A program made the position numbers and the translations under genes. From positions 1 to 56,674 of IMG/VR virus record IMGVR_UViG_3300034072_002225: a stretch of 56,674 nt of DNA, one strand, 5' to 3'. The notes under the pieces are model-generated. The model saw only the letters and a program-made list of their open reading frames with translations. It ran no database searches and had not been told where the DNA came from. Shown piece after piece: positions 1-56,674 of the stretch (positions within the stretch are counted from its first letter, which is position 1; every line of letters begins with the position of its first letter). The stretch is from a virus.

Positions 1-44
1 TCATAATCCGCGTGTCGGGGGTTCAAGTCCCTCCTCCGCTACCA
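1..44 (+). tRNA. tRNA-Met (CAT), 3' part only
   Basis: The window opens inside a tRNA. The anticodon loop shows CAT followed by AA (2-6). The T arm is GGGGG (17-21), loop TTCAAGT (22-28) and CCCTC (29-33). The acceptor strand CTCCGCT (34-40), discriminator A41 and encoded CCA (42-44) follow. The 5' half lies outside the window, so the choice of elongator Met over a CAT-anticodon Ile tRNA is a best guess. The 3' end is the integration site of the prophage, and the recombinase gene overlaps it on the opposite strand. Confidence 0.85.
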
Positions 45-1653
45 GCGATGCAGTCCTCTTTGGCTGTGTCGCTGGCGGCTTCCCCGAAGCAAGCGCCAGC
101 ACGTTCGCCAGGCTCCCCGTAACTTCGATCCTCGCCATGTCCGCCTCGGTTGGTGCGTCCGACACGATCACCTGTCCGATCAACGAGCGGATCACCGGTA
201 GGAACTGTCTCGCCCGGTTGCCGGTCGCCAGTGCGGTGCCGAGCAGGGCAATGCGCCGACGATAGGATTCGACGATCTGCGGGTGCAGGACGATTGGGCG
301 CAGCGCCTGATGCTCGGCAAGCTCGGCCTCAGCCGCCGCCAGCTGCTCCTTCCGTGTGTCGAGCCCCTGCTTGAGCATCGCGACGTCGATCTGGCCGCTG
401 GCCATGGCGTCGACCAGTCGGCCGATTTCGCCCTTCAGCTGGGCGATCCGCTCGCGCACATTGTGGATGTCACCGGCCATCCGCTTTTCTTCGGCAGCCG
501 AGTGTTCATGGTATCGCTTCACCACCGCGGCGACGACGTCGGGCGCGAGCAGCTTGCGCTGCAGCCCGGCCAGTACGCGCTGTTCGAGGCGCTCGGTCGA
601 GACACGGCGGCCATTCGTGCAGCTGCTGCCCGCCTTGCGATCGCCGCAGCCCCAGCGATCCTTGCTGAGCACGGTATAGGCGCCGCCGCATTCCCCACAT
701 CGTACCAGGCCGGAAAAGACGTGCTTCGGCCGCCGCTGGCGATGCGCCGGGACGCCTTCGTTCTCCGCGTGTGCCTTCTGCACGGCATCCCAGCTCGCCT
801 GGTCGATGATGCGGAGCTGCTCGGCCGGCACCATTACCACCGCATCGGCATCGTTCGCGCGCGAGACACGGCGGCGCGTCTCCGGGTTCTTGCGCATCTG
901 CACGCGGTTATAGGCAATCTGGCCGGCATAGGCCGGGTTATGGAGGATCCCGTTGCGGCGGCCGCGCGTGCCGGTGAGCGTCGTCGGCCGCCACATTTCG
1001 CCGCGCGGCGCCGGCACGCGCTCCGCGTTCAAGCGGCGGACGATGGCGATCGGGCTATCGCCGGCGATCGTCTCGGCGAAAATTCGCCGGATGATCGCGG
1101 CCTCTTCCGGCACGATTTCGCGGTGGCCGCGCTCGACAACGCCGTCGACGATCTTCGGCACTGCCCGATAGCCGTAGCACATGCCGCCCGGCACCAGGCC
1201 GCGCTCGACCGTGCCGCGCTGGCCGCGCCGGATCTTGTTCGCGAGCTCCTTCACGAACAGGGCGTTCATGGTCCCCGCCATGCCGACGTGCAGCATGCCG
1301 ATCGGCCCTTCGGACAGGGTGTGCAGCGCGCAATCGGCGAAGGTCAGGCGCTTGTAGATCGCGTCGGTATCGCCCAGATCGCGGGCGACGCGATCCAGGG
1401 CCTCTGCCACGACGATCTGGAAATGCCCCGCCTCGACGTCGGCGAGCAGCTGGTTGAGGCCGGGGCGGGCGGTGGTGGTGCCGCTGATCGCGAGATCCTT
1501 GTAGACCTCGACGACGTCCCAGCCCTGACGCTCAGCGTATTCCCTGCAGGCGCGCGCCTGGTCCTCGGCCGAGCGCGGGTTCTGCAGGTCGGTGGAGAAG
1601 CGGGCGTAGATCGCGGCGCGCGGGCGCGGCGCGGCGTGGGCGGCTGGTTTCAT
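1..1653 (-). CDS. Large serine recombinase (phage integrase)
   Basis: This is a serine-family site-specific recombinase predicted to integrate and excise the prophage. From the ATG at 1653 (550 aa) the resolvase domain begins with YARFSTD, the catalytic Ser being residue 20, followed by the recombinase domain and a zinc ribbon (CGECGG ... GCGDRKAGSSC). A coiled-coil stretch of about 60 residues lies behind the ribbon. A TTG at 1713 or an ATG at 1689 are alternative starts. The stop codon is bases 1-3, inside the tRNA, and the last residues (VAEEGLEPPTRGL) are encoded by the antisense strand of the tRNA. After excision the tail would be different (see findings). It is the last gene of the leftward early operon. 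Confidence 0.93.
   Translation of the reverse strand: MKPAAHAAPRPRAAIYARFSTDLQNPRSAEDQARACREYAERQGWDVVEVYKDLAISGTTTARPGLNQLLADVEAGHFQIVVAEALDRVARDLGDTDAIYKRLTFADCALHTLSEGPIGMLHVGMAGTMNALFVKELANKIRRGQRGTVERGLVPGGMCYGYRAVPKIVDGVVERGHREIVPEEAAIIRRIFAETIAGDSPIAIVRRLNAERVPAPRGEMWRPTTLTGTRGRRNGILHNPAYAGQIAYNRVQMRKNPETRRRVSRANDADAVVMVPAEQLRIIDQASWDAVQKAHAENEGVPAHRQRRPKHVFSGLVRCGECGGAYTVLSKDRWGCGDRKAGSSCTNGRRVSTERLEQRVLAGLQRKLLAPDVVAAVVKRYHEHSAAEEKRMAGDIHNVRERIAQLKGEIGRLVDAMASGQIDVAMLKQGLDTRKEQLAAAEAELAEHQALRPIVLHPQIVESYRRRIALLGTALATGNRARQFLPVIRSLIGQVIVSDAPTEADMARIEVTGSLANVLALASGKPPATQPKRTASLVAEEGLEPPTRGL
31..44. repeat. attL core (tRNA 3' end)
   Basis: CTCCTCCGCTACCA is the end of the tRNA T stem, the acceptor strand and CCA. 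The same 14 bases recur at 48814-48827, and flanking bases do not match. Fourteen exact bases, one copy in a tRNA and one at the far end of a phage genome, is the usual signature of site-specific integration. The crossover must lie within these bases; the exact dinucleotide cannot be read from the sequence. Confidence 0.85.
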
Positions 1654-1756
1654 GCTCGGGTCTCTCGGGCGATTCGACGCGCGCAGCATCCTCGCTTGCC
1701 ATGTCTTCGGCAATGGCGAGCGCCAGATCTAAAATATCGAACGCCGGCGCCGTCAT
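1532..1756 (-). CDS. Possible small protein overlapping the recombinase start
   Basis: An ATG at 1756 overlaps the stop of the upstream gene in an ATGA junction, the same coupling used by most genes of this operon. The first 35 or so residues (MTAPAFDILDLALAIAEDMA...) look like an acidic helix-forming protein. The remainder reads the recombinase start in another frame and is Arg/Pro-rich. It may be a genuine 74-residue overlapping gene, or only a translation bridge that delivers ribosomes to the recombinase ATG at 1653. No family recognised. Confidence 0.35.
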   Translation of the reverse strand: MTAPAFDILDLALAIAEDMASEDAARVESPERPEHETSRPRRAAPARRDLRPLLHRPAEPALGRGPGARLQGIR

Positions 1757-2196
1757 GCGATCACCGGCACGGTGGGGGTGAAGGGCAGGGGCGGCAGCGC
1801 ACGATCGCGGCGCGCGTAGAAGGCGCGGAAATAGATGATCCACTCCAGGATCCAGCGGACGCCGGCGCGGCGGGATTCGAGATAGGCGTTGCCGGGCTTG
1901 GCGCGGCAGGCCTGGTCGCGGCCGACGAGCGCACGATCGGCGGCCGCCTCGAGCTCGCGCCATTCCTCGGCGCCGGCGCCGGCGGCGAACAGCGCGGCGA
2001 TCGCGCGCCAGGCGCGCAGATCGGCGGTAGCCTCGCCCTGCTCGATCTCGCGACGTTCGATCATGGCGGGGTAGTGTTTCTCGCGAAGCGCGAGCTCCTG
2101 GGCGGCCACAGCGGCCAGCAGCGGGAGCGCGGCGCAGGAAAAGGGCGCGCCCGTCCGGTGCATCGGGATCGATGCATGGGGGGCGCTGGTGGTCAT
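1753..2196 (-). CDS. Phage hypothetical protein (147 aa)
   Basis: I do not recognise this family. The ATG at 2196 overlaps the preceding stop (ATGA), which decides the start. The protein is Ala-rich and helical, with a Trp-rich aromatic patch near the C-terminus (RWILEWIIYFRAFYARR) that resembles an amphipathic or membrane-associated helix. It lies in the early-left operon two genes above the recombinase, a position where phages often keep small host-takeover or recombination accessory proteins; that is context only. Confidence 0.7.
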   Translation of the reverse strand: MTTSAPHASIPMHRTGAPFSCAALPLLAAVAAQELALREKHYPAMIERREIEQGEATADLRAWRAIAALFAAGAGAEEWRELEAAADRALVGRDQACRAKPGNAYLESRRAGVRWILEWIIYFRAFYARRDRALPPLPFTPTVPVIA

Positions 2197-2552
2197 GCGT
2201 GGGCCTTGCGCAGCGCTTGAAGCCGCAGCCACTCACCGAAGGTCTCACCACAGTCGGCATCGAGATACTGCTGATACCGCTGCTGCGACCGCGTCAGTTT
2301 CGGTGGCGGCGGGCTGTTCGCTGCCATCCAGGCGCGTCCCTCGTCCGTGACGAAGAACAGATCGTCCCCGCCATACATCGCGACGGCGCGGCGGACCTTC
2401 ATCAGCCCGCGCTCGACGAGGCTGTTGCAGGTTGCGTGATCCGCGCTTCCCTCGCCGGTGCAGAAATGGTTGCGGTACTGCTGACCACGCCCATGCTGGT
2501 CGACGCCGAGCGCGTGCTGCAGGATGTGCAGGTCGTTATCCATGCGGGTCAT
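2193..2552 (-). CDS. Conserved phage protein, winged-helix-like (119 aa)
   Basis: The sequence MDNDLHILQHALGVDQ begins a type of small protein common in sphingomonad and rhizobial prophages. The pattern (short helix, GRGQQYRNHFCTG, a helix with CNSLVERGLM, then a beta-wing FFVTDEGRAW) suggests a winged-helix fold. The ATG at 2552 overlaps the upstream stop; the ATG at 2543 is a second candidate. Function unknown. It is coupled to genes on both sides by 4-base overlaps. Confidence 0.75.
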   Translation of the reverse strand: MTRMDNDLHILQHALGVDQHGRGQQYRNHFCTGEGSADHATCNSLVERGLMKVRRAVAMYGGDDLFFVTDEGRAWMAANSPPPPKLTRSQQRYQQYLDADCGETFGEWLRLQALRKAHA

Positions 2553-3001
2553 CCCTCGGCGAGCTCTAAGCGAGGAGGGTCGGCGCGATACACCAGCGCG
2601 ACCTGCGGCTGGTCGACGCCGATCGCGATAAGCTCGGTGTCGCCTACCTCGGTGCCGCCGACTTCGCCAAGGACCTGCCGCAGGCCAGTCTCGTCATGGG
2701 CGACGCTGTCGTAATTCCAGCCAAGCCCTTCGCCGAAGCGAACCGCGAGGATCGACGCATCGGCGGGAAGCGGGCGGTCGAACGTCCACTCACCGCCTTC
2801 GCGGCGGGTCGCGACGATATCGTCGCCCCAGGCGACGACCGAGGCGGTGAACGTCTCTCCGTCGCGGGCGGGCTCGGGACGGTTCCAGTCCTCGGCCGGC
2901 TTCGACAGCCACTCCGCCCAGCCCTCTAGCGTGGTGTCGCACGGGAGCACCTCGTCGTTCCAGGGATCGAGATAGTAGCTGGTTTCGGGAAGCGAGATCA
3001 T
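2549..3001 (-). CDS. Phage hypothetical protein (150 aa)
   Basis: An acidic protein of unrecognised family. It has Trp-rich stretches (EGWAEWL, GGEWTFDRP, GLGWNYD) and a central strand-rich part. Its ATG overlaps the stop of the ParB-like gene by 4 bases, and its stop overlaps the next start, so it is translated as part of the early-left chain. The strict coupling to the ParB-like gene suggests a partner role, which is inference only. Confidence 0.7.
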   Translation of the reverse strand: MISLPETSYYLDPWNDEVLPCDTTLEGWAEWLSKPAEDWNRPEPARDGETFTASVVAWGDDIVATRREGGEWTFDRPLPADASILAVRFGEGLGWNYDSVAHDETGLRQVLGEVGGTEVGDTELIAIGVDQPQVALVYRADPPRLELAEG

Positions 3002-5202
3002 TCCGCCGCCTCCTCGAGATCGGCTTCGCCGTCCTCGTCTTCCAGGCCCTCGCCGTCGTCATATTCGTCGTCGAGATCGTCGAGGCGTTCGGTTCGTTTC
3101 TCGGCCGAGCTGAGCGGCGCGACGGTGTGGGTGTCCAGCCACTCGGGGCGCCAGGTCGAAATCTCGCCGCGATCGCCATCGCCGATGCCGAGCTTCTGCG
3201 CGTCGAGCTCGTCCTCGGGGGATTCCGCCCGGGCCGCGCGGATTACGCGGGCGCAGAAGGCGGCGCTGTCGCCCTTCTTCAGGGTCTTCGCGCGATCGCC
3301 GAGGCCCCATTCCTCGAGCAGCTGCAGGCGCTGCTTGTGGCTGATCAGTTCGAAGAAGGCCTGGTCGAAGATCGCGATGTCGTACCAAGGTGCGGCGCAG
3401 TCCTCGTCTTCCAGCGTGTTGGCCAGTTCGTCGATCATGCGGGGCGCGCGGCCGTCGCCGTAATAGCTGGTGGTGGCGAGCAGGCTGTGCCCGGCGGCGA
3501 TCGCGGCGGCCTGTTGCAGGGTCTTCTCGCCCGCGTTGCAGAATTCCACCCAACCGTCGATCGGATCGTCGGCGGTGACCCAGGGTTCTGCGGCGAGCCT
3601 GGTCATGGCTTCGCGCCATTCCGCGCCGACCGTCAGCGTCTCGAACAGCTTCCGCACCGACGATGGCGCCTTCATGCCGGTCGATTCCTGATCGGCGGGC
3701 GTTTCGATGCCCTGGGCGTGGCCGGAGAAGGTTGGGCGCTTGTCGTACGTTTCGCCGCTAGGGCGCAGGATGGAGCGGGCCTGCGAATAGACCAGGAAGT
3801 CGAGCGCGGCACCCCCGGCAGCGGTCAGCACCAGCTGAACCCGGAGCATCTCGCGGCGATACATCAGCATCGCCTGCATCGCGTCCTTGGTCAGGCCCCA
3901 GGCGGCGCGCTGGCGCTCCTCGGGCGACTTGGCGCCGCCGGCGGCGCGCGTGCTGGCTCCCTTTGGTGTGACGAGGCCAGCCTCGGTGCGGTTCGCGAAC
4001 CACAGGGAGAAGGTGACGCGGCCGTTGGCCTCGACCTTCGGCACGCCGACGATCTGGCCCTTCTTCGGAAGCGGGATCGGGCGCTGGTCGTTCAGCGCAT
4101 CCAGCTCTGCGCGAAGATCCTGATATTCCCGATCCAGCCCCGGGTCGTTGCGCTGGCCTGGCTGCTGAAGCTGGCGCAGCCGCAGCTCGATTTCCTTCGC
4201 CCGCTTTTCCTGTGCCTCCTCCGGGAGCCTGCCCGGGTTCTCGTGGAACTTCAGGTTCCAATCCAGAGAGGTATAGCCGTGCTGGGTGATGGTGGGTGCG
4301 GCATCCGCCCACTCGAATTGGAGGTTCTCCTTCAGGTTCTCAGGCGAGCCCGTGATTGCGACCGTCTTCCCGCGGATCAGCCGCGACGTGTAGGCCCGCT
4401 TAGCCTCGGCGATCTTCTCGTTCGCGAGGCGGCGGAGAATGTCCTCGTGCTCGACGATGCCGGTGTTCGGCTCCTGGGCGAACAGGTCGACGGTGAACAC
4501 GCCGCCGGCGGCGACATAGGCGTCCAGGCCGACCAGGTTGAGCAGCGCGCGGTGCTCGTCCAGGCCGACCTTCATCGCGTCCTTGATGTGCCGGGGAAAG
4601 TGCTGATTGGCCGGCAGCTGCGACAGGTGCTCGTAGACCTGCAGCTGCAGCGCCTGGTCCTCGGTGGCGGCATAGGCATAAGCCTGCTCGTCGTTCAGCG
4701 CGCCGGCGTCATAGGCGGCGAACACCGTGGGGTGCAGATAGGCCAGCCGCAGGATGCGGGCGACGCGCGCCGGATCGAGCGAGAAATGCTTGGCTAGGTC
4801 CGCATCGGTGATCGCGGGATCGCGCTCGCGGATCTGGCGAAAGGCCGCATAGATCTCCGGCGCCCGCATTGCCTCCCGCACATAGTTTTCGTGCAGGCTG
4901 ATCTCGGTGAGCTCGGCATCGGTGCCGTCGAGGATTGTCACCGGGATCGCGTCGAAGTCGAAGTCGGCGCCGTCCTTCTTCAGCTTCTGGATCGCGTGCC
5001 AGCGGCGGCTGCCGGCCAGCACGCCGAGTTTGCCCTTGGGCAGGCCCGCGCCCTTGTGGACCGCGATCGGCTGGATCAGTCCGCGCGCTGCGATCGATGC
5101 GGCGATCTGATCGATGATCGCCGCATCGGGCGTCTTCTCGCGCACGTTGAGGGGAGACTTGGCGAGCAGGGACAGCTTCGCCGTTGCGATGGTAGACTTC
5201 AT
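2998..5202 (-). CDS. Large ParB/RepB/Spo0J-family protein
   Basis: The N-terminal 200 residues are a ParB domain. LSLLAKSPLNVREK is followed by the ParB/sulfiredoxin-like core (GLIQPIAVHK, GVLAGSRRWHAIQ, EISLHENYVREAM). A helix-turn-helix follows (ITDADLAKHFSLDPARVARILRLA). The long C-terminal part, about 500 residues, has a charged coiled region near the middle and ends in a very acidic tail (DDLDDEYDDGEGLEDEDGE). At 734 aa it is more than twice the size of a chromosomal ParB, and no ParA gene is next to it, so classical partition is doubtful. Related large ParB-like proteins are frequent in alphaproteobacterial phages and plasmids. It is the largest gene of the early-left operon. Confidence 0.85.
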   Translation of the reverse strand: MKSTIATAKLSLLAKSPLNVREKTPDAAIIDQIAASIAARGLIQPIAVHKGAGLPKGKLGVLAGSRRWHAIQKLKKDGADFDFDAIPVTILDGTDAELTEISLHENYVREAMRAPEIYAAFRQIRERDPAITDADLAKHFSLDPARVARILRLAYLHPTVFAAYDAGALNDEQAYAYAATEDQALQLQVYEHLSQLPANQHFPRHIKDAMKVGLDEHRALLNLVGLDAYVAAGGVFTVDLFAQEPNTGIVEHEDILRRLANEKIAEAKRAYTSRLIRGKTVAITGSPENLKENLQFEWADAAPTITQHGYTSLDWNLKFHENPGRLPEEAQEKRAKEIELRLRQLQQPGQRNDPGLDREYQDLRAELDALNDQRPIPLPKKGQIVGVPKVEANGRVTFSLWFANRTEAGLVTPKGASTRAAGGAKSPEERQRAAWGLTKDAMQAMLMYRREMLRVQLVLTAAGGAALDFLVYSQARSILRPSGETYDKRPTFSGHAQGIETPADQESTGMKAPSSVRKLFETLTVGAEWREAMTRLAAEPWVTADDPIDGWVEFCNAGEKTLQQAAAIAAGHSLLATTSYYGDGRAPRMIDELANTLEDEDCAAPWYDIAIFDQAFFELISHKQRLQLLEEWGLGDRAKTLKKGDSAAFCARVIRAARAESPEDELDAQKLGIGDGDRGEISTWRPEWLDTHTVAPLSSAEKRTERLDDLDDEYDDGEGLEDEDGEADLEEAAE

Positions 5203-5250
5203 GTGCCGTCCTTCAGTGCTGTGCGGCCGATTCCCCGGCCGCTGGGGGGA

Positions 5251-5652
5251 TTATTCGGCGGCGATCGCGTCCTCGGCGCGGGCCTCGCGGCGGGCGAGCG
5301 TCAGCAGGCGGGCGCGGATCGAATTGGGCGGGCGGCCGGTGCGGCGCATGATGTCGCACACGCGGACACCCTGGCTGCGCAGTGCCACCAGCAAGGCGTC
5401 TTCTTCCGGCGTGAAGGGCCGGACGACATGTCCGCCCCGGCCATAGGGCTCGACCGGCTGGGTGCAGATGCCGCGCTTCTGCGGCGGCGCATCGGCGCCG
5501 AACGACATGCATTGCCAGTCGATCGCGCTGGGGCTGATCGGCGTGCCGGCATCGGTGAAGTGCCTGGCGATCTGGTTGATCGTCCAGCCGTCTTCGCGCA
5601 GCGTGCACATTTCGTCGATCTGCGCGTCGGACAGGGTGCGCTTGCCGCCCAT
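5251..5652 (-). CDS. Two-domain HTH / SANT-like phage protein
   Basis: The first half (LSDAQIDEMCTLREDGWTINQIARHF) has the shape of a resolvase-type helix-turn-helix. The second half (FTPEEDALLVALRSQGVRVCDIMRRTGR) resembles a Myb/SANT-like or GcrA-like DNA-recognition helix. Two predicted DNA-binding units in 133 aa suggest a transcription factor or a DNA-end-binding accessory protein. It lies between the ParB-like gene and a run of very small genes. A 7-bp hairpin (5223-5229 with 5236-5242) separates it from the ParB-like gene. Specific role unknown. Confidence 0.75.
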   Translation of the reverse strand: MGGKRTLSDAQIDEMCTLREDGWTINQIARHFTDAGTPISPSAIDWQCMSFGADAPPQKRGICTQPVEPYGRGGHVVRPFTPEEDALLVALRSQGVRVCDIMRRTGRPPNSIRARLLTLARREARAEDAIAAE

Positions 5653-5653
5653 G

Positions 5654-5839
5654 TCAGCCCTCCACCTTGGCGGATGCGGGCAGGAGATCCTCGCGGACGT
5701 AGCGGACGCCGTGGTGATCCTCCTTCCAGGATGCGGGCATCTCGGCGCTCGGCCACCAGATGGACGGGCCGTGGCTGCCCATGACGAGCGTGATGGATTC
5801 CGGCGCCTCGCGCGGCTCCAGCTTGGTGAATTCGGTCAT
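5654..5839 (-). CDS. Small phage protein (61 aa)
   Basis: The ATG at 5839 overlaps the upstream stop in an ATGA junction. The protein (MTEFTKLEPREAPESITLVM...) is soluble and has a short aromatic segment, SIWWPSAEMPASWKEDHHGV. No family recognised. One base separates it from the start of the HTH gene downstream, so it belongs to the same coupled transcript. Confidence 0.65.
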   Translation of the reverse strand: MTEFTKLEPREAPESITLVMGSHGPSIWWPSAEMPASWKEDHHGVRYVREDLLPASAKVEG

Positions 5840-6138
5840 CCTGCGGTGCTCCCAGGCTGTTGCCGGCTGGCGCGATGCACCTCGCGGCCGAGTGGCGTCG
5901 CTTCGATGAAATTGCGCAGCGGCGAATTGAGGAACGGGCCGTCGCGCAGATCCCGCGTGGTGATCAGGCCCTTGCGGAGCAGCGCGGCGAAGGTCCCGCG
6001 GCGCGCGCCGATGTTGCGCGACAGATCGGCCCAGGTGCGCGGGCCGTGCTGCACACCGGACAGCAACAGGCGCATCGGGGCAGACAGGCGTGCCGCGGCA
6101 CGCGCGCGATCCAGGCGAGTGGCGCGATCGCGTTTCAC
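5836..6138 (-). CDS. Small winged-helix-like phage protein (100 aa)
   Basis: A GTG at 6138 overlaps the upstream TGA (GTGA junction) and is the most credible start. The sequence AARLSAPMRLLLSGVQHG followed by TWADLSRNIGARRGTFAALLRKGLITT has the spacing of a winged helix-turn-helix. The C-terminus continues with a second basic helix (EATPLGREVHRASRQQ). It is probably a small DNA-binding protein of the early operon. Target unknown. Confidence 0.65.
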   Translation of the reverse strand: MKRDRATRLDRARAAARLSAPMRLLLSGVQHGPRTWADLSRNIGARRGTFAALLRKGLITTRDLRDGPFLNSPLRNFIEATPLGREVHRASRQQPGSTAG

Positions 6139-6431
6139 TCGGCCGCCTCCGCCTCGCCGCGTTCGCCCATCTGGGCGGCGATGCGGGCATAGGCGCGGGC
6201 GGCGCGGGCGGCGGGGCCGTTGGCCTGCTCCGCCGGCTTGCGACCGAGCACCTTGAGGATGTGCGCCTCGGTCCGCTTGGCCAGATGCGACAGGTTCTGG
6301 CGGCGCAGCTTGCCCAGATGATTGCGCAACAGGGCAGGCGCCTCGCCCCAGCATTCGGCGCAGACGATCATCCAGTTCTCGCGCGTCCCGGTGCAGCCAC
6401 GGCGCCGGCAGGTGTAGCGGCGCGCCGTCAT
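6135..6431 (-). CDS. Small zinc-finger-like phage protein (98 aa)
   Basis: Four cysteines at the N-terminus (YTCRRRGCTGTRENW, then VCAECW) form a plausible zinc site. They are followed by a basic helical region with a possible nucleic-acid contact surface (LLRNHLGKLRRQNLSHLAKR) and an Ala-rich tail. Start and stop both overlap neighbouring genes by 4 bases. Function unknown; a nucleic-acid-binding accessory role is likely from composition alone. Confidence 0.7.
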   Translation of the reverse strand: MTARRYTCRRRGCTGTRENWMIVCAECWGEAPALLRNHLGKLRRQNLSHLAKRTEAHILKVLGRKPAEQANGPAARAARAYARIAAQMGERGEAEAAE

Positions 6432-6532
6432 GCCGCCGGCGTCCAGGCGACGATGATGATCGCCATCGCGCAGACGATGCCGATCATGCAGAGCACGGCC
6501 AGCGCGAGCTCAATGCGGCTAGCCTTGCGCAT
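6428..6532 (-). CDS. 34-aa single-pass membrane protein
   Basis: The protein starts MRKASRIELALAVLCMIG and continues into one hydrophobic helix of about 20 residues before a short tail. The basic start suggests an N-in topology. Its ATG shares one base with the stop of the upstream reading frame (TGATG), and its stop overlaps the zinc-finger gene (ATGA). Coupling on both sides is the main reason to accept such a short gene. Possible roles include superinfection exclusion; nothing in the sequence shows this. Confidence 0.6.
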   Translation of the reverse strand: MRKASRIELALAVLCMIGIVCAMAIIIVAWTPAA

Positions 6533-7455
6533 CAGCGTGCCTTTCCGATCAGGGTGCCGGTCCGCGCGGTCAGCAACCGGGCGAGGAAGCGCGGCGCGAG
6601 ACGAAGCAGCAGCGCAACGGCGCCGGCCTGCCACCAGGGCAGGCGGGCCGGGCCGGTATCACCGAAGCGATCGCGATCGGCGCGCAAATGGAAGCCGCGC
6701 CAGCGCTGCGGCTGGCGCAGGACGTTGGGGCCGGAGACCATGGACACGGTGGGGCGAAGTCGTCGCCGAAGTGCCGGGTCGATGGACTCGATTCGACGGC
6801 GTGCTAGCGTGCCGCGATTATCCGAGGGGGAATCATCATGGACGCGGTAGAGATCTTTCCGCTTGGCAATGTCGGCTTCCGGCGCGTCTCGGCCGATGGC
6901 GTGAAGCATGTCGGCATCGAGTTGACCGATCAGGCCACTGGTGGCTGCACGATCATCTGGTTTGAGGAGCGACTGTTCATCGGCTTCGCCGAGCACCTGT
7001 CGATGATCGGCGACGAGATCCTTCGAGAGTATCCGGCGCCCCGAATCTAGCGCGACCTTCTTCGTGTAAAATGGGGCGCGGCGGGTGTCCGGCGCAGGGA
7101 TCGGATTTTCCGATATGGTGAAGCTGCGGGGCTGGGTGGGAAACCAGCGCCGCTGGCATCCGCCGCCGTCCTGTACCTTGCGAGGGATGAAGCCTCGCGC
7201 GGCCAGCGCGCGGCCGAGCGCAAGATTGCTGTCGGTCCAGCCGAGAGCCGCGCGCGCTTCCTCAAGCGAGACCCCCGAATCGCGCGCCGCGAGATCGGCC
7301 AGCGCCTGCTCCGCCGATGCTTCGGCTGCCTTTGCCTGGCAGTTGCACAGCCAAGGAAAGGTTTCGCCGAACCGCGGGCAAGCAGCCGTGTGCCCTGGGC
7401 GATCGGCCAGCGGAATACCGAGCCGGTCAAAGTGCTGCTGATTTGTGAGTGCCAT
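6532..7455 (-). CDS. First reading frame of the early-left operon, partly doubtful
   Basis: This frame is open for 307 codons from an ATG at 7455 preceded by a strong GGAGG. The first 140 residues look genuine, with a possible Cys site (CPRFGETFPWLCNCQ) and a helix-rich part (SVSLEEARAALGWTDSNLALGRALA) like a winged helix. From about 7050 to 6838 the frame is antisense to a well-supported plus-strand gene. The last 69 codons (from ATG 6741) again look protein-like, with a hydrophobic helix. Either the long protein is real and overlaps the plus gene, or two separate genes happen to share a frame. The stop couples to the 34-aa gene. Confidence 0.5.
   Translation of the reverse strand: MALTNQQHFDRLGIPLADRPGHTAACPRFGETFPWLCNCQAKAAEASAEQALADLAARDSGVSLEEARAALGWTDSNLALGRALAARGFIPRKVQDGGGCQRRWFPTQPRSFTISENPIPAPDTRRAPFYTKKVALDSGRRILSKDLVADHRQVLGEADEQSLLKPDDRAATSGLIGQLDADMLHAIGRDAPEADIAKRKDLYRVHDDSPSDNRGTLARRRIESIDPALRRRLRPTVSMVSGPNVLRQPQRWRGFHLRADRDRFGDTGPARLPWWQAGAVALLLRLAPRFLARLLTARTGTLIGKAR
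6838..7050 (+). CDS. Lone plus-strand gene in the leftward operon (70 aa)
   Basis: The ATG at 6838 has a near-ideal ribosome site (GAGGGGG at 6824-6830, 7-base gap). The protein (MDAVEIFPLGNVGFRRVSAD...) reads as an ordinary small globular protein with alternating strands. It is the only rightward gene left of the repressor and faces the leftward operon. A weak promoter-like pair, TTCGAC (6792-6797) and GATTAT (6816-6821) with an 18-base gap, lies just upstream. It may be a moron gene expressed in the lysogen. No family recognised. Confidence 0.65.
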   Translation: MDAVEIFPLGNVGFRRVSADGVKHVGIELTDQATGGCTIIWFEERLFIGFAEHLSMIGDEILREYPAPRI

Positions 7456-7482
7456 GATGCGCCTCCGGTTGAACCGGAGACG

Positions 7483-7511
7483 TAAAAATCACATCACAAT
7501 GTGTTTTGCAA
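7483..7511 (-). promoter_or_regulatory. Candidate early-left promoter with operator O1 in its spacer
   Basis: On the minus strand TTGCAA (7506-7511) is followed after 17 bases by TTTTTA (7483-7488). The spacer is occupied by the operator-like palindrome TCACAT-N4-ATGTGT (7489-7504 as read on the plus strand). The same hexamers and the same 17-base spacing recur at 8255-8283 in front of the cro-like gene, which supports both. Transcription would start near 7476 and enter the gene starting at 7455. Confidence 0.6.
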
Positions 7512-7513
7512 CC

Positions 7514-7541
7514 AGATTATCACATTTGCATGTGAACTCAA
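7514..7541 (-). promoter_or_regulatory. Second candidate early-left promoter with operator O2 as spacer
   Basis: On the minus strand TTGAGT (7536-7541) and TAATCT (7514-7519) are separated by exactly 16 bases, and those 16 bases are the perfect palindrome TCACAT-TTGC-ATGTGA (7520-7535). A repressor dimer bound there would directly cover the promoter. O2 and O1 are 31 bp apart centre to centre, about three helical turns, so dimers would lie on the same DNA face. Confidence 0.6.
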
Positions 7542-8206
7542 ACGAAGCGGGGCTTGTAGCCCCCGATAACCAGGCCCACGATCTCGATCGTATCAACGTG
7601 GTCGCCGGGCGTTTCCACATTGATCGGAAGTTGGTGTTCCGGATGCGTCGAGCGCGGCCAAAGCCAGCGCCGGCCATCGTCATCGACTCGCAGTTCCTTG
7701 ACCGTCGCCTCGATCGTGCCGTCGAACATGTGAAGATAGACAATCACATGGTCCTGATCGCGCGGAGGTCGGATGTCGAGCATGGGTACCCAGATGACCA
7801 GCGATCGATCAGGATACTCCATGTTCATCGAAGGCCCGCGGACTTCCAGGGCCTTGGCTTTTCGACGGAACCGCTCTTCTATGGGCACGTCTACCGCGTA
7901 CCAGAGGGAGCGGTCCCACTCTATCGCCTCGCGAAACTTTCCTGCTTCCACGCTTCCAACAACCCAAATGGAGGTAGGGCTCGGCGGCTCCGGTTCGTCG
8001 CCGTTCAACTTCCATACCGGTACCTGGGCTGTTCGTGCCAGCTTCGCATAGGTCATCTGATCCAGCGCTTCCGAATGGCCGTTCAGGAAGTTGTAGATCG
8101 AGTTGGCGGACACAGCGGACTGTTTTGCCCAACTGGCCGTCTTCAAGCCTCGCTCGTTCATGAAGCGACGAAGGATGTCGCGACGTTCGTCTGCAGTTCT
8201 GACCAT
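7538..8206 (-). CDS. Phage repressor, XRE HTH with S24/LexA-type autoprotease
   Basis: This is the predicted lysogeny repressor. From the ATG at 8206 (222 aa) an HTH is at residues 18-60 (TASWAKQSAVSANSIYNFLNG). The peptidase half has the scissile pair Ala88-Gly89 (VEAGKF), catalytic Ser126 (GPSMNME) and Lys170 (TVKELR). All three elements of RecA-stimulated self-cleavage are therefore present, so the prophage should respond to DNA damage. ATGs at 8215, 8218 and 8230 are alternative starts and none has a clear ribosome site. Operator-like palindromes flank the gene on both sides. Confidence 0.9.
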   Translation of the reverse strand: MVRTADERRDILRRFMNERGLKTASWAKQSAVSANSIYNFLNGHSEALDQMTYAKLARTAQVPVWKLNGDEPEPPSPTSIWVVGSVEAGKFREAIEWDRSLWYAVDVPIEERFRRKAKALEVRGPSMNMEYPDRSLVIWVPMLDIRPPRDQDHVIVYLHMFDGTIEATVKELRVDDDGRRWLWPRSTHPEHQLPINVETPGDHVDTIEIVGLVIGGYKPRFV

Positions 8207-8230
8207 GCGGCGCATCATAGGCGCACGCAT

Positions 8231-8283
8231 TCCCATCCTGATGTGATTGCGCGCTTGCAAATCACATTCTGATGTGGTTTTTA
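8231..8283 (+). promoter_or_regulatory. Early-right promoter and operators O3/O4
   Basis: O4 (8262-8277) reads TCACAT-TCTG-ATGTGG and lies inside the 17-base spacer of a promoter TTGCAA (8255-8260) / TTTTTA (8278-8283). O3 (8231-8246), TCCCAT-CCTG-ATGTGA, is a weaker match next to the repressor start, again 31 bp from its partner. TTGCAA is its own complement, so it could also serve as the -35 box of a leftward repressor promoter whose -10 would fall in O3. The consensus for the four sites is TCACAT-N4-ATGTGA. Confidence 0.65.
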
Positions 8284-8290
8284 GCCGCCC

Positions 8291-8653
8291 ATGGTTGAAG
8301 CTGCCCTCGATCGCGTGCGCAAGGTGCTGGCTCTGCCGGGGATTACCCCGGCTGGACTGGCCAAGCGTGCAAAGTTGCATCCGAATTCCCTCTACTCAGC
8401 GACGTCGCCCGAGTGGAACCCGAGCGCGAATACGCTGCGGGCACTGGAGCCGGTGCTGAAAGAGATCGAAGCAGAGCATGTTGTGAGCCATGGCGCTCAC
8501 GATAGTTGCGACGCCAAGCCGGTGTCGCCCGATAGTTTCGCCGATCCTATCGGGTCGGCAGATCCGTCTGCGGCTGGCCTGCCGGGCTCTGAAGCAGCCG
8601 TAGCCGAAGGGGAGGGTGCCCGTTTCGCCCTCCCCGGAGGGCGGGCGGCATGA
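8291..8653 (+). CDS. Cro-like HTH regulator
   Basis: This is the first rightward gene, divergent from the repressor and directly behind O4. Residues 15-55 (LALPGITPAGLAKRAKLHPNS) form an XRE-type helix-turn-helix. The C-terminal half is disordered, rich in Ser, Pro and Ala. There is no ribosome site, and the ATG is only 7 bases after the proposed -10 box, so the mRNA may be leaderless. By position it should act as Cro, shutting off the repressor promoter during lytic growth. It is coupled to the CII-like gene by ATGA. Confidence 0.75.
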   Translation: MVEAALDRVRKVLALPGITPAGLAKRAKLHPNSLYSATSPEWNPSANTLRALEPVLKEIEAEHVVSHGAHDSCDAKPVSPDSFADPIGSADPSAAGLPGSEAAVAEGEGARFALPGGRAA

Positions 8654-9144
8654 CGGAGCAACGCAACCTGACGCTCGGCGTGCTCGAGCAGGACCTGAAG
8701 GCGGCACAGCGCCAGCTGATCCGCGAATTCGGGGGGCAGGTGGCGGCGGGCGAGCATTTCCGTCGCCCGCAGAGCCGATACAGCGATTGCGGCAATGCCC
8801 ATACCCGCGTGCACCTCACCGTGCAGGAGGTGGCGGATCTCGAAGACCGGACGGTGGGGCGTACCGATCACCCGATCGTCACGCGTCATCTGGCGCGGCG
8901 GCAGGGCTTCGAGCTGGTCGGCCGCCCGCGCGCTCTGCCGAACAAGGGCAATCTGATGCTCGCGAGCGGCACGCTGGTGCAGGAGGCCGGCGACGTCGTG
9001 GCCTCGCTCGGCCGCGCGCTGGCCGACGGGAAGATCGAGGCACGCGAGCACGCCGAAATTCGCGCGGAGATCGATCAGCTGATCGAGGTCGCGGTGACGC
9101 TGGGCGCGCTGGTGGATGCCGCCGCTGATGGGGAGGTTCTATGA
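8650..9144 (+). CDS. Phage regulatory protein, CII family
   Basis: The sequence (LGVLEQDLKAAQRQLIREFGG, YSDCGNAHTRVHLTVQEVADLEDR) matches the general look of the phage regulatory CII family found in proteobacterial temperate phages. Such proteins influence the choice between lysogeny and lysis by activating transcription; the target here is not known. It is 164 aa, ATG overlapping the cro-like stop and stop overlapping the next start. The N-terminal 90 residues carry the family features and the rest is helical. Confidence 0.75.
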   Translation: MTEQRNLTLGVLEQDLKAAQRQLIREFGGQVAAGEHFRRPQSRYSDCGNAHTRVHLTVQEVADLEDRTVGRTDHPIVTRHLARRQGFELVGRPRALPNKGNLMLASGTLVQEAGDVVASLGRALADGKIEAREHAEIRAEIDQLIEVAVTLGALVDAAADGEVL

Positions 9145-9539
9145 AGAAGATGCGCATTCCGCTGGCGGTGCCGAGCGACGGTGCCCACCGGCTTGCCTGG
9201 TTCGTAGCCGAGGCGGGGGAGCCCGACGAGGCGATCGAAGACCTGGCCGCCGGCACGATGACCTCCGTTGCGATGTTCGATCGCGTGCTGTCCGGCGAAA
9301 TCGTGCCGGAAGGCGGGTTCGCCGCCGCGATCGCGCGCGAGACCGAAGGCGCCGTGCTGCCCGGAGACTGGAACCGGGCCGCGAGCGGCCTGTGGGGCGA
9401 TCGGCCGAAGCCGCGCCCCTTCGACACCCATACGCGCCCGCCCTCGGGTCAAAAGAAAATGGACCGGGCGCGCCTCGCCGAGATCATGGGGGTTCGCGCC
9501 TCCATGCTCCCGGCCAAGGGTGCCGCCGTTCCCGCCTGA
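9141..9539 (+). CDS. Phage hypothetical, possible regulator (132 aa)
   Basis: The family is not recognised. The region MTSVAMFDRVLSGEIVPEGGFAAAIARETEGAV has the rhythm of a degenerate helix-turn-helix or XRE recognition unit, and the tail again contains a short helix (DRARLAEIMGVRASML). The start overlaps the CII-like stop (ATGA). It is probably an early regulator or replication accessory protein. Confidence 0.7.
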   Translation: MKKMRIPLAVPSDGAHRLAWFVAEAGEPDEAIEDLAAGTMTSVAMFDRVLSGEIVPEGGFAAAIARETEGAVLPGDWNRAASGLWGDRPKPRPFDTHTRPPSGQKKMDRARLAEIMGVRASMLPAKGAAVPA

Positions 9540-9596
9540 GCGGGGGCGGCGGCACCGATAGCGGAACCAAATGCCCGGAGCGGGCGGGGATGGAAA

Positions 9597-9947
9597 ATGC
9601 ACCAGGGAACGAACGAAGGCATCGGCGCGGCGATCGCGATCGATGCCGTGAAGCTGTATGACTGGCTGCCGCGCGCCCAGCCCAATGCACGGCTGATCTA
9701 TCACCATGGCTTCCACCTGGGCGGCGTCGACCAGGAGCTTGCCGAGATGCTGCGCTTCGAGGCGGAGCGCGGCATGCTGTACCTGGTGCAGGACAAGCGC
9801 GCCGCCGATGCTCGGGGGCATGACTATGTGGCGATCCGATCCTCGCGGAAATGGGCGGCAGGATCGGCGCGGGCGAAGTCCGCGGGATCGCTTTCCTCGC
9901 AGGCTCGCGCCGCCGGCGAGGCCCTCTTTCGGAGCTCCGGCAAGTGA
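9597..9947 (+). CDS. Phage hypothetical protein (116 aa)
   Basis: A small protein with strand-rich character in the first 70 residues (NARLIYHHGFHLGG, GMLYLVQDKRA) and a basic, Ser/Ala-rich tail. No family recognised. A 57-base gap precedes it. Its TGA overlaps the GTG start of the HTH-ASCH gene, so both are translated together. Confidence 0.7.
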   Translation: MHQGTNEGIGAAIAIDAVKLYDWLPRAQPNARLIYHHGFHLGGVDQELAEMLRFEAERGMLYLVQDKRAADARGHDYVAIRSSRKWAAGSARAKSAGSLSSQARAAGEALFRSSGK

Positions 9948-11686
9948 GCGCGGCCGATGATCGCGCGGTGATCGCCGCGCTGCGCGCTGGCAAGGTCGGC
10001 GCGGCCGCCGTGCGGGAGGCGAGCGGGCTGAAGGCGCCGGCGTTCAAGGCGGCGGTGCAGCGGCTGCGCTACCAGGGGAAGGTGCAGTGGGATGCGCTGC
10101 AGCTGACCGCTTCGATGATCGAGACACAGGACGCGGCGTCGGTACCCCCCAACCCGACGCCCGAACCGGCGGCGCCCGCTCTCTGCGTCGCCGGGAATGG
10201 GGAGGATGCCGGCGCCACTGCCCCCTCGGCGCCGGCATCCGGCGATCCGGTTCCGGTGCGGCTGCCGAGCGCGGCCGAGCAGCTGCTGCGCGATATCGAA
10301 GCGTGGTGCGCGCGGACCGGCACGCCCGAAATCAAGCTGGGCCTGGTGGCGCTGCGGCACTCCGGGTTCGTGGCGTTGCTGCGCAAGCGGCTGACGGCGA
10401 CGCCGGACACGATCGCGAAGGTGCGGGCGGTGCTGGCGGCGCATCCCGACGGCATGGCCGAGGTGCCGATGCCGGCGAACAATATCTGCGTTCCGAAGGG
10501 GCCGAAATCGGAGAGCGCGGCGCGGGCGATCGCCGCCAAGGCGGTGGGCCAGCTGGTGCGCCGTGGCGTCAGCACTTTGGCCGAGGAAGTGCGGCAGGAG
10601 GCCGAGGCGGCGGCTGCTCGGCGCAAGGCTTCGCGAATGATCTCTGGCCTTGCTGGCGCCAAGTTGGCCCTGCTCTCCGATCCCACGCCCGCCGAGATGG
10701 TGACCACCGCGCTGGCGGAGACGGTGGACGATGCCGCCAAGGCGATGGCGCGGCGCTGGCCGAGGACCTGGGCGAAGGTGTTGGTCGCCGCGCGCGTGGC
10801 CGACGAGCGCCCCGGGCAGACGCTGATCCGCTTGCTCGAGCTGGGGCTTGCCCAGGTGGAGGCGCGCCCCGTGGCTGATCTCGACGGCAAACCGATCATT
10901 TTCAGCGCTCCGATGGTCCGTGCGCTGCTCGACGGCAGGAAGACGCAGACGCGCAGGTTGTTGACGAAGCCGTTGCCCCCGGCTGATGCCAGTGGCGTTC
11001 GCGCGTGGTTCGCGCCTCCGGACGTGCCGACCAAAGGGATTCCGAACCAGTGGGCCGAGAGCGGTCTCTGGGCGTTCCGCAATTCGGACGAGGAAGATCC
11101 TGAGAACGCGTGCGGCGGCTACAACCGATATTGTGGGCCGCTGCCTTTCCGGCCGGGTGACCGCGCCTATGTCCGCGAGGCGCACCTGATCAGGCGCGCC
11201 ATTCCCTGCCTGCCCCACGAGATGGATTGGCAGTCCCTGTCGGGGCCTGTCGTTCACTACCTAGCGGACGGTGGCGAGCTGCGCCACGAAGGCGACCGGA
11301 GGACTGGGCGCGGCATATATCACGGTCCCGTCGAGAAAGCGCGACCGTCCATCCACATGCCGCGCTGGGCCTCGCGCCTGACGTTGTTCGTCGAGGCGGT
11401 GCGCGTCCAGCGGCTGCAGGACATCAGCGAGGCGGATGCCATCGCCGAGGGCATCAGCGAGCATCCATGCGAGGGGCCACACCGCGGCCCGGACGCAACC
11501 TACTGGACCGCTGAGAGGGGGTCCAAGGACTACCTCGGGCGGACGACGCCAATCGCTGCCTATGGTGCCCTCTGGGACAGCCTCCACACCGACCCCGGCA
11601 CGCGCTGGGAGGACAACCCCTGGATCTACGCGCTGACCTTCAGGGTCAACCGCGGCAACGTCGACCATCTGGAGACCACCGCATGA
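9944..11686 (+). CDS. HTH-ASCH fusion protein (580 aa)
   Basis: The GTG at 9944 overlaps the preceding TGA. Residues 1-60 look like a winged helix (AALRAGKVGAAAVREASGLK). Residues 105-165 carry a second HTH-like unit (AEQLLRDIEAWCARTG ... LRKRLTATPDTIAKVRAVL), a pattern common in sphingomonad phages. A helical middle follows. The C-terminal 265 residues are an ASCH-domain protein of the type usually encoded alone in phages: FSAPMVRALLDGRKTQTRRL near residue 320, RPGDRAYVREA, then MPRWASRLTLFVEAVRVQRL and DISEADAIAEGI. ASCH domains bind RNA or modified bases. The fusion is unusual. It precedes the clamp gene with a 4-base overlap. Confidence 0.8.
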   Translation: MSAADDRAVIAALRAGKVGAAAVREASGLKAPAFKAAVQRLRYQGKVQWDALQLTASMIETQDAASVPPNPTPEPAAPALCVAGNGEDAGATAPSAPASGDPVPVRLPSAAEQLLRDIEAWCARTGTPEIKLGLVALRHSGFVALLRKRLTATPDTIAKVRAVLAAHPDGMAEVPMPANNICVPKGPKSESAARAIAAKAVGQLVRRGVSTLAEEVRQEAEAAAARRKASRMISGLAGAKLALLSDPTPAEMVTTALAETVDDAAKAMARRWPRTWAKVLVAARVADERPGQTLIRLLELGLAQVEARPVADLDGKPIIFSAPMVRALLDGRKTQTRRLLTKPLPPADASGVRAWFAPPDVPTKGIPNQWAESGLWAFRNSDEEDPENACGGYNRYCGPLPFRPGDRAYVREAHLIRRAIPCLPHEMDWQSLSGPVVHYLADGGELRHEGDRRTGRGIYHGPVEKARPSIHMPRWASRLTLFVEAVRVQRLQDISEADAIAEGISEHPCEGPHRGPDATYWTAERGSKDYLGRTTPIAAYGALWDSLHTDPGTRWEDNPWIYALTFRVNRGNVDHLETTA

Positions 11687-12855
11687 CGATCACCCTCGAG
11701 GCGAAGCAGCTGCGCGCGATCGCGGTGGAGGCGAAGGACGTCGCCACCAGTAGCGGCGGCTCGGCGCCGATCTTTTCCAACGTGCTGATCCGCGAGGAAG
11801 CGGAAGGGCGGGTGGTGTTCGTCGCCACCGATCTCGACACGGCGATCGAGCGCCAGCTGGTCGCGGTGCGCGGCGATCTGGCGCGGGCGCCGTTGCGCAC
11901 CACCGTGTCGGCCAAATACCTGGCCGACATCACTGCCAAGCTGCCCAAGGATGCCCAGGTAAAGCTGGAGCATGCCGACGGCAAGCTGAAGCTCACCTCG
12001 GGGCGGGCACGCTTCATGCTCGCGACGTTGCCGGCGGAAGATTTTCCGGCATTCCCCCGTGCGGACTGGGATGCCGAATTCGAGATCGGGGGGAACGCGC
12101 TCGCCGAGCTGTACGATCGCCTGAACTTCGCGATCAGCACGGAAGAGACGCGTTATTACCTTGGCGGCATCTTTCTGCACCGGGTGGAGATCGACGGGCA
12201 GGCGGTGCTGCGGGCGGCCGCGACGGACGGCGCTCGCCTCGCGCGTGCCGAGATCCCGCTGCCGGAAGGTGCGGAGGGGCTGCCCCAGCCCGGCGTGATC
12301 CTGCCGCGGCGGGCGCTGAAGGTGATCCGTGGGCTGATCGATCACATGCCGGCCGACACTGAGGATACCCCGCGCACGATCGGCGTCGCCGTATCGTCGT
12401 CGCGGGCGGAGTTCGACTTCGGGCGCGGCGAGCATGGCGAGACGCGGTTCACCTGCAAACTGATCGACGGCACCTTTCCGGACTATGCCCGGGTGATCCC
12501 GACGGCGAACGACAAGCTGCTGACGGTGGAAAAGGCGGCGCTGCGCGAGGCGGTTGCCCGTGTCGCTACCATCATTTCCGACAAGACCCGGGTGGTGAAG
12601 CTGCAGCTTGCCGGCGAGCTGGTCACCGTGTCCGCAACCTCGATCGAGGCGGGGCAGGCGACCGAGGAAGTGCCCTGCAGCTGGACGGGCGGGGCGCTCG
12701 ATATCGGGTTCAACGCAGCGTTCTTGCAGGACGTGCTCGGCGCGATCGATTCGGACACGGTGGCAGCCGAGATCCAGGATGCGGCCGCTTCGACGCTGTG
12801 GCGGGCCGACAAGGAACCCGACGCGCTGTTCGTGCTGATGCCGGTACGCGTCTGA
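11683..12855 (+). CDS. DNA polymerase III beta subunit-like sliding clamp
   Basis: This 390-residue protein has the layout of a bacterial beta clamp with three domains. Recognisable stretches are the N-terminal MTITLEAKQLRAIA, the second-domain start near RADWDAEFEIGGNALAEL, the ATDGARLA motif, the third-domain DGTFPDYARVIP and the C-terminal ALFVLMPVRV. The clamp rings DNA and tethers polymerase and other partners. A phage-encoded clamp beside a primase and helicase suggests that the phage remodels the host replisome instead of bringing its own polymerase, since no polymerase gene is seen. Coupled by overlaps on both sides. Confidence 0.92.
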   Translation: MTITLEAKQLRAIAVEAKDVATSSGGSAPIFSNVLIREEAEGRVVFVATDLDTAIERQLVAVRGDLARAPLRTTVSAKYLADITAKLPKDAQVKLEHADGKLKLTSGRARFMLATLPAEDFPAFPRADWDAEFEIGGNALAELYDRLNFAISTEETRYYLGGIFLHRVEIDGQAVLRAAATDGARLARAEIPLPEGAEGLPQPGVILPRRALKVIRGLIDHMPADTEDTPRTIGVAVSSSRAEFDFGRGEHGETRFTCKLIDGTFPDYARVIPTANDKLLTVEKAALREAVARVATIISDKTRVVKLQLAGELVTVSATSIEAGQATEEVPCSWTGGALDIGFNAAFLQDVLGAIDSDTVAAEIQDAAASTLWRADKEPDALFVLMPVRV

Positions 12856-12980
12856 TGGCCTGGCAGTTCGAGAATGCGCGCCTGACGTCGACTCCGTGCA
12901 CCTTCGTGCACAAGGGGCGACGTTGGGCGTGGTTCCCGATCTGCCCGCAAACGGGGCGCTGGGTGCCCGACGCCTCATGA
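12855..12980 (+). CDS. 41-aa phage protein between clamp and primase
   Basis: The ATG shares its first base with the clamp stop (TGATG) and the stop overlaps the primase start (ATGA). The protein is aromatic-rich, MAWQFENARLTSTPC followed by RRWAWFPICPQTGRW, with two Cys. Coupling on both sides in a compact operon supports translation. No family recognised; a small DNA- or protein-binding strand-rich fold is possible. Confidence 0.65.
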   Translation: MAWQFENARLTSTPCTFVHKGRRWAWFPICPQTGRWVPDAS

Positions 12981-14251
12981 TCCAGGACCTGCGCGCCCGC
13001 ATCGGAGAGGTTCGCGCCAGGGTGCCGCTGCGCGACGTCGTCGAGAAGGCTGGCGTCAAGCTGTTCGGCAGGGGCAAGAAGCTGCGCGGGCAATGCCCGA
13101 TGCATGGCTCGACCTCGCGCAGCTTCGTCGTCGATACCGATAGCGGCTATGGCCGCTGCTATGGCTGCGGGTGGAACGGTGACGTCGTCCGCTTCGTGAT
13201 GGACCGCTATGGCCTGTCGTTCCGCGACGCGATGGAAGATCTGCAGCGGACCGGTGGGGTGTCGCGCGATGCGGCGCCGGCGGCGCCGACCAGGCGCAAG
13301 CTGGCGGCGAAGCCGGAGCGGCCGTTCATCGATTCGGCCGCGCTCGGGCGCTGGATCTGGCGGAAGGCCGTCCCGCAGATCGATTCCGTTCGGACCTATC
13401 TGCGCAGCCGGGGTGTGCCCGATACGGTGTTGGTGGCCGATCGGCTGATCGACGTGCGGTTCCATGCGCTGGCGCCGCTATATGGGTGGCCGGAGGGCCA
13501 GGACGGTCCCTCCGGCGACACGCCGAAGGCGCCGGCCATGTGCGCGCTGATCCGCGAGCCCCAGCTGGGCGACGATGGCCTGTTGCGGTTCGTGCCGATC
13601 GGCCTGCATGTGACCTTCCTGGCGCCGATGCTGGACGGCAAGATGGTGCGCACGCGGCCAGACGGCAGCCAGTACGAGGCGCGCAAGGTACTCGGGCGGT
13701 CGGGGGGTGGGTGCATCCTGCTCGGCGCGCGGAGCGCGCCCGCCGCCGAAAAATGGGTGGGTATCGACCACACCCGGCCGCTGTTCGCAGGGGAGGGCAT
13801 CGAGACGGTGCTTTCCGGCATGGCGATCGCCGGCGCTGGCCCCGAGGCGCTCGGTCTGGCCGCGATCAGCCTCGACAACCTGCAGGGCGACCCGCTGCGC
13901 TGGCGTGGCGGGGTGTGGCCGCTATTCGACATTAAGCCGGATCCGCACGGCCGCAAGGCGGTGTGCTTCAGCCATGTGGGTGCGGTGACCGGCCTGATCG
14001 ATGCGGACATGAAGCCGCTGCCGGGGCCGATCGAGCGCAAGAGCGGACGGCACATGGGGGAATTGGTGGTGGAGCATCGGGGCGGCGCGATCGTGCGCCG
14101 TGCGATCACCACGGCCGAACGGGCGGCAATCTGCGCCAGCCTGTTCGTGCAGAGCTGGCGCGCGGCGGGGTGCCGGCGCGTCACCGCGGTGCGCCCGCAT
14201 ATGGGGCAGGATTTCAACGACGCAGTGAGGGAGGGGGCGTATGGGCAATGA
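12977..14251 (+). CDS. Phage DNA primase (CHC2 zinc finger plus Toprim)
   Basis: From the coupled ATG at 12977 the protein has 424 residues. A CHC2-type zinc finger is at C40-x2-H43-x17-C61-x2-C64, followed by the usual helix (GDVVRFVMDRYGLSFRDAMEDL). A Toprim core follows, with the acidic motif FAGEGIETVLS near residue 270. This layout makes RNA primers for DNA synthesis in many alphaproteobacterial phages. It sits between the clamp and an SF3 helicase, so the three form a replication block. Confidence 0.9.
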   Translation: MIQDLRARIGEVRARVPLRDVVEKAGVKLFGRGKKLRGQCPMHGSTSRSFVVDTDSGYGRCYGCGWNGDVVRFVMDRYGLSFRDAMEDLQRTGGVSRDAAPAAPTRRKLAAKPERPFIDSAALGRWIWRKAVPQIDSVRTYLRSRGVPDTVLVADRLIDVRFHALAPLYGWPEGQDGPSGDTPKAPAMCALIREPQLGDDGLLRFVPIGLHVTFLAPMLDGKMVRTRPDGSQYEARKVLGRSGGGCILLGARSAPAAEKWVGIDHTRPLFAGEGIETVLSGMAIAGAGPEALGLAAISLDNLQGDPLRWRGGVWPLFDIKPDPHGRKAVCFSHVGAVTGLIDADMKPLPGPIERKSGRHMGELVVEHRGGAIVRRAITTAERAAICASLFVQSWRAAGCRRVTAVRPHMGQDFNDAVREGAYGQ

Positions 14252-14272
14252 TCAGGGCCGAAGGGCCGCGCT

Positions 14273-14689
14273 GTGAAGGATTCGATCGCCGCCGATGGGC
14301 AGGAAGCGCGCCTGATCAAGGCGTTCTTCGAGCAGCTTCGCGCTATCGATGAAGAACAGCTTGATCTGAACGAACGCCGGAAGGACATACTGAAGGCCGC
14401 CAAGGATGCCGAGATCGACGGCAAGACGCTGCGCGTGATGATCATGCGTGCCCGCAAGGCGCCGGAAGAGGTGATGGAAGCCGATCGGCTGCTGGAAACC
14501 TATGAGGCGATCACGGGCACCGGCGCCAATGTGGGCGGGGCGCTTTCGACCAAGCGGAACGCCGACGGCACGTTCGAGGTGAAGATGGTGCAGCCCGCCG
14601 AGGCGGCGAAGCTGACCAATGCGGACAAGCGGCTGCGCGACAGCGTGCTGCTCGCCCAGCTCGAGGAAAGGGCGCGGCGGGGCGAATGA
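14273..14689 (+). CDS. GapR/DUF2312-like DNA-binding protein
   Basis: The first 80 residues (LIKAFFEQLRAIDEEQLDLN, then RKDILKAAKDAEIDGKTLRVMI, then a helix ending LLETYEAITG) follow the DUF2312 pattern of GapR, the alphaproteobacterial protein that binds overtwisted, AT-rich DNA ahead of replication. The match is looser than that of the second copy at 50405-50641. The C-terminal 60 residues are an extra, partly charged extension. The start is a GTG with GAAGGG upstream. It is placed between primase and helicase genes and coupled to the helicase (ATGA), so a role in phage replication is likely. Confidence 0.75.
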   Translation: MKDSIAADGQEARLIKAFFEQLRAIDEEQLDLNERRKDILKAAKDAEIDGKTLRVMIMRARKAPEEVMEADRLLETYEAITGTGANVGGALSTKRNADGTFEVKMVQPAEAAKLTNADKRLRDSVLLAQLEERARRGE

Positions 14690-16290
14690 CGGGGCAGCTT
14701 ATCCCCATGCCTGTGGACGATCCGCTCTCCACGGTGTTGCTGAAGACCAACGATATCGGGAATGCCGAACGCCTCGTCCGCCTGAGCAAGGGCCTGCTGC
14801 GATGGGTGCCGGATCTTGCCAGCTGGGTTGCCTATGACGGCAAGCGCTGGTCGGTGCGGGATGGCGAGCGGATCGCCACCGGCTATGCCCATGAGGTGGC
14901 GCGGCATATCGATCGCGAACAGATCGCGCTGCGCAAGATTGCGGACAGCCCCGATGCGCTCGAGGCGGCCTTCGGATTCGAGGTGCCGCCCGACGTCGCC
15001 AAGGAACGGGTGATCGCCCTGGGCAAATGGGCGGTGAAGAGCGGCGACGCTTCCCGCACCGCGGCGATGCTGATGCAGGCGCGATCGCTGCTGACCGCGC
15101 AGCTGGACGAGTTCGACCGCGACAAGCTGGCGTTCAACACCCAGAACTGGACCCTGCGCTTCGTGAAGGCCGGAGACGGCAGCTGGACGGTGAAGCCGTC
15201 GCCGCACGATCCGGCCGACATGATCATGCAGATCGCCAATGTGGAATATCATCCCAAGGCGGATTATCCGAAGTGGCGAGAGCGCGTGGAGCTGATCCAG
15301 CCCGACGGCGATCAGCGCGACTTCCTGCAGCAGCGGTACGGCTATTTCCTGACGGGGCTTATCTCCGAACAGAAATGGTTCATCGACCAGGGCCGTGGCG
15401 GCGACGGCAAGTCGGTCACCAATATGGCGATCGGCAACCTGATGGGGGACTATTACCGGCACGCCGGCATCGAGACCTTCCTGGAAGGCGGCACCAAGTC
15501 CGGATCCGATCATAGCAGCGATCTGGCCCGCCTGCAGGGCGATATCCGCTTCGTCAGCGCCGACGAGCCGAAGGCGCAATCGACGTGGAACAGTTCGCGC
15601 CTAAAACAGGTGACGGGCGGCACGATCACCTGCCGCGCCATGCGGAAGGAGGAGATCGAGTATGTCGCCCGCTGGAAGCTGGTGATCGAGGTCAACCCGC
15701 TGCCCAAGGTTTCGAACGACGACGACGGCTTCTGGCGGCGCGTCCACCTGACGCCATGGTCCTACCAGTTCGACAAGGGGCAGGCGAAAGCGCGGCCCAT
15801 GGAGGAGCTGCTCGCCGAGCTGGCCGCGGAGAGCAGCGGCATCCTGAACTGGATGATAGCCGGGGCGTGCAAGTGGCTGCAGACGCGGCGCCTGCCGATG
15901 GCGGCCGCGGCAGACCTGGCGCTGACCAACTATCGCCAGTCCGCCAGCGCGATCGGCGCATGGCTGATCGACCGGGCCGATCGCAGCGACAAGGATGCGG
16001 TGACGAAGGCGAGCGTGCTCTACGCCGACTTCAAGACCTATTGCGAGCAGCTGGGCATCGAGAAGCCACCCAGCCAGACTGCGTTCGGCAACAAGCTGTC
16101 CGCCGAGCAGATCTACGGGAAGAAGGATGGCGCGGGCAACATCGTGCGCCTCGGCATCAAGCTGAAGCCGGACGGCATCGGTGGCGGCCTGGGGGCGTCC
16201 GCTGAGGCGCCTGCACGTCCGCCCGCTGCGGCTGCCGTGCCGCCCGCCTCCGGGGCATGGGCGGTCGAGGATGGGGACGATCTGCCATGA
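14686..16290 (+). CDS. D5/P4-type primase-helicase (SF3)
   Basis: The protein has 534 residues. An N-terminal D5_N-like region is followed by a superfamily 3 helicase core with Walker A GRGGDGKS (about residues 236-243), then a Walker B-like segment (DIRFVSADE) and sensor motif (KLVIEVNPLP). The C-terminal winged unit (ASVLYADFKTYCEQLG, SQTAFGNKL) is typical of D5-like helicases. A Pro/Ala-rich tail ends it. It should unwind the origin and drive the phage fork together with the primase upstream. The origin candidate lies immediately downstream. Confidence 0.92.
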   Translation: MTGQLIPMPVDDPLSTVLLKTNDIGNAERLVRLSKGLLRWVPDLASWVAYDGKRWSVRDGERIATGYAHEVARHIDREQIALRKIADSPDALEAAFGFEVPPDVAKERVIALGKWAVKSGDASRTAAMLMQARSLLTAQLDEFDRDKLAFNTQNWTLRFVKAGDGSWTVKPSPHDPADMIMQIANVEYHPKADYPKWRERVELIQPDGDQRDFLQQRYGYFLTGLISEQKWFIDQGRGGDGKSVTNMAIGNLMGDYYRHAGIETFLEGGTKSGSDHSSDLARLQGDIRFVSADEPKAQSTWNSSRLKQVTGGTITCRAMRKEEIEYVARWKLVIEVNPLPKVSNDDDGFWRRVHLTPWSYQFDKGQAKARPMEELLAELAAESSGILNWMIAGACKWLQTRRLPMAAAADLALTNYRQSASAIGAWLIDRADRSDKDAVTKASVLYADFKTYCEQLGIEKPPSQTAFGNKLSAEQIYGKKDGAGNIVRLGIKLKPDGIGGGLGASAEAPARPPAAAAVPPASGAWAVEDGDDLP

Positions 16291-16511
16291 TCGTCGACCA
16301 CAAGATGTTGTGTCCGGAGGGTACGGACAGTTGGGCTCTCAACTGTCCGGAATGGGCACGCGCGGCGGCTGCGGGGCTGGGGCGGGTGGTCGGGGAAGCG
16401 ATTTTCCGGGCTGCCTACGGAGGGCTGAGGGGCGTTTTACGGAGGGTCGTTCACAACTGTCCGTACCTGCAAGCCATTGGAAAAGCGGGACTGACGGACG
16501 GTTACGGATAG
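16287..16511 (+). CDS. Small ORF over the iteron cluster (74 aa)
   Basis: The ATG at 16287 overlaps the helicase stop (ATGA), so ribosomes could continue into it. Several of its Cys-Pro segments (NCPEW, NCPYL) are simply the translation of the repeat motif, so the protein may have no function of its own. I would treat it as a possible leader-like reading frame across the origin region until conservation is tested. Confidence 0.4.
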   Translation: MIVDHKMLCPEGTDSWALNCPEWARAAAAGLGRVVGEAIFRAAYGGLRGVLRRVVHNCPYLQAIGKAGLTDGYG

Positions 16512-16597
16512 TTCGGACAGTTTCCGGCGGGTTCGAGGGCTAGGCATGCCTGCGCCTACCTGTGCGGGAGAACCTCACCATAACTGTCCGTACCCTT
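16309..16597. repeat. Iteron cluster, candidate phage replication origin
   Basis: The motif AACTGTCCGTACC occurs in both orientations. Exact or nearly exact copies are at 16320-16332 (reverse), 16341-16349 (9-base core), 16455-16467, 16514-16522 (reverse, 9-base core) and 16582-16594. Degenerate reverse copies are at 16494-16503 and 16501-16513. The first two form a 9-bp inverted repeat (16324-16332 with 16341-16349). Seven copies in under 300 bases just behind a helicase gene is the arrangement of an initiator-binding origin. No T run follows the hairpin, so it is not a standard terminator. Confidence 0.65.
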
Positions 16598-16621
16598 CTG
16601 AAAGAAGATTGAACACAAGAT

Positions 16622-17365
16622 ATGGATAAGAAAACACCAGAGGTGACCCAGCTGCCGGCGAAGCCGGCACGGGGCGTGCGGCGGCCAATGGTGGCGCGGG
16701 CCGAGCCGATGCTGGTCGAGGTGCAGGTGGCGCCGCTGTCCCATGCACCGGCGGCACGGCCCTGGGAGGCGCGCGGTTCGATCGATGTCGAGCAGCTGGC
16801 GGTATGGGCATTCCGGGATCAGCGTGCGCACCGGGTGGCGGGCCGTGGCCTGCACGACATCGAGGCGGCGGTCTCCGGCATGGAGCCGCGTGGGCGTTCT
16901 GCGGATGGTTGCGCCGCGATCGCCGATATCCAGCACATGGGATGCCGGGTGGATTGGGGCGGCGCGATGATCAAGGATCACGTCCACCCTGCCGCGGAGC
17001 TGCTCGAGCAGCTGGTCGGCTCGATGCAGGATGGGGCGCTGGTCCGGCACTATGCGTTGCTCGCTGGGCGTCCCGAGGGCTGGCGGCAGCCGGTGCGCTG
17101 GTACCGTCCGGTGGTCTGGGACAAGCCCGGTGAGGAAGCGGCCTGGGAATGGACGAACGAAGGGCGCGGCGCACGCGGCTATCGCATGTGCCGGGTCATC
17201 CCCACCATCACGCCCTCCGAGCTGGTCACGCAGCGCGGCGTCTACGCCCGCTGGCTCGACGCGCTGGGCGTGCTGGCCTGGGAGCTATCGATGCACGCGC
17301 TCGGCTTCGCAGTCACCGGCCCGTCGGCGCCTGCGCGACCCTGGGACGGTGAGGGCCGGCCGTGA
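16622..17365 (+). CDS. Conserved phage hypothetical protein (247 aa)
   Basis: The gene starts after the last iteron. It encodes a soluble protein with a helical middle (GSIDVEQLAVWAFRDQRAHR) and several Trp-containing strands (WRQPVRWYRPVVWDKPG). No nuclease or HTH signature was seen. Genes at this position, between helicase and small terminase, often encode late-gene regulators or Holliday-junction enzymes, but neither can be shown here. Confidence 0.7.
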   Translation: MDKKTPEVTQLPAKPARGVRRPMVARAEPMLVEVQVAPLSHAPAARPWEARGSIDVEQLAVWAFRDQRAHRVAGRGLHDIEAAVSGMEPRGRSADGCAAIADIQHMGCRVDWGGAMIKDHVHPAAELLEQLVGSMQDGALVRHYALLAGRPEGWRQPVRWYRPVVWDKPGEEAAWEWTNEGRGARGYRMCRVIPTITPSELVTQRGVYARWLDALGVLAWELSMHALGFAVTGPSAPARPWDGEGRP

Positions 17366-17504
17366 TCGTCCTCGACCACCCCCCTGCCGGGTCCTCCCGG
17401 CCGGCCCCCGGGGATATGCGGGCCGCAAGGCGCAATGCGTGGGAATTTTCCGGATTGGCGGATATCTTGCGGTTTTCCTTTGCTTTTTTGTTCGGAGTGG
17501 AGCG

Positions 17505-18077
17505 TTGAGCGAGCCCCTGATCGTCTCTTTGGACGAGTTCGCCGAGCTTTGCGGCGTCACCTCGGTCACTATGCGCACGCATCTGCGCGAGCTTGGGCGA
17601 GAGGGTGTCGAGGTGCCGGCGTGGTTGATCGAACGCGGCGATCGGGGGCGGACGTACAAGATCGATGCCGAGGATGGCGTGCGTTGGTGGCAGGCGCGGC
17701 GGGAAGCCGAGGACCTGGGCAATGCCGAACGCGTCCAGCGTATGCAGCAGCTGCGCCTCGAGACGATCGGTGACGCCGGAGACGAGCCTGAGGCCCTGGC
17801 GCTGTCGGGCAAGCAGCGGCGGGAGGAATATGCTGCTGCCCAGGAAGCGATCAAGTACCGCAAGCTGATGGGCCAGCTGGTCGAGAAGGCGCCGCTGCAG
17901 CGGGTGCTGACCAACGCGACCGTCGAGCTCCGCAAGCAGCTGCAGCGTGTGGCCCCGGAGGCGGCGATCAAGCTGGGCCTCTCGGCCGACCAGAGTCGCG
18001 ATCTCGATGGAATCATCGAGCGCGCGCTCGCCCAGTTCGTCGCAACCATCGAGAAACCGCATGCTTTTGAAGACTGA
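17505..18077 (+). CDS. Terminase small subunit (Nu1-like)
   Basis: The protein begins with a winged-helix DNA-recognition unit (DEFAELCGVTSVTMRTHLRE). A charged linker follows, then a helical C-terminal half (RREEYAAAQEAIKYRKLMGQ) as in Nu1 homologues. It should bind the packaging site and load the large subunit. The best start is a TTG at 17505 with GGAG 7 bases upstream; no ATG fits. A 139-base gap before it holds no gene. The 3' end overlaps the large-subunit start by 17 bases. Confidence 0.8.
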   Translation: MSEPLIVSLDEFAELCGVTSVTMRTHLRELGREGVEVPAWLIERGDRGRTYKIDAEDGVRWWQARREAEDLGNAERVQRMQQLRLETIGDAGDEPEALALSGKQRREEYAAAQEAIKYRKLMGQLVEKAPLQRVLTNATVELRKQLQRVAPEAAIKLGLSADQSRDLDGIIERALAQFVATIEKPHAFED

Positions 18078-20241
18078 TCAGGGACCGCCCAAGTTCGCGG
18101 ACGCCGATGCGGTGGTGGCCGAGTGCCTGGCTGAGCTGCGGTATCCGAAAAAGGTTTCCGTCACGGCGTGCGCCAATGACCATCGGCACCTTTCCAACCC
18201 AGGCGCCTATTCGGGTCCGTGGCGCGAGAGCCCGCACGATACCCGCTTCGCGGAGCGCGCGCAGGATGCCCTGCATGTCGATTCCCCGTACCGCGAAGTC
18301 GTGGTGATGGGTCCTGCCCAGACCGGAAAGTCCGAAGTGGGCAATAACTGGCAGCTGCACACCGTGCTGTACGACCAGGTCGACATGATGTTCGTCATGC
18401 CGGACAAGACGTCGATCAACCAGTACGTCAAGACGCAGTGGGACAAGATGGTCGAGGTCTGCCCGGATCTCGAAAAGCGACTGCTCCCAGGTGCGTCGGC
18501 CGATACGATCAACCTGAAGCAGTTCAAGGGCTGCAGCTTCTTCTTCCAGTGGCCCGGCGGCCCCACGTTTCGTGCCAAGCCGGTCTCGCGTGGGCGCCTC
18601 GACGATTATGACGACATTCCGCAGGACGTGGGCGTCGCGGCTGGCGGCAAGGGCGGCCAGGGCAGTCCGCTGTCGCTGATGCTCGGACGCGGCGGCAGCT
18701 TTTCCGCCTATAGCGGCAGCAAGGTCTATGCGAATTCCACCCCGAAGCTGGGGGCGAAGCGCGGAATCGAGGCCCTGGTCGCCGCCGGCACCGACGAGCG
18801 CTGGTATGTCGACTGCCTGACCTGCGATCAGCCGTTCATCCTCGATACCGAGCATGTGCTGAAGTTCGATCGCACCGGAACGGCAGCCGAAGCGGCCGAT
18901 ACCGCGGTCGTGATGTGTCCGGATCCCGAATGCGGTGGGTATCATACCCAGTCCCACAAGCGGGCGCTGATGGATACCGGGCGCTGGGTGGGCAAGGGCG
19001 AGACGGCGGTCAGTCGCAAGATTCATCCCGCGGGCAAGGAAGGCGAGCTGCAGCGCAACAGCCGCCTGTCGCAGCGTTGGGACGGGTTGATGGGCTTTCG
19101 GCGCTGGTCGGAAATCGCCGAGCTATGGCGTGCCGCCGAGCTGAAATTCGAGAACGAGCAAGACGAGACCGAGCTGGTCACCTTCTTCCAGACTACGGCC
19201 GGCAAGAACTACACACTCAAAGGCACGGGCGAGCCGCCGATTGCCGAGGACGAGCTGCTGCGCCGAGCCCGGCTGAGCCCGCACCGCTTCGGCGTCGTGC
19301 CTCGCGAGGCGGTTTGTCTGGTCATGTCGATCGACCAGGCCATCAACCGATTCGAGGTGAGTGCCTGGGCTTTCGCACCCGGCTATCGCGCGTGGCTGGT
19401 CGACCGCTTCGCGATCGTGAATTGTGGCGACGAGCCGCTGAAACCGTTCACCAGGCCGGAGCACTTCGCCGTGCTGCACCCGCGCGTGCTGGCAAAGCGC
19501 TACCCCGTGGCCGGCTCACCGAACCTGTCCGTGAAGCCGCTCTGCACCGTCCTCGATACTGGCGGCATGGATTCCGCGACCGACAATGCGTTCGCGTGGT
19601 GGCATTCCATGGTCGCTGGCGATATCGGCTCCGGTCGGGCGCCGGTCCCGGACACTGCGCTGATGCTGTATAAGGGGGGCAACAAGGCGGACGGCAAGTT
19701 GCTCCCGACGCCGACTCCTGATGCGAAGCGTCAAATGCCTGGCGCACCCCCATGTCTGCTCTATGTGCCCAACGCTAATCGCATCAAAGACATGGCGGAC
19801 GTCGGTCTGCGCCGCAGCGATGGAGGCCCGGGATCGATCGTGTTCCCGGGGGATCTGGATGAAGATCAGCAACTGGTGGTTGCACCCTACATCGCCGAGT
19901 TCACCGCCGAGGAGAAAATTGACGGCGTATGGACGCGTCCGAAAGACACCAAGAACGAAACGCTCGACCTGTATGTGATGGCGCGTAGCGTGCTGATCCG
20001 GTTCGGGGGGCACGATCACTCGCTGTCCTGGGTGCCTTCGTGGGCGCGGCCGCCGCGGCTTCGGCCGCTGCCCAGGCCGGAGGTAGGGGTGGCCGAGGAA
20101 CAGGCGCTGGCGGCGCTCGCTCGCGAAACGGCGCCACCAGCGGCAGAAGCGCCCAAGACAAGGGCACCAGCGACCCAGCCCGTACCCATGTCGCCACCAC
20201 GGCGGCCTCGGCCAAAGATCCGTGTGACGCGCGCGCGGTGA
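18061..20241 (+). CDS. Terminase large subunit (GpA family)
   Basis: This is the packaging ATPase and nuclease, 726 residues. Walker A is VMGPAQTGKSE near residue 85, followed by the aromatic MMFVMPDKTSINQYVKTQW stretch and a conserved GpA-type middle (SRGRLDDYDDIPQD, YSGSKVYANSTP). A zinc-ribbon-like pair of CxxC motifs (CLTCDQP, MCPDPECGGY) lies in the middle. The C-terminal nuclease half contains VLDTGGMD. A Pro/Ala-rich tail ends the protein. The family suggests cos-type packaging, as in lambda. The ATG at 18061 lies inside the end of the small-subunit gene. Confidence 0.95.
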   Translation: MLLKTDQGPPKFADADAVVAECLAELRYPKKVSVTACANDHRHLSNPGAYSGPWRESPHDTRFAERAQDALHVDSPYREVVVMGPAQTGKSEVGNNWQLHTVLYDQVDMMFVMPDKTSINQYVKTQWDKMVEVCPDLEKRLLPGASADTINLKQFKGCSFFFQWPGGPTFRAKPVSRGRLDDYDDIPQDVGVAAGGKGGQGSPLSLMLGRGGSFSAYSGSKVYANSTPKLGAKRGIEALVAAGTDERWYVDCLTCDQPFILDTEHVLKFDRTGTAAEAADTAVVMCPDPECGGYHTQSHKRALMDTGRWVGKGETAVSRKIHPAGKEGELQRNSRLSQRWDGLMGFRRWSEIAELWRAAELKFENEQDETELVTFFQTTAGKNYTLKGTGEPPIAEDELLRRARLSPHRFGVVPREAVCLVMSIDQAINRFEVSAWAFAPGYRAWLVDRFAIVNCGDEPLKPFTRPEHFAVLHPRVLAKRYPVAGSPNLSVKPLCTVLDTGGMDSATDNAFAWWHSMVAGDIGSGRAPVPDTALMLYKGGNKADGKLLPTPTPDAKRQMPGAPPCLLYVPNANRIKDMADVGLRRSDGGPGSIVFPGDLDEDQQLVVAPYIAEFTAEEKIDGVWTRPKDTKNETLDLYVMARSVLIRFGGHDHSLSWVPSWARPPRLRPLPRPEVGVAEEQALAALARETAPPAAEAPKTRAPATQPVPMSPPRRPRPKIRVTRAR

Positions 20242-20560
20242 TAGTCACGTCATCCTCGGGGCCGAGGTGGGCACTGGCTGCCGATCGCCGACCGGGATCG
20301 CAGCCGCTGACGAATAGCCGGAGGTGCCGCAGCGGGTGAATCCCTCGATTATCCGGATACTGCGCGGGATTGATCGAATTTCGCCAGACTGTGTCCAGTT
20401 TTTCGCAACGGCAATTTGCAGCGCGCATAGGGGCTGGACAGGGAGTCGAGATATTTGACAGGGGCAAAAGCGTAGACGTGCCGTGCCCGAGAGAAACGAG
20501 CCCGCCCCGGTAGATCCGGCGGCGGGCTTTTTTGTGCCCGGGCCAGTTGGAGAAACCCCC
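20242..20560 (+). other. Non-coding gap with intrinsic terminator
   Basis: About 320 bases separate the large terminase from the gpW-like gene. No convincing gene was found on either strand. The only clear element is the hairpin terminator at 20499-20533. A TTGACA at 20455-20460 lacks a matching -10 box. Confidence 0.6.
20499..20533 (+). terminator. Intrinsic terminator before the head genes
   Basis: AGCCCGCC (20499-20506) pairs perfectly with GGCGGGCT (20521-20528) around a 14-base loop and is followed by six T (20528-20533). It lies 28 bases before the gpW-like ATG. It may separate packaging from head expression, or act as a regulated attenuator relieved by an antiterminator. Confidence 0.8.
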
Positions 20561-20791
20561 ATGGCCTTGCCGCCGGATCAGATCGCAGAGCTGGAAGCTC
20601 GCCTCGCGCGCTATCTCGCGGCCGAGGCGGCGGTGCTCACCAACCAGGAGTATGAGCTCGCGGGCCGCAAGGTGGTGCGCGCGGACCTGAAGGAGATCCG
20701 CGCCGCCGTCGAGGACCTGCGCGGCCAGCTCAATCGCGTACAGGGCGTCGCCCCGCGGCGGGGCCGGGTGCGGCGGGTGGTGCTGCTCTGA
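20561..20791 (+). CDS. gpW-like head-tail joining protein
   Basis: A 76-residue helical protein (QIAELEARLARYLAAEAAVL, then LKEIRAAVEDLRGQLNRV) with a short basic tail. In size and place, between large terminase and portal, it equals lambda gpW (68 aa), which plugs the portal vertex before tail joining. The ATG at 20561 has GGAG 8 bases upstream. Its stop overlaps the portal start by one base. Confidence 0.75.
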   Translation: MALPPDQIAELEARLARYLAAEAAVLTNQEYELAGRKVVRADLKEIRAAVEDLRGQLNRVQGVAPRRGRVRRVVLL

Positions 20792-22500
20792 TGCTCAATG
20801 TCCGCATGAACGCGCTCGATCGCGCCGCGAATTGGGTATCGCCCAGCTGGGGGATGAAGCGGATGGCGGCGCGGGCCACCCTATCGGCTGCCTCGGCGCT
20901 CACCAGCTCGCCGACCAACCCTGACGGCGGCCGGATCGGCGGGCAGGGCGGGTACAAGGGCGGTCATACCAACCGCCGGCAAACGCGTGGGTGGTTCGCT
21001 CGCCCGCGCAGCGCGAACGCCGACACCCTCGGCAACCAGAAGACCGTCATCGGCCGCGCCCGCGATGCGGCAATGAACATGCCGCTGGCGACGGCGGCGA
21101 TCGAGCGGCCTGTCACCTTCACGGTCGGCACCGGCCTGATGGCGATTCCCGACCTGAAGGCCGGCGAGCTCGGCATCAGCGCGGAGGAGGCGCGGAGGCT
21201 CGGCGCCCAGATCGCGGCGGACTTCGACAATTACATGTCGTCGACCGATCCCGATGCGGCGCGGACGGCGACCGGCTATGATCAGCAGGAAATCGTCCTG
21301 CGCGGTGTGCTGGAAAGCGGCGACATCCTCGGCGTGCGCGTCATGCCGCCGAACCAGATCGGACGGTACCACGAAACCGCGTGGAAGTTGTACGAAGCCG
21401 ATCGTGTAGTCTCGCCGGCCAACCACGACGAGGGTGGCCGCCTCGGCGGCGCCGGCAACGTCGTCGCCGGGGGCGTCGAGGTCGACGAGTTCACGGCACC
21501 GATCGCCTATCATGTGCTGAAGACTCCGCCGAACGGCTTCAACGGGGTGGCGATCGGCCGCATGCCGGGGGACACCGTGCGCCTGGATGCGTGGGGCACG
21601 AAGAGCGAGCTGCCCACCTGCGTTCATGTGATGACGGTGAAGCGGCCCGAGCAGTTCCGGGGCGCATCCGTCCTGGCGCCGGTGCTGGAGATCCTGCAGC
21701 AGGTTTCCACCCTCTCCGAGGCGGAGGCATTCGCGGCCGTGCTGACCAGCATGGTCGCGATCATCTACAAGAGCAAGAACGGCAATCCCATGCCGGAGCC
21801 GGACTACAGCACCGATCGCATGGTCGATGCCAGCGAGGCTTGGCAAACCGCCGAGGCGGATGCGGGTGGCCGCGCCTCCGATTATCCGATGGAAGTCGGC
21901 GCGACCTGGGAAATCGACCACGACGACGAAGTGGAGATGAAGTCGCCGGGGCGACCGAATCCTGCGTTCGAGCCGTTCTTCAAGGCGCTGGCGCACCAGA
22001 TCTCTGCTGCGGTGGAAGTGCCCTATGAGGTGCTGATGCTGGCGTTCAACGCCAGCTACTCGGCGAGCCGTGGCGCGCTCGAAGTGTTTTACCAGACCGT
22101 GCGCAAGCGCCGAGACTGGCTCGCCGCGCACTGGTGCACCCCGGTCTATCGCGCCTGGCTGTATGAGCAGGTGGCGAAGGGCCGGTACCGGATGCCCGGC
22201 TTTCTCACCAACCGCACGCTGCGCGAGCGCTGGTCGAACGTGCGCTTCCGCGGTGACGGCAAAATCTCACTCGACCCGGGCCGCGAGGCGAAGGCGCTGG
22301 AAGTGCATGAGGCGCATGCCTGGAAGACCGGGGCGGAGATCACCGCCGAGCTGACCGGCGGCGACTATGACGCCAATGTCGAGCGGCGCGCCGGCGAGCA
22401 TCGCCGCTTCGTCGATGCCGGTCTGCCGATCCCGAACCAACAGGGCGGAGGCAGCGCGCCGGCGACTGACCAGCCCCAGCCAACGGAGGTACCGGCATGA
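20791..22500 (+). CDS. Portal protein (lambda gpB family)
   Basis: A 569-residue portal forming the dodecameric DNA entry channel. Family-like stretches are RGWFARPRSANADTLGNQKT, RGVLESGDILGVRVMPP, the IAYHVLKTPPN region and PYEVLMLAFNASYSASRGAL. A polar Gln/Pro tail ends it. It is coupled to gpW (TGATG) and to the protease (ATGA), matching lambda order W-B-C. Confidence 0.93.
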   Translation: MLNVRMNALDRAANWVSPSWGMKRMAARATLSAASALTSSPTNPDGGRIGGQGGYKGGHTNRRQTRGWFARPRSANADTLGNQKTVIGRARDAAMNMPLATAAIERPVTFTVGTGLMAIPDLKAGELGISAEEARRLGAQIAADFDNYMSSTDPDAARTATGYDQQEIVLRGVLESGDILGVRVMPPNQIGRYHETAWKLYEADRVVSPANHDEGGRLGGAGNVVAGGVEVDEFTAPIAYHVLKTPPNGFNGVAIGRMPGDTVRLDAWGTKSELPTCVHVMTVKRPEQFRGASVLAPVLEILQQVSTLSEAEAFAAVLTSMVAIIYKSKNGNPMPEPDYSTDRMVDASEAWQTAEADAGGRASDYPMEVGATWEIDHDDEVEMKSPGRPNPAFEPFFKALAHQISAAVEVPYEVLMLAFNASYSASRGALEVFYQTVRKRRDWLAAHWCTPVYRAWLYEQVAKGRYRMPGFLTNRTLRERWSNVRFRGDGKISLDPGREAKALEVHEAHAWKTGAEITAELTGGDYDANVERRAGEHRRFVDAGLPIPNQQGGGSAPATDQPQPTEVPA

Positions 22501-23849
22501 GTATGCGGGCCTATAGCCGCGCGGAAGTGATGCGGCGCCTGTTCAACGCGCCCCTGCAGGTGCTGCCCGATACGGCAGCAATCGTGATCGGCGCCGTGGG
22601 CAAGCGCTACGATATCGAGCAGCTGCTGTTCGCCGGGGAAGGGCGCACGCTCTCGATCGGCGAGCTCGAGGCGCGCGCCTCGGCGGCCCGGGTCGAGATA
22701 TCGGCCCGCGCCAACATCGACCAGCGTGCGCCGAAGTTGGCGGCCGAGCAGCTGATGCCGGTGATCGACAATGTCGCGCATATCGAGGTGCGTGGTGAGA
22801 CCGTCGCCGAGAACGGTATCGGCCCCATGTCCGGCTTCACCGGTTATGACGGTATCCGCGCCCAGGTGATCGCCGCCGATGCTGATCCTTCGGTGCGCGG
22901 GCTGCTGCTCGATATCAATTCCCCCGGCGGGGAGGTCGATTCGCTGTACGAATGCGTTGGTTCGCTGATGGGCCGCCGCGGCACAAAGCCGATGCGCGCC
23001 GTTATCCGCGGCACCGGGGCCAGTGCCGCATATGCGCTGGCCGCCTGCGCCGACGAGATCACGATCAATGCGCTCGGCATGGCCGGATCGGTTGGCACCA
23101 TCGCTATGCACGCGGATTTCTCACAGCAGCTTGAGCAGGAAGGTGTCCGCGTTACGCTGATCAGCGCCGGCGCCCACAAGGCGGATGCCAATCCGTTTGA
23201 GCCGCTGCCGCCCGAGGTTCGCGATCGCATTGCCGCGCTGGTGAACCTGGCGAACGACCAGTTTATCGCGCACGTCGCCGAAGCGCGGAGCCTGTCCCAG
23301 GATCAGGTGCGGGGCCAACAGGCGCAACTCTATCGCGGCGAGGAGGCAGTTCAGGCCGGCCTCGTCAACAAGGTCATGAGCTGGGCTGATTCGATCGCCG
23401 AATTTTCCCAGCAAGTGAATGGCGGGCTTTCGTCAGGCCGCCCCGCCCGGTCCGCGCCCGGTGCGCGATCTCAGGAGAAGAAGATGAAAACCGAACAGAC
23501 CGCGCCGGCGGCGGATACGCCGGAGTATAGCGCAGCCACCCAGGATGCGGCCGTAAAGGCCGCCGTTGCGGCAGATCGTACCCGCATCGGCCAGCTGATC
23601 GACCTCGACGCCGAGAGCCGGTGCACGCCTGCGCTCTCGGCCGCGATCGTTGATGGCACCAGCGCCGGCGACTTCGCGATCGCCTGCATGAAGTCGACCG
23701 CGCAGCAGCAGCGCACCGCGCTGGAGAGCGCGCGCTCCGATGCTGCCCAGCCCGAGGCACTGCCCCAGGCCCGCACGGACGCGACCGGCGCGCAGCAGAA
23801 GGCCAATCGCGGGCTCGCCTTCCTCAACCGGAACAAGAAGGCCGGCTGA
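22497..23849 (+). CDS. Head maturation protease, S49 family (gpC-like)
   Basis: This is a SppA/ClpP-fold capsid protease. The core contains DINSPGGEVDS, the nucleophile Ser176 (GTGASAAYALAACADE) and the general base Lys228 (SAGAHKADANPFEPL). After about residue 300 a linker leads to a helical C-terminal segment that is also made separately from an internal start at 23484. The protease should cleave scaffold and portal or capsid parts during head assembly. Confidence 0.92.
   Translation: MSMRAYSRAEVMRRLFNAPLQVLPDTAAIVIGAVGKRYDIEQLLFAGEGRTLSIGELEARASAARVEISARANIDQRAPKLAAEQLMPVIDNVAHIEVRGETVAENGIGPMSGFTGYDGIRAQVIAADADPSVRGLLLDINSPGGEVDSLYECVGSLMGRRGTKPMRAVIRGTGASAAYALAACADEITINALGMAGSVGTIAMHADFSQQLEQEGVRVTLISAGAHKADANPFEPLPPEVRDRIAALVNLANDQFIAHVAEARSLSQDQVRGQQAQLYRGEEAVQAGLVNKVMSWADSIAEFSQQVNGGLSSGRPARSAPGARSQEKKMKTEQTAPAADTPEYSAATQDAAVKAAVAADRTRIGQLIDLDAESRCTPALSAAIVDGTSAGDFAIACMKSTAQQQRTALESARSDAAQPEALPQARTDATGAQQKANRGLAFLNRNKKAG
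23484..23849 (+). CDS. Scaffold protein from an in-frame internal start (Nu3-like)
   Basis: Inside the protease gene an ATG at 23484 is preceded by AGGAG (23473-23477) with 6 bases between, and is in the protease frame (codon 330). It would give a separate 121-residue protein, MKTEQTAPAAD..., Ala/Gln-rich and helical. Lambda makes its scaffold Nu3 from the end of gene C in just this way. The strong ribosome site in the middle of a gene is the evidence; the scaffold role follows from the lambda analogy. Confidence 0.75.
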   Translation: MKTEQTAPAADTPEYSAATQDAAVKAAVAADRTRIGQLIDLDAESRCTPALSAAIVDGTSAGDFAIACMKSTAQQQRTALESARSDAAQPEALPQARTDATGAQQKANRGLAFLNRNKKAG

Positions 23850-23883
23850 TCCCACGCAACCTTCGCGCCGCGGCGCGACGTCG

Positions 23884-23910
23884 GGGCGGCTTCGGCCGCC
23901 CTTCGCTTTT
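23884..23910 (+). terminator. Hairpin between protease/scaffold and decoration gene
   Basis: GGGCGGC (23884-23890), a TTCG tetraloop (23891-23894) and GCCGCCC (23895-23901) form a very stable hairpin followed by TTCGCTTTT. It resembles an intrinsic terminator with an imperfect T run. Similar hairpins precede the major capsid gene and follow it, so together they could set mRNA stability and dosage of the capsid genes. Confidence 0.6.
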
Positions 23911-23927
23911 CTGGAAAGGACATCGCT

Positions 23928-24599
23928 ATGGCATATGAACGTGCCGGCTATGAGGTGAGCACGCCCACCTCGTTCACCACGCTGCTGGCCCGCACCGCCG
24001 GCGTTACCACCCGCAAGGTCATCATCATGGCGGGCGAGGGCGTTCGCGTCCTCGGTTCGGTGCTCGGCAAGGTGCCGACCGCGGCGCAGACCGTTGCGGC
24101 CAGCGCCGTCGTCAGCGGCAGCGGCGGCACGCCCGGCAACGGCACCGTCACCGCGCTGACCGCCGATACCGGCGCGCCGGCGGGCGTGTATCAGGTGCGG
24201 ATCCTCAACCCCGCCACCAATGCGGGCAGCTTCGAGGTGATCCGCCCCGATGGTGTCGTCGACGGCAACGGCACGGTCGGCGTTGCCTATAACGGCATCG
24301 TCAACTTCACGCTGAACGACGGCAGCGTCGACTTCGTGGAGGATGACCGCATCGCGATCACCGTCAGCTATGCCGATGACAGCGGCAAGTATCGCCTGTC
24401 GGCGGCCGCCGCAGTGGACGGATCGCAGACGCCGGACATGGTGCTGGCAGAAACGGTCGACGCAACCTCGGCCGACGTGGAGGCGATCGCCTACGAAACC
24501 GCCACGGTGGTGAAGTCGGCGCTGGTCCTCGGCGCTGGCCACACCATCGCGACCATCCGCGATCATCTGCGGCGTCGCGGCATCACCATCGACGACTGA
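23928..24599 (+). CDS. Head decoration protein (gpD family)
   Basis: A 223-residue protein, larger than lambda gpD (110 aa). The N-terminus (SFTTLLARTAGVTTRKVIIMAG) and the C-terminal tail (VEAIAYETATVVKSALVLGAG) belong to the decoration-protein pattern. Between them lies an inserted Gly/Ala/Thr-rich strand repeat (GGTPGNGTVTALTADTGAPAG) that looks like a surface domain. It should trimerise on the mature capsid. GGAAAGGA is the ribosome site. Confidence 0.85.
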   Translation: MAYERAGYEVSTPTSFTTLLARTAGVTTRKVIIMAGEGVRVLGSVLGKVPTAAQTVAASAVVSGSGGTPGNGTVTALTADTGAPAGVYQVRILNPATNAGSFEVIRPDGVVDGNGTVGVAYNGIVNFTLNDGSVDFVEDDRIAITVSYADDSGKYRLSAAAAVDGSQTPDMVLAETVDATSADVEAIAYETATVVKSALVLGAGHTIATIRDHLRRRGITIDD

Positions 24600-24648
24600 G
24601 CCCAGGCCCAGGTCACACGCTGAAACAGCTCTCCCGGGGTGGGGGGCG

Positions 24649-24680
24649 GCGGCGGCGCGGGAGCGATCCCGGGCCGCCGC
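24649..24680 (+). terminator. GC-rich hairpin before the major capsid gene
   Basis: GCGGCGGC (24649-24656) pairs with GCCGCCGC (24673-24680), with an inner GGGA/TCCC stem (24659-24662 with 24667-24670). No T run follows, so it is more likely an mRNA-stabilising or processing hairpin than a terminator. It stands 22 bases before the capsid ATG. Confidence 0.4.
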
Positions 24681-24701
24681 TTCGATTCGGAAGGGAATCA
24701 C

Positions 24702-25739
24702 ATGAACGAATCCGATTATCTCTACGGCACCGATGAACTGATGCCGATGGTCGAGGCCCTGGACATCCCGGGCAACTTCCTCCTCAAGCTCGTCTTCCCG
24801 GAAGTGATGGAGTTCGAAACCGAGAACGTCCATTTCGACCGTCTGCAGGCCGATCGCCGGCTCGCGCCGCTGGTGTCGCCGCTCGCGCCGGGCAAGATCC
24901 AGCAGCCGCGCGGCTTCCAGGTCGAGACCCTGACCCCGGCCTATCTCAAGCCGAAGAACAAGGTCGAAGCGTCGCAGGTCATGCGCCGTCGGGCGGGCGA
25001 AGCCCGCGGGGGCAGCATGTCGCCTGGCGAGCGTCGTGCGGCGCAGCTGAACGACTATCTGTTGCAGCATCGCACCAAGGTCGAGCGGCGCCTCGAATGG
25101 ATGGCGAGCTCGGTGCTGCGCACCGGTCAGCTGATCCTCGTCAGCGACGATTACCCGGCGGTCACCGTAAACTATCGTCGCAACTCGGCGCTCAGCATCC
25201 AGCTTTCCGGCGGTCTCCGCTGGGGCCAGAACGGCGTTTCGCCCTATGACAATGTGCAGACCTGGATCGATCTGGTCGGCACCACGTCCAACTGCGCCGT
25301 CAATGTCGTGCTGATGGACGCCAAGGCGTGGAAGCTGTTCATCGACGATCCGAAGTCGCAGAAGACACTCGATCTCACCCTGGGCCAGACTTCTGCGGTA
25401 CAGCTGGGCCTGCAGGCCGGCCTGCCCGGTTCGCCCACCTATAAGGGCCGGATCGGCGACGTCGAATTCTACGTCTACAACGATCTCTACGAAGCCGATG
25501 ACGGCACCACCCAGCAGCTGATCCCCGACTTCACCGTCATGCTGATCAGCCAGGGCGGCGTGGAAGGGGCGCAGATGTTCGGTGCGATCCAGGATCCGCG
25601 GAACAACTTCGGTGCTGCGCGCTACTTCGCCAAGAACTGGATCGACGAAGATCCCGCCGGCGAATTCCTCATGACGCAGTCGGCACCGGTGCTCGGCCCC
25701 CGGCGCATCGACGCCTGCGCCTGCGCCACCGTCCAGTGA
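24702..25739 (+). CDS. Major capsid protein (gpE family)
   Basis: A 345-residue HK97-fold coat protein of the lambda E family. Typical stretches are ENVHFDRLQADRRLAPLVSP, FQVETLTPAYLKPKNKVEAS, AWKLFIDDPKSQKTLD and the C-terminal NWIDEDPAGEFLMTQSAPV. The ATG at 24702 has AAGGGAA just upstream. It lies between the decoration gene and the head-completion genes, as in lambda. Confidence 0.94.
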   Translation: MNESDYLYGTDELMPMVEALDIPGNFLLKLVFPEVMEFETENVHFDRLQADRRLAPLVSPLAPGKIQQPRGFQVETLTPAYLKPKNKVEASQVMRRRAGEARGGSMSPGERRAAQLNDYLLQHRTKVERRLEWMASSVLRTGQLILVSDDYPAVTVNYRRNSALSIQLSGGLRWGQNGVSPYDNVQTWIDLVGTTSNCAVNVVLMDAKAWKLFIDDPKSQKTLDLTLGQTSAVQLGLQAGLPGSPTYKGRIGDVEFYVYNDLYEADDGTTQQLIPDFTVMLISQGGVEGAQMFGAIQDPRNNFGAARYFAKNWIDEDPAGEFLMTQSAPVLGPRRIDACACATVQ

Positions 25740-25761
25740 TCGGCTGATCGGTTGACCCCCT

Positions 25762-25792
25762 CGGGTGGCGCTGCGGCGCCGCCCGTCTTTTT
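25762..25792 (+). terminator. Intrinsic terminator after the major capsid gene
   Basis: CGGGTGGCGC (25762-25771), loop TGCG and GCGCCGCCCG (25776-25785) form a 10-bp stem with one G-T pair, followed by TCTTTTT. The next gene starts 15 bases after it, so partial termination here would reduce expression of head-completion and tail genes relative to capsid. Confidence 0.75.
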
Positions 25793-25806
25793 CGGGAGAA
25801 TCCCCC

Positions 25807-26397
25807 ATGTCTCGCATTGCTCTGATCGCCGCTCTCACGCTGACCGGCGGCACCGTTGCCGATCCCTTCACCCTCGCCGCGGGCCGCGAACTCACCGAGG
25901 ATGTTGTCACGTCGCTTGGCCTGGAACCGAAGGACATCAAGCGCCTGGTGGATACCGGCGCGCTGGTGCAGAAGACCGTCCTCGATTCCGGCGCCGGCGG
26001 CGACGAAGTGGTCGACGGCATCTCCGTGCTCGAGCTGCACGATTTCCTCACCCGGCTGGGCATTGCCTGGTCGCCCGACATGTCGATCGACGAACTGCTC
26101 GATCTCTCGCCGCCAGCCTATGCCGGTATCGCTCTCGACGAGATGCGGGACCTGCTGATGGCGGGCGGCATCTCCTTCGAACCGAACGACACGCCCGAGC
26201 AGCTGTTCGAACGCGCGATCGCCCATGTGCCGCCGATCGATATCGACGGCGCCGCTGCAGCCATCGAAAGCAGCAACACCGCGGACGATATCGCCACTGC
26301 GCTGACCGCGCTCAACGTGCCCTTCGCCACCAGTGCGAAGAAGGCCGAGCTGGCGCGGCTGCTCGCCCAGGTCCGCGCGGTGACGCCGGCGGCCTGA
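25807..26397 (+). CDS. Head protein in the FI position with C-terminal HeH/SAP-like helices
   Basis: From the ATG at 25807 the protein has 196 residues and is acidic. It contains repeated helix-loop units (MSIDELLDLS, ALDEMRDLLMAGGIS, TPEQLFERAI). The last 35 residues (TADDIATALTALNVPF then KKAELARLLAQV) resemble a HeH/LEM or SAP helix-extended-helix fold. By position it corresponds to lambda FI, a packaging accessory protein that helps terminase find the prohead. The family is not certain. Confidence 0.6.
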   Translation: MSRIALIAALTLTGGTVADPFTLAAGRELTEDVVTSLGLEPKDIKRLVDTGALVQKTVLDSGAGGDEVVDGISVLELHDFLTRLGIAWSPDMSIDELLDLSPPAYAGIALDEMRDLLMAGGISFEPNDTPEQLFERAIAHVPPIDIDGAAAAIESSNTADDIATALTALNVPFATSAKKAELARLLAQVRAVTPAA

Positions 26398-26401
26398 TCC
26401 G

Positions 26402-26764
26402 ATGCCGATCGAGACGGCCGCCGATCGCGCGGCCCTCTTCAACGAAGACGAGGCCGCGACGCCGGCGCTCTACACCGCTCCGGCTGGCGGACCCGGCCTG
26501 CGCTGTTCGGTGATCTTCGACGTCGAGCGGAGCGACCCGCTCGACGTCGGCACCGATAGCGGGGCACGATCCGTGCGGACCTGGCAAGGTGCGCGGATCC
26601 TTGCCGATCAGGTGCCGGTGGTCGAACAGAAGGGCAGGGTGCAGCTCGGTACCATCTCTGCCGGCAGCTTCGTCCCCAATGGCCTGCTCGTCGAGGTGAT
26701 CGGGCGACCGAAGCGCGATGTTACGGGTGCCGTCTGGGACGTCACCGTGCGGGAAATCGCGTGA
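26402..26764 (+). CDS. Head-tail joining protein (FII-like position)
   Basis: A 120-residue beta-rich protein (GLRCSVIFDVERSDP, ARILADQVPVVEQKGRVQLG, NGLLVEVIGRPKRD). The size and strand pattern fit a phage head-tail connector of the lambda FII type, which caps the filled head. Its stop overlaps the GTG of the next gene. Confidence 0.7.
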   Translation: MPIETAADRAALFNEDEAATPALYTAPAGGPGLRCSVIFDVERSDPLDVGTDSGARSVRTWQGARILADQVPVVEQKGRVQLGTISAGSFVPNGLLVEVIGRPKRDVTGAVWDVTVREIA

Positions 26765-27360
26765 AGGTCGACGTCAAGATGGTCGGCCTCGCGCGCGCCG
26801 CGGAGGCCGGCCTCGCCCAGGTGGCGCGTGGCACCACCGCCGGCATGCGCGAGGCCACGGTGGGCCTGAAAGACGAACTGCGCGACCAGGTGCTGCGCGC
26901 CGGGTTCAATCAGCGTCTGGCGAACACCTGGCGCGGGAATACCTATCCGCTGCAGGGCACCAGCCTGGAGCCCGCCGCCTATGTCTATTCCAAGGCCCCC
27001 AAGATCGTCTTCGCCTTCACAAACGGCGTCACGATCCGCCCGGTGAACGGTGCGCGCTATCTGTGGATTCCTACCGACAAGGTACCGAAGAAGCGGTCGC
27101 GCGGCGGCAGCACCGCGATCTCGCCGGAGGAGGTCGAGCAGCGGTTCGGGCGGTTCTTCTTCCGTCCGGGCAAGCGCGGCGGGCTCGTCGCGATGGTGGT
27201 TTCGACGCGGCGCCGGCGCGGCGCCCATCGCGGGCCGGGGGTGGCGATGTTCAACCTGAGCCGCGCCGTCGACATGCCGAAGCTGCTGGAACTCCAGCGG
27301 CCGGCGCAGAGCTGGGCGGTGCGCGCTGCCGCTCTGATCGAAAGGAATATTGCGCGATGA
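26761..27360 (+). CDS. DUF6441-family tail assembly protein (gpZ position)
   Basis: This 199-residue protein matches my memory of DUF6441: VDVKMVGLARAAEAGLAQVA, the TTAGMREATVGLKDELRDQV helix, YSKAPKIVFAFTNG and GARYLWIPTDKVPK. Such proteins occupy the gpZ/minor tail position in lambda-like alphaproteobacterial phages. The start is a GTG overlapping the preceding stop. The family's exact role in tail completion is not settled. Confidence 0.82.
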   Translation: MKVDVKMVGLARAAEAGLAQVARGTTAGMREATVGLKDELRDQVLRAGFNQRLANTWRGNTYPLQGTSLEPAAYVYSKAPKIVFAFTNGVTIRPVNGARYLWIPTDKVPKKRSRGGSTAISPEEVEQRFGRFFFRPGKRGGLVAMVVSTRRRRGAHRGPGVAMFNLSRAVDMPKLLELQRPAQSWAVRAAALIERNIAR

Positions 27361-27785
27361 CGCCGCAACTCGCCATCCTGCTGGCGCTGAAGGCGCTGAT
27401 CCAGGCCGCGCTGCCGATGGCGGAGGTTCTCGGGTTCGACGGCGATTCCAGCGTGCCGGAGATCATACCCGCCGGCGGCCTGGTGATCGGCAAGTTCGGC
27501 GATCCTGGTGATCCGGAGATCACGCTCAACCCGCCGACCTATAGCTACCAGCACCGCATTCCGCTGGAGATCGCGGCGCCGGAAGGGGTGGGGGGTATGA
27601 CGCTCGACGCGATGCTGCCGCCGATCGGCGCGGCGATCGCCGCCAATCCCTTTCTGGGCGGCCTCTGCGAATATCTCTCCGTCGAGCAGGCGGGGCGGGA
27701 AGACGAGACCCGTGACGACGTCACGATCAACTGGGCCGACATCAACGTGTTCGCCCATTATTCGACCACCAACCCGCTGGGCTGA
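27357..27785 (+). CDS. Tail terminator-like protein (gpU position)
   Basis: A 142-residue protein coupled by ATGA to the DUF6441 gene. It has an N-terminal helix (LAILLALKALIQAALPMAEV), a strand-rich middle (TYSYQHRIPLEIAAPEG) and a C-terminal strand (VTINWADINVFAHYSTTNP). Size, fold pattern and position match gpU-type tail terminators, which cap the tail tube at its finished length. Confidence 0.7.
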   Translation: MTPQLAILLALKALIQAALPMAEVLGFDGDSSVPEIIPAGGLVIGKFGDPGDPEITLNPPTYSYQHRIPLEIAAPEGVGGMTLDAMLPPIGAAIAANPFLGGLCEYLSVEQAGREDETRDDVTINWADINVFAHYSTTNPLG

Positions 27786-27813
27786 TCCCCGGGTTTCTCA
27801 AAAGGAGTGAAGC

Positions 27814-29082
27814 ATGGCTGGACGCGCATTTGGCGCGAACGCGCGGCGTGCCGTGGCGTTCGAAGCATCCTATGGGGCCATCCCCGCCGCTGGTGCGGCC
27901 TGGAAGCGGCTTGCTTTCGTCAGCAGCGCGCTGGGCGAGGAAGGCGGCCTGATCGAGGACGATCTGCTCGGCCTGGGCCGCGAGCCGCAGGACCCGACCG
28001 ACGACGTGCTGAACAACACCGGCGACGTGGTGGTACCCGTCGATGCCCGCGCCTTCGGCTACTGGCTGAAGCTGTACTTCGGCGCGCCGACCAGCGGCAA
28101 CGGCGACGCAGCGGCCGGCAAAATCGTCTTTTCCGCCCAGCCTGCGGCCGATTCGATCGTGACGATCGCCGGCGTGCCCTTCACCTTCAAGGCCACGGGC
28201 GCGACCGGCAACCAGGTGAACCTCGGCGCCGATCTGGCAGCGACGATCACCGCGCTGGTGGCCAAGCTCAATGCCAGCGCCGATGCCGGCGTGGCCGCCG
28301 CAACCTATAGCGGAGATGCGACCACGCTGACGATCACCCACGATACGCTGAACGCGACCGGCAATGCGTTCACCATCGCGGCCGGTGCGGGCAGCAACGG
28401 CACGGCCAGCGGCGATACGCTCTCCGGCGGCACCTATGCGCATGTGTTCACCACCGGCGCCTCGACGCTGCCCTCGGTATCGATCGAGGACGGCAATCCC
28501 GAGATCCCGTCCTACTCCACGCACTTCGGCGCCAAGGGCAACACGATGCGGATCCAGATGCAGCGTTCGGGGCAGCTGAACGCCACGCTGGGCCTGATCG
28601 CGCAGGGAGAAACCGAGCCGGCGGCGGCGAGCGGCAGCACGGGATCGACCACGGTGCAGGTGGCGCGCTTCGCCCAGGCCACGGGCGAGGTGACCGACGA
28701 CGGCGAGGTGCTCGCGACCGTGCGCACGGCCGAGCTCAACTTCTCCAACAATCTCGACCTCGACGAGACGATCCGCGCCGATCGCCGCATCAACGGGGCG
28801 GATCCGGGCAAGGTAGCGGTGAGCATTCGCCTGTCGCTCAACTTCGTCGACCGCGATTCGGTGAACCGCGTCGGCACCAAATACCCGCGCGCGCTCACCT
28901 TCGGCTGGAAGAATGCCGTGGGCTCGCTGATGTTCAGCATGCCGCGCGTGTTCCTGCCGCGCGCGAAGCGGGCGATCAGCGGCCCCGGGGGCATCCTTGC
29001 CGAACATAACGGCCAGGCATCGGGTGCGCAGGCCGCGTCGATGACGATCACCCTCAAGAACGACATTGCGAGCTACGCCTGA
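27814..29082 (+). CDS. Major tail tube protein (gpV-like)
   Basis: A 422-residue tail tube protein. N- and C-terminal parts (GRAFGANARRAVAFEASYG, LGREPQDPTDDVLNNTGDVV, TKYPRALTFGWKNAVGSLMF) belong to the tube domain. A Thr/Ala/Gly-rich insertion (about residues 105-210) looks like a surface Ig-like or adhesive domain. AAAGGAG precedes the ATG. The stop overlaps the ATG of gene G by one base. Confidence 0.82.
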   Translation: MAGRAFGANARRAVAFEASYGAIPAAGAAWKRLAFVSSALGEEGGLIEDDLLGLGREPQDPTDDVLNNTGDVVVPVDARAFGYWLKLYFGAPTSGNGDAAAGKIVFSAQPAADSIVTIAGVPFTFKATGATGNQVNLGADLAATITALVAKLNASADAGVAAATYSGDATTLTITHDTLNATGNAFTIAAGAGSNGTASGDTLSGGTYAHVFTTGASTLPSVSIEDGNPEIPSYSTHFGAKGNTMRIQMQRSGQLNATLGLIAQGETEPAAASGSTGSTTVQVARFAQATGEVTDDGEVLATVRTAELNFSNNLDLDETIRADRRINGADPGKVAVSIRLSLNFVDRDSVNRVGTKYPRALTFGWKNAVGSLMFSMPRVFLPRAKRAISGPGGILAEHNGQASGAQAASMTITLKNDIASYA

Positions 29083-29627
29083 TGCTGAAGCTGCAGAAGC
29101 TGGCCACCGGGCCGGAATGGGCCGAACTGATGGGTGCGCGGTTCTGCTTCGCGCCGCTCACCCGCCCGATGACGCGGCGCGCGCGCGTGGCTGCGGCCAA
29201 GGCCGTCGAGCCGCAGCGTGGCAAGATCAGCGATGTCGAATTCGGCGAAGCGCTGGGCGATGCCTATAGCGAGGAACTGATCGTCGCGGGTCTGGTCGAC
29301 TGGGAAGGCGTGGGCGATGCCGATGGCAAGCCGCTGCCCTGCACCGAGGTGCACAAGCGGATGCTGGTGGCGGATCCGGCCTGCTTCGATCGCCTCGACG
29401 CGCACTATGTGCTGCCCTTCGCGATCCGGGTGGCGGAGGGAAACGCATCGCGCGCCTCGCCGAATGGCACTGGAGCGGGGGCGAGGCGGGCGCGCGCTAC
29501 TGCCGGATCCAGTGCCAGGCCGAAGGCGAAAACTGGTGCGAAGGATGCGCCTATCGCCAGCATGCCTGCCACACGGCCGAAGGCGAAGAAGCCTGGGCGC
29601 TCGTCACGGCGTGCGAAACCCAGCTGA
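29082..29627 (+). CDS. Tail assembly chaperone, zero-frame product (gpG-like)
   Basis: The first 119 codons encode a compact protein (LKLQKLATGPEWAELMGARF, TEVHKRMLVADPACFDRLD) in the position of lambda G. After the slippery site the zero frame runs on for about 60 codons of Ala/Arg/Ser/Lys-rich sequence to a stop at 29627. The tail is probably made whenever no frameshift happens. G and GT chaperone the tape measure during tail assembly in lambda. Confidence 0.8.
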   Translation: MLKLQKLATGPEWAELMGARFCFAPLTRPMTRRARVAAAKAVEPQRGKISDVEFGEALGDAYSEELIVAGLVDWEGVGDADGKPLPCTEVHKRMLVADPACFDRLDAHYVLPFAIRVAEGNASRASPNGTGAGARRARATAGSSARPKAKTGAKDAPIASMPATRPKAKKPGRSSRRAKPS

Positions 29628-29836
29628 GGCTGCGGCTGGTGCCCGTGCCGATCGGCATGGGGATGACGGTGCGTAGCGAGCCGTGCGGGCTCGATTTCGG
29701 GGCAGTGATGATGGTGGCCACCGCCGCCGGCGCGGACACGGCGCTGGTGGCGGACGTGCTGCCGGCGGTCGAGCAGGCGATCCTGCTCGGCCAGCGGAAC
29801 GACGAGGAAGCGGAGGACATGGAAGATGACGGCTAA
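29082..29836 (+). CDS. Tail assembly chaperone GT, by programmed -1 frameshift
   Basis: The -1 frame after 29444 encodes a clearly protein-like T domain (RIARLAEWHWSGGEAGARYC, then CETQLRLRLVPVPIGMGM, then GLDFGAVMMVATAAGADT) that resembles DUF1799. It has no start codon of its own before 29639 and ends at the TAA 29834-29836. Reading through the slip gives about 251 residues. Cysteines in CQAEGENWCEGCAYRQHAC could bind zinc. The arrangement copies lambda G-T. Confidence 0.85.
29438..29488 (+). promoter_or_regulatory. -1 ribosomal frameshift signal (GGGAAAC plus hairpin)
   Basis: The heptamer GGGAAAC (29438-29444) is in the correct phase for tandem slippage (G GGA AAC). Eight bases later a 9-bp stem begins: CGCCTCGCC (29453-29461) with GGCGAGGCG (29480-29488). 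Heptamer, spacing and hairpin are all standard; lambda uses GGGAAAG at the equivalent place. Confidence 0.88.
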
Positions 29837-32800
29837 CGTCGCGATCCGCCTGGGGACCGAGGGCAAGGCCCGCGTCGTCGGCGACTTCGCCGAGATCGCC
29901 GATGCGGGCGATCGCACCGCCCAGCGCTGGCAGCGTTCGTTCGAGCGCGCCGGCGCCGACGTCGAGGCGGCGATCAAGCGGCAGGCAAACGCCGCCGCAC
30001 GCCTTGCCGCCGCGCAGCCGCAGACTCCCACGCAACAGGCGTTCCAGGCTGCTGCCAGCACCAACTATTCGGGCCAAAGCGCCCGCGAGTCAGCCGAGGC
30101 CTTTCGCGAGGCTGCTGCACAGCAGGCGCAGCTCGAGGCGCGGACGCGGGCGCTCCTGACCGCGATCGATCCGACGCTCGCCGCGCAGCACCGGCTGAAC
30201 GCATCCCTGGCCGAGGCGAAGGAACTGTACGAGGCTGGTGCGATCAGCGGTGCCCGCTACACCCAGGTGGTGCGGCAGCTGAACGGCGCCGCCGCGGCGG
30301 ATGCCGGCGTCGGTGCCATCGGCAAGAGCGCGCAGGAATCCGCCGCGGTCTTCTCGTCCGCCTTCGCGCAGATGGAGCAGCGTGCGCAGGCGCTGCGCAT
30401 GTCGATCGATCCGGCCTATGCCGCGCAGGTGCGGTTCGACCGCGAAATCGGCAATGCGCGCGAGCTGATCCAGGCCGGTGCGATCTCGCTGGACGACTAT
30501 GTTGCCGTGCTGCGCCGCGAGCGGGCGGCGCTGAACGACAGTGCCGAAGGGCTACGGCGCCACGGTACCGCCCTGGCGGCGATCGCTCCGCAGGCGCAGG
30601 ACTTCTTCACCCAGATCTCGATGGGCGCGAACCCGCTTTCCGTGCTGGCGATCCAGGGCGGCCAGGCAGCGGGCCAGATGCTCTATCTGGAAGGCGCCGC
30701 CGGCAAGTTCGCCCAGTTCATGATGGGGCCATGGGGGCTGGCGATCACTGCGGGCCTGCTGATCCTCGGTGCGCTCACCAACGAGCTGTTCAAGTCCGCC
30801 GGCGCGGACGATACCAAGAAGAAGGCAGCCGAAGAACTGAAGCAGGCGATCGACAGCCTGTACGATTCCACGCTGCGGCAGGTGCAGGGAGAGCAGGCGC
30901 AGCGCAACGCCACGCTGGAAACTGCCAAGGCCTTGCTTTCGAAGGCAGTCGCAACGCGGCAGGCGGTAGCGGCAGAGCTTTCCGCGCAGGCGGACAGGAC
31001 GAAGGCTGCCTTGGTTACCGAACGGTACAACCCTTACGGGATCCCGGGCCAGGGGGGCGCCGTCCAACAGCAGAAGCTTGCGGACCAGCAGAAGCTGGCG
31101 GCGGCAGCCGAGGACCAGGAGCGCAAGGCGCGGGATGCGCTGGCGAACATTCAGATCGTCGACGCGAATGCCCGTGTCGCGGCCTCGATCGACAAGCGTA
31201 CCGATGCAGAGCAGCGTCATTCGAGCGCCGTCAACGATCTGGCGGAGTCTTACAGGAAGGGAAGCATCACCCTATCCGAGTACGAGGCGCAGAAGCGCAA
31301 GCTGGACGTCGGCTATAACGACGAGATCGACAAGCTGACCAAGCGTCGCGAACATGTCGACCGGCACGCGATCGCCCTGGCCCGAGATGCCAGCGCGATG
31401 CAGGCGAACGCCTCGGCCGGCCTGGTGCTTGCGCAAGCCTATCTTCAGGGAGGCGATGCCGCCTTGAAGGCTGAGGCCGCGCGCAAGGGGCTTACCGATG
31501 CGACCCGCAAGGGCATCGATGCGGATGCGCAGACGGCCCGCCAGCTGCAGATCGTGGTCGCCGACCAGCTGGTCAACAGTGCGAGGAGCCTCGACCAGCT
31601 CCGGGCCGAAACCCTCGCCCGCCATGCGGCGAACGATAATGTCGCGGCCGGCACGCTGGCAGTCGCCGACCTCAATCAGCGACTTTCCGATGAAGCGGCG
31701 CTGCGCCCGCTCCTGGTCTTGCAGACGGTAGCGCAGGGCGACGCACTGAAGGTGCTCACCGAAACCATCGCCAAGTATCGCCAGGTGCTTGCCGATGCGC
31801 ATGCAGAGGAAGCGCGCGGCGCTGCCCTCACGGCTACCGACGCGGCCAAGCGCCGCACCGACGATCTCCGCGCCCAGATCGGCGACCTCAGCAAAAGCCC
31901 ACGCGATCAGGCGATCGCAGCGGCAGGCCGCGCCGCCACGGCGGAGGCGGATGCCGGCAAGTTCACCGGGATCGATCGGCAGAACTTCCTGGATCAGCGC
32001 AAGGCCGAGGCGCTGGCGCAGTTCGATCTCCAGCGCGCGCAGAGCGTCGATCAGCGCAAGCGCAGCCAGGAAGACAGCCTTGTGCTTGCGCAGCGCGAGC
32101 TCACCCTCGTCGGCGCAAGCGACGCCGTGCGCGGCAGTGAAATGGGCAAGTTGCAGCTGTCGCTCGATCTCAAGCGGATGGGGCTGACCGAGCAGGATGC
32201 CGAGTACCAGAATTTGCTCCGCAACCAGCTGGCGCTGGATCAGATCAACCGCGAACTGGAGCGCGAGCGGGGTAATTGGGACGAGATCCGCCAGACCGGC
32301 GGCCGCTTCATCGACGATGTGCTCAACACCGACAATTGGAAGAACTGGGGCGATTTCGGCCAGAAGGTGCTGAAGGACCTGATGAACGACTTCATTCGGC
32401 TGGCGGCGATCAATCCGCTGAAGAATGCGCTGTTCGGCGAAAATCTGCCGACGGCCAGCGGGGTTCTCGGCAGGTTGTTCGGCAGCAAGGGAGATTTCGC
32501 TTCCGGCGTCGGCAACGATCCGCTCGGCCTTGGCGGGCTTGGCATCAGGGCCGGCGAGGATCCAAGGGCCGGCCTCGGCATCGATCCCTGGAGCGCGTTC
32601 GGCAGCGGGGGCGGCACGCTCGGTGCGATCGGCGCCGGCGCCGGCATCCTGAAATCGGTTTTCTCGATCTTCGGCAATGCGGTGGGGACCGAGAACTGGT
32701 CCGGCGGCATGATGCTCGCCGGGGAGAACGGCCCGGAGATCCTCTATGCGCCGCGCGGTACCCGGGTGGGCAACGCGCCGGAAACGCGCCGCGCGCTTTC

Positions 32801-32984
32801 CGCGGCGAACGAAGGCGATATGGGCGTGTTGCGGGTGGAGCTTTCGCTCTCCGACGATCTGAACGCCCGGATCGACGATCGCGCGGCGAATGTCTCGGTG
32901 CAGGTGGTGCGGGAATCGGCGCCGGCGCTGATCGATGCCTCCACCTCGGCCACCGTCGCCCAGCTGAGCCGGCGGAGGCTCTGA
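29826..32984 (+). CDS. Tail tape measure protein (gpH-like)
   Basis: The largest tail-shaft gene, 1052 residues, mostly long helices with Ala/Gln/Glu/Arg repeats. A duplicated N-terminal unit is visible (IDPTLAAQHRLNASLAEAKE and IDPAYAAQVRFDREIGNARE). A hydrophobic segment at about 299-320 (GPWGLAITAGLLILGALTN) would act in membrane passage. The C-terminus (WSGGMMLAGENGPEILYAPR) is typical of tape measures. From the usual 0.15 nm per residue, the tail would be near 160 nm. The ATG lies within the end of the GT frame. Confidence 0.93.
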   Translation: MTANVAIRLGTEGKARVVGDFAEIADAGDRTAQRWQRSFERAGADVEAAIKRQANAAARLAAAQPQTPTQQAFQAAASTNYSGQSARESAEAFREAAAQQAQLEARTRALLTAIDPTLAAQHRLNASLAEAKELYEAGAISGARYTQVVRQLNGAAAADAGVGAIGKSAQESAAVFSSAFAQMEQRAQALRMSIDPAYAAQVRFDREIGNARELIQAGAISLDDYVAVLRRERAALNDSAEGLRRHGTALAAIAPQAQDFFTQISMGANPLSVLAIQGGQAAGQMLYLEGAAGKFAQFMMGPWGLAITAGLLILGALTNELFKSAGADDTKKKAAEELKQAIDSLYDSTLRQVQGEQAQRNATLETAKALLSKAVATRQAVAAELSAQADRTKAALVTERYNPYGIPGQGGAVQQQKLADQQKLAAAAEDQERKARDALANIQIVDANARVAASIDKRTDAEQRHSSAVNDLAESYRKGSITLSEYEAQKRKLDVGYNDEIDKLTKRREHVDRHAIALARDASAMQANASAGLVLAQAYLQGGDAALKAEAARKGLTDATRKGIDADAQTARQLQIVVADQLVNSARSLDQLRAETLARHAANDNVAAGTLAVADLNQRLSDEAALRPLLVLQTVAQGDALKVLTETIAKYRQVLADAHAEEARGAALTATDAAKRRTDDLRAQIGDLSKSPRDQAIAAAGRAATAEADAGKFTGIDRQNFLDQRKAEALAQFDLQRAQSVDQRKRSQEDSLVLAQRELTLVGASDAVRGSEMGKLQLSLDLKRMGLTEQDAEYQNLLRNQLALDQINRELERERGNWDEIRQTGGRFIDDVLNTDNWKNWGDFGQKVLKDLMNDFIRLAAINPLKNALFGENLPTASGVLGRLFGSKGDFASGVGNDPLGLGGLGIRAGEDPRAGLGIDPWSAFGSGGGTLGAIGAGAGILKSVFSIFGNAVGTENWSGGMMLAGENGPEILYAPRGTRVGNAPETRRALSAANEGDMGVLRVELSLSDDLNARIDDRAANVSVQVVRESAPALIDASTSATVAQLSRRRL

Positions 32985-32985
32985 C

Positions 32986-33594
32986 ATGGCGATCCTTCAG
33001 AGCCCCGCGCCGTTTCCGCTGCGCGACAAGAAAGTGCGCCTGCGCGATCCGGGGCAGGTCAATCGGTCGAAATGGACGGGCCGCAGCAAGGTGATCGGCC
33101 TGCCCGGGGCGGCGGCGTGGCTGGTCGCCGGCACGTTCAGCGCGATCACCGACGAGGCGAAGGCGCTGCCATGGCGGGCCTTCTTCGTCGGGCTGCGCGG
33201 CCGGCGCAACAGCTTTCGGGTGCGGGTGGGGCTGTCCCAGCAAACCGGTGCAGCCAATCCGGTAGTGCGGGCCGGCGGTACCGCCGGGCTCACCGTGCCG
33301 CTCCAGGGGCTGCCGGCGTCGCAGACCGTGCTGCAGGCGGGCCACCTGATGACGGTTTCGCTGCCCAGCGGCCATGAACGGCTCGTCTGCCTGCAGGCGC
33401 CGCTGGTCAGCGATTCCGCCGGCAATGCGGTGGCGAGCTTCGCGCCCGAGCTGGGCGAAGTGCCGCAGGCCGGCGCCGCGGTGGAGATCCAGTGGCCGCA
33501 CGCCCTGGTGCGGATGGTGAGCGACACCAATGGCTGGGATTTCAGCGACCGCGTGCGCCAGGGCTTCGCGATCGATACGGAGGAGGCGCTGTGA
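32986..33594 (+). CDS. Tail tip protein (gpM position)
   Basis: A 202-residue beta-rich protein (SKWTGRSKVIGLPGAAAWLV, LPWRAFFVGLRGRRNSFRVR, EIQWPHALVRMVSDTNGWDF). It follows the tape measure directly, where lambda has the tip protein M. The family is known from similar alphaproteobacterial siphophages but I cannot name it. Its TGA overlaps the next GTG. Confidence 0.7.
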   Translation: MAILQSPAPFPLRDKKVRLRDPGQVNRSKWTGRSKVIGLPGAAAWLVAGTFSAITDEAKALPWRAFFVGLRGRRNSFRVRVGLSQQTGAANPVVRAGGTAGLTVPLQGLPASQTVLQAGHLMTVSLPSGHERLVCLQAPLVSDSAGNAVASFAPELGEVPQAGAAVEIQWPHALVRMVSDTNGWDFSDRVRQGFAIDTEEAL

Positions 33595-34253
33595 GCCGGA
33601 TGGATTCCACCGCCGCCGCGGCGCTCACCGCCCGCGTCATTCGCCCGGTATTCTTCGCCTATCTGGACATCGTGGGCGATCCGCTGCGCGCCTGCACGGC
33701 GGAAATGTCGTTGCAGCCCTTCGGCAGCGGCGACAGCGATCTCGACGGGCAAGTGTTCGACGCGCTGAACCCCACGATCGTCGATATCGGGCCGGTGGCG
33801 ATGAAATCCGGCGGATCGGACAGCCTGACCGCGCGGCTTTCCGGCATCGTCGGGCTGGACGATGCACTGCTGGCGGTGATCGGCAACAAGGCGAACTGGC
33901 AGGGCCGGGTCGCACGGCTGTGGCGGATGATCCGCGACGAGAATGGCGCCCAGCAAGGCGCAATCCAGCATTACTATACCGGCTATATGGTCGCGCTGGA
34001 CGTGGAGGGCTCGCCCGAGAGCCAGACCATCAACCTTACGATCGAAAGCTATCTGGTCGCCTTTTCGCAGGCGTCGAACCGCACCTATCTCGATCAGGAT
34101 CGCTTCGATCCCGGCGACCTTTCCGCCAAGGCGGCGATCGCGATCGCGAACGGGATCAGCGGCAACCCGCTTATCAGCAACACGCCCGTGGGCGCCGGCG
34201 CCGGTTCGTTCGGCGGCGGCTCCGGGGGGCGCATCCTCAGGAATCTGGAATGA
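33591..34253 (+). CDS. Tail tip protein (gpL position)
   Basis: A 220-residue protein starting with a GTG preceded by GGAGG. It has strands such as PVFFAYLDIVGDPLRACTAE and TINLTIESYLVAFSQASN, and a Gly-rich C-terminus (GAGAGSFGGGSGGR). It stands where lambda has gpL, the iron-sulfur tip protein, but I see only one cysteine, so no cluster is expected. Coupled on both sides. Confidence 0.7.
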   Translation: MSRMDSTAAAALTARVIRPVFFAYLDIVGDPLRACTAEMSLQPFGSGDSDLDGQVFDALNPTIVDIGPVAMKSGGSDSLTARLSGIVGLDDALLAVIGNKANWQGRVARLWRMIRDENGAQQGAIQHYYTGYMVALDVEGSPESQTINLTIESYLVAFSQASNRTYLDQDRFDPGDLSAKAAIAIANGISGNPLISNTPVGAGAGSFGGGSGGRILRNLE

Positions 34254-34672
34254 CGCGACTGCCCGACTGGGAAGCGCGCCTCGCCGACTATCTGGCGAGC
34301 GTGGCCGATCTGCCGATGGCCTGGGGCCGCCACGATTGCGCGCTGCATGCCGCCAACGCCATCCTGGCGGTGACCGGCGAGGATCATGGCGTGCCGTATC
34401 GCGGCCGGTACCAGACCGAGCTGGGCGCCGCCCGCGCGCTGCGCCGGCAGGGGTTCGACAGCGTCGAGGCGCAGTTCGATGCGGTGTATCCCATCCTCGC
34501 CCCCGCCTTCGCGCAGCGCGGCGACGTGGTGCTGCGGGGCGATGCGGTGGGCGTGTGCATCGGTGCCGAGGCGCTGTTCGTCGGTGCGGAGGCGTTGGAC
34601 GGTGGGGCGCTGCGCGAGGGGCTGGTGCGCTTCCCCCGGCGCGAATGGACGAAGGCCTGGGCGATCCGATGA
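34250..34672 (+). CDS. DUF6950/NlpC-P60-like tail protein (gpK position)
   Basis: A 140-residue papain-fold-like protein. The nucleophile motif is WGRHDCALHAANAI (Cys near residue 30), and a strand-rich second half contains GDVVLRGDAVGVCIG. Proteins like this accompany the tail tip in alphaproteobacterial phages and gene transfer agents and are thought to cut peptidoglycan during DNA entry. A clear catalytic histidine after the Cys is not obvious, so activity is uncertain. Confidence 0.75.
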   Translation: MTRLPDWEARLADYLASVADLPMAWGRHDCALHAANAILAVTGEDHGVPYRGRYQTELGAARALRRQGFDSVEAQFDAVYPILAPAFAQRGDVVLRGDAVGVCIGAEALFVGAEALDGGALREGLVRFPRREWTKAWAIR

Positions 34673-37600
34673 GCGGTGCCCTCAAGATCGCCGGCGCGAT
34701 CGTCGGCGTGATCGCGATCGTCGCCAGCGGCCCGCTTGGTGCAGGCATCGGGCTTGCTATCACCAGTACTTTGGGAATGAGCGCCGCCACGCTGACGCTG
34801 ATCTCGACGGGCCTGGCGATCGGCAGCTCCTTGCTTGCGCCCAAGGCCAAGGCGCCCAGCACCAGCCCGGCCGCCACTGATCGCCTGTTCGCCGGGATCA
34901 ACCTGCGCGCCTTCCGCCACCTGGTGTTCGGCCACACCGCCATGGCCACCGAAGTCCGCGACCAGGAATATTCGGACAACCAGACCGTTCTGCACCGCTT
35001 TCTGGTGATCGCCAGCCACAAGGTGCAGGCGGTGGAGCAGCTGTGGTTCGATGACAAGCTGGCCTGGACGGCGGCCGGCGGCGCCCAGGGGGAATTCGCC
35101 GGCTATCTGAACGTCACCCCGGTGCTCGAGGGATCGGCGGCGAACGCCATCAACATTTCGAGCCGGATGGGCGCGTCGCGGCGCTTCACCGGCCTTGCCT
35201 ATCTGTACCTGCGCTACAAGCTGACCGGCAACAGCAAGAACACCGACAGCCCGTTCGCGCAATCGATCCCCACCCGGGTGACGGTGATCGGCAAGGCGGC
35301 GCTCGTCTACGATCCTCGGCTCGACAGCAGCCGGGGCGGCAGCGGCGGCCAGCGTGCCGAAGATCAGACGACATGGGCGTGGAACGACGATGCCGCGCGC
35401 AACCCGGCGCTGCAGCTGCTCTGGTACCTGCTCGGCTGGCGGATCCGCAATCCGGTGACCGGCGAATGGAAGCTGGCGGTGGGCAAGGGGATTCCGCCCG
35501 AGCGCATCGATATCGACAGCTTCATCACCGCCGCGAACCTGTGCGACGAGCAGGTGGCGCGCGCTGCCGGGGGCACCGAGCCGCGCTACCGCAGCGACGG
35601 CATCTTCACCGAGGGCGACGATCCCTCCACCGTGCTCGATAACTTCAAGGCGGCGATGAATGCCGATCTCGACGATGTCGACGGCAAGCTGCGCATCACG
35701 GTGCTGCACAACGACCTGGGATCGCCGCAGATCGGCCTGACCGCCGACGATGTGCTGGATTCCTTCCGCTGGACGCAGACGCCGTCGCTGACCGATAGCT
35801 TCAACGTCATCCGCGGCAGCTATACCGATCCCAGCACCACCTCGCTGTACCAGCAGGTCGACTATCCCGAGGTGCGGATCGACAGCCCGGACGGCATCGA
35901 TCGGGTGCAGACGGTGAACCTGCCGATGGTGCAGTCGCCCAGCCAGGCGCAGCGACTGGTGAAACAGCGGCTGCAGCGCATGCAATATGGCGGCATGTTC
36001 GAGGCGGTGTTCCAGGCAACGGCCTGGCGCTACCGCAAGGGCGACGTGGTGCCCTTCACCTTCCCCGCGCTGGGATGGGCGAACAAGCTGTTTCGCGTGG
36101 TGGCGATGACGGTGCAGGTGGACGGCACCGTGCCGATGACGCTGCGCGAGGAACATCCGGACATCTATCTGTGGGACGCGAGCGACGCGCCGGCGGTGCA
36201 GGGGGCGGTGCCCACCACCTATAACCAGAACCTGCTGCCGGTGGTGCTGGACCTGGCGAATATCGGCAGCCAGGCCGTGGATGCCGCGATCGCGGCCGGG
36301 CAGGCGCTCGACCGGATCGACGCGCTGAGCGACGACGGCGTGCTGACCGGCGACGAAAAGGCCAAGGTGCTCCTGAAGGAGGATGCCGAACTGGCCGCCG
36401 AGTGGAACCTGCTGGATACGCAGGCGGCGGGGCTGTCGTCGTTCGCGGAGGTGGCAAGCGCACGGGTGACCGCCTCGTCGGCCTGGACGGCGTGGATCAC
36501 CTATCGCAATGCCCTTTCGCCGGCGTGGAACAACACGACGCTCGACACCTTCGTCGACCGCACCGTGTTCCGCGGCAAGCTGACCGACCTGCGCTATGCG
36601 CTCAACCTGTTGGCGCAGGCGCTGCGCAAAACAGCCGCGATCGACGGGTTCAATCGGCTGCGGAACACGCGGTTCGAGAATGGTCTATCCGGCGGCTGGA
36701 CGGTCGGTTCCTCGCCTGGGGTGACGGTGGACGCAGGTTATCCGTCCGTCTTCCTTTTATCCGGATCCGGTGTGCCCTTCCTGAAATACAGCGGTGTGGC
36801 CGCGGCGCAGGAGGCGGTGGGCAGTCGCTACTATGTATTCTACCAGGATATCCCCGTCCAAGGCGGCGAGCGGCTGGCGCTACAGGTCGGAATTGAGGGG
36901 CAGGGGAGCGTCTACAACCAGTATCTGCTCGCCCAGTATATCGACAGCGCGGGAAACGGTCTGCCCCAACAGGATGGGGTGCAAACCGTCTTCGGAGCAC
37001 AACCCTTCAACACGAAGCTGCGCGGGTTCGTGACCACACCGGCCAACGCGGCAAAGCTGCGCTTCCTCACCGTGGTGAATGCCCCTGTATCCGGGGGCGC
37101 CTTCACAGGTTTGATCGTGGAGCCGATGGTTTCGACCGCGCGGCCTGATCAGACCGATTTCCCACCATACTCCCCGGGTGTAGCCGATGGTGCGGACGGA
37201 GCACCAGGCGTCCCAGGCGCGCCGGGCGCCAATGGCCAAACGCTCTACACTTGGGTTGCTTTTGCCGACAGCCCGGACGGCTACGTCAACTTCACCAACG
37301 GCGCACCCGGCAACCGGGGATATCAAGGCCTTGCGGTCAATAAGACCTCGGCAACAGAAAGCACGAACGCCGATGACTATCAGTGGGGGCCGTATCGCGG
37401 TCCGGCGAATTTCGGCCTTGTCGGGCATGCCAAGGTCACCATTGGGCCAGACTACATCGTGCGCACGGCTCCTTGGTCAGATTCGTGGGATGCTTCCGGC
37501 TATTCATCTGAGGCGTTCATCGGGGGTGCCTTCACGTCTTCGACGCTGACGGCCAATTCCGGCGGGACGATGTTCGGCCTGAACACCGATCCCGCCACGG

Positions 37601-38619
37601 ACGCCGGCTATTCCTCGATCGACTACGCTTTCTACACCGAGAACACCTATGGAGGCAGCGGGCTGCTTTTCATTTATGAAAGCGCTGGCGCCATCGCGAC
37701 GGGGCGTGCTTGGGCGCCCGATGATGTGTTGACGATCGCCTACAACAACAGGACCGTCACCTATTATCACAACGGCACCGTCGTTCGGCAGATCGGCGCG
37801 CCAGCGGGACTTCGCCTGTACTTCGACAGCTCGCTTGCAGAGGGTGGATCGCGTATCTCAGGCATCAAGTTCGGCCCGGTGGGTAGCGCAGGCGCTGACG
37901 GCGAGCCGGGACCTCCGGGCTCTCCAGGCGGCAAGGGCGACCCCGGCCAGAACGGGGCGCCAGCGGTTTACCTCAAGGTCACCAAGAAGGCGATCGGACT
38001 GGACTCCTACGCCAATGGCGGGGTGAAGAGTTTCGCCAATGCCAACGGCCAGCTGACGGTGATGTCGGGCAGCGACGACGTGACCGCTGGCGCCATTCTT
38101 TCCGTCTCGGCGCAGGGCTGCGCGGGCACGATCAACACGTCGTTCGGCAACCCGGTCGCCGGCCAGCCCAAGGGCTACTACCAGGTGACGGGAATGAGCG
38201 AGGATACCGCCACGCTCACGCTTTCCGCATCCTATGGCGGACAGACGATGATCGAGTTCTTCTCGCTGGTAAAGCAGAAGGGGGGGTACGAGATCGTCGG
38301 CGCGTTGCCCGGCGACAACCTGTTCGAGGGCCGTGTCGTCTATCTCTCGACAGACAAGAAACTCTATCGGTTCGATGGCAGCGGCTGGAACCGATCGGCG
38401 GACGGCGCTGACATCGCGCCGAACTCGATCACCACCAACGCGATTGCCGCGGGTGCCGTGACCGCTGCCCAGATGTCCGTCACCGAGCTTTCGGCGATCA
38501 CCGCCCGGATCGGGCTGCTGCGCACCAGCACGACCGGGTTGCGCACCGAGATCAGCGACAACGGCCAGGCTACGTACAACGCCAGCAATGTGCTGGTGTA
38601 CCAGAACGGCATCTACTGA
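34669..38619 (+). CDS. J-like central tail fibre / host specificity protein with collagen-like segments
   Basis: A 1316-residue tip protein. It starts with a hydrophobic stretch (MSGALKIAGAIVGVIAIVAS) as in related tail-assembly I/J proteins. The hub follows (about 60-500) with LRAFRHLVFGHTAMATEVRD and FNVIRGSYTDPSTTSLYQQV. After a coiled segment (GVLTGDEKAKVLLKEDAELA) come lectin-like modules. Two Gly-X-Y collagen-like stretches lie at about 840-855 and 1071-1096. The C-terminal SITTNAIAAGAVTAAQMSV resembles trimerising fibre tips. It should bind the host receptor. Confidence 0.88.
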   Translation: MSGALKIAGAIVGVIAIVASGPLGAGIGLAITSTLGMSAATLTLISTGLAIGSSLLAPKAKAPSTSPAATDRLFAGINLRAFRHLVFGHTAMATEVRDQEYSDNQTVLHRFLVIASHKVQAVEQLWFDDKLAWTAAGGAQGEFAGYLNVTPVLEGSAANAINISSRMGASRRFTGLAYLYLRYKLTGNSKNTDSPFAQSIPTRVTVIGKAALVYDPRLDSSRGGSGGQRAEDQTTWAWNDDAARNPALQLLWYLLGWRIRNPVTGEWKLAVGKGIPPERIDIDSFITAANLCDEQVARAAGGTEPRYRSDGIFTEGDDPSTVLDNFKAAMNADLDDVDGKLRITVLHNDLGSPQIGLTADDVLDSFRWTQTPSLTDSFNVIRGSYTDPSTTSLYQQVDYPEVRIDSPDGIDRVQTVNLPMVQSPSQAQRLVKQRLQRMQYGGMFEAVFQATAWRYRKGDVVPFTFPALGWANKLFRVVAMTVQVDGTVPMTLREEHPDIYLWDASDAPAVQGAVPTTYNQNLLPVVLDLANIGSQAVDAAIAAGQALDRIDALSDDGVLTGDEKAKVLLKEDAELAAEWNLLDTQAAGLSSFAEVASARVTASSAWTAWITYRNALSPAWNNTTLDTFVDRTVFRGKLTDLRYALNLLAQALRKTAAIDGFNRLRNTRFENGLSGGWTVGSSPGVTVDAGYPSVFLLSGSGVPFLKYSGVAAAQEAVGSRYYVFYQDIPVQGGERLALQVGIEGQGSVYNQYLLAQYIDSAGNGLPQQDGVQTVFGAQPFNTKLRGFVTTPANAAKLRFLTVVNAPVSGGAFTGLIVEPMVSTARPDQTDFPPYSPGVADGADGAPGVPGAPGANGQTLYTWVAFADSPDGYVNFTNGAPGNRGYQGLAVNKTSATESTNADDYQWGPYRGPANFGLVGHAKVTIGPDYIVRTAPWSDSWDASGYSSEAFIGGAFTSSTLTANSGGTMFGLNTDPATDAGYSSIDYAFYTENTYGGSGLLFIYESAGAIATGRAWAPDDVLTIAYNNRTVTYYHNGTVVRQIGAPAGLRLYFDSSLAEGGSRISGIKFGPVGSAGADGEPGPPGSPGGKGDPGQNGAPAVYLKVTKKAIGLDSYANGGVKSFANANGQLTVMSGSDDVTAGAILSVSAQGCAGTINTSFGNPVAGQPKGYYQVTGMSEDTATLTLSASYGGQTMIEFFSLVKQKGGYEIVGALPGDNLFEGRVVYLSTDKKLYRFDGSGWNRSADGADIAPNSITTNAIAAGAVTAAQMSVTELSAITARIGLLRTSTTGLRTEISDNGQATYNASNVLVYQNGIY

Positions 38620-39602
38620 TGTCCGGGTTCCGGCAATCCGGAGACGATGGCTCGCTGATCTTCGACAGCGCCGGCGGCGGCGTCGCGAAGATCTTCGGCG
38701 AGTTCTCCGCCGGCAGCGCGGCGGGCACGGTTACCGATGATCGGTTGCGATCGGGGGAGGTTTTCATTTTCCCCAAGCGGCCGCTCTCGTCGGGCACCCC
38801 TACCACGCCCAGCTTCACCCTGGGGGACAATAGCATTTCCTGGCCGGCCTCCTCGATCGGCATTCCGACCATGACCTATCTGTACGGTACGGGAGCGGTC
38901 GCGAGTAAAAGCTACGTCTCGTCCCACGTGCCGGGGACCGCGGGGTTTCGCTGCTTCGACGAGGCGGGGAATTTCGTGTTGGATGAGACGTTTCTTACCT
39001 ACCATTATCTTGGCTCCATGAGCGCAAGCCTTTTCTCGGGGCAGGTGGCGCCGCTCGATATCCCGTTCGGGATCGATAGTCTGCCGATCATCGCCTTCCG
39101 GGGCGCGACCTGGGTGGTGATCCTGAACGCCACCAGCATCGACGCATCAACGACCCGGCTGATCATCAAGACCGGCCCAAGTTCGTCGACGGTACGATTC
39201 TATTTCTTCAGCGAGGCGCGCTTCGGCACGTCGCGGGGTATTGGCCAACGCTGGTTCGACAATGCTGGAAACCTGAGGGGCGACAGCAGCATCCCGTTCC
39301 TTCGCGTTCGCCAGACGCTGTCGTTCAACAATTGGTACGGCAACGACAGCATCAACGACCTTCCGGCCGGCCGGCAATTTGCCGTCGTCATGAATGCCGG
39401 CGGGGCGCTGTACACGATCGTGCCTGGCGGCACCGGCGGATCGGGCGACGGGTCCGTCTGGATCGCGGGTGGGCGGGTTACCAATGACGGCACGCGCGAT
39501 ATCGTCACGATTTCGCCCCTGTTGGTGCGCGGCCCCGGCGGCGGAACGGAAAGTGGCCGGTCGAAGGCGATCTATTCGATCGTCGACGTGACTGGCGTTT
39601 GA
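38619..39602 (+). CDS. Tail fibre-associated protein (327 aa)
   Basis: A Gly/Ser/Thr-rich beta protein (SLIFDSAGGGVAKIFGEFSA, SFNNWYGNDSIND) with the composition of a receptor-binding accessory fibre. Its ATG shares one base with the J-like stop. No family recognised. It probably decorates the tip together with the following DUF4376 protein. Confidence 0.7.
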   Translation: MSGFRQSGDDGSLIFDSAGGGVAKIFGEFSAGSAAGTVTDDRLRSGEVFIFPKRPLSSGTPTTPSFTLGDNSISWPASSIGIPTMTYLYGTGAVASKSYVSSHVPGTAGFRCFDEAGNFVLDETFLTYHYLGSMSASLFSGQVAPLDIPFGIDSLPIIAFRGATWVVILNATSIDASTTRLIIKTGPSSSTVRFYFFSEARFGTSRGIGQRWFDNAGNLRGDSSIPFLRVRQTLSFNNWYGNDSINDLPAGRQFAVVMNAGGALYTIVPGGTGGSGDGSVWIAGGRVTNDGTRDIVTISPLLVRGPGGGTESGRSKAIYSIVDVTGV

Positions 39603-39614
39603 AGGGAAAGATCC

Positions 39615-40247
39615 ATGTTCATCGCAGAATGGCAGGCGCCGAATGGCGCCCTGGCGAAGTATCACCGCGCCACCAGCTTTCAGGGCATGGGCGATGCGAC
39701 GCATGTCGTCGTCGACAGCTACCATGCGGAGGAAATGCAGGTCATCTCCTGGCGCGATACCTACACAATCCCGCCCGAGGTGAAGATCGGCACCCTGGCC
39801 GACGCGGAGGCGCTGCTCGTCGCGCCCGGCGCCCCGTTCGCCGGGGGTGCGCTGGTCAATCCGGCGGCGGCCGACCTCGACCTCGCCCGCGTGCGCGCCT
39901 GGGCCGCGGTGAAGGCGGAGCGGGACAGGTGCGCGGGCGGCGGATGCGAAACGGCGCTCGGTCGCGTCGACAGCGACGAGCGCAGCCGGATCCTGATCGC
40001 GGGCGCGGTGCAGATGGCGCAGATCGCGCTCGCGGGCGGTGAGGCCTATTCGGTCGACTGGGTGATGGCCGATAACCAGCCGGTACCGCACGACGCCCCG
40101 GCGATGATCGCGCTGGGCCTCGCGGTCGGCCAGCATATCGCCGCCTGCTGGGAGCGGGCGCAGACGCTGCGCGCCGCGATCGAAGCGGCGGAAACGGTCG
40201 AGGATCTCACCGCGATCGACATCACGGCCGGCTGGCCCGGCCCATAA
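39615..40247 (+). CDS. DUF4376 tail fibre protein
   Basis: The C-terminal half (LARVRAWAAVKAERDRCAGG, then FDS-like VDSDERSRILIAGAVQMAQI and AMIALGLAVGQHIAACWERA) is a DUF4376 domain, common in fibre or fibre-assembly proteins of siphophages. The N-terminal half is strand-rich and would attach to the fibre. GGGAAAG gives a fair ribosome site. Confidence 0.8.
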   Translation: MFIAEWQAPNGALAKYHRATSFQGMGDATHVVVDSYHAEEMQVISWRDTYTIPPEVKIGTLADAEALLVAPGAPFAGGALVNPAAADLDLARVRAWAAVKAERDRCAGGGCETALGRVDSDERSRILIAGAVQMAQIALAGGEAYSVDWVMADNQPVPHDAPAMIALGLAVGQHIAACWERAQTLRAAIEAAETVEDLTAIDITAGWPGP

Positions 40248-40264
40248 CCAAAAAGGGGATCGCA

Positions 40265-40543
40265 ATGTCCGATACGAACGCCGACAGCCCGCCGGCGAAT
40301 GGCTCTTCGCGCGTGTTTCGCGAATGGCTGCCGGCGCTGGCCGCCGCACTGACCCTGCTCGGGGCGATCACCACGGCGGGGGGCGTGATCTCGAAAGTGC
40401 AGGACAATGATCGCCGCCTGGGCGAGCTGGAGCGCCAGCTGCGCGATCGCGAAGAGGGCAACCAGAAAGTGATCGAGCGGCTGGCGCGCATCGAGGGCAA
40501 GCTCGATGCCTCGGCCGGCCAGAACGGGAGAAACAACCCATGA
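40265..40543 (+). CDS. Small membrane protein with coiled coil (92 aa)
   Basis: One hydrophobic helix (EWLPALAAALTLLGAITTAG) is followed by a charged coiled coil (DNDRRLGELERQLRDREEG). This layout recalls phage lysis accessory or antiholin proteins. AAAGGGG precedes the ATG. It opens the lysis module ahead of the holin. The exact role is not shown by the sequence. Confidence 0.7.
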   Translation: MSDTNADSPPANGSSRVFREWLPALAAALTLLGAITTAGGVISKVQDNDRRLGELERQLRDREEGNQKVIERLARIEGKLDASAGQNGRNNP

Positions 40544-40788
40544 TCGAGGGCCTGATCCTGATGGTGATCGGCCTCGCGCTGACCTGCGCGGGGCCGGCGA
40601 CGCGGCAGCTGGATGCGCGCAAGCAGCTGCGGCCGCCGATCGTGCAGGCCCTGGATCGGGCCTTTTCGCTGCCGGCCCCGCCGGCGCCGCCGACGATCGA
40701 GTTCCTCGTCGTCCAGGCCGAGGCCGCGCTGGAGCGCGACGCCGCCGCCCGCCGGGAGCGGGCCGCGCGGAACCATCCCCGCGCCTGA
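40540..40788 (+). CDS. Small membrane protein (82 aa)
   Basis: An N-terminal hydrophobic helix (LILMVIGLALTCAGPAT) is followed by a Pro-rich and then charged cytoplasmic part. It is coupled to the previous gene by ATGA. Likely another lysis-module membrane component; no family recognised. Confidence 0.65.
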   Translation: MIEGLILMVIGLALTCAGPATRQLDARKQLRPPIVQALDRAFSLPAPPAPPTIEFLVVQAEAALERDAAARRERAARNHPRA

Positions 40789-40812
40789 CGGCGCGCAACA
40801 GGAGGAAAATCG

Positions 40813-41085
40813 ATGTTTCGTGAACGTCTGCGCCGCTGGCGCAGCGCCCTTTCCGCGCGCCTGGTCGACGACTGGCGCAATGCGTGGAAATGGGCATCTG
40901 TCCGTCTGGCTGCCCTGAGCGGCATCCTGACGGCGATCCTTACGGCCGCGCCCGGCTTCGCGCGCGAGCTGTGGGACCAGCTGCCCGCCGAGCTCCGCGC
41001 CGCCGCGCCGGCCTGGGTGCCGCTGTTGGTGACCGCCATCCCGATCGCCGTGCGCCTGTACAGGCAGGGAGGGCGCGATGCCTGA
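40813..41085 (+). CDS. Holin (DUF7940-like)
   Basis: A 90-residue protein with two hydrophobic segments, AALSGILTAILTAAPGF and AWVPLLVTAIPIAVRLY, separated by a short amphipathic turn. An amphipathic Trp-rich start (DDWRNAWKWASVRL) precedes them. This is the pattern of the holin family used by many alphaproteobacterial phages, which opens the inner membrane at lysis. AGGAGG lies upstream. It overlaps the endolysin start by 8 bases. Confidence 0.8.
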   Translation: MFRERLRRWRSALSARLVDDWRNAWKWASVRLAALSGILTAILTAAPGFARELWDQLPAELRAAAPAWVPLLVTAIPIAVRLYRQGGRDA

Positions 41086-41680
41086 GATCAAGAATGCGAA
41101 GCGGAAGGCCGGCGTTTCCGCCCTTGTCGCCAGCATCATCGCCGCGACGATCGCCCTCGAGGGCGGCTATGTGAACCACAGCAGCGATCCCGGCGGCGAA
41201 ACCAACATGGGGATCACCAAGCGAACCGCGGTGCAGCACGGCTATACCGGGCCGATGCGCACGCTGCCGCGCGAGGTGGCGAACAGCATCTATTACCAGT
41301 CCTATCTGGTGGCGCCCGGATTCGCTCCCCTCGCCGATATCGATGCAGCGGTGACGAGCGAGCTGTTCGACACGGCGGTGAACATGGGGCCGTACAAGCC
41401 CTCCGCCTGGTTCCAGGCATCGATCAACGCCACCTGTGGCGCCGCGCTGCCGATCGACGGGAAGGTCGGCGCCGCGACGATCGCCGCCTATAGGGCCTGC
41501 CAGGCCCGCCTCGGCCCGGTGACGCTATGCCGGACGATGCTGGATGCGCTCGATGCCCGGCAGCGCGCCGAGTATCTGCGGCTCGTAGGGGTGCAAGCGA
41601 AGTACAAGGCCTTTCTGAAGGGATGGCTGGCGCACCGGATCGGCAATGTCGATCGCGCGAAGTGCGCGGTGCGCCAATGA
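41078..41680 (+). CDS. Endolysin, glycoside hydrolase family 108
   Basis: The GH108 signature is clear: EGGYVNHSSDPGGETNMGIT, with the catalytic Glu in EGGY. The C-terminal peptidoglycan-binding-like part contains the PIDGKVGAATIAAYRAC unit. It cuts the glycan chain of the cell wall. A hydrophobic stretch (VSALVASIIAATIALEGG) precedes the active site but is not a typical signal peptide, so export through the holin is expected. Confidence 0.92.
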   Translation: MPEIKNAKRKAGVSALVASIIAATIALEGGYVNHSSDPGGETNMGITKRTAVQHGYTGPMRTLPREVANSIYYQSYLVAPGFAPLADIDAAVTSELFDTAVNMGPYKPSAWFQASINATCGAALPIDGKVGAATIAAYRACQARLGPVTLCRTMLDALDARQRAEYLRLVGVQAKYKAFLKGWLAHRIGNVDRAKCAVRQ

Positions 41681-42018
41681 GCCGCTTCGAGATCTTGTCG
41701 CCAATTCTGCGGCGGGCAGGCGATCGGCTGGCATTCTTCTGTCCTGGGTGCGAGACGCCGCATGTCCTCAACGTGTATGCAGATCGGCATCCGCGGTGGG
41801 GGTACAATGGCAACCCGGAGGCTCCGACCTTCACGCCCAGCGTGCTGAACCGCACAGGGCGTGCCGTGGACCCCAACTTTGTATCCGAGCCAGGTGATCC
41901 GCCAGAGGTCTGTCACGTCTTCGTGACGGATGGCCACATCCAGTTCCTCGGCGACTGCACGCATGCTTTGGCCGGGCAGACGGTGCCGATGACCGCTTGG
42001 CCGGAGGACTGGTCATGA
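41677..42018 (+). CDS. DUF6527-family protein
   Basis: A 113-residue protein with the DUF6527 pattern: a zinc knuckle (FFCPGCETPHVL), RWGYNGNPEAPTFTPSVLN, then CHVFVTDGHIQFLGDCTHAL. Members are frequent beside phage lysis genes and are sometimes labelled ammonia monooxygenase without evidence. The Cys/His set suggests one bound zinc. Function unknown. Coupled to the endolysin and to the spanin gene. Confidence 0.82.
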   Translation: MSRFEILSPILRRAGDRLAFFCPGCETPHVLNVYADRHPRWGYNGNPEAPTFTPSVLNRTGRAVDPNFVSEPGDPPEVCHVFVTDGHIQFLGDCTHALAGQTVPMTAWPEDWS

Positions 42019-42380
42019 AGGTGACCCCCATCGTTCGCGTCGTCCTGATCGCGGCCGCCGTTCTGCTGATCTTCGGTTCGTTGGTCCTGCGATCCTGCCA
42101 GAACGCCGGCACCGCGCGGACCGAGGCGAAGCTCGCCACGGGCCAGGCCGGCGCCGCGATCGAGAGCGGGGGCGATGCCGCCCAGACCATCGGCAACCAG
42201 GCGGCCGCAGAGGCGGCCACCGATGCCCTCACACGGGAGAATGAACATGCGATCCGTACCGCGCCCGGGGCGAATGCTCCCGTCGATCCTGCTGCTCGCG
42301 ATGCAGGGTTGCGCGCCCTTTGTCGCCGCGCCGCCTATCGCAGCGATCCCAAGTGCATGCGTTTCGCTGCTGCCCCGTAA
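42015..42380 (+). CDS. Inner-membrane spanin candidate (Rz-like)
   Basis: A 121-residue type II membrane protein with one N-terminal helix (VVLIAAAVLLIFGSLVL), a periplasmic helical part (ARTEAKLATGQAGAAIESGG) and a Cys-containing end. A second gene begins inside it in another frame and has a lipoprotein-like signal. This nested layout is typical of Rz/Rz1 spanins, which fuse the two membranes in the last step of lysis. Confidence 0.75.
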   Translation: MKVTPIVRVVLIAAAVLLIFGSLVLRSCQNAGTARTEAKLATGQAGAAIESGGDAAQTIGNQAAAEAATDALTRENEHAIRTAPGANAPVDPAARDAGLRALCRRAAYRSDPKCMRFAAAP

Positions 42381-42585
42381 CTGGCAGCAGGGCGTGCCCG
42401 GCGCGCCGTTGCCCAGCGGCGATGTGCTGGCCGACTGGCAGGTATTCGGAGACGCGCAGACCGGCCAGCTGGACAAGGCGAACGATCGCCTGGTCGCCGC
42501 GATCGGCATCGTCGAGCGATGCGAAGCGCGCGATGCTGCCGCCGCAAAGGCCGCCACCCGCCGGCGCGTACTCGGCATCTTCTAA
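42247..42585 (+). CDS. Outer-membrane spanin candidate (Rz1-like), overlapping Rz
   Basis: The gene starts inside the Rz-like gene in the +1 frame (ATG 42247; an ATG at 42241 is an alternative) and runs 112 residues. A basic start and hydrophobic core (MLPSILLLAMQGC) form a signal with a Cys in lipobox position, although the -3 residue is unusual. A Pro-rich part follows. At 112 aa it is longer than lambda Rz1. The overlap of 134 bases and the gene order support the assignment. Confidence 0.68.
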   Translation: MRSVPRPGRMLPSILLLAMQGCAPFVAAPPIAAIPSACVSLLPRNWQQGVPGAPLPSGDVLADWQVFGDAQTGQLDKANDRLVAAIGIVERCEARDAAAAKAATRRRVLGIF

Positions 42586-42609
42586 CCCCAAACTTCAAGG
42601 AACAGCATC

Positions 42610-42927
42610 ATGGCAACCGTTTACGTGACGGTCGGCCGGGTCGCCTCGCGCGCACCCGTGACCGGCGATACCCTGCAGGCGCTGGGCGCCGTGCCGCAGA
42701 AGACCGTGCAGGCGAGCAGCACCGGCAGCTCGGCCGTGGTCGTCGGCATCACCGCCGCGCGCAACCAGGTGTGGAGCATCTACGCGGCCGATGGGCCGGT
42801 ACGCGTCGCGTTCGGCACGGCGCCCACTGCCGCCGGCACTGCCTATTGGATCGTGCCGCAGGGCAGCACCCGCGAATTCGTCTGCGAGGACGAAGGCCCG
42901 CAGGCGATCGCGCTGATGGACGCCTGA
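42610..42927 (+). CDS. Small virion-associated candidate (105 aa)
   Basis: A beta-rich protein (ATVYVTVGRVASRAPVTGDT, SSAVVVGITAARNQVWSIYA, FGTAPTAAGTAYWIVPQG) that looks like a small structural or fibre-decoration protein. No family recognised. It sits between the spanins and the large SGNH gene and is probably expressed with that gene. Confidence 0.68.
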   Translation: MATVYVTVGRVASRAPVTGDTLQALGAVPQKTVQASSTGSSAVVVGITAARNQVWSIYAADGPVRVAFGTAPTAAGTAYWIVPQGSTREFVCEDEGPQAIALMDA

Positions 42928-42973
42928 TCGCCGGCAAAGGCGACGGATCAACACGAAATCGAAGGAAGACGAT

Positions 42974-45058
42974 ATGGGGCTGGGGTTCGGCTATTCGGGC
43001 GGGGGCGGTGGCGCTTCCGTCATGGTGCGCAACGTATCGGTGGCGGCGGGCGCCACCGGCCGGCGCGTCAACCTGGTGCGGCTGCTGGGCAGCGCATCCA
43101 CCTTCTCGCTGCTGAGCGGTACCAACGCCAACATCACGCTGGACAACGGCACCGGGCTGGCGCTGACCAGCGGGCTGGCAGCCGGCGAGACACAGACGGC
43201 GCTGATGCGCGAGGAGGTGGGCAGCGGCGCCACGAAGCGCGCGGTGGAATATGCGGTGAACCTCACCGGCGCGCCGGTCGCGCCCTCGGTCCCGGCGGTG
43301 ACGCTGACCGCCGGCAACGGCCAGATCAGCGTGGCCTGGACGGATGGCAGCAACGGCGGCGCCCCGATCACCTCCCATCGCATCTACCTCGATGGCGTGC
43401 TGGTGGCCTCGCCGAGCAGTGCATCGCCCTATGTGATCACCGGCCTGGTCAACGGCCGCAGCTATACGGTGCAGGTGTCCGCGGTGAACAGCGTCGACGA
43501 GGGGGCGCTTTCGTCGCCGCAGTCGGAGATGCCGACTGCGGCGGGGGGCTTCGCTCCCACAACCTTTGCAATCGCGCCCACCGCCCAGTGGCATCCGAAC
43601 ACCGCCACGATCACGACCGACAGTAACGGCCGCATGACGTCGCTGTCTGACGCTAAGGGCTTTGCAGCACTGTCTGAGACCTCGGCAGGGATTGGCGCTT
43701 TCGTCAGGACAGATGGCCTCGGGCGCAAGTTTTTGTGCTTCACGGGGTCGGAAGGCATCAAGTCCGCCGCCGCGCTGTCGCTCAACCTGCGGAACTGCAC
43801 GGTGATGATTATCGCGCGGAACCATCTCAATGGTCCGACGCGCCCTAGGTGGATGTCCGCTGGCTATAACTCGGGCGGCTCAGCGGCTGCCAACATGCAG
43901 GTGGCATACTTCGACCAGGCAGCCGCGGGCGTGGCGACGGTGATCGGATCGGGAGTCGCCGCAGGCAAGCAGGCGAATATGATCGCGGACTGCCATGTCC
44001 GCGCGTACCTGTGGCGCTGGGGTGCGAATGCTTCGGCCGGCACGGCCAACGCAGGCCTGCGGCTCGCGGTCAACGGCTACAACGACAACGTGGCGCTCAG
44101 CGGCACGCCGCCGACCCCAGTGCCCGGCGTCGAGATCGGTCGCTTTGCGTATTCACCCGGCACTATCGGCACTTGGTCGCGGCTCGACGCGTACGAGATC
44201 ATTGTCTGGACACAGGCGCTGACCGACGCGCAGTGCGATGCGGCGATCGCTGCCGCCATGGCGAACTATCAGCTCAACAACTCGATCCACCAGCTCGTGC
44301 TGGAGGGCGACTCCCGCCGATACGGGTTCAGCTACGCGAATGGCCCCAACGGCTTCGACAGCAGCCAGAACCCAGCGATGCTCATGACGGCCCCAGGCGA
44401 TCCACTGGCCATCCCCGACACCTGGATGGTCACGAACTACGCGGTCTCGTACTCTTCGATTCCTGCGGGAACCGGCGCTGGCGGCAACAACAACCAGACC
44501 TATCGGCGTGATACCAACAACTCGTGGTCAACCAAGCTGAAGACTGGCGGCCGCAACGTGGTCCTCTGGCTGAATGGCGGCAACAATTTCAAGCTGAGTC
44601 CCCCGATGTCTGGCGCGGAGACCTACGCGGCACAGGTGGCGTGGCTGAATACCGCCACCACCGGCGTTCTTCAGCGTGGTTGGGAGAGCATCATGATGAC
44701 GGAGATGCAGTTGCCGTCAGACCTGTATACCCAGACGGACGACCTCCGCGCACTGGAGATGAATGCGGCTCAGCTTGCAGCCGATACTCTCAGCGGGCCT
44801 GGGCAGATCTACGAAGGCAAGGTCAAGGTGGTGCCAATTCACCTGATCAAGCAGGCGGTGACGGACAACGGGCCGAACCCGAGCCCGAACGGCACCATCT
44901 GCGGCTCGCGTGGTGACGAGTCGAATACGCTTTTCTACCTGATCAATCCGGCGACCGGAAACTCTGACGGCACCCATCCGACCAAGGTGCTGAACAAGTT
45001 GCTCTGGTCCGGCGCCGACACCCCTCAGTACGGGATCAGAGCGGCTCTTGGGCTGTAG
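42974..45058 (+). CDS. Virion protein with fibronectin III and SGNH-hydrolase domains
   Basis: A 694-residue protein. The N-terminus is Gly-rich. A fibronectin type III domain covers roughly residues 100-185 (VPAVTLTAGNGQISVAWTDG, YVITGLVNGRSYTVQVSAVN). A LamG-like jelly-roll region extends to about 430. The C-terminal part has SGNH hydrolase signatures: GDS with Ser447 (LEGDSRRYG), an Asn-rich block (LNGGNN, near 535) and D665-x2-H668 (SDGTHPTK). This suggests an esterase that deacetylates capsule or polysaccharide on the host surface. It is downstream of the lysis genes, where late accessory fibres are often found. Confidence 0.82.
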   Translation: MGLGFGYSGGGGGASVMVRNVSVAAGATGRRVNLVRLLGSASTFSLLSGTNANITLDNGTGLALTSGLAAGETQTALMREEVGSGATKRAVEYAVNLTGAPVAPSVPAVTLTAGNGQISVAWTDGSNGGAPITSHRIYLDGVLVASPSSASPYVITGLVNGRSYTVQVSAVNSVDEGALSSPQSEMPTAAGGFAPTTFAIAPTAQWHPNTATITTDSNGRMTSLSDAKGFAALSETSAGIGAFVRTDGLGRKFLCFTGSEGIKSAAALSLNLRNCTVMIIARNHLNGPTRPRWMSAGYNSGGSAAANMQVAYFDQAAAGVATVIGSGVAAGKQANMIADCHVRAYLWRWGANASAGTANAGLRLAVNGYNDNVALSGTPPTPVPGVEIGRFAYSPGTIGTWSRLDAYEIIVWTQALTDAQCDAAIAAAMANYQLNNSIHQLVLEGDSRRYGFSYANGPNGFDSSQNPAMLMTAPGDPLAIPDTWMVTNYAVSYSSIPAGTGAGGNNNQTYRRDTNNSWSTKLKTGGRNVVLWLNGGNNFKLSPPMSGAETYAAQVAWLNTATTGVLQRGWESIMMTEMQLPSDLYTQTDDLRALEMNAAQLAADTLSGPGQIYEGKVKVVPIHLIKQAVTDNGPNPSPNGTICGSRGDESNTLFYLINPATGNSDGTHPTKVLNKLLWSGADTPQYGIRAALGL

Positions 45059-45188
45059 ACACTGGGGGCGAGGCGTCTGCCGGTGATGTGTCTTGCTCGA
45101 CGTTAGCGATTAGCACCACTGCGAACAGGATCGCCAGCAGCAGCGCAAGTGATAGTCGATTGAACGTCTGGTGTGATGTTTCGTGCAT
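45036..45188 (-). CDS. Antisense small membrane protein (50 aa)
   Basis: A minus-strand ATG at 45188 has an excellent ribosome site (AAAGGGGGCG, 6-7 bases upstream). The protein begins MHETSHQTFNRLSLALLLAI and forms one transmembrane helix, then an acidic, Thr/Ser/Pro-rich tail. Its end overlaps the SGNH gene end by 23 bases in the opposite direction. A single-pass protein on the strand opposite to all late genes is typical of a lysogenic-conversion gene such as a superinfection-exclusion factor; that is inference. Confidence 0.65.
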   Translation of the reverse strand: MHETSHQTFNRLSLALLLAILFAVVLIANVEQDTSPADASPPVSTAQEPL

Positions 45189-45275
45189 TGCGTCGCCCCC
45201 TTTGACTTGGCCTTACCACGCGTTGGCATGGCCGCAACACATCGCAATCTAAACTCGGTGTCGGAGATTGGGACA

Positions 45276-45476
45276 GTGCCTCCTTTGCTGCAATTCCTAT
45301 CGCTGGTGGTGCGCGTCGAGCCGCTGAAAGGCTGGCCCGGACTGACGCTGGTGGTGCTGCTCGACGGCACCAGCATCGTCTACAAGGCGGGCTACATGGC
45401 GGTGCTCGACCCGATCGAGCATGCGGGCGCGCTGGGCGTGGCCCGGATGGGCGAGCTTCTCCGGGCAGGTACATGA
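45276..45476 (+). CDS. Small phage protein (66 aa)
   Basis: The best start is a GTG at 45276 with GGAG 9 bases upstream. The protein (VPPLLQFLSLVVRVEPLKGW, then DPIEHAGALGVARMGELLRA) is of a type seen repeatedly in sphingomonad prophage ends, but no function is known to me. An upstream ATG at 45228 in the same frame is an alternative. The stop overlaps the next ATG. Confidence 0.7.
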   Translation: MPPLLQFLSLVVRVEPLKGWPGLTLVVLLDGTSIVYKAGYMAVLDPIEHAGALGVARMGELLRAGT

Positions 45477-45832
45477 CCGAGATTTGCCCGTGCTGTGGGG
45501 CAGAGCGGTTCCCAAGCTATAGCTATGGCGCTTGGCGATCGGAGGGCGGGATAGGCGGGCAGCCGCGCATATTCTTCAATGGCGAGGAGGTGCCGGCGAT
45601 CCCTGGCGCTCCTGGCCGGCTGCTGGCGGCCATGATCCGCAGCAAGGGTAAATTGCGAACGGCAGCTGGAGCGATCATGTCGGCGAAGAGCCAGGATGCG
45701 AACGGGGTCAAAAACCTTTGGTCCAACATGACCCGCCTCCGTCAGCATGTCGCTTGCGCGACCGGCGGCGCATGGGAGATCCCGAGGCCGGAGGTGAACG
45801 GCCATGTGTACGTGCTGCGAGAACGGAAATAG
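45473..45832 (+). CDS. Zinc-ribbon plus winged-helix-like protein (119 aa)
   Basis: CPCCGAERF at the N-terminus suggests half of a zinc site. The C-terminal 60 residues (GAIMSAKSQDANGVKNLWSN, then TRLRQHVACATGGAWEIPRP) have the order of an OmpR-like winged helix with a terminal beta hairpin. A small accessory transcription factor is likely. It is coupled to the previous gene. Confidence 0.68.
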   Translation: MTEICPCCGAERFPSYSYGAWRSEGGIGGQPRIFFNGEEVPAIPGAPGRLLAAMIRSKGKLRTAAGAIMSAKSQDANGVKNLWSNMTRLRQHVACATGGAWEIPRPEVNGHVYVLRERK

Positions 45833-45895
45833 CACCTCGACTCCCTCGTGTGTTCCCGTCATGTTCCGCGCATGCGCAGTGCTGGCCGCCCCTCG

Positions 45896-46117
45896 ATGCC
45901 CCTCGACCAATCGGTCGGCTTCGCACCCCGCGTTCGGATCGTTTGCCAGTGCCCGGGCGGGGTGGGTATCTGCGGGCATTCGGTGATCATGCGCACCGAG
46001 GACCTGTATGCTGCGGCGCCGGGGGCAGTCACCGAGAAGCAGTTTCGCGATCGGCTGCGGTGCAGGAAGTGTGGGAATCGCAGTTGGGCGCGGATTGAGG
46101 CGGCTGGGCGCGGTTAG
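45896..46117 (+). CDS. Small zinc-finger protein (73 aa)
   Basis: Two cysteine clusters (RIVCQCPGGVGICGH and LRCRKCGNRSW) point to a compact metal-binding fold, probably DNA- or RNA-binding. Start chosen at the ATG 45896; an upstream ATG at 45848 would add an Arg-rich stretch that looks non-coding. It converges on the SHOCT-domain gene. Confidence 0.6.
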   Translation: MPLDQSVGFAPRVRIVCQCPGGVGICGHSVIMRTEDLYAAAPGAVTEKQFRDRLRCRKCGNRSWARIEAAGRG

Positions 46118-46118
46118 G

Positions 46119-46466
46119 TTATAGCTGCTTCAGCAGCGAGGCCTTCGCGGTGGCGAACTCCTCCTCGGTAAGTGCGCCGCGATCGCGCAGGTTCGCCAGC
46201 TTTCCCAGGGCCTCGGGAATGTCGTTGGACTTTGTCTGTGGCATTTCGTCGATTGCAGGTTCCACCTCGGCGTCTGTTGTGGCGATCGGTGTTGGCGGGG
46301 CTATGGGCGCCGGCACGATGGCCGCGAACAGCAGTCCGAACGGGCCGAAAAAAAGCCCCATGAAGAAGCATGTGACACCGTCGATGCCGCGGGAGCTGCC
46401 TATGACCGCCGAGAACATGCCGAAGACAACTGCGAATATCACAGCCAGCGCGAGAAATGTTTCCAT
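46119..46466 (-). CDS. SHOCT-domain membrane protein (115 aa)
   Basis: Two hydrophobic helices near the N-terminus (FLALAVIFAVVFGMFSAVIG and TCFFMGLFFGPFGLLFAAIV), a Pro/Thr linker and a C-terminal SHOCT motif (LGKLANLRDRGALTEEEFAT AK...LL). SHOCT units act as oligomerisation tails. AAGGGGGAA is the ribosome site. It is a leftward gene among rightward late genes, probably expressed in the lysogen. Confidence 0.82.
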   Translation of the reverse strand: METFLALAVIFAVVFGMFSAVIGSSRGIDGVTCFFMGLFFGPFGLLFAAIVPAPIAPPTPIATTDAEVEPAIDEMPQTKSNDIPEALGKLANLRDRGALTEEEFATAKASLLKQL

Positions 46467-46493
46467 CTTTATATTCCCCCTTTTGGGGAGAAT

Positions 46494-46691
46494 TTACGGC
46501 TGTCCCAATTCCACGTCCAGCGCAAGGTTGAGCAGTCGGCGGATGGCCTCGGGACGCGAAGGCTGTTCTTCCTGCGCTGATATCCAGGCATCGATCCGGT
46601 CCAGCATTACAGGTTCAATGCGAAGATGCACCGAAAGCGCGCCTGTTTTCGGCCGCCCGCGTTTTCGCGTACCAGATATTGCGTCGGTCAC
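46494..46691 (-). CDS. Ribbon-helix-helix repressor (65 aa)
   Basis: The protein has the RHH layout: a basic lead (ISGTRKRGRPKTG), a beta strand (ALSVHLRIEPVM), helix A (LDRIDAWISAQEE) and helix B (RPEAIRRLLNLALDVE). The best start is a GTG at 46691, which lies at the edge of its likely operator. It faces the gene pair beginning at 46773, so it probably represses itself and those genes. Confidence 0.75.
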   Translation of the reverse strand: MTDAISGTRKRGRPKTGALSVHLRIEPVMLDRIDAWISAQEEQPSRPEAIRRLLNLALDVELGQP

Positions 46692-46713
46692 TATTTTCGC
46701 GTACCTGAAATAG
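46662..46713. promoter_or_regulatory. Operator-like repeats around the RHH gene start
   Basis: The 12-mer TTTTCGCGTACC occurs at 46662-46673 and 46694-46705, 32 bp apart. The second copy lies inside a palindrome CTATTT-N11-AAATAG (46691-46713). The spacing of three helical turns and position over the repressor start fit autoregulation by the RHH protein, with possible control of the divergent genes. Confidence 0.55.
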
Positions 46714-46772
46714 CAGGCCGATGCAAGGTTGCCGCCTCGCATCGGCCCTAACCCACTGCACGGAGGATACCC

Positions 46773-47120
46773 ATGCAACAGGCTGATCATGGCCATAGCG
46801 CCAACCCCGTCGGGAAATCGACCGATAATGCCGAGATCTTTATCGGCGAACCGCTGCGCGCGCTGTACGAGGCCGAGCACCTCGCGGATTATGTGGAGAC
46901 GTTGCTCAGCGTCGGCGAACGGCTGCTGCACGAGGCGATCGAGCAGATCGTGTTTGCGCAGCCGGCCGGCGCCAAGCCGGATGTCCGCCCGCTGGGAGAG
47001 GTGGCCAATCTGATGGGCACCGCGTCGCTGCTGAACGAACTCGGTCGGAAGCAGATGTCGGCGGCGGATGTCGACCTGGAACGCCTGCGCTTTACCGTGA
47101 ACTGGCGGAGGGCGGCATGA
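46773..47120 (+). CDS. Phage hypothetical protein before Rha (115 aa)
   Basis: A helical protein (IGEPLRALYEAEHLADYVET, LLSVGERLLHEAIEQIVFAQ) with CGGAGGAT as ribosome site. No family recognised. Its stop overlaps the Rha start (ATGA), so the two work from one transcript divergent from the RHH repressor. Confidence 0.7.
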   Translation: MQQADHGHSANPVGKSTDNAEIFIGEPLRALYEAEHLADYVETLLSVGERLLHEAIEQIVFAQPAGAKPDVRPLGEVANLMGTASLLNELGRKQMSAADVDLERLRFTVNWRRAA

Positions 47121-47902
47121 GCGCGGTCGTTCGGATGGACCAGGGGCGCGCGCTGGCGGACAGCCGCGATGTCGCGGATGCGTTCGGGAAGGTGCACAAG
47201 AGTGTGCTGCGGTCGGTAGACGTCCTGCTGTCAGAGCGAGAGGATCTTGGGCACAATTTTGTGCCCAAGATCTACCCGGTGCACACGGCCAAGGGCGCTA
47301 CCCGTTCTGCCCGCGCCTTCGACATGGACCGCAAGGGTTTCATGCTCCTGGTGATGGGCTTCACCGGCGCCAAGGCGCTGTCGGCCAAGGTCGAGTGGAT
47401 CGACGCCTTTGACCGGATGGAAGCCGCGCTGCTCGCGATCGACGCCGACGACGAGGTGGACGAGATCGACGAGGCGCCCGCAGCGCCGTCGATCGGCTAC
47501 TCGGGCGACGAACTGGACGATCTGCTGAAGAAGCTGCGCGTCGTTCGGGAGACGCGGCGGCACTATGGCGCCGAGCAGGCGCGCAAGGTGTGGCGCGAGC
47601 TCGGCATCCTGCCCCATGTGTTCGATCCTTCGGGAACGGACCTGCGGTTGCCCGATCTGCCCGGGGCGGTACTGCCATCGGTGGTGCAGTGGCTGGAAGC
47701 GCGGACGGTGCCGGCGCCGGGACAGCGGGTCGCGTCCTCACGGCTTTACGACGATTATCGCCGCTGGGTGCTCGGTCGCGAGCATGCCGGCGATCCGGCG
47801 ACGATCACCGCCTTCGGCACCGCGCTCAGCAACCTGGGCGTGCACAAGGTGAAGAGCGGCCACGGCCGTAGCCTGCGAATCGGGCGGCAGCTGTTGCACT
47901 GA
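47117..47902 (+). CDS. Rha-family phage regulator with D5-like C-terminal winged domain
   Basis: Residues 1-100 form a Rha domain (DSRDVADAFGKVHKSVLRSV, then FDMDRKGFMLLVMGFTGAKA). Rha proteins affect the lytic/lysogenic response in other phages. A linker with GDELDDLLKKLRVVRETRRH follows. The C-terminal 75 residues (ASSRLYDDYRRWVLGREHAG, TAFGTALSNLGVHKVKSG) resemble the winged unit at the end of D5-type helicases, including the one in this phage. It is the last rightward gene. Confidence 0.85.
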   Translation: MSAVVRMDQGRALADSRDVADAFGKVHKSVLRSVDVLLSEREDLGHNFVPKIYPVHTAKGATRSARAFDMDRKGFMLLVMGFTGAKALSAKVEWIDAFDRMEAALLAIDADDEVDEIDEAPAAPSIGYSGDELDDLLKKLRVVRETRRHYGAEQARKVWRELGILPHVFDPSGTDLRLPDLPGAVLPSVVQWLEARTVPAPGQRVASSRLYDDYRRWVLGREHAGDPATITAFGTALSNLGVHKVKSGHGRSLRIGRQLLH

Positions 47903-47938
47903 TCTGACTGCCCTTTCGGCGCCACCGGGCCGAACACC

Positions 47939-47964
47939 GCCGCCGGGCAGGCAGGCCCGGCGGC
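47939..47964. terminator. Hairpin between converging Rha and hicB genes
   Basis: GCCGCCGGGC (47939-47948) pairs perfectly with GCCCGGCGGC (47955-47964) around AGGCAG. It stands between the ends of two converging genes. There is no T run on either strand, so it is either a weak bidirectional terminator or a structured 3' end. Confidence 0.5.
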
Positions 47965-47973
47965 AAGAACGTC

Positions 47974-48450
47974 TCAGGCGCGCTTCCGCGTCGCCAGCTT
48001 CTTCCTGATCACCAGGCGCGTTTTCTGGGGCTTGGGCGCGGACGTGATCGAGGTGCCGGTGCTGTCCAATTTCTTGCCCAGCTTTTCCCGTGCGGCCTCC
48101 GCCAGGAACCGGGAGCGGTTGCTCGCAACGCGGTCGATCTGCGCGAGCAGCTGATCCTCCAGCGTGATCTGGACGCGCACCGCGCGGCCGGGCCGCTCGC
48201 CAGCTACCAGAAGCCTGGCCACCTCGATGCTGTCGCCTTCCGGGTGGATGGCATCGATCGCCGAGGGATCGGGAATCAGGTCGCCGAATTCAGCCATGAC
48301 GGAAAGGTGGCCCTCCAGCGCCTCTTGCGCGCCCTCGGCCGCTTCCTGGGCGGTGCTGCCGGCGGAAACGCAGCCGGGCAGATCCGGGAAGTACACGCCG
48401 AATCCTTCCGGCCCTTTCTCGATGATCGCAGGATAGTAGACGGTTGCCAT
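47974..48450 (-). CDS. hicB: HicB-family antitoxin
   Basis: A 158-residue antitoxin. The N-terminal HicB fold is clear (YYPAIIEKGPEGFGVYFPDL, PGCVSAGSTAQEAAEGAQEA). The C-terminal part contains an RHH-like DNA-binding unit (VRVQITLEDQLLAQIDRVAS, NRSRFLAEAAREKL) and a basic tail. It neutralises HicA and represses the pair. The toxin gene lies upstream, so the order is hicA-hicB under the promoter at 48697-48725. Confidence 0.88.
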   Translation of the reverse strand: MATVYYPAIIEKGPEGFGVYFPDLPGCVSAGSTAQEAAEGAQEALEGHLSVMAEFGDLIPDPSAIDAIHPEGDSIEVARLLVAGERPGRAVRVQITLEDQLLAQIDRVASNRSRFLAEAAREKLGKKLDSTGTSITSAPKPQKTRLVIRKKLATRKRA

Positions 48451-48485
48451 TGTCGTTCCCCTCCATGGGATGACAGGGTGGCCGC

Positions 48486-48674
48486 TCAGGGGAGCGGCAC
48501 ACCGGTTTGCTTCGAAATGCTCTTCAACGTGCCGATCGGCAGGTCGCTCTTGGGGTGGGGGACCGTCGCGGTGCCGGGCTTCGTCGGGTGGCGGAAGTGC
48601 TTGTGGCTTCCGGTCTGGCGGACCTCGTACCACCCATCCGCTTCAATCTTCCTGATGACTTCCCGGCTCTTCAT
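48486..48674 (-). CDS. hicA: HicA-family mRNA interferase toxin
   Basis: A 62-residue dsRBD-like toxin with the family pattern: SREVIRKIEADGWYEVRQTG, the active-site region GSHKHFRHP with conserved His, then TVPHPKSDLPIGTLKSISKQ. It cleaves mRNA when free of HicB. The ATG at 48674 is preferred over a GTG at 48677. Placement next to attR suggests a cargo role in prophage maintenance. Confidence 0.9.
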   Translation of the reverse strand: MKSREVIRKIEADGWYEVRQTGSHKHFRHPTKPGTATVPHPKSDLPIGTLKSISKQTGVPLP

Positions 48675-48689
48675 CACGTCCCCCTATTG

Positions 48690-48725
48690 TGTGTAGCTTA
48701 TACACATGTGGAAGGGGGCGGGCAA
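48690..48725 (-). promoter_or_regulatory. hicAB promoter with operator
   Basis: On the minus strand TTGCCC (48720-48725) and TATAAG (48697-48702) are 17 bases apart. The perfect palindrome TGTGTA-N5-TACACA (48690-48706) covers the -10 box. Two more TACACA half-sites at 48734-48739 and 48745-48750 lie upstream. HicB is the likely ligand. Confidence 0.65.
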
Positions 48726-48813
48726 GCAGAATATACACATGCGATACACATCGCCGCGTGTGATCGGATGATCAGGCTAGAAAGGAGCGAAGCGGACTAC
48801 GAAGCGCGTATCG

Positions 48814-48827
48814 CTCCTCCGCTACCA
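48814..48827. repeat. attR core (copy of tRNA-Met 3' end)
   Basis: The same 14 bases as 31-44. Left of it, on the minus strand, an open frame continues from the core into phage DNA and stops at 48772-48774; this would be the end of the recombinase gene in the excised circle. Right of it the tyrosine integrase element begins, so this site is also the left end of the second element. Confidence 0.85.
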
Positions 48828-48879
48828 TCCCCAAGAGCCTGAATTAACTTAGAAATATCCTAGGTGAGTGAAGGGTCTT

Positions 48880-48916
48880 TTGGGACGCTTGGGCGCCAGT
48901 TGGGCGTTCAGTTGGG
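48880..48916. repeat. Arm-type integrase binding site candidates
   Basis: TTGGG occurs four times in the same direction at 48880, 48889, 48900 and 48912, at intervals of 9, 11 and 12 bp, each about one helical turn. They lie between the att core and the end of the integrase gene, where arm sites of tyrosine integrases are expected. The motif is short, so binding is unproved. Confidence 0.5.
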
Positions 48917-48920
48917 AAAA

Positions 48921-49976
48921 TCAGCCGCTTTCGAGCTTCCGAATGGTCGATTCTGCAAGCGCGGGATCGCGGCTGAGATAGTGTGAATCCAGGATCTGAT
49001 GGACATCGCGGAGCGAGTGGCCCGTGACCGTTCCGATCTCCGGCGGAGTCGCTCCCGCCAGCGCTAGCCGTGTGACTGCTGTACCCCGCAGATCGTGGAA
49101 GGTGACACCCTCCACCCCCGCCGCGACGCAGGCTTTTCGCCACGAAGCGCGGAAGCCGCTTTCCGTCCAGGGCGTGCCGCGTTCAGTGAGCAGGATGTGC
49201 TCGCCCGCAGCCGGCGCTCGCTCGTCGCGCAGCGCGTCCAGGCGAGCCTTCAGTGGCGCGCCCACGGGAATGATGACCCGCGTGCCGGCATGTCCACGCT
49301 TCCTCCGAACCGTCTTGCGCTGAACCAGCCGCAACGTGCGCCCGTCATAGGCGGCCCAGGTGAGTGCGAGCAGATCGCCCTGCCGCTGACCCGTCCACAG
49401 GGCCAGGGCGAGCGCAAGGTGCAGATGGGCAGGCGCCTTGGCATAGAAAGAGGCTTCGATCTCCGCGGACCAGATCCGCTCCGAGCGAAAGGCGCGATAG
49501 ACCCTGCCGCCGTTGCGACAGGGATTGGCGGTGATCAGGCCACGGTCCAGCGCCCAGGAAAGCACCCGCGCCAGCACCGAATAGCTGTAATCCGCCTGCC
49601 TGCGCGATCGAGTCGCCAGTTGATCGCGCCAGGCCATGAACTCTCCGCGCGTGCGCCGATCCTCCAGCGCCTCGTTGGGAAAATCGCCATAGGCGCGATC
49701 AATGATGCGCAGGTGCTTCGCGTAATCAGCCTGGGTGCGCGGCGCGAGATCGGTGAAGGCGGTGCTGTCCTGAAAGGCATCCAGCAGCGTCCGCAGGACC
49801 GGTGGCCCTTCCTGCCGTTCCTCATCATACGCGCGGTGGTAGCTCGCGATGAACTCACGGGATCCGGGCTCCCCTTCCAGTCGTGGGCCGCCCTTCCAGG
49901 CATAGTAATAGGTGACGATCTGGCCAGAGGAGAGCCGCTTGCGGATGCGGTTCACCCCCTTCAGCTTAACCCGCAT
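48921..49976 (-). CDS. Tyrosine recombinase (phage integrase)
   Basis: A 351-residue integrase. The N-terminal arm-binding/SAM-like part is about residues 1-160. The catalytic set is Arg198 (WTGQRQGDLLAL), His294-x2-Arg297 (FHDLRGTAVTRL), His320 (GHSLRDVHQI) and Tyr333 (DSHYLSRD). All key residues are intact. The ATG at 49976 lies 10 bases inside the end of the upstream gene. The gene ends about 90 bases from the att core. Confidence 0.93.
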   Translation of the reverse strand: MRVKLKGVNRIRKRLSSGQIVTYYYAWKGGPRLEGEPGSREFIASYHRAYDEERQEGPPVLRTLLDAFQDSTAFTDLAPRTQADYAKHLRIIDRAYGDFPNEALEDRRTRGEFMAWRDQLATRSRRQADYSYSVLARVLSWALDRGLITANPCRNGGRVYRAFRSERIWSAEIEASFYAKAPAHLHLALALALWTGQRQGDLLALTWAAYDGRTLRLVQRKTVRRKRGHAGTRVIIPVGAPLKARLDALRDERAPAAGEHILLTERGTPWTESGFRASWRKACVAAGVEGVTFHDLRGTAVTRLALAGATPPEIGTVTGHSLRDVHQILDSHYLSRDPALAESTIRKLESG

Positions 49977-50256
49977 TGCGGCCGGCCTTCCAGGCATCAA
50001 ACGGGCTGGCAGGAGCCGCCTCAGCGGCTGCCGTGGCATGGAACAGGATGATCCGGCCATCGGGATCAATCTCGGTTCGCGTGACCTGCAAACCGCCCTT
50101 GTGCGAGGCGCGGATGGCGCGAACGAGATCCGTTGGGCGGAATTTCGGGCGTGCGGACAAGCGAGGCTCCGTCGAAGGGGTGGGATCAGCATTTCGTCGC
50201 CCGGCTGCGGGAAGATGCGGGGCGGCGGAAAAAGGGCGGGCGGAGCTGGGCGTCAT
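49966..50256 (-). CDS. Small protein upstream of integrase, possible excisionase (96 aa)
   Basis: The N-terminal half is low-complexity. The C-terminal half is conserved-looking: FRPTDLVRAIRASHKGGLQV, then TRTEIDPDGRIILFHA, a helix plus beta-wing that could be a small DNA-binding unit. It overlaps the integrase start. Excisionase is suggested by place and size only. Its ATG overlaps the stop of the next small gene. Confidence 0.6.
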   Translation of the reverse strand: MTPSSARPFSAAPHLPAAGRRNADPTPSTEPRLSARPKFRPTDLVRAIRASHKGGLQVTRTEIDPDGRIILFHATAAAEAAPASPFDAWKAGRNAG

Positions 50257-50402
50257 CGTCGACGCTCGCCGAGGATCGCGCCCAGGCTGATCACGAAGAG
50301 CGCGAGCATCACGCCGATCGTCAGCATGCCAATGCCGGCGGCGCGGGCCTGGGTGCGGAGGCGCGGGAGCGCGGGCAGGGGTGGGCGGCGGCCGGCGCGC
50401 AT
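50253..50402 (-). CDS. 49-aa single-pass membrane protein
   Basis: A short basic, Pro-rich start (MRAGRRPPLPALPRLR) and one hydrophobic helix (MLTIGVMLALFVISLGAILG) ending in Arg residues. It fits exactly between the GapR-like stop and the next ATG (ATGA overlap), which is the evidence that it is translated. No known function. Confidence 0.6.
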   Translation of the reverse strand: MRAGRRPPLPALPRLRTQARAAGIGMLTIGVMLALFVISLGAILGERRR

Positions 50403-50404
50403 CC

Positions 50405-50641
50405 TCAGATCCCCAGCGCCTGCTTGTAGGTTTCCAGCAGCATCTCCGCCTCTTCGCGGTGGTGCTTCTCCAGCTTCCGCAGGCGCACGATGGTGCGCAT
50501 CGTCTTCGCGTCGAAGCCGGTGGATTTTGCCTCGGCGTAGACATCGCGAATATCGTCGGTGAGGCCCTTCTTCTCCTCTTCCAGGCGCTCGATGCGTTCG
50601 ATCAGCAGGCGCAGCTGCTCGGCAGAAATATTGTCGCTCAT
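50405..50641 (-). CDS. GapR / DUF2312 protein
   Basis: A textbook DUF2312 protein of 78 aa: [20 protein letters not shown], then [20 protein letters not shown], then a helix ending [10 protein letters not shown]. GapR in Caulobacter binds overtwisted DNA and aids gyrase. Phage copies of the family are common in alphaproteobacteria. It is the second DUF2312-like gene in the window. Coupled to the upstream HTH gene by ATGA. Confidence 0.88.
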
Positions 50642-50835
50642 GGGTGCTTTCCGGGTTGGCCGATCATCACCTGCAGGCCGGGGCCGTCGGTGATCGCATC
50701 GGCGAGGAACAGGAGGCCGGTGGAGACGGCCAGGCTGACCGGCGGCGTGGTGCCGATCCTGCCGGCCACGTCGTCGACAGTAAGCCCGGCCGCCTGGCGG
50801 CGCTGGCGGAGATAGGTGCCGGGAGTAGTGGCCAT
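50638..50835 (-). CDS. Small HTH protein (65 aa)
   Basis: The first half ([20 protein letters not shown]) is the start of an XRE-type helix-turn-helix; the second half departs from the family. It may be a small regulator. GAAAGGA is upstream. A gap of about 105 bases separates it from the next gene and contains only short GC-rich palindromes. Confidence 0.6.
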
Positions 50836-50940
50836 GGGGCGTCCTTTCCTTTTCGGGCAGCAGAAAGCCCTTCCCGGAAGCGGGGGCTCCGGGCTGGGCA
50901 GGTGGTGAGATGATCTGGGCCGGCGCGGCGCCGGCGGGGA

Positions 50941-51234
50941 TCAGCCGGTCACGAGATCGGCGGCGATCCTGTCGTCATTGGCCGGTGGCGGCGGGGCATC
51001 GTCGTTCGCAGGCTGGCGCCATTTGCCCATCGGCAGATGCACCGCCGAATTCGGCCGCATGCTGGGCACCACCATCCGCACCGCCACAAGCTGGGCGACG
51101 AAGATGCAGCCGCAATCATCATTCTTGCAGAGTAGGCGCAGCTCGCGGACGATGGGGGTGATCTGCTCGCTCGTTCGGCAGAACACGGCCGTGCCGCAAT
51201 GCGGGCACGCGAAAAGGCGTCGTTTGGTAGTCAT
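50941..51234 (-). CDS. Ogr/Delta-like zinc-finger protein
   Basis: A 97-residue protein with CPHC near the start and [10 protein letters not shown] about 25 residues later, giving the four-Cys finger of the Ogr/Delta family, followed by the [14 protein letters not shown] strand. In P2-like phages Ogr activates late promoters. The presence of such an activator suggests that the second element is, or derives from, a phage with late genes outside the window. ATG overlaps the upstream stop. Confidence 0.75.
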
Positions 51235-51722
51235 AGGGAGTTCCCCGCGCTCTTCCGCGGCCCCGCGCCGCGGCGAATCATGGCGCGCAGCCGGCGCGCT
51301 ATCGTTTTGGTGGCCTGTTCCAGCTCGGCCGTTTCCGTCATCGCGCGCAGCACATGGGTGCGCGTGGCGGAGGGGCGTGCGGCAACCAGCGAATGTTCCA
51401 CCGCCTCGCCAAATTCCTTCGAAGCCCTGGCAAGCTCTTCGACCAGTGCCTTTCGGCATGGCTCCACTGCAATGGCGCTGCATTCCATGGCGGCCTGGTA
51501 GATTGCGAGCAGCGGGAGGCCATCGCCGCCCGCGTCCGCGAAGGCGAGATCAAGCGCGAGGGCCTGGGCCAGCGTGGGCGTGGTCGCCATATCGGGATCG
51601 GACCATTTGTAGATGGTGCGTTCGCCCACGCCCGCGGCACGCGCGGCGGCGGGCACGCCCAGATAATCGGCGATCTGGGTGACAGCGGCGGACCAGGTGC
51701 CTGGGATACGCGCTTTCGTCAT
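51231..51722 (-). CDS. Phage regulatory protein, HTH type (163 aa)
   Basis: The N-terminal part (AAVTQIADYLGVPAAARAAG, then VGERTIYKWSDPD) contains a recognisable helix-turn-helix. A longer helical part follows (RKALVEELARASKEFGEAVE) that could oligomerise. This resembles CII-like regulators. It is coupled by ATGA to the Cro-like gene upstream. Confidence 0.7.
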   Translation of the reverse strand: MTKARIPGTWSAAVTQIADYLGVPAAARAAGVGERTIYKWSDPDMATTPTLAQALALDLAFADAGGDGLPLLAIYQAAMECSAIAVEPCRKALVEELARASKEFGEAVEHSLVAARPSATRTHVLRAMTETAELEQATKTIARRLRAMIRRGAGPRKSAGNSL

Positions 51723-52114
51723 GCGTGTGGCCGCCGATCGAACGAGGACTGCCCATCGGTAAGGTTGAGGCTCCGGTCGGCCGAAGCCGCCGGAGCCTCC
51801 GCCGCAGTGCGACCCGCGGGGGTATCGGAGAAGTTGTAGGCGTTCGAAGCAGTCGCCTTATCGTACGCGACTGTGCTGGGGCCGGGCTCTAGGTATTCGG
51901 CGGCAGGATAGAGATCGGGACGAAGGAGTGAGCGCGGGACGCCGGTGGTTTGTTCTACATGGAGTACATGCTCTGCGGGAAGCGGGCGGTCATGCTTGAG
52001 CCAGTGGTTCACCGTCGATTGCCTACGACCGATCAGTCTGCCGAATGCAGACTGCGAGCCCGCTGCGCGAACAGCGAGGGCAAGTGCACTGCTAAGCATC
52101 GTTTCCATACCCAT
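51719..52114 (-). CDS. Cro/YdaS-like HTH protein
   Basis: From the ATG at 52114 the protein has 131 residues. The HTH (AVRAAGSQSAFGRLIGRRQS, then TVNHWLKHDRPLPAEHVLHV) follows the Cro/YdaS-like pattern with EQTTGVPRSLLRPDLYP. The C-terminal half is disordered. It is divergent from the XRE repressor and shares its operators. An ATG at 52108 is an alternative start. Confidence 0.75.
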   Translation of the reverse strand: MGMETMLSSALALAVRAAGSQSAFGRLIGRRQSTVNHWLKHDRPLPAEHVLHVEQTTGVPRSLLRPDLYPAAEYLEPGPSTVAYDKATASNAYNFSDTPAGRTAAEAPAASADRSLNLTDGQSSFDRRPHA

Positions 52115-52122
52115 GGGGCCAC

Positions 52123-52188
52123 CTAACGGAATTCCGGTAGCTTTGTCAACCGGAAGGCAGTTGTGGAGGTCTAACGGCGATCCGTTAG
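52123..52188. promoter_or_regulatory. Operators of the second element
   Basis: Two 18-bp palindromes lie between the divergent regulators: CTAACGG-AATT-CCGGTAG (52123-52140, one mismatch) and CTAACGG-CGAT-CCGTTAG (52171-52188, perfect arms). The consensus CTAACGG-N4-CCGTTAG differs completely from that of the first prophage, so the two repressors should not cross-regulate. The second site is 10 bases before the repressor ATG. Confidence 0.7.
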
Positions 52189-52198
52189 GGTTCATTGC

Positions 52199-52606
52199 AT
52201 GTCGCTAGGACAACGAATTGATGAGCGCCTGAAGGCAATCGGCATCTCTCAATCCGAGCTGGCTCGTCGGGTGGGGGTCAGGCAGAGCACCATCAACGGG
52301 CTTATCCGCGGCGAGTCTCGCGGTTCAAAGCATCTTCACTCGATCGCGAGAACTCTGCGCACTTCGCCTGGATTTCTCCTAGGTGAAACCAACGATCCTG
52401 CGCCGGAGGCCCCAATCATCGAGCCGGAGCGCCCGGTTCAGTTCGTCACCTTGCAGGTTGCGCTTCCTAGTGAGGACGCGCTTGCCGCGATGTTCCGTGC
52501 CATGCTGCGGATTCTGCCGGAGAACGCGACGGAGGACGAGCGCGCTCAAATTCTCGCTCGGCGTTTGCCAGCTGCTCTTTCGCAGCTTCGAGATCTCGCG
52601 CCGTAA
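52199..52606 (+). CDS. XRE-family repressor without protease domain
   Basis: A 135-residue protein. The HTH is at residues 5-60 (RIDERLKAIGISQSELARRV, RQSTINGLIRGESRG). The C-terminal half is helical and may dimerise. There is no Ala-Gly cleavage site or Ser/Lys pair, so DNA damage would not inactivate it by self-cleavage. The ATG follows an operator by 10 bases and lacks a ribosome site. Confidence 0.8.
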   Translation: MSLGQRIDERLKAIGISQSELARRVGVRQSTINGLIRGESRGSKHLHSIARTLRTSPGFLLGETNDPAPEAPIIEPERPVQFVTLQVALPSEDALAAMFRAMLRILPENATEDERAQILARRLPAALSQLRDLAP

Positions 52607-52757
52607 CCCGGTGCGGGTGCAGCGCCCGATCGCGGTGCAACTGCTCCAGCTCCCGCCACAGATCATCGCGCAGTGCCGCGAACACCGCGCACGAGACTTC
52701 GCACGCTGCGCACCCGTGCCCGCATCCCGGCGATAAGCGCAGCACCGCCTTACACAT
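52467..52757 (-). CDS. Possible Cys-rich protein antisense to the repressor end (96 aa)
   Basis: From the ATG at 52757, with AGGGG upstream, the first 50 codons look protein-like: a Cys cluster (CGHGCAACEVSCAVF) and a helix (LRDDLWRELEQLHRDR). The last 45 codons are antisense to the repressor gene. It may be a real converging gene with a long overlap or a shorter gene read through. Confidence 0.4.
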   Translation of the reverse strand: MCKAVLRLSPGCGHGCAACEVSCAVFAALRDDLWRELEQLHRDRALHPHRVTARDLEAAKEQLANAEREFERARPPSRSPAESAAWHGTSRQARPH

Positions 52758-53083
52758 CAAAACGCGCCCCTTAGCTTCAATGTTCTATATATGTTCTAAT
52801 ATTGGGCCGGTGATGCTGTAGGAAAGAGAATAAAATACCTATAAATCAATACCTTGCGTGTAATCGTTCAGGTTTTCCGTGCGTGCTTCCGCCTGCCGCG
52901 CCGGAAAAGTCCCCCAATCGGGTCAACGAACATTTTTGAAGTTGAGTTCGTTTCGGTTGTGGTTGATGTAATATTAACCATAATAATAAAATCGTTCTGT
53001 GCAAACGTATTGAGCATCTTTCTCTATCGAATGATGCTGTGCACATCATCCAAATCGGACCGAAGGCACCACCGGGGGTAAAA
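52758..53083. other. AT-rich intergenic region
   Basis: About 325 bases, visibly more AT-rich than the phage DNA to the left. It holds the near-repeat ATGTTCTAT/ATGTTCTAA around 52780-52800, several T-A steps suitable for promoters, and the inverted repeat ATGATG-N7-CATCAT (53031-53049) just before the LuxR-type gene. No gene was found. It may mark the end of clearly phage-derived DNA. Confidence 0.5.
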
Positions 53084-53518
53084 GTGTCTCAAAGCCGACT
53101 CAGTCAAAGCCAGGAACAATGCCTGGAGCTTGTGGCGCAGGGCATGAGTTCAAAGGAAATAGCGCACCGGCTAGGGCTGTCGCCGCGATCGGTCGACACC
53201 TATCTGGTCAACGCCACGGGCGCGCTGAAAGCCTCCAATCGGCGTGAGGCAGCCCGTATTTTCATGGCGAACAGGGTATCGCAAAAATTACCATCGCAAT
53301 CGGCGCCCCTTGTCGAACCGCCGAAATCTGATGAAGTCCACCGCAGGACGGGACTGGCGCTGCTGAAGCACGCACTGTTCCCGATCCCACTTGGGGGAAC
53401 GGTTCACGAGCTGACCGCAGCGGAGAAGCTGCTCTATTCTGCCAGGATAGGTCTTTCCGGCGTGATAGTGCTGCTGACCATTGCAACTACGTTCATGGGG
53501 CTCCTGGCCGTCTTCTGA
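53084..53518 (+). CDS. LuxR-type HTH protein with C-terminal membrane helix
   Basis: A 144-residue protein. A GerE/LuxR HTH is at the N-terminus (RLSQSQEQCLELVAQGMSSK, EIAHRLGLSPRSVDTYLVNA). A polar linker follows, and one transmembrane segment near the C-terminus (IGLSGVIVLLTIATTFMGLL). There is no receiver or autoinducer domain, so it is a membrane-anchored regulator. GTG at 53084 with GGGGG upstream is preferred; a GTG at 53039 is possible. Confidence 0.75.
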   Translation: MSQSRLSQSQEQCLELVAQGMSSKEIAHRLGLSPRSVDTYLVNATGALKASNRREAARIFMANRVSQKLPSQSAPLVEPPKSDEVHRRTGLALLKHALFPIPLGGTVHELTAAEKLLYSARIGLSGVIVLLTIATTFMGLLAVF

Positions 53519-53582
53519 AGTCGATCGAGTGGAAGGAAAGCCGTGCAGCCATGGTGGTTGCGCGAACAGGGGAGCTTTGACG

Positions 53583-53954
53583 ATGAAGAACATCAACGCA
53601 GGTTCGGCCATGGTGATCGCGGATGACGTCCGTTCCACCCTGGCTTCGGTAGACAGTGCTCTGACGAGCGGCGCGCGTTTGCTGGGCGTGATGGTGGAAA
53701 CGGCGCACGCGTCGCGTATAACCGCGACGGAAAGCCAGCGTGTGTTGGAAAACGTCCTCGCCGGCCTTTCCAACGTGCTGAGGGGGCGCAGTGACATGGT
53801 GGAGGCTGTGAAGCGGATGACGGTGATCAAGAAGAACAGCAATCTGGAGACGGTGGACGTCGGCTGTGACAATCCGCTGCCCTCCAAGTCGAGCTTCTTC
53901 ACCAGCGCGCACGCCGCCGGCGAGCCCGTGCACGCGCAGGCCGGCGGAGCGTAG
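53583..53954 (+). CDS. Small helical protein in the LuxR cassette (123 aa)
   Basis: A soluble helical protein (AMVIADDVRSTLASVDSALT, RVLENVLAGLSNVLRGRSDM) with a Ser/Ala-rich tail. GGGAG lies upstream of the ATG at 53583. No family recognised. It lies in one direction with the LuxR-type, membrane and MarR-like genes. Confidence 0.65.
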   Translation: MKNINAGSAMVIADDVRSTLASVDSALTSGARLLGVMVETAHASRITATESQRVLENVLAGLSNVLRGRSDMVEAVKRMTVIKKNSNLETVDVGCDNPLPSKSSFFTSAHAAGEPVHAQAGGA

Positions 53955-54011
53955 GGGCCTGGCCTGCATCTCGCATCGCCTGGCGTTGCCGCCTGGGGAG
54001 AAAGCCAGGGG

Positions 54012-54503
54012 ATGCTGATCGTGTACATGTTCATTGCGCTGGCGGCCTTGTGTTGCGCCATCGCAGCGGTGAACGGGGGATGGGAAGGGCGGTGGGCCGG
54101 GGGACTCACCATGTTGACCATTCTTGCCGGGCGCGCGGCAGGCTCCATCGATCTGGAGCTGGCCACGTCGCCTGCCTTCAAGATCTGGCTCGACGGTGCG
54201 TTGCTGGTGGCGCTGATTGCCATCTGTATCCGTAGCCGGCGCTGGTGGCCGATCTGGCTGGTGGGCCTTCAGGGCAATGCGGTGCTTGCCCATGTCGCCG
54301 GCATCATGATCCCAACATACACCCCTTCGATCTATCGGGGGCTGGAGAGCTTTTGGGGCATCCCGTTGATGCTGGTGCTGGCGATCGGCCCATTGCTGGA
54401 CCGCGCGATGAACTTGGTTTCGGCCCAGGCGACCATGGGGGTGGGGGATCGAGATGAACGAGCTTCAGCGCATTGGCGCTCTGGCGAGGATGCTGGCGGA
54501 TGA
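54012..54503 (+). CDS. Multi-pass membrane protein in the LuxR cassette
   Basis: Four hydrophobic segments are visible (VYMFIALAALCCAIAAVNG, LTMLTILAGRAAG, LDGALLVALIAICI, IPLMLVLAIGPLLDRAMNL) within 163 residues. The last 25 residues overlap the next gene in another frame and are probably a passive tail. No family recognised. Confidence 0.68.
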   Translation: MLIVYMFIALAALCCAIAAVNGGWEGRWAGGLTMLTILAGRAAGSIDLELATSPAFKIWLDGALLVALIAICIRSRRWWPIWLVGLQGNAVLAHVAGIMIPTYTPSIYRGLESFWGIPLMLVLAIGPLLDRAMNLVSAQATMGVGDRDERASAHWRSGEDAGG

Positions 54504-54978
54504 ACTCCAGCGGGTGGGTGGTGCACACATAGGGGCATTGCCGGCGCAGGCGTTCGATCAGGATCTGCTGCCTGCCGGAACGCGCGCCGCGACGAGGCAG
54601 GAGCTGGCGGCAGCGGCGCGACGCTATTCGAAGCTACGACGGCGGCGAGAGCAGTATTTCCAGTCGGACATCTTTGCGGATCCCGCCTGGGACATCATGA
54701 TCGACCTGTTCGCCGCGGGGGTGGAGGGGCGGCAAGTCTCGATCAGCAGCGCCTGCATCGCGGCGGCTGTGCCACCCACCACGGCGTTACGCTGGCTTTC
54801 CCAGCTAGAGCGCGAACGGATGATCGAGCGCGTCTCCGACGCGAAGGATCGCCGCCGAACCTTTGTGCGACTGACGAAAGCTGCGGAGCAGGGCGTGGCG
54901 GGCTGGCTCGCCCTGATGCTGGAGACGTGGGAGGCGATTTTTCGGCTGGAGCATGTGCCTGTGTCGCGGGCTTCGTAA
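54454..54978 (+). CDS. MarR-like winged-helix regulator
   Basis: A 174-residue protein. The N-terminal half has a helical arm (RQELAAAARRYSKLRRRREQ, YFQSDIFADPAWDIMIDLFA). The winged helix is typical (VSISSACIAAAVPPTTALRW, LSQLERERMIERVSDAKDRR). Proteins of this type are common in sphingomonads. It overlaps the membrane protein gene by 50 bases, so the two are probably co-translated. Confidence 0.78.
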   Translation: MNELQRIGALARMLADELQRVGGAHIGALPAQAFDQDLLPAGTRAATRQELAAAARRYSKLRRRREQYFQSDIFADPAWDIMIDLFAAGVEGRQVSISSACIAAAVPPTTALRWLSQLERERMIERVSDAKDRRRTFVRLTKAAEQGVAGWLALMLETWEAIFRLEHVPVSRAS

Positions 54979-55153
54979 ACCAATCTCACACATCAAGTGG
55001 AAACCCGAAAAGTTCAATACCTGCCGTTCTTTATGGGCGGTCTTTCGGCTGAACGAGAGGGGGAATCAGATTTGGTGATGTGCAGATTTTTGCTTCAGCA
55101 GGTCAGTGTGATCCCGCTTCTGAGGGCGGCAATTATTGATTGTGGGGCGCTCG

Positions 55154-56674
55154 ATGGCTGAGTGGCATGAAGTTGCGTTTCATATGCCTAAATTAGAAAC
55201 GCTTACTGAAATAGAGCTTGAGAATTTATTCTACACTCGAGACGGAATATGGTCAAGAACGACAAAAGAGGCGCAACAAAAATTCGAGGTCAAGAAGATT
55301 GATCTTAATGAGGTGTGGGCATCCTGCGCGCCCGATTGGGAGTGTCCCGGTTGCAATCGTTCCAAGACTGAGCTCTTTCGTGTCACTAAGAGTGAAGTTT
55401 TGCTCGCGCAATTGCATTCCCATCACGATCATTTGATGGATTATTTTCAGCATGCTTTATACGAAAAACTTGGGAAAGACTGGCAGAACGCGCTCCCCGA
55501 GGGGGTAAGGCACCTTGAGACGCTGGGGTCGCACCTTGTTGCTCGCTTTGAGCGCACGCGGGTTTGCATTGACTGTAATGCAGCGGACGGCACAGTGAAG
55601 TCGAGAAATCGTGATATTCCAAAGTATTTCAGTTTTCGGCCCAGTGAGATACGGCGGTTTGTGACGCCGACTCCAAACAAAGAACATTCTATCGATTTCG
55701 AACGGGCGAATGATATTTTCTGTCAAGTACGCGAGGATTTCGAACGGCGCTTTGTGTTATTGAAGAGCCTGGTTGCACTAGCGCTTGCAGGTGGAATGAC
55801 CAGGGAGCGAGGAAATTTGGCGGAGGTGGAGGATCCTCATTCTGTTCGCCATCTCCTGTACAGCCGCTTTGCGCGTGAGAGCCCGGTGTCCTCCGTCATT
55901 CACGACGAAATCCGTTGGTTCAACGCGTGCTCGATTTCACGCGACGGCACAGCTTCCAGGCCGAAAAAGAAGAAAGTTGCTGTGGCCCCAACTGAAGCGG
56001 AGGTCGCTGCTTACGACGGCGGAGGCGCGCTCGACCTTTGGAATGCTGCGCCAGCGGATTGGCGATGCCCCGCATGCTGGCGGGATCGCGGCGAGATATT
56101 GCGCCGGTCAAACAATCCGAGACGGTTATGGAGTGGGAGGCTGGTTCGTCACACCGAGTATATTCTCGCCACACCCACGAAAGATGAAAACAACAACGTC
56201 CTCTTCGATGAATCTGTTGATAGACATGAGTACCACCTGATCTGTCTCGACTGCTCGACGATTCTGACAGGGGTGAAGAGCCGCTTACCTGCCGTCGCGG
56301 CTTTGGAGCCGCTTTTTCAGCTCAGAGACATGGCCGCAGTTGCGACCGCCGCGCCGCATCTGCCGCATGAGGTCGATTGGGATGCTGCAACGGAGCGGGC
56401 GCGTGCCAGTCGGCCGTTCGTGAAGATGGTTGCATCGTACCAACGCCATCTCAATGACGCAGTGGCTTGTAGGGCGAAGTATCGGTCCTTTCTGTCTAGA
56501 AGCGGGGGGGATGAGGAGCGTGCTTGGGCTAGGTTGCGATTTGAATATGCAGATGAGATCAAAAAGGGCGGTTATGGCGACGACCTAATCGTTTGGTTGC
56601 TGAGTGAAGCGGACCGGATAGGGATTGACGAGCCGTATCGCCATAAGCCACGCGATGGGGCGGTCGCTCATTGA
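55154..56674 (+). CDS. Unrecognised protein with duplicated CxxC...CxDC (HNH-like) module
   Basis: A 506-residue protein in AT-richer DNA. Two related halves can be aligned: DWECPGC (C64, C67) ... VCIDCNAADGTVKSR (C138, C141) and DWRCPAC (C305, C308) ... ICLDCSTILTGVKSR (C364, C367). In the first half a His-rich segment LHSHHDHL (88-94) between the Cys pairs and an Asn after C141 look like an HNH-type nuclease site. The second half has single His residues only and may be degenerate. The ATG at 55154 with GGGG upstream is preferred over an upstream TTG. No known family recognised. Confidence 0.7.
   Translation: MAEWHEVAFHMPKLETLTEIELENLFYTRDGIWSRTTKEAQQKFEVKKIDLNEVWASCAPDWECPGCNRSKTELFRVTKSEVLLAQLHSHHDHLMDYFQHALYEKLGKDWQNALPEGVRHLETLGSHLVARFERTRVCIDCNAADGTVKSRNRDIPKYFSFRPSEIRRFVTPTPNKEHSIDFERANDIFCQVREDFERRFVLLKSLVALALAGGMTRERGNLAEVEDPHSVRHLLYSRFARESPVSSVIHDEIRWFNACSISRDGTASRPKKKKVAVAPTEAEVAAYDGGGALDLWNAAPADWRCPACWRDRGEILRRSNNPRRLWSGRLVRHTEYILATPTKDENNNVLFDESVDRHEYHLICLDCSTILTGVKSRLPAVAALEPLFQLRDMAAVATAAPHLPHEVDWDAATERARASRPFVKMVASYQRHLNDAVACRAKYRSFLSRSGGDEERAWARLRFEYADEIKKGGYGDDLIVWLLSEADRIGIDEPYRHKPRDGAVAH

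Follow-up and report, generated by a model that had tools for sequence, protein, structure and literature searches.

The question raised by this locus was whether the insertion of a phage into a tRNA gene changes the C-terminus of the recombinase that carries out the insertion, and whether such a change matters to the phage. The window, i.e., the whole analysed stretch of 56,674 nucleotides from IMG/VR virus record IMGVR_UViG_3300034072_002225, begins inside a host tRNA gene in which the reading frame of a large serine recombinase ends. The features that define the two ends of the element are given below.

1–1653, minus strand: large serine recombinase gene in its integrated (attL) form, from the open reading frame and Pfam.
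1–30, minus strand: host-tRNA-encoded tail GLEPPTRGL and stop, from translation; the same tail type was found in more than 110 relatives.
1–44, plus strand: 3' part of the host tRNA-Met(CAT), spanning U33 to CCA and truncated where the record ends; from the sequence and relatives L004–L006.
31–44, plus strand: attL copy of the att core, an exact repeat.
33–34, plus strand: attL site of the putative crossover, dinucleotide CC (GG when read along the gene), from the attP symmetry centre.
48772–48813, minus strand: phage-encoded tail RYALRSPLRSFLA with its TGA stop, which forms the 3' end of the recombinase gene in the free phage (attP form), from a virtual join.
48814–48827, plus strand: attR copy of the att core, an exact repeat, with the putative crossover dinucleotide at 48816–48817.

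The 14-bp core, CTCCTCCGCTACCA, was present in two exact copies, at 31–44 and 48814–48827 of the plus strand, and a search of the window allowing up to two mismatches returned the same two copies and no further matches. In the integrated state, the frame on the minus strand ran through ...LVA-E-E (GTA GCG GAG GAG, 42–31) into GLEPPTRGL (30–4) and a TGA at 3–1. This attL form comprised 550 amino acids from the ATG at 1653, and its stop was located within the host tRNA. When the core was virtually joined to the DNA left of attR, the frame continued as ...LVAEE-RYALRSPLRSFLA to a TGA at 48774–48772 (minus strand), and the attP form comprised 554 amino acids from the same ATG. The exact core repeat and the translation confirmed the original prediction that the recombinase frame crosses the core in phase, and the existence of two forms of the integrase with different ends is nearly certain. 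The element at 45–48,813 is a temperate phage that carries its own large serine integrase gene, with attP inside the final ~18 codons of that gene. The target was identified as tRNA-Met(CAT) from the complete homologous gene in L004–L006; ARAGORN called no tRNA in the window because the record end truncates the tRNA gene.

The Pfam domains Resolvase (PF00239, E = 3.6e-26), Recombinase (PF07508) and Zn_ribbon_recom (PF13408) were all above cutoff in the window recombinase, and Y16, A17, R18 and S20 of the nucleophile region were invariant in an alignment of 23 sequences. A family-name lookup for the recombinase returned only general serine recombinase models below cutoff; the CcrB model scored 89.8 bits, far under its cutoff of 900.

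In the window alone, two open tails are not beyond chance because every frame runs into some stop, and the relatives carried the comparison. Five recombinases with 58–70% identity, two of them in Sphingomonas genomes, were all found at the same tRNA-Met and were read in frame to VA[E/K]EGLEPPTPGL and a stop. A census based on a search of 398 family genomes and profile scans of viral contigs gave 207 distinct members. Among these, 111 had attL-like C-termini read in frame from tRNA-Met, tRNA-fMet or tRNA-Gly, and complete attP-like C-termini were found in about 25. Nearly all tRNA-targeting members continued reading through the core, and most of those at tRNA-Met or tRNA-fMet used the xTG-GTA/GTT phase. 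A single universal phase through the tRNA was refuted by the existence of a second open phase with GSGGGT-type ends; this other phase was used by the distant serine recombinases L186, L277, L291, L294 and L297, which had GSGGGT-like ends. L281 and L284 had what look like attP-state tails ending in -RAA.

For the free state, attR partners were located by looking for another core copy in the same orientation, in most cases 11–50 kb away, and attP was then reconstructed. Besides the window, 11 genomes yielded pairs of attL and attR, in every case at tRNA-Met, and the phage stop was located exactly 13 codons after VAE[E/D] in 9 of the 12 (window included), with TGA, TAG or TAA in use. More pairs were obtained from viral records and from cousins that target tRNA-fMet, and a total of 43 attP tails were gathered from attL/attR pairs or from directly sequenced junctions. 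Tails homologous to that of the window (RYALRSPLRSFLA) were present in G004 (SYSLRSPLRYFKS), G090 (RYRLRSHLRTFRA) and G405 (RYRLDSPVRRFSA). The outliers were G208, whose attP tail extended 55 codons beyond VAEV, and G058 and G033, whose tails were longer than 13 codons. Phage record Mae-JY30 and RR1-A, a free phage of Rhizobium, were among the members found directly in the attP state; both contained a tRNA-like core in frame, followed by a tail of 16 residues. In some recombinases or attR remnants, namely L043, L045 and L388 (G432 attR), two to three successive core units of the VKMVAG type shared one frame, which gives the impression that repeated or tandem integration events have stacked att sites at the end of the gene.

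A natural attP junction was provided by contig L129, which lacks a tRNA. As far as base 4097, the contig followed the attL locus of G287; from base 4077 onwards, it followed the attR locus of that genome, and the two alignments overlapped by 21 bases spanning the core. A wrong junction was ruled out, as the core is precisely where L129 changes over from resembling attL to resembling attR. The tail protein of L129 was that reconstructed for G287, with three silent and no replacement differences. Comparison of these sequences verifies the reconstruction of attP from attL and attR for L129 and G287, and indicates that the free form occurs in nature there. The proposal of different tails in the integrated and the free state is well supported, with the junction type confirmed in this relative; the check proposed along with it, whether both tails stay open in relatives that share the tRNA site, came out positive, with attL and attP tails across the family. 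Chance was ruled out by the relatives as the source of the two-tail layout at the family level.

The attP sequences were nearly symmetrical around GG on the gene strand, as in G033 (TGGTAGC-GGAGGACA-GCTACCA). The identity between attP and attB always extended to this GG and stopped there in some members (G208, L018). From this symmetry and identity, we infer that strand exchange takes place at GG, i.e., at 33–34 and 48816–48817 (plus strand). The phage half that bears VA-E also rebuilds the tRNA 3' end.

The position of the tail was evaluated with AlphaFold monomer models of the window recombinase (attL form) and of L129 (attP form). The coiled coil consisted of two long helices, 371–419 and 424–450, and in both models the last 20 residues were disordered after the final helix, past the coiled coil at 371–450. 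The original prediction had considered a tail that touches the zinc or coiled-coil region; the monomer models did not predict such a contact and placed the disordered tail beyond both the coiled coil and the zinc ribbon. Cousins without a tRNA target ended right after or near the final helix and had no tail. Hence, according to the models and these cousins, the tail is an added, exposed peptide, and the relatives without it show that it is dispensable for the fold. The same observations suit an account in which the overlap has little consequence: attP would lie in the 3' end of the gene since compact genomes keep attP beside int, the phage tail would be kept for its double role as normal C-terminus and P arm of attP, and the tail read from the tRNA would simply be tolerated. 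The sequence of the attL tails, moreover, is set by the tRNA and not by selection on the phage. This account is a serious possibility that we hold to be somewhat less probable than its negation.

The constraint on the attP tails bears on this point. In five related sets, the pN/pS value was 0.47 in the gene frame versus 0.91 and 1.61 in the other frames. When sites were shuffled within the tail, a value so low was reached in fewer than 1/1,000 cases (p = 0.0005), and the excess of changes at third positions gave p = 0.007; these family p-values, like those given below for the terminal residues, are optimistic because they are inflated by relatedness among the sequences. A stop was found exactly 14 codons after VA[E/G] in 17 of the 43 attP tails, and in a control on 40 of these, stops within 12–16 codons were found in 24/40 cases in frame versus 8/40 and 2/40 in the shifted frames. 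The attP tails were basic, with a mean net charge of about +2.4, whereas that of the tRNA-read attL tails was −0.7. The last residue was A, V, L, I or C in 34/43 attP tails versus 192/534 (36%) neighbouring genes (Fisher p = 3.6e-8), and an -AA end was found in 11/43 versus 47/534 (p = 0.002). The window's own phage tail ends in -FLA rather than -AA, and most attP tails of the Met clade end in R or K plus a hydrophobic residue; judging from these ends, a strict ssrA-like tag is confined to part of the family.

With this evidence, integration exchanges a C-terminus that is under selection, and the phage tail is very probably a functional protein sequence. Part of the constraint may serve DNA recognition because the tail DNA doubles as the P arm of attP. 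However, the stop position, the in-frame constraint, the charge and the nonpolar ends are kept beyond what DNA binding would lead one to expect, which argues against a merely tolerated overlap. Furthermore, if the tail were idle, the simplest layout would have the frame closed ahead of the core or inside it; instead, the read-through described above is nearly universal among the tRNA-targeting members.

An effect at the RNA level was also considered. In phage lambda, int/sib retroregulation acts on the mRNA through an RNase III site and leaves the protein unchanged. By analogy, integration here would alter the 3' end of the int mRNA, and hence its level, through the loss of a terminator or stem-loop and the gain of antisense tRNA. 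As in lambda, where int output is thereby changed, integration necessarily parts int from the phage 3' flank. The tails of the window and of G004 folded better than their shuffles (z = −2.7 and −3.1), and in L129 a terminator-like hairpin (GCCCG...CGGGC then TTT) was located directly after the attP-form stop at about 4132. Integration would strand this hairpin at attR, and int transcription would then run antisense into the tRNA. In contrast to lambda sib, the protein tail itself changes here and the attP tails shared no RNA fold, most z values being near 0; the substitution pattern was protein-like, and no terminator-like site was found around the window's attR. Regulation of this kind is highly improbable as the explanation of the two tails.

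The original prediction had proposed a built-in change of direction. In such a scheme, the two tails would shift the preference between attP x attB and attL x attR, or the response to an excision factor, with stability unchanged. The strong difference in charge fits this scheme, since a basic tail could aid attP binding, and it is the phage form that is available at the time when integration has to happen. However, serine integrases are already directional by means of their coiled coil and a separate excision factor, and the models place the tail a long way from this coiled coil. A direct effect of the tails on direction is unlikely, and a change of direction that dispenses with a separate factor is purely conjectural.

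The chemistry of the tail agrees at least as well with a change in the stability of the integrase, for which mycobacteriophage repressors offer a demonstrated precedent, as with a change of direction. ClpX-type recognition involves an exposed C-terminus with a small nonpolar end, often preceded by basic residues; examples are the ssrA-type -LAA ends, RRKKAI of MuA and -AA of CtrA. Because the exposed nonpolar C-terminus resembles such signals, and because a mycobacteriophage precedent exists, we favour altered stability over a direct directionality switch by analogy. In the free phage, the integrase ends in the phage-encoded, disordered, basic tail with its nonpolar last residue (RYALRSPLRSFLA in the window). 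Strand exchange with the tRNA-Met 3' end detaches this tail from the gene and leaves it at attR, and the integrase is then fused in frame to the short peptide read antisense through the tRNA (GLEPPTRGL). The phage tail might offer ClpXP or a tail-specific protease of the host a C-terminal handle by which the integrase is degraded or remodelled. Thus, the integrase of the infecting phage would be short-lived or restrained, whereas that of the lysogen would be stable and ready to excise once the directionality factor appears. As a whole, this explanation by stability or remodelling falls just short of an even chance; the stability mechanism specifically, drawn by analogy, is put forward more tentatively. 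A plain tolerated overlap is about as likely as a stability switch, and a direct directionality switch is less so. It is possible, though less likely than not, that a widespread group of temperate phages, presumably mainly alphaproteobacterial, uses integration as a proteolytic switch on the integrase, in which a tail leading to ClpXP-type destruction or remodelling would limit lysogenisation and the tRNA-read tail would stabilise the enzyme.

The arrangement was compared with known systems. SSV-type archaeal integrases are tyrosine recombinases with attP within the gene, and integration splits and inactivates that gene. The position of attP within the integrase gene is shared with the present phage, in which a short tail is swapped and the gene is not split. 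In integration-dependent immunity of the BPs/Brujita type, attP lies inside the repressor ORF and the phage form is destroyed via a C-terminal tag with two alanines; the mycobacteriophage Int also bears a C-terminal proteolysis signal (PMC4557955, PMC9934374). As in BPs and Brujita, attP here is inside an ORF and integration swaps the 3' end to give state-specific C-termini (PMC4557955, PMC9934374), and ends made of two alanines or of nonpolar residues are found repeatedly on the phage forms. The differences are that the repressor is switched in BPs and Brujita, with the integrase as a separate neighbouring gene, whereas the serine integrase itself is switched here; that the prophage form in BPs is 33 residues shorter, whereas here it is about equal in length with a different tail; and that degradation was demonstrated there, whereas the present case is known from sequence comparison. 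In the window, attP does not lie in a repressor ORF, and a putative LexA/S24-like repressor is encoded at 7538–8161.

In the Dehalococcoides ssrA islands described in 2011, the serine recombinase DsiB overlaps attL, and the authors raised the possibility that full function belongs to the circular form (PMC3146451). As with DsiB, the recombinase 3' end overlaps attL here and the stop comes from a host RNA gene. The target of DsiB is ssrA (tmRNA), its tails were reported as divergent and the proteins are CcrB-like (PMC3146451), whereas the window's target is tRNA-Met and its recombinase falls outside the DsiB/CcrB lineage. The attP-form tail of DsiB was neither reconstructed nor tested for constraint in that study (PMC3146451); both were done here. 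Like the present element, the temperate Paracoccus phage vB_PamS_Pami6, which is active in its alphaproteobacterial host, has a serine recombinase and sits at tRNA-Met(CAT), and the parts of its description that were consulted gave no att overlap with the recombinase frame (PMC6536676). A search of the open literature returned no report of a conserved attP-form tail or of its testing, and a literature search for the tRNA-read tail sequences gave no matches. The finding combines two known ideas, namely, attP inside an ORF and a serine integrase that overlaps its att site.

If the tail alters the stability or activity of the integrase, insertion would feed back on the enzyme that performs it, as a self-acting switch with no extra gene, and a proteolytic switch would be for the integrase what integration-dependent immunity is for the mycobacteriophage repressor. 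The recurring tRNA-antisense tails on database recombinases (GLEPPTRGL, GFEPTTFRL and similar) would also be accounted for, and such recombinases would be prophage forms rather than the protein of the infecting phage. For genome engineering, serine integrases cloned from prophages would bear the wrong C-terminus.

In the rest of the window, the recombinase was the last gene of a leftward block, which was followed by divergent early genes, the portal, the protease, the tape measure and tail genes, and then a HicAB pair just inside the right end of the phage. A ParB-like protein of 734 amino acids (2998–5202, minus strand) was encoded in the early leftward block and exceeds the usual ParB size. 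The HicA/HicB toxin-antitoxin pair (47974–48677, minus strand) was located just inside attR; in the free circle, the recombinase gene would read toward hicAB, and no terminator-like site was found between them. Outside attR, at a distance of 94 bp, a tyrosine integrase (48921–49976, minus strand) was encoded with its 3' end facing the core, and GapR-like and HTH genes were located beyond it, up to 56674. This outer region probably belongs to another prophage, inserted in tandem at the same tRNA and truncated where the record stops.
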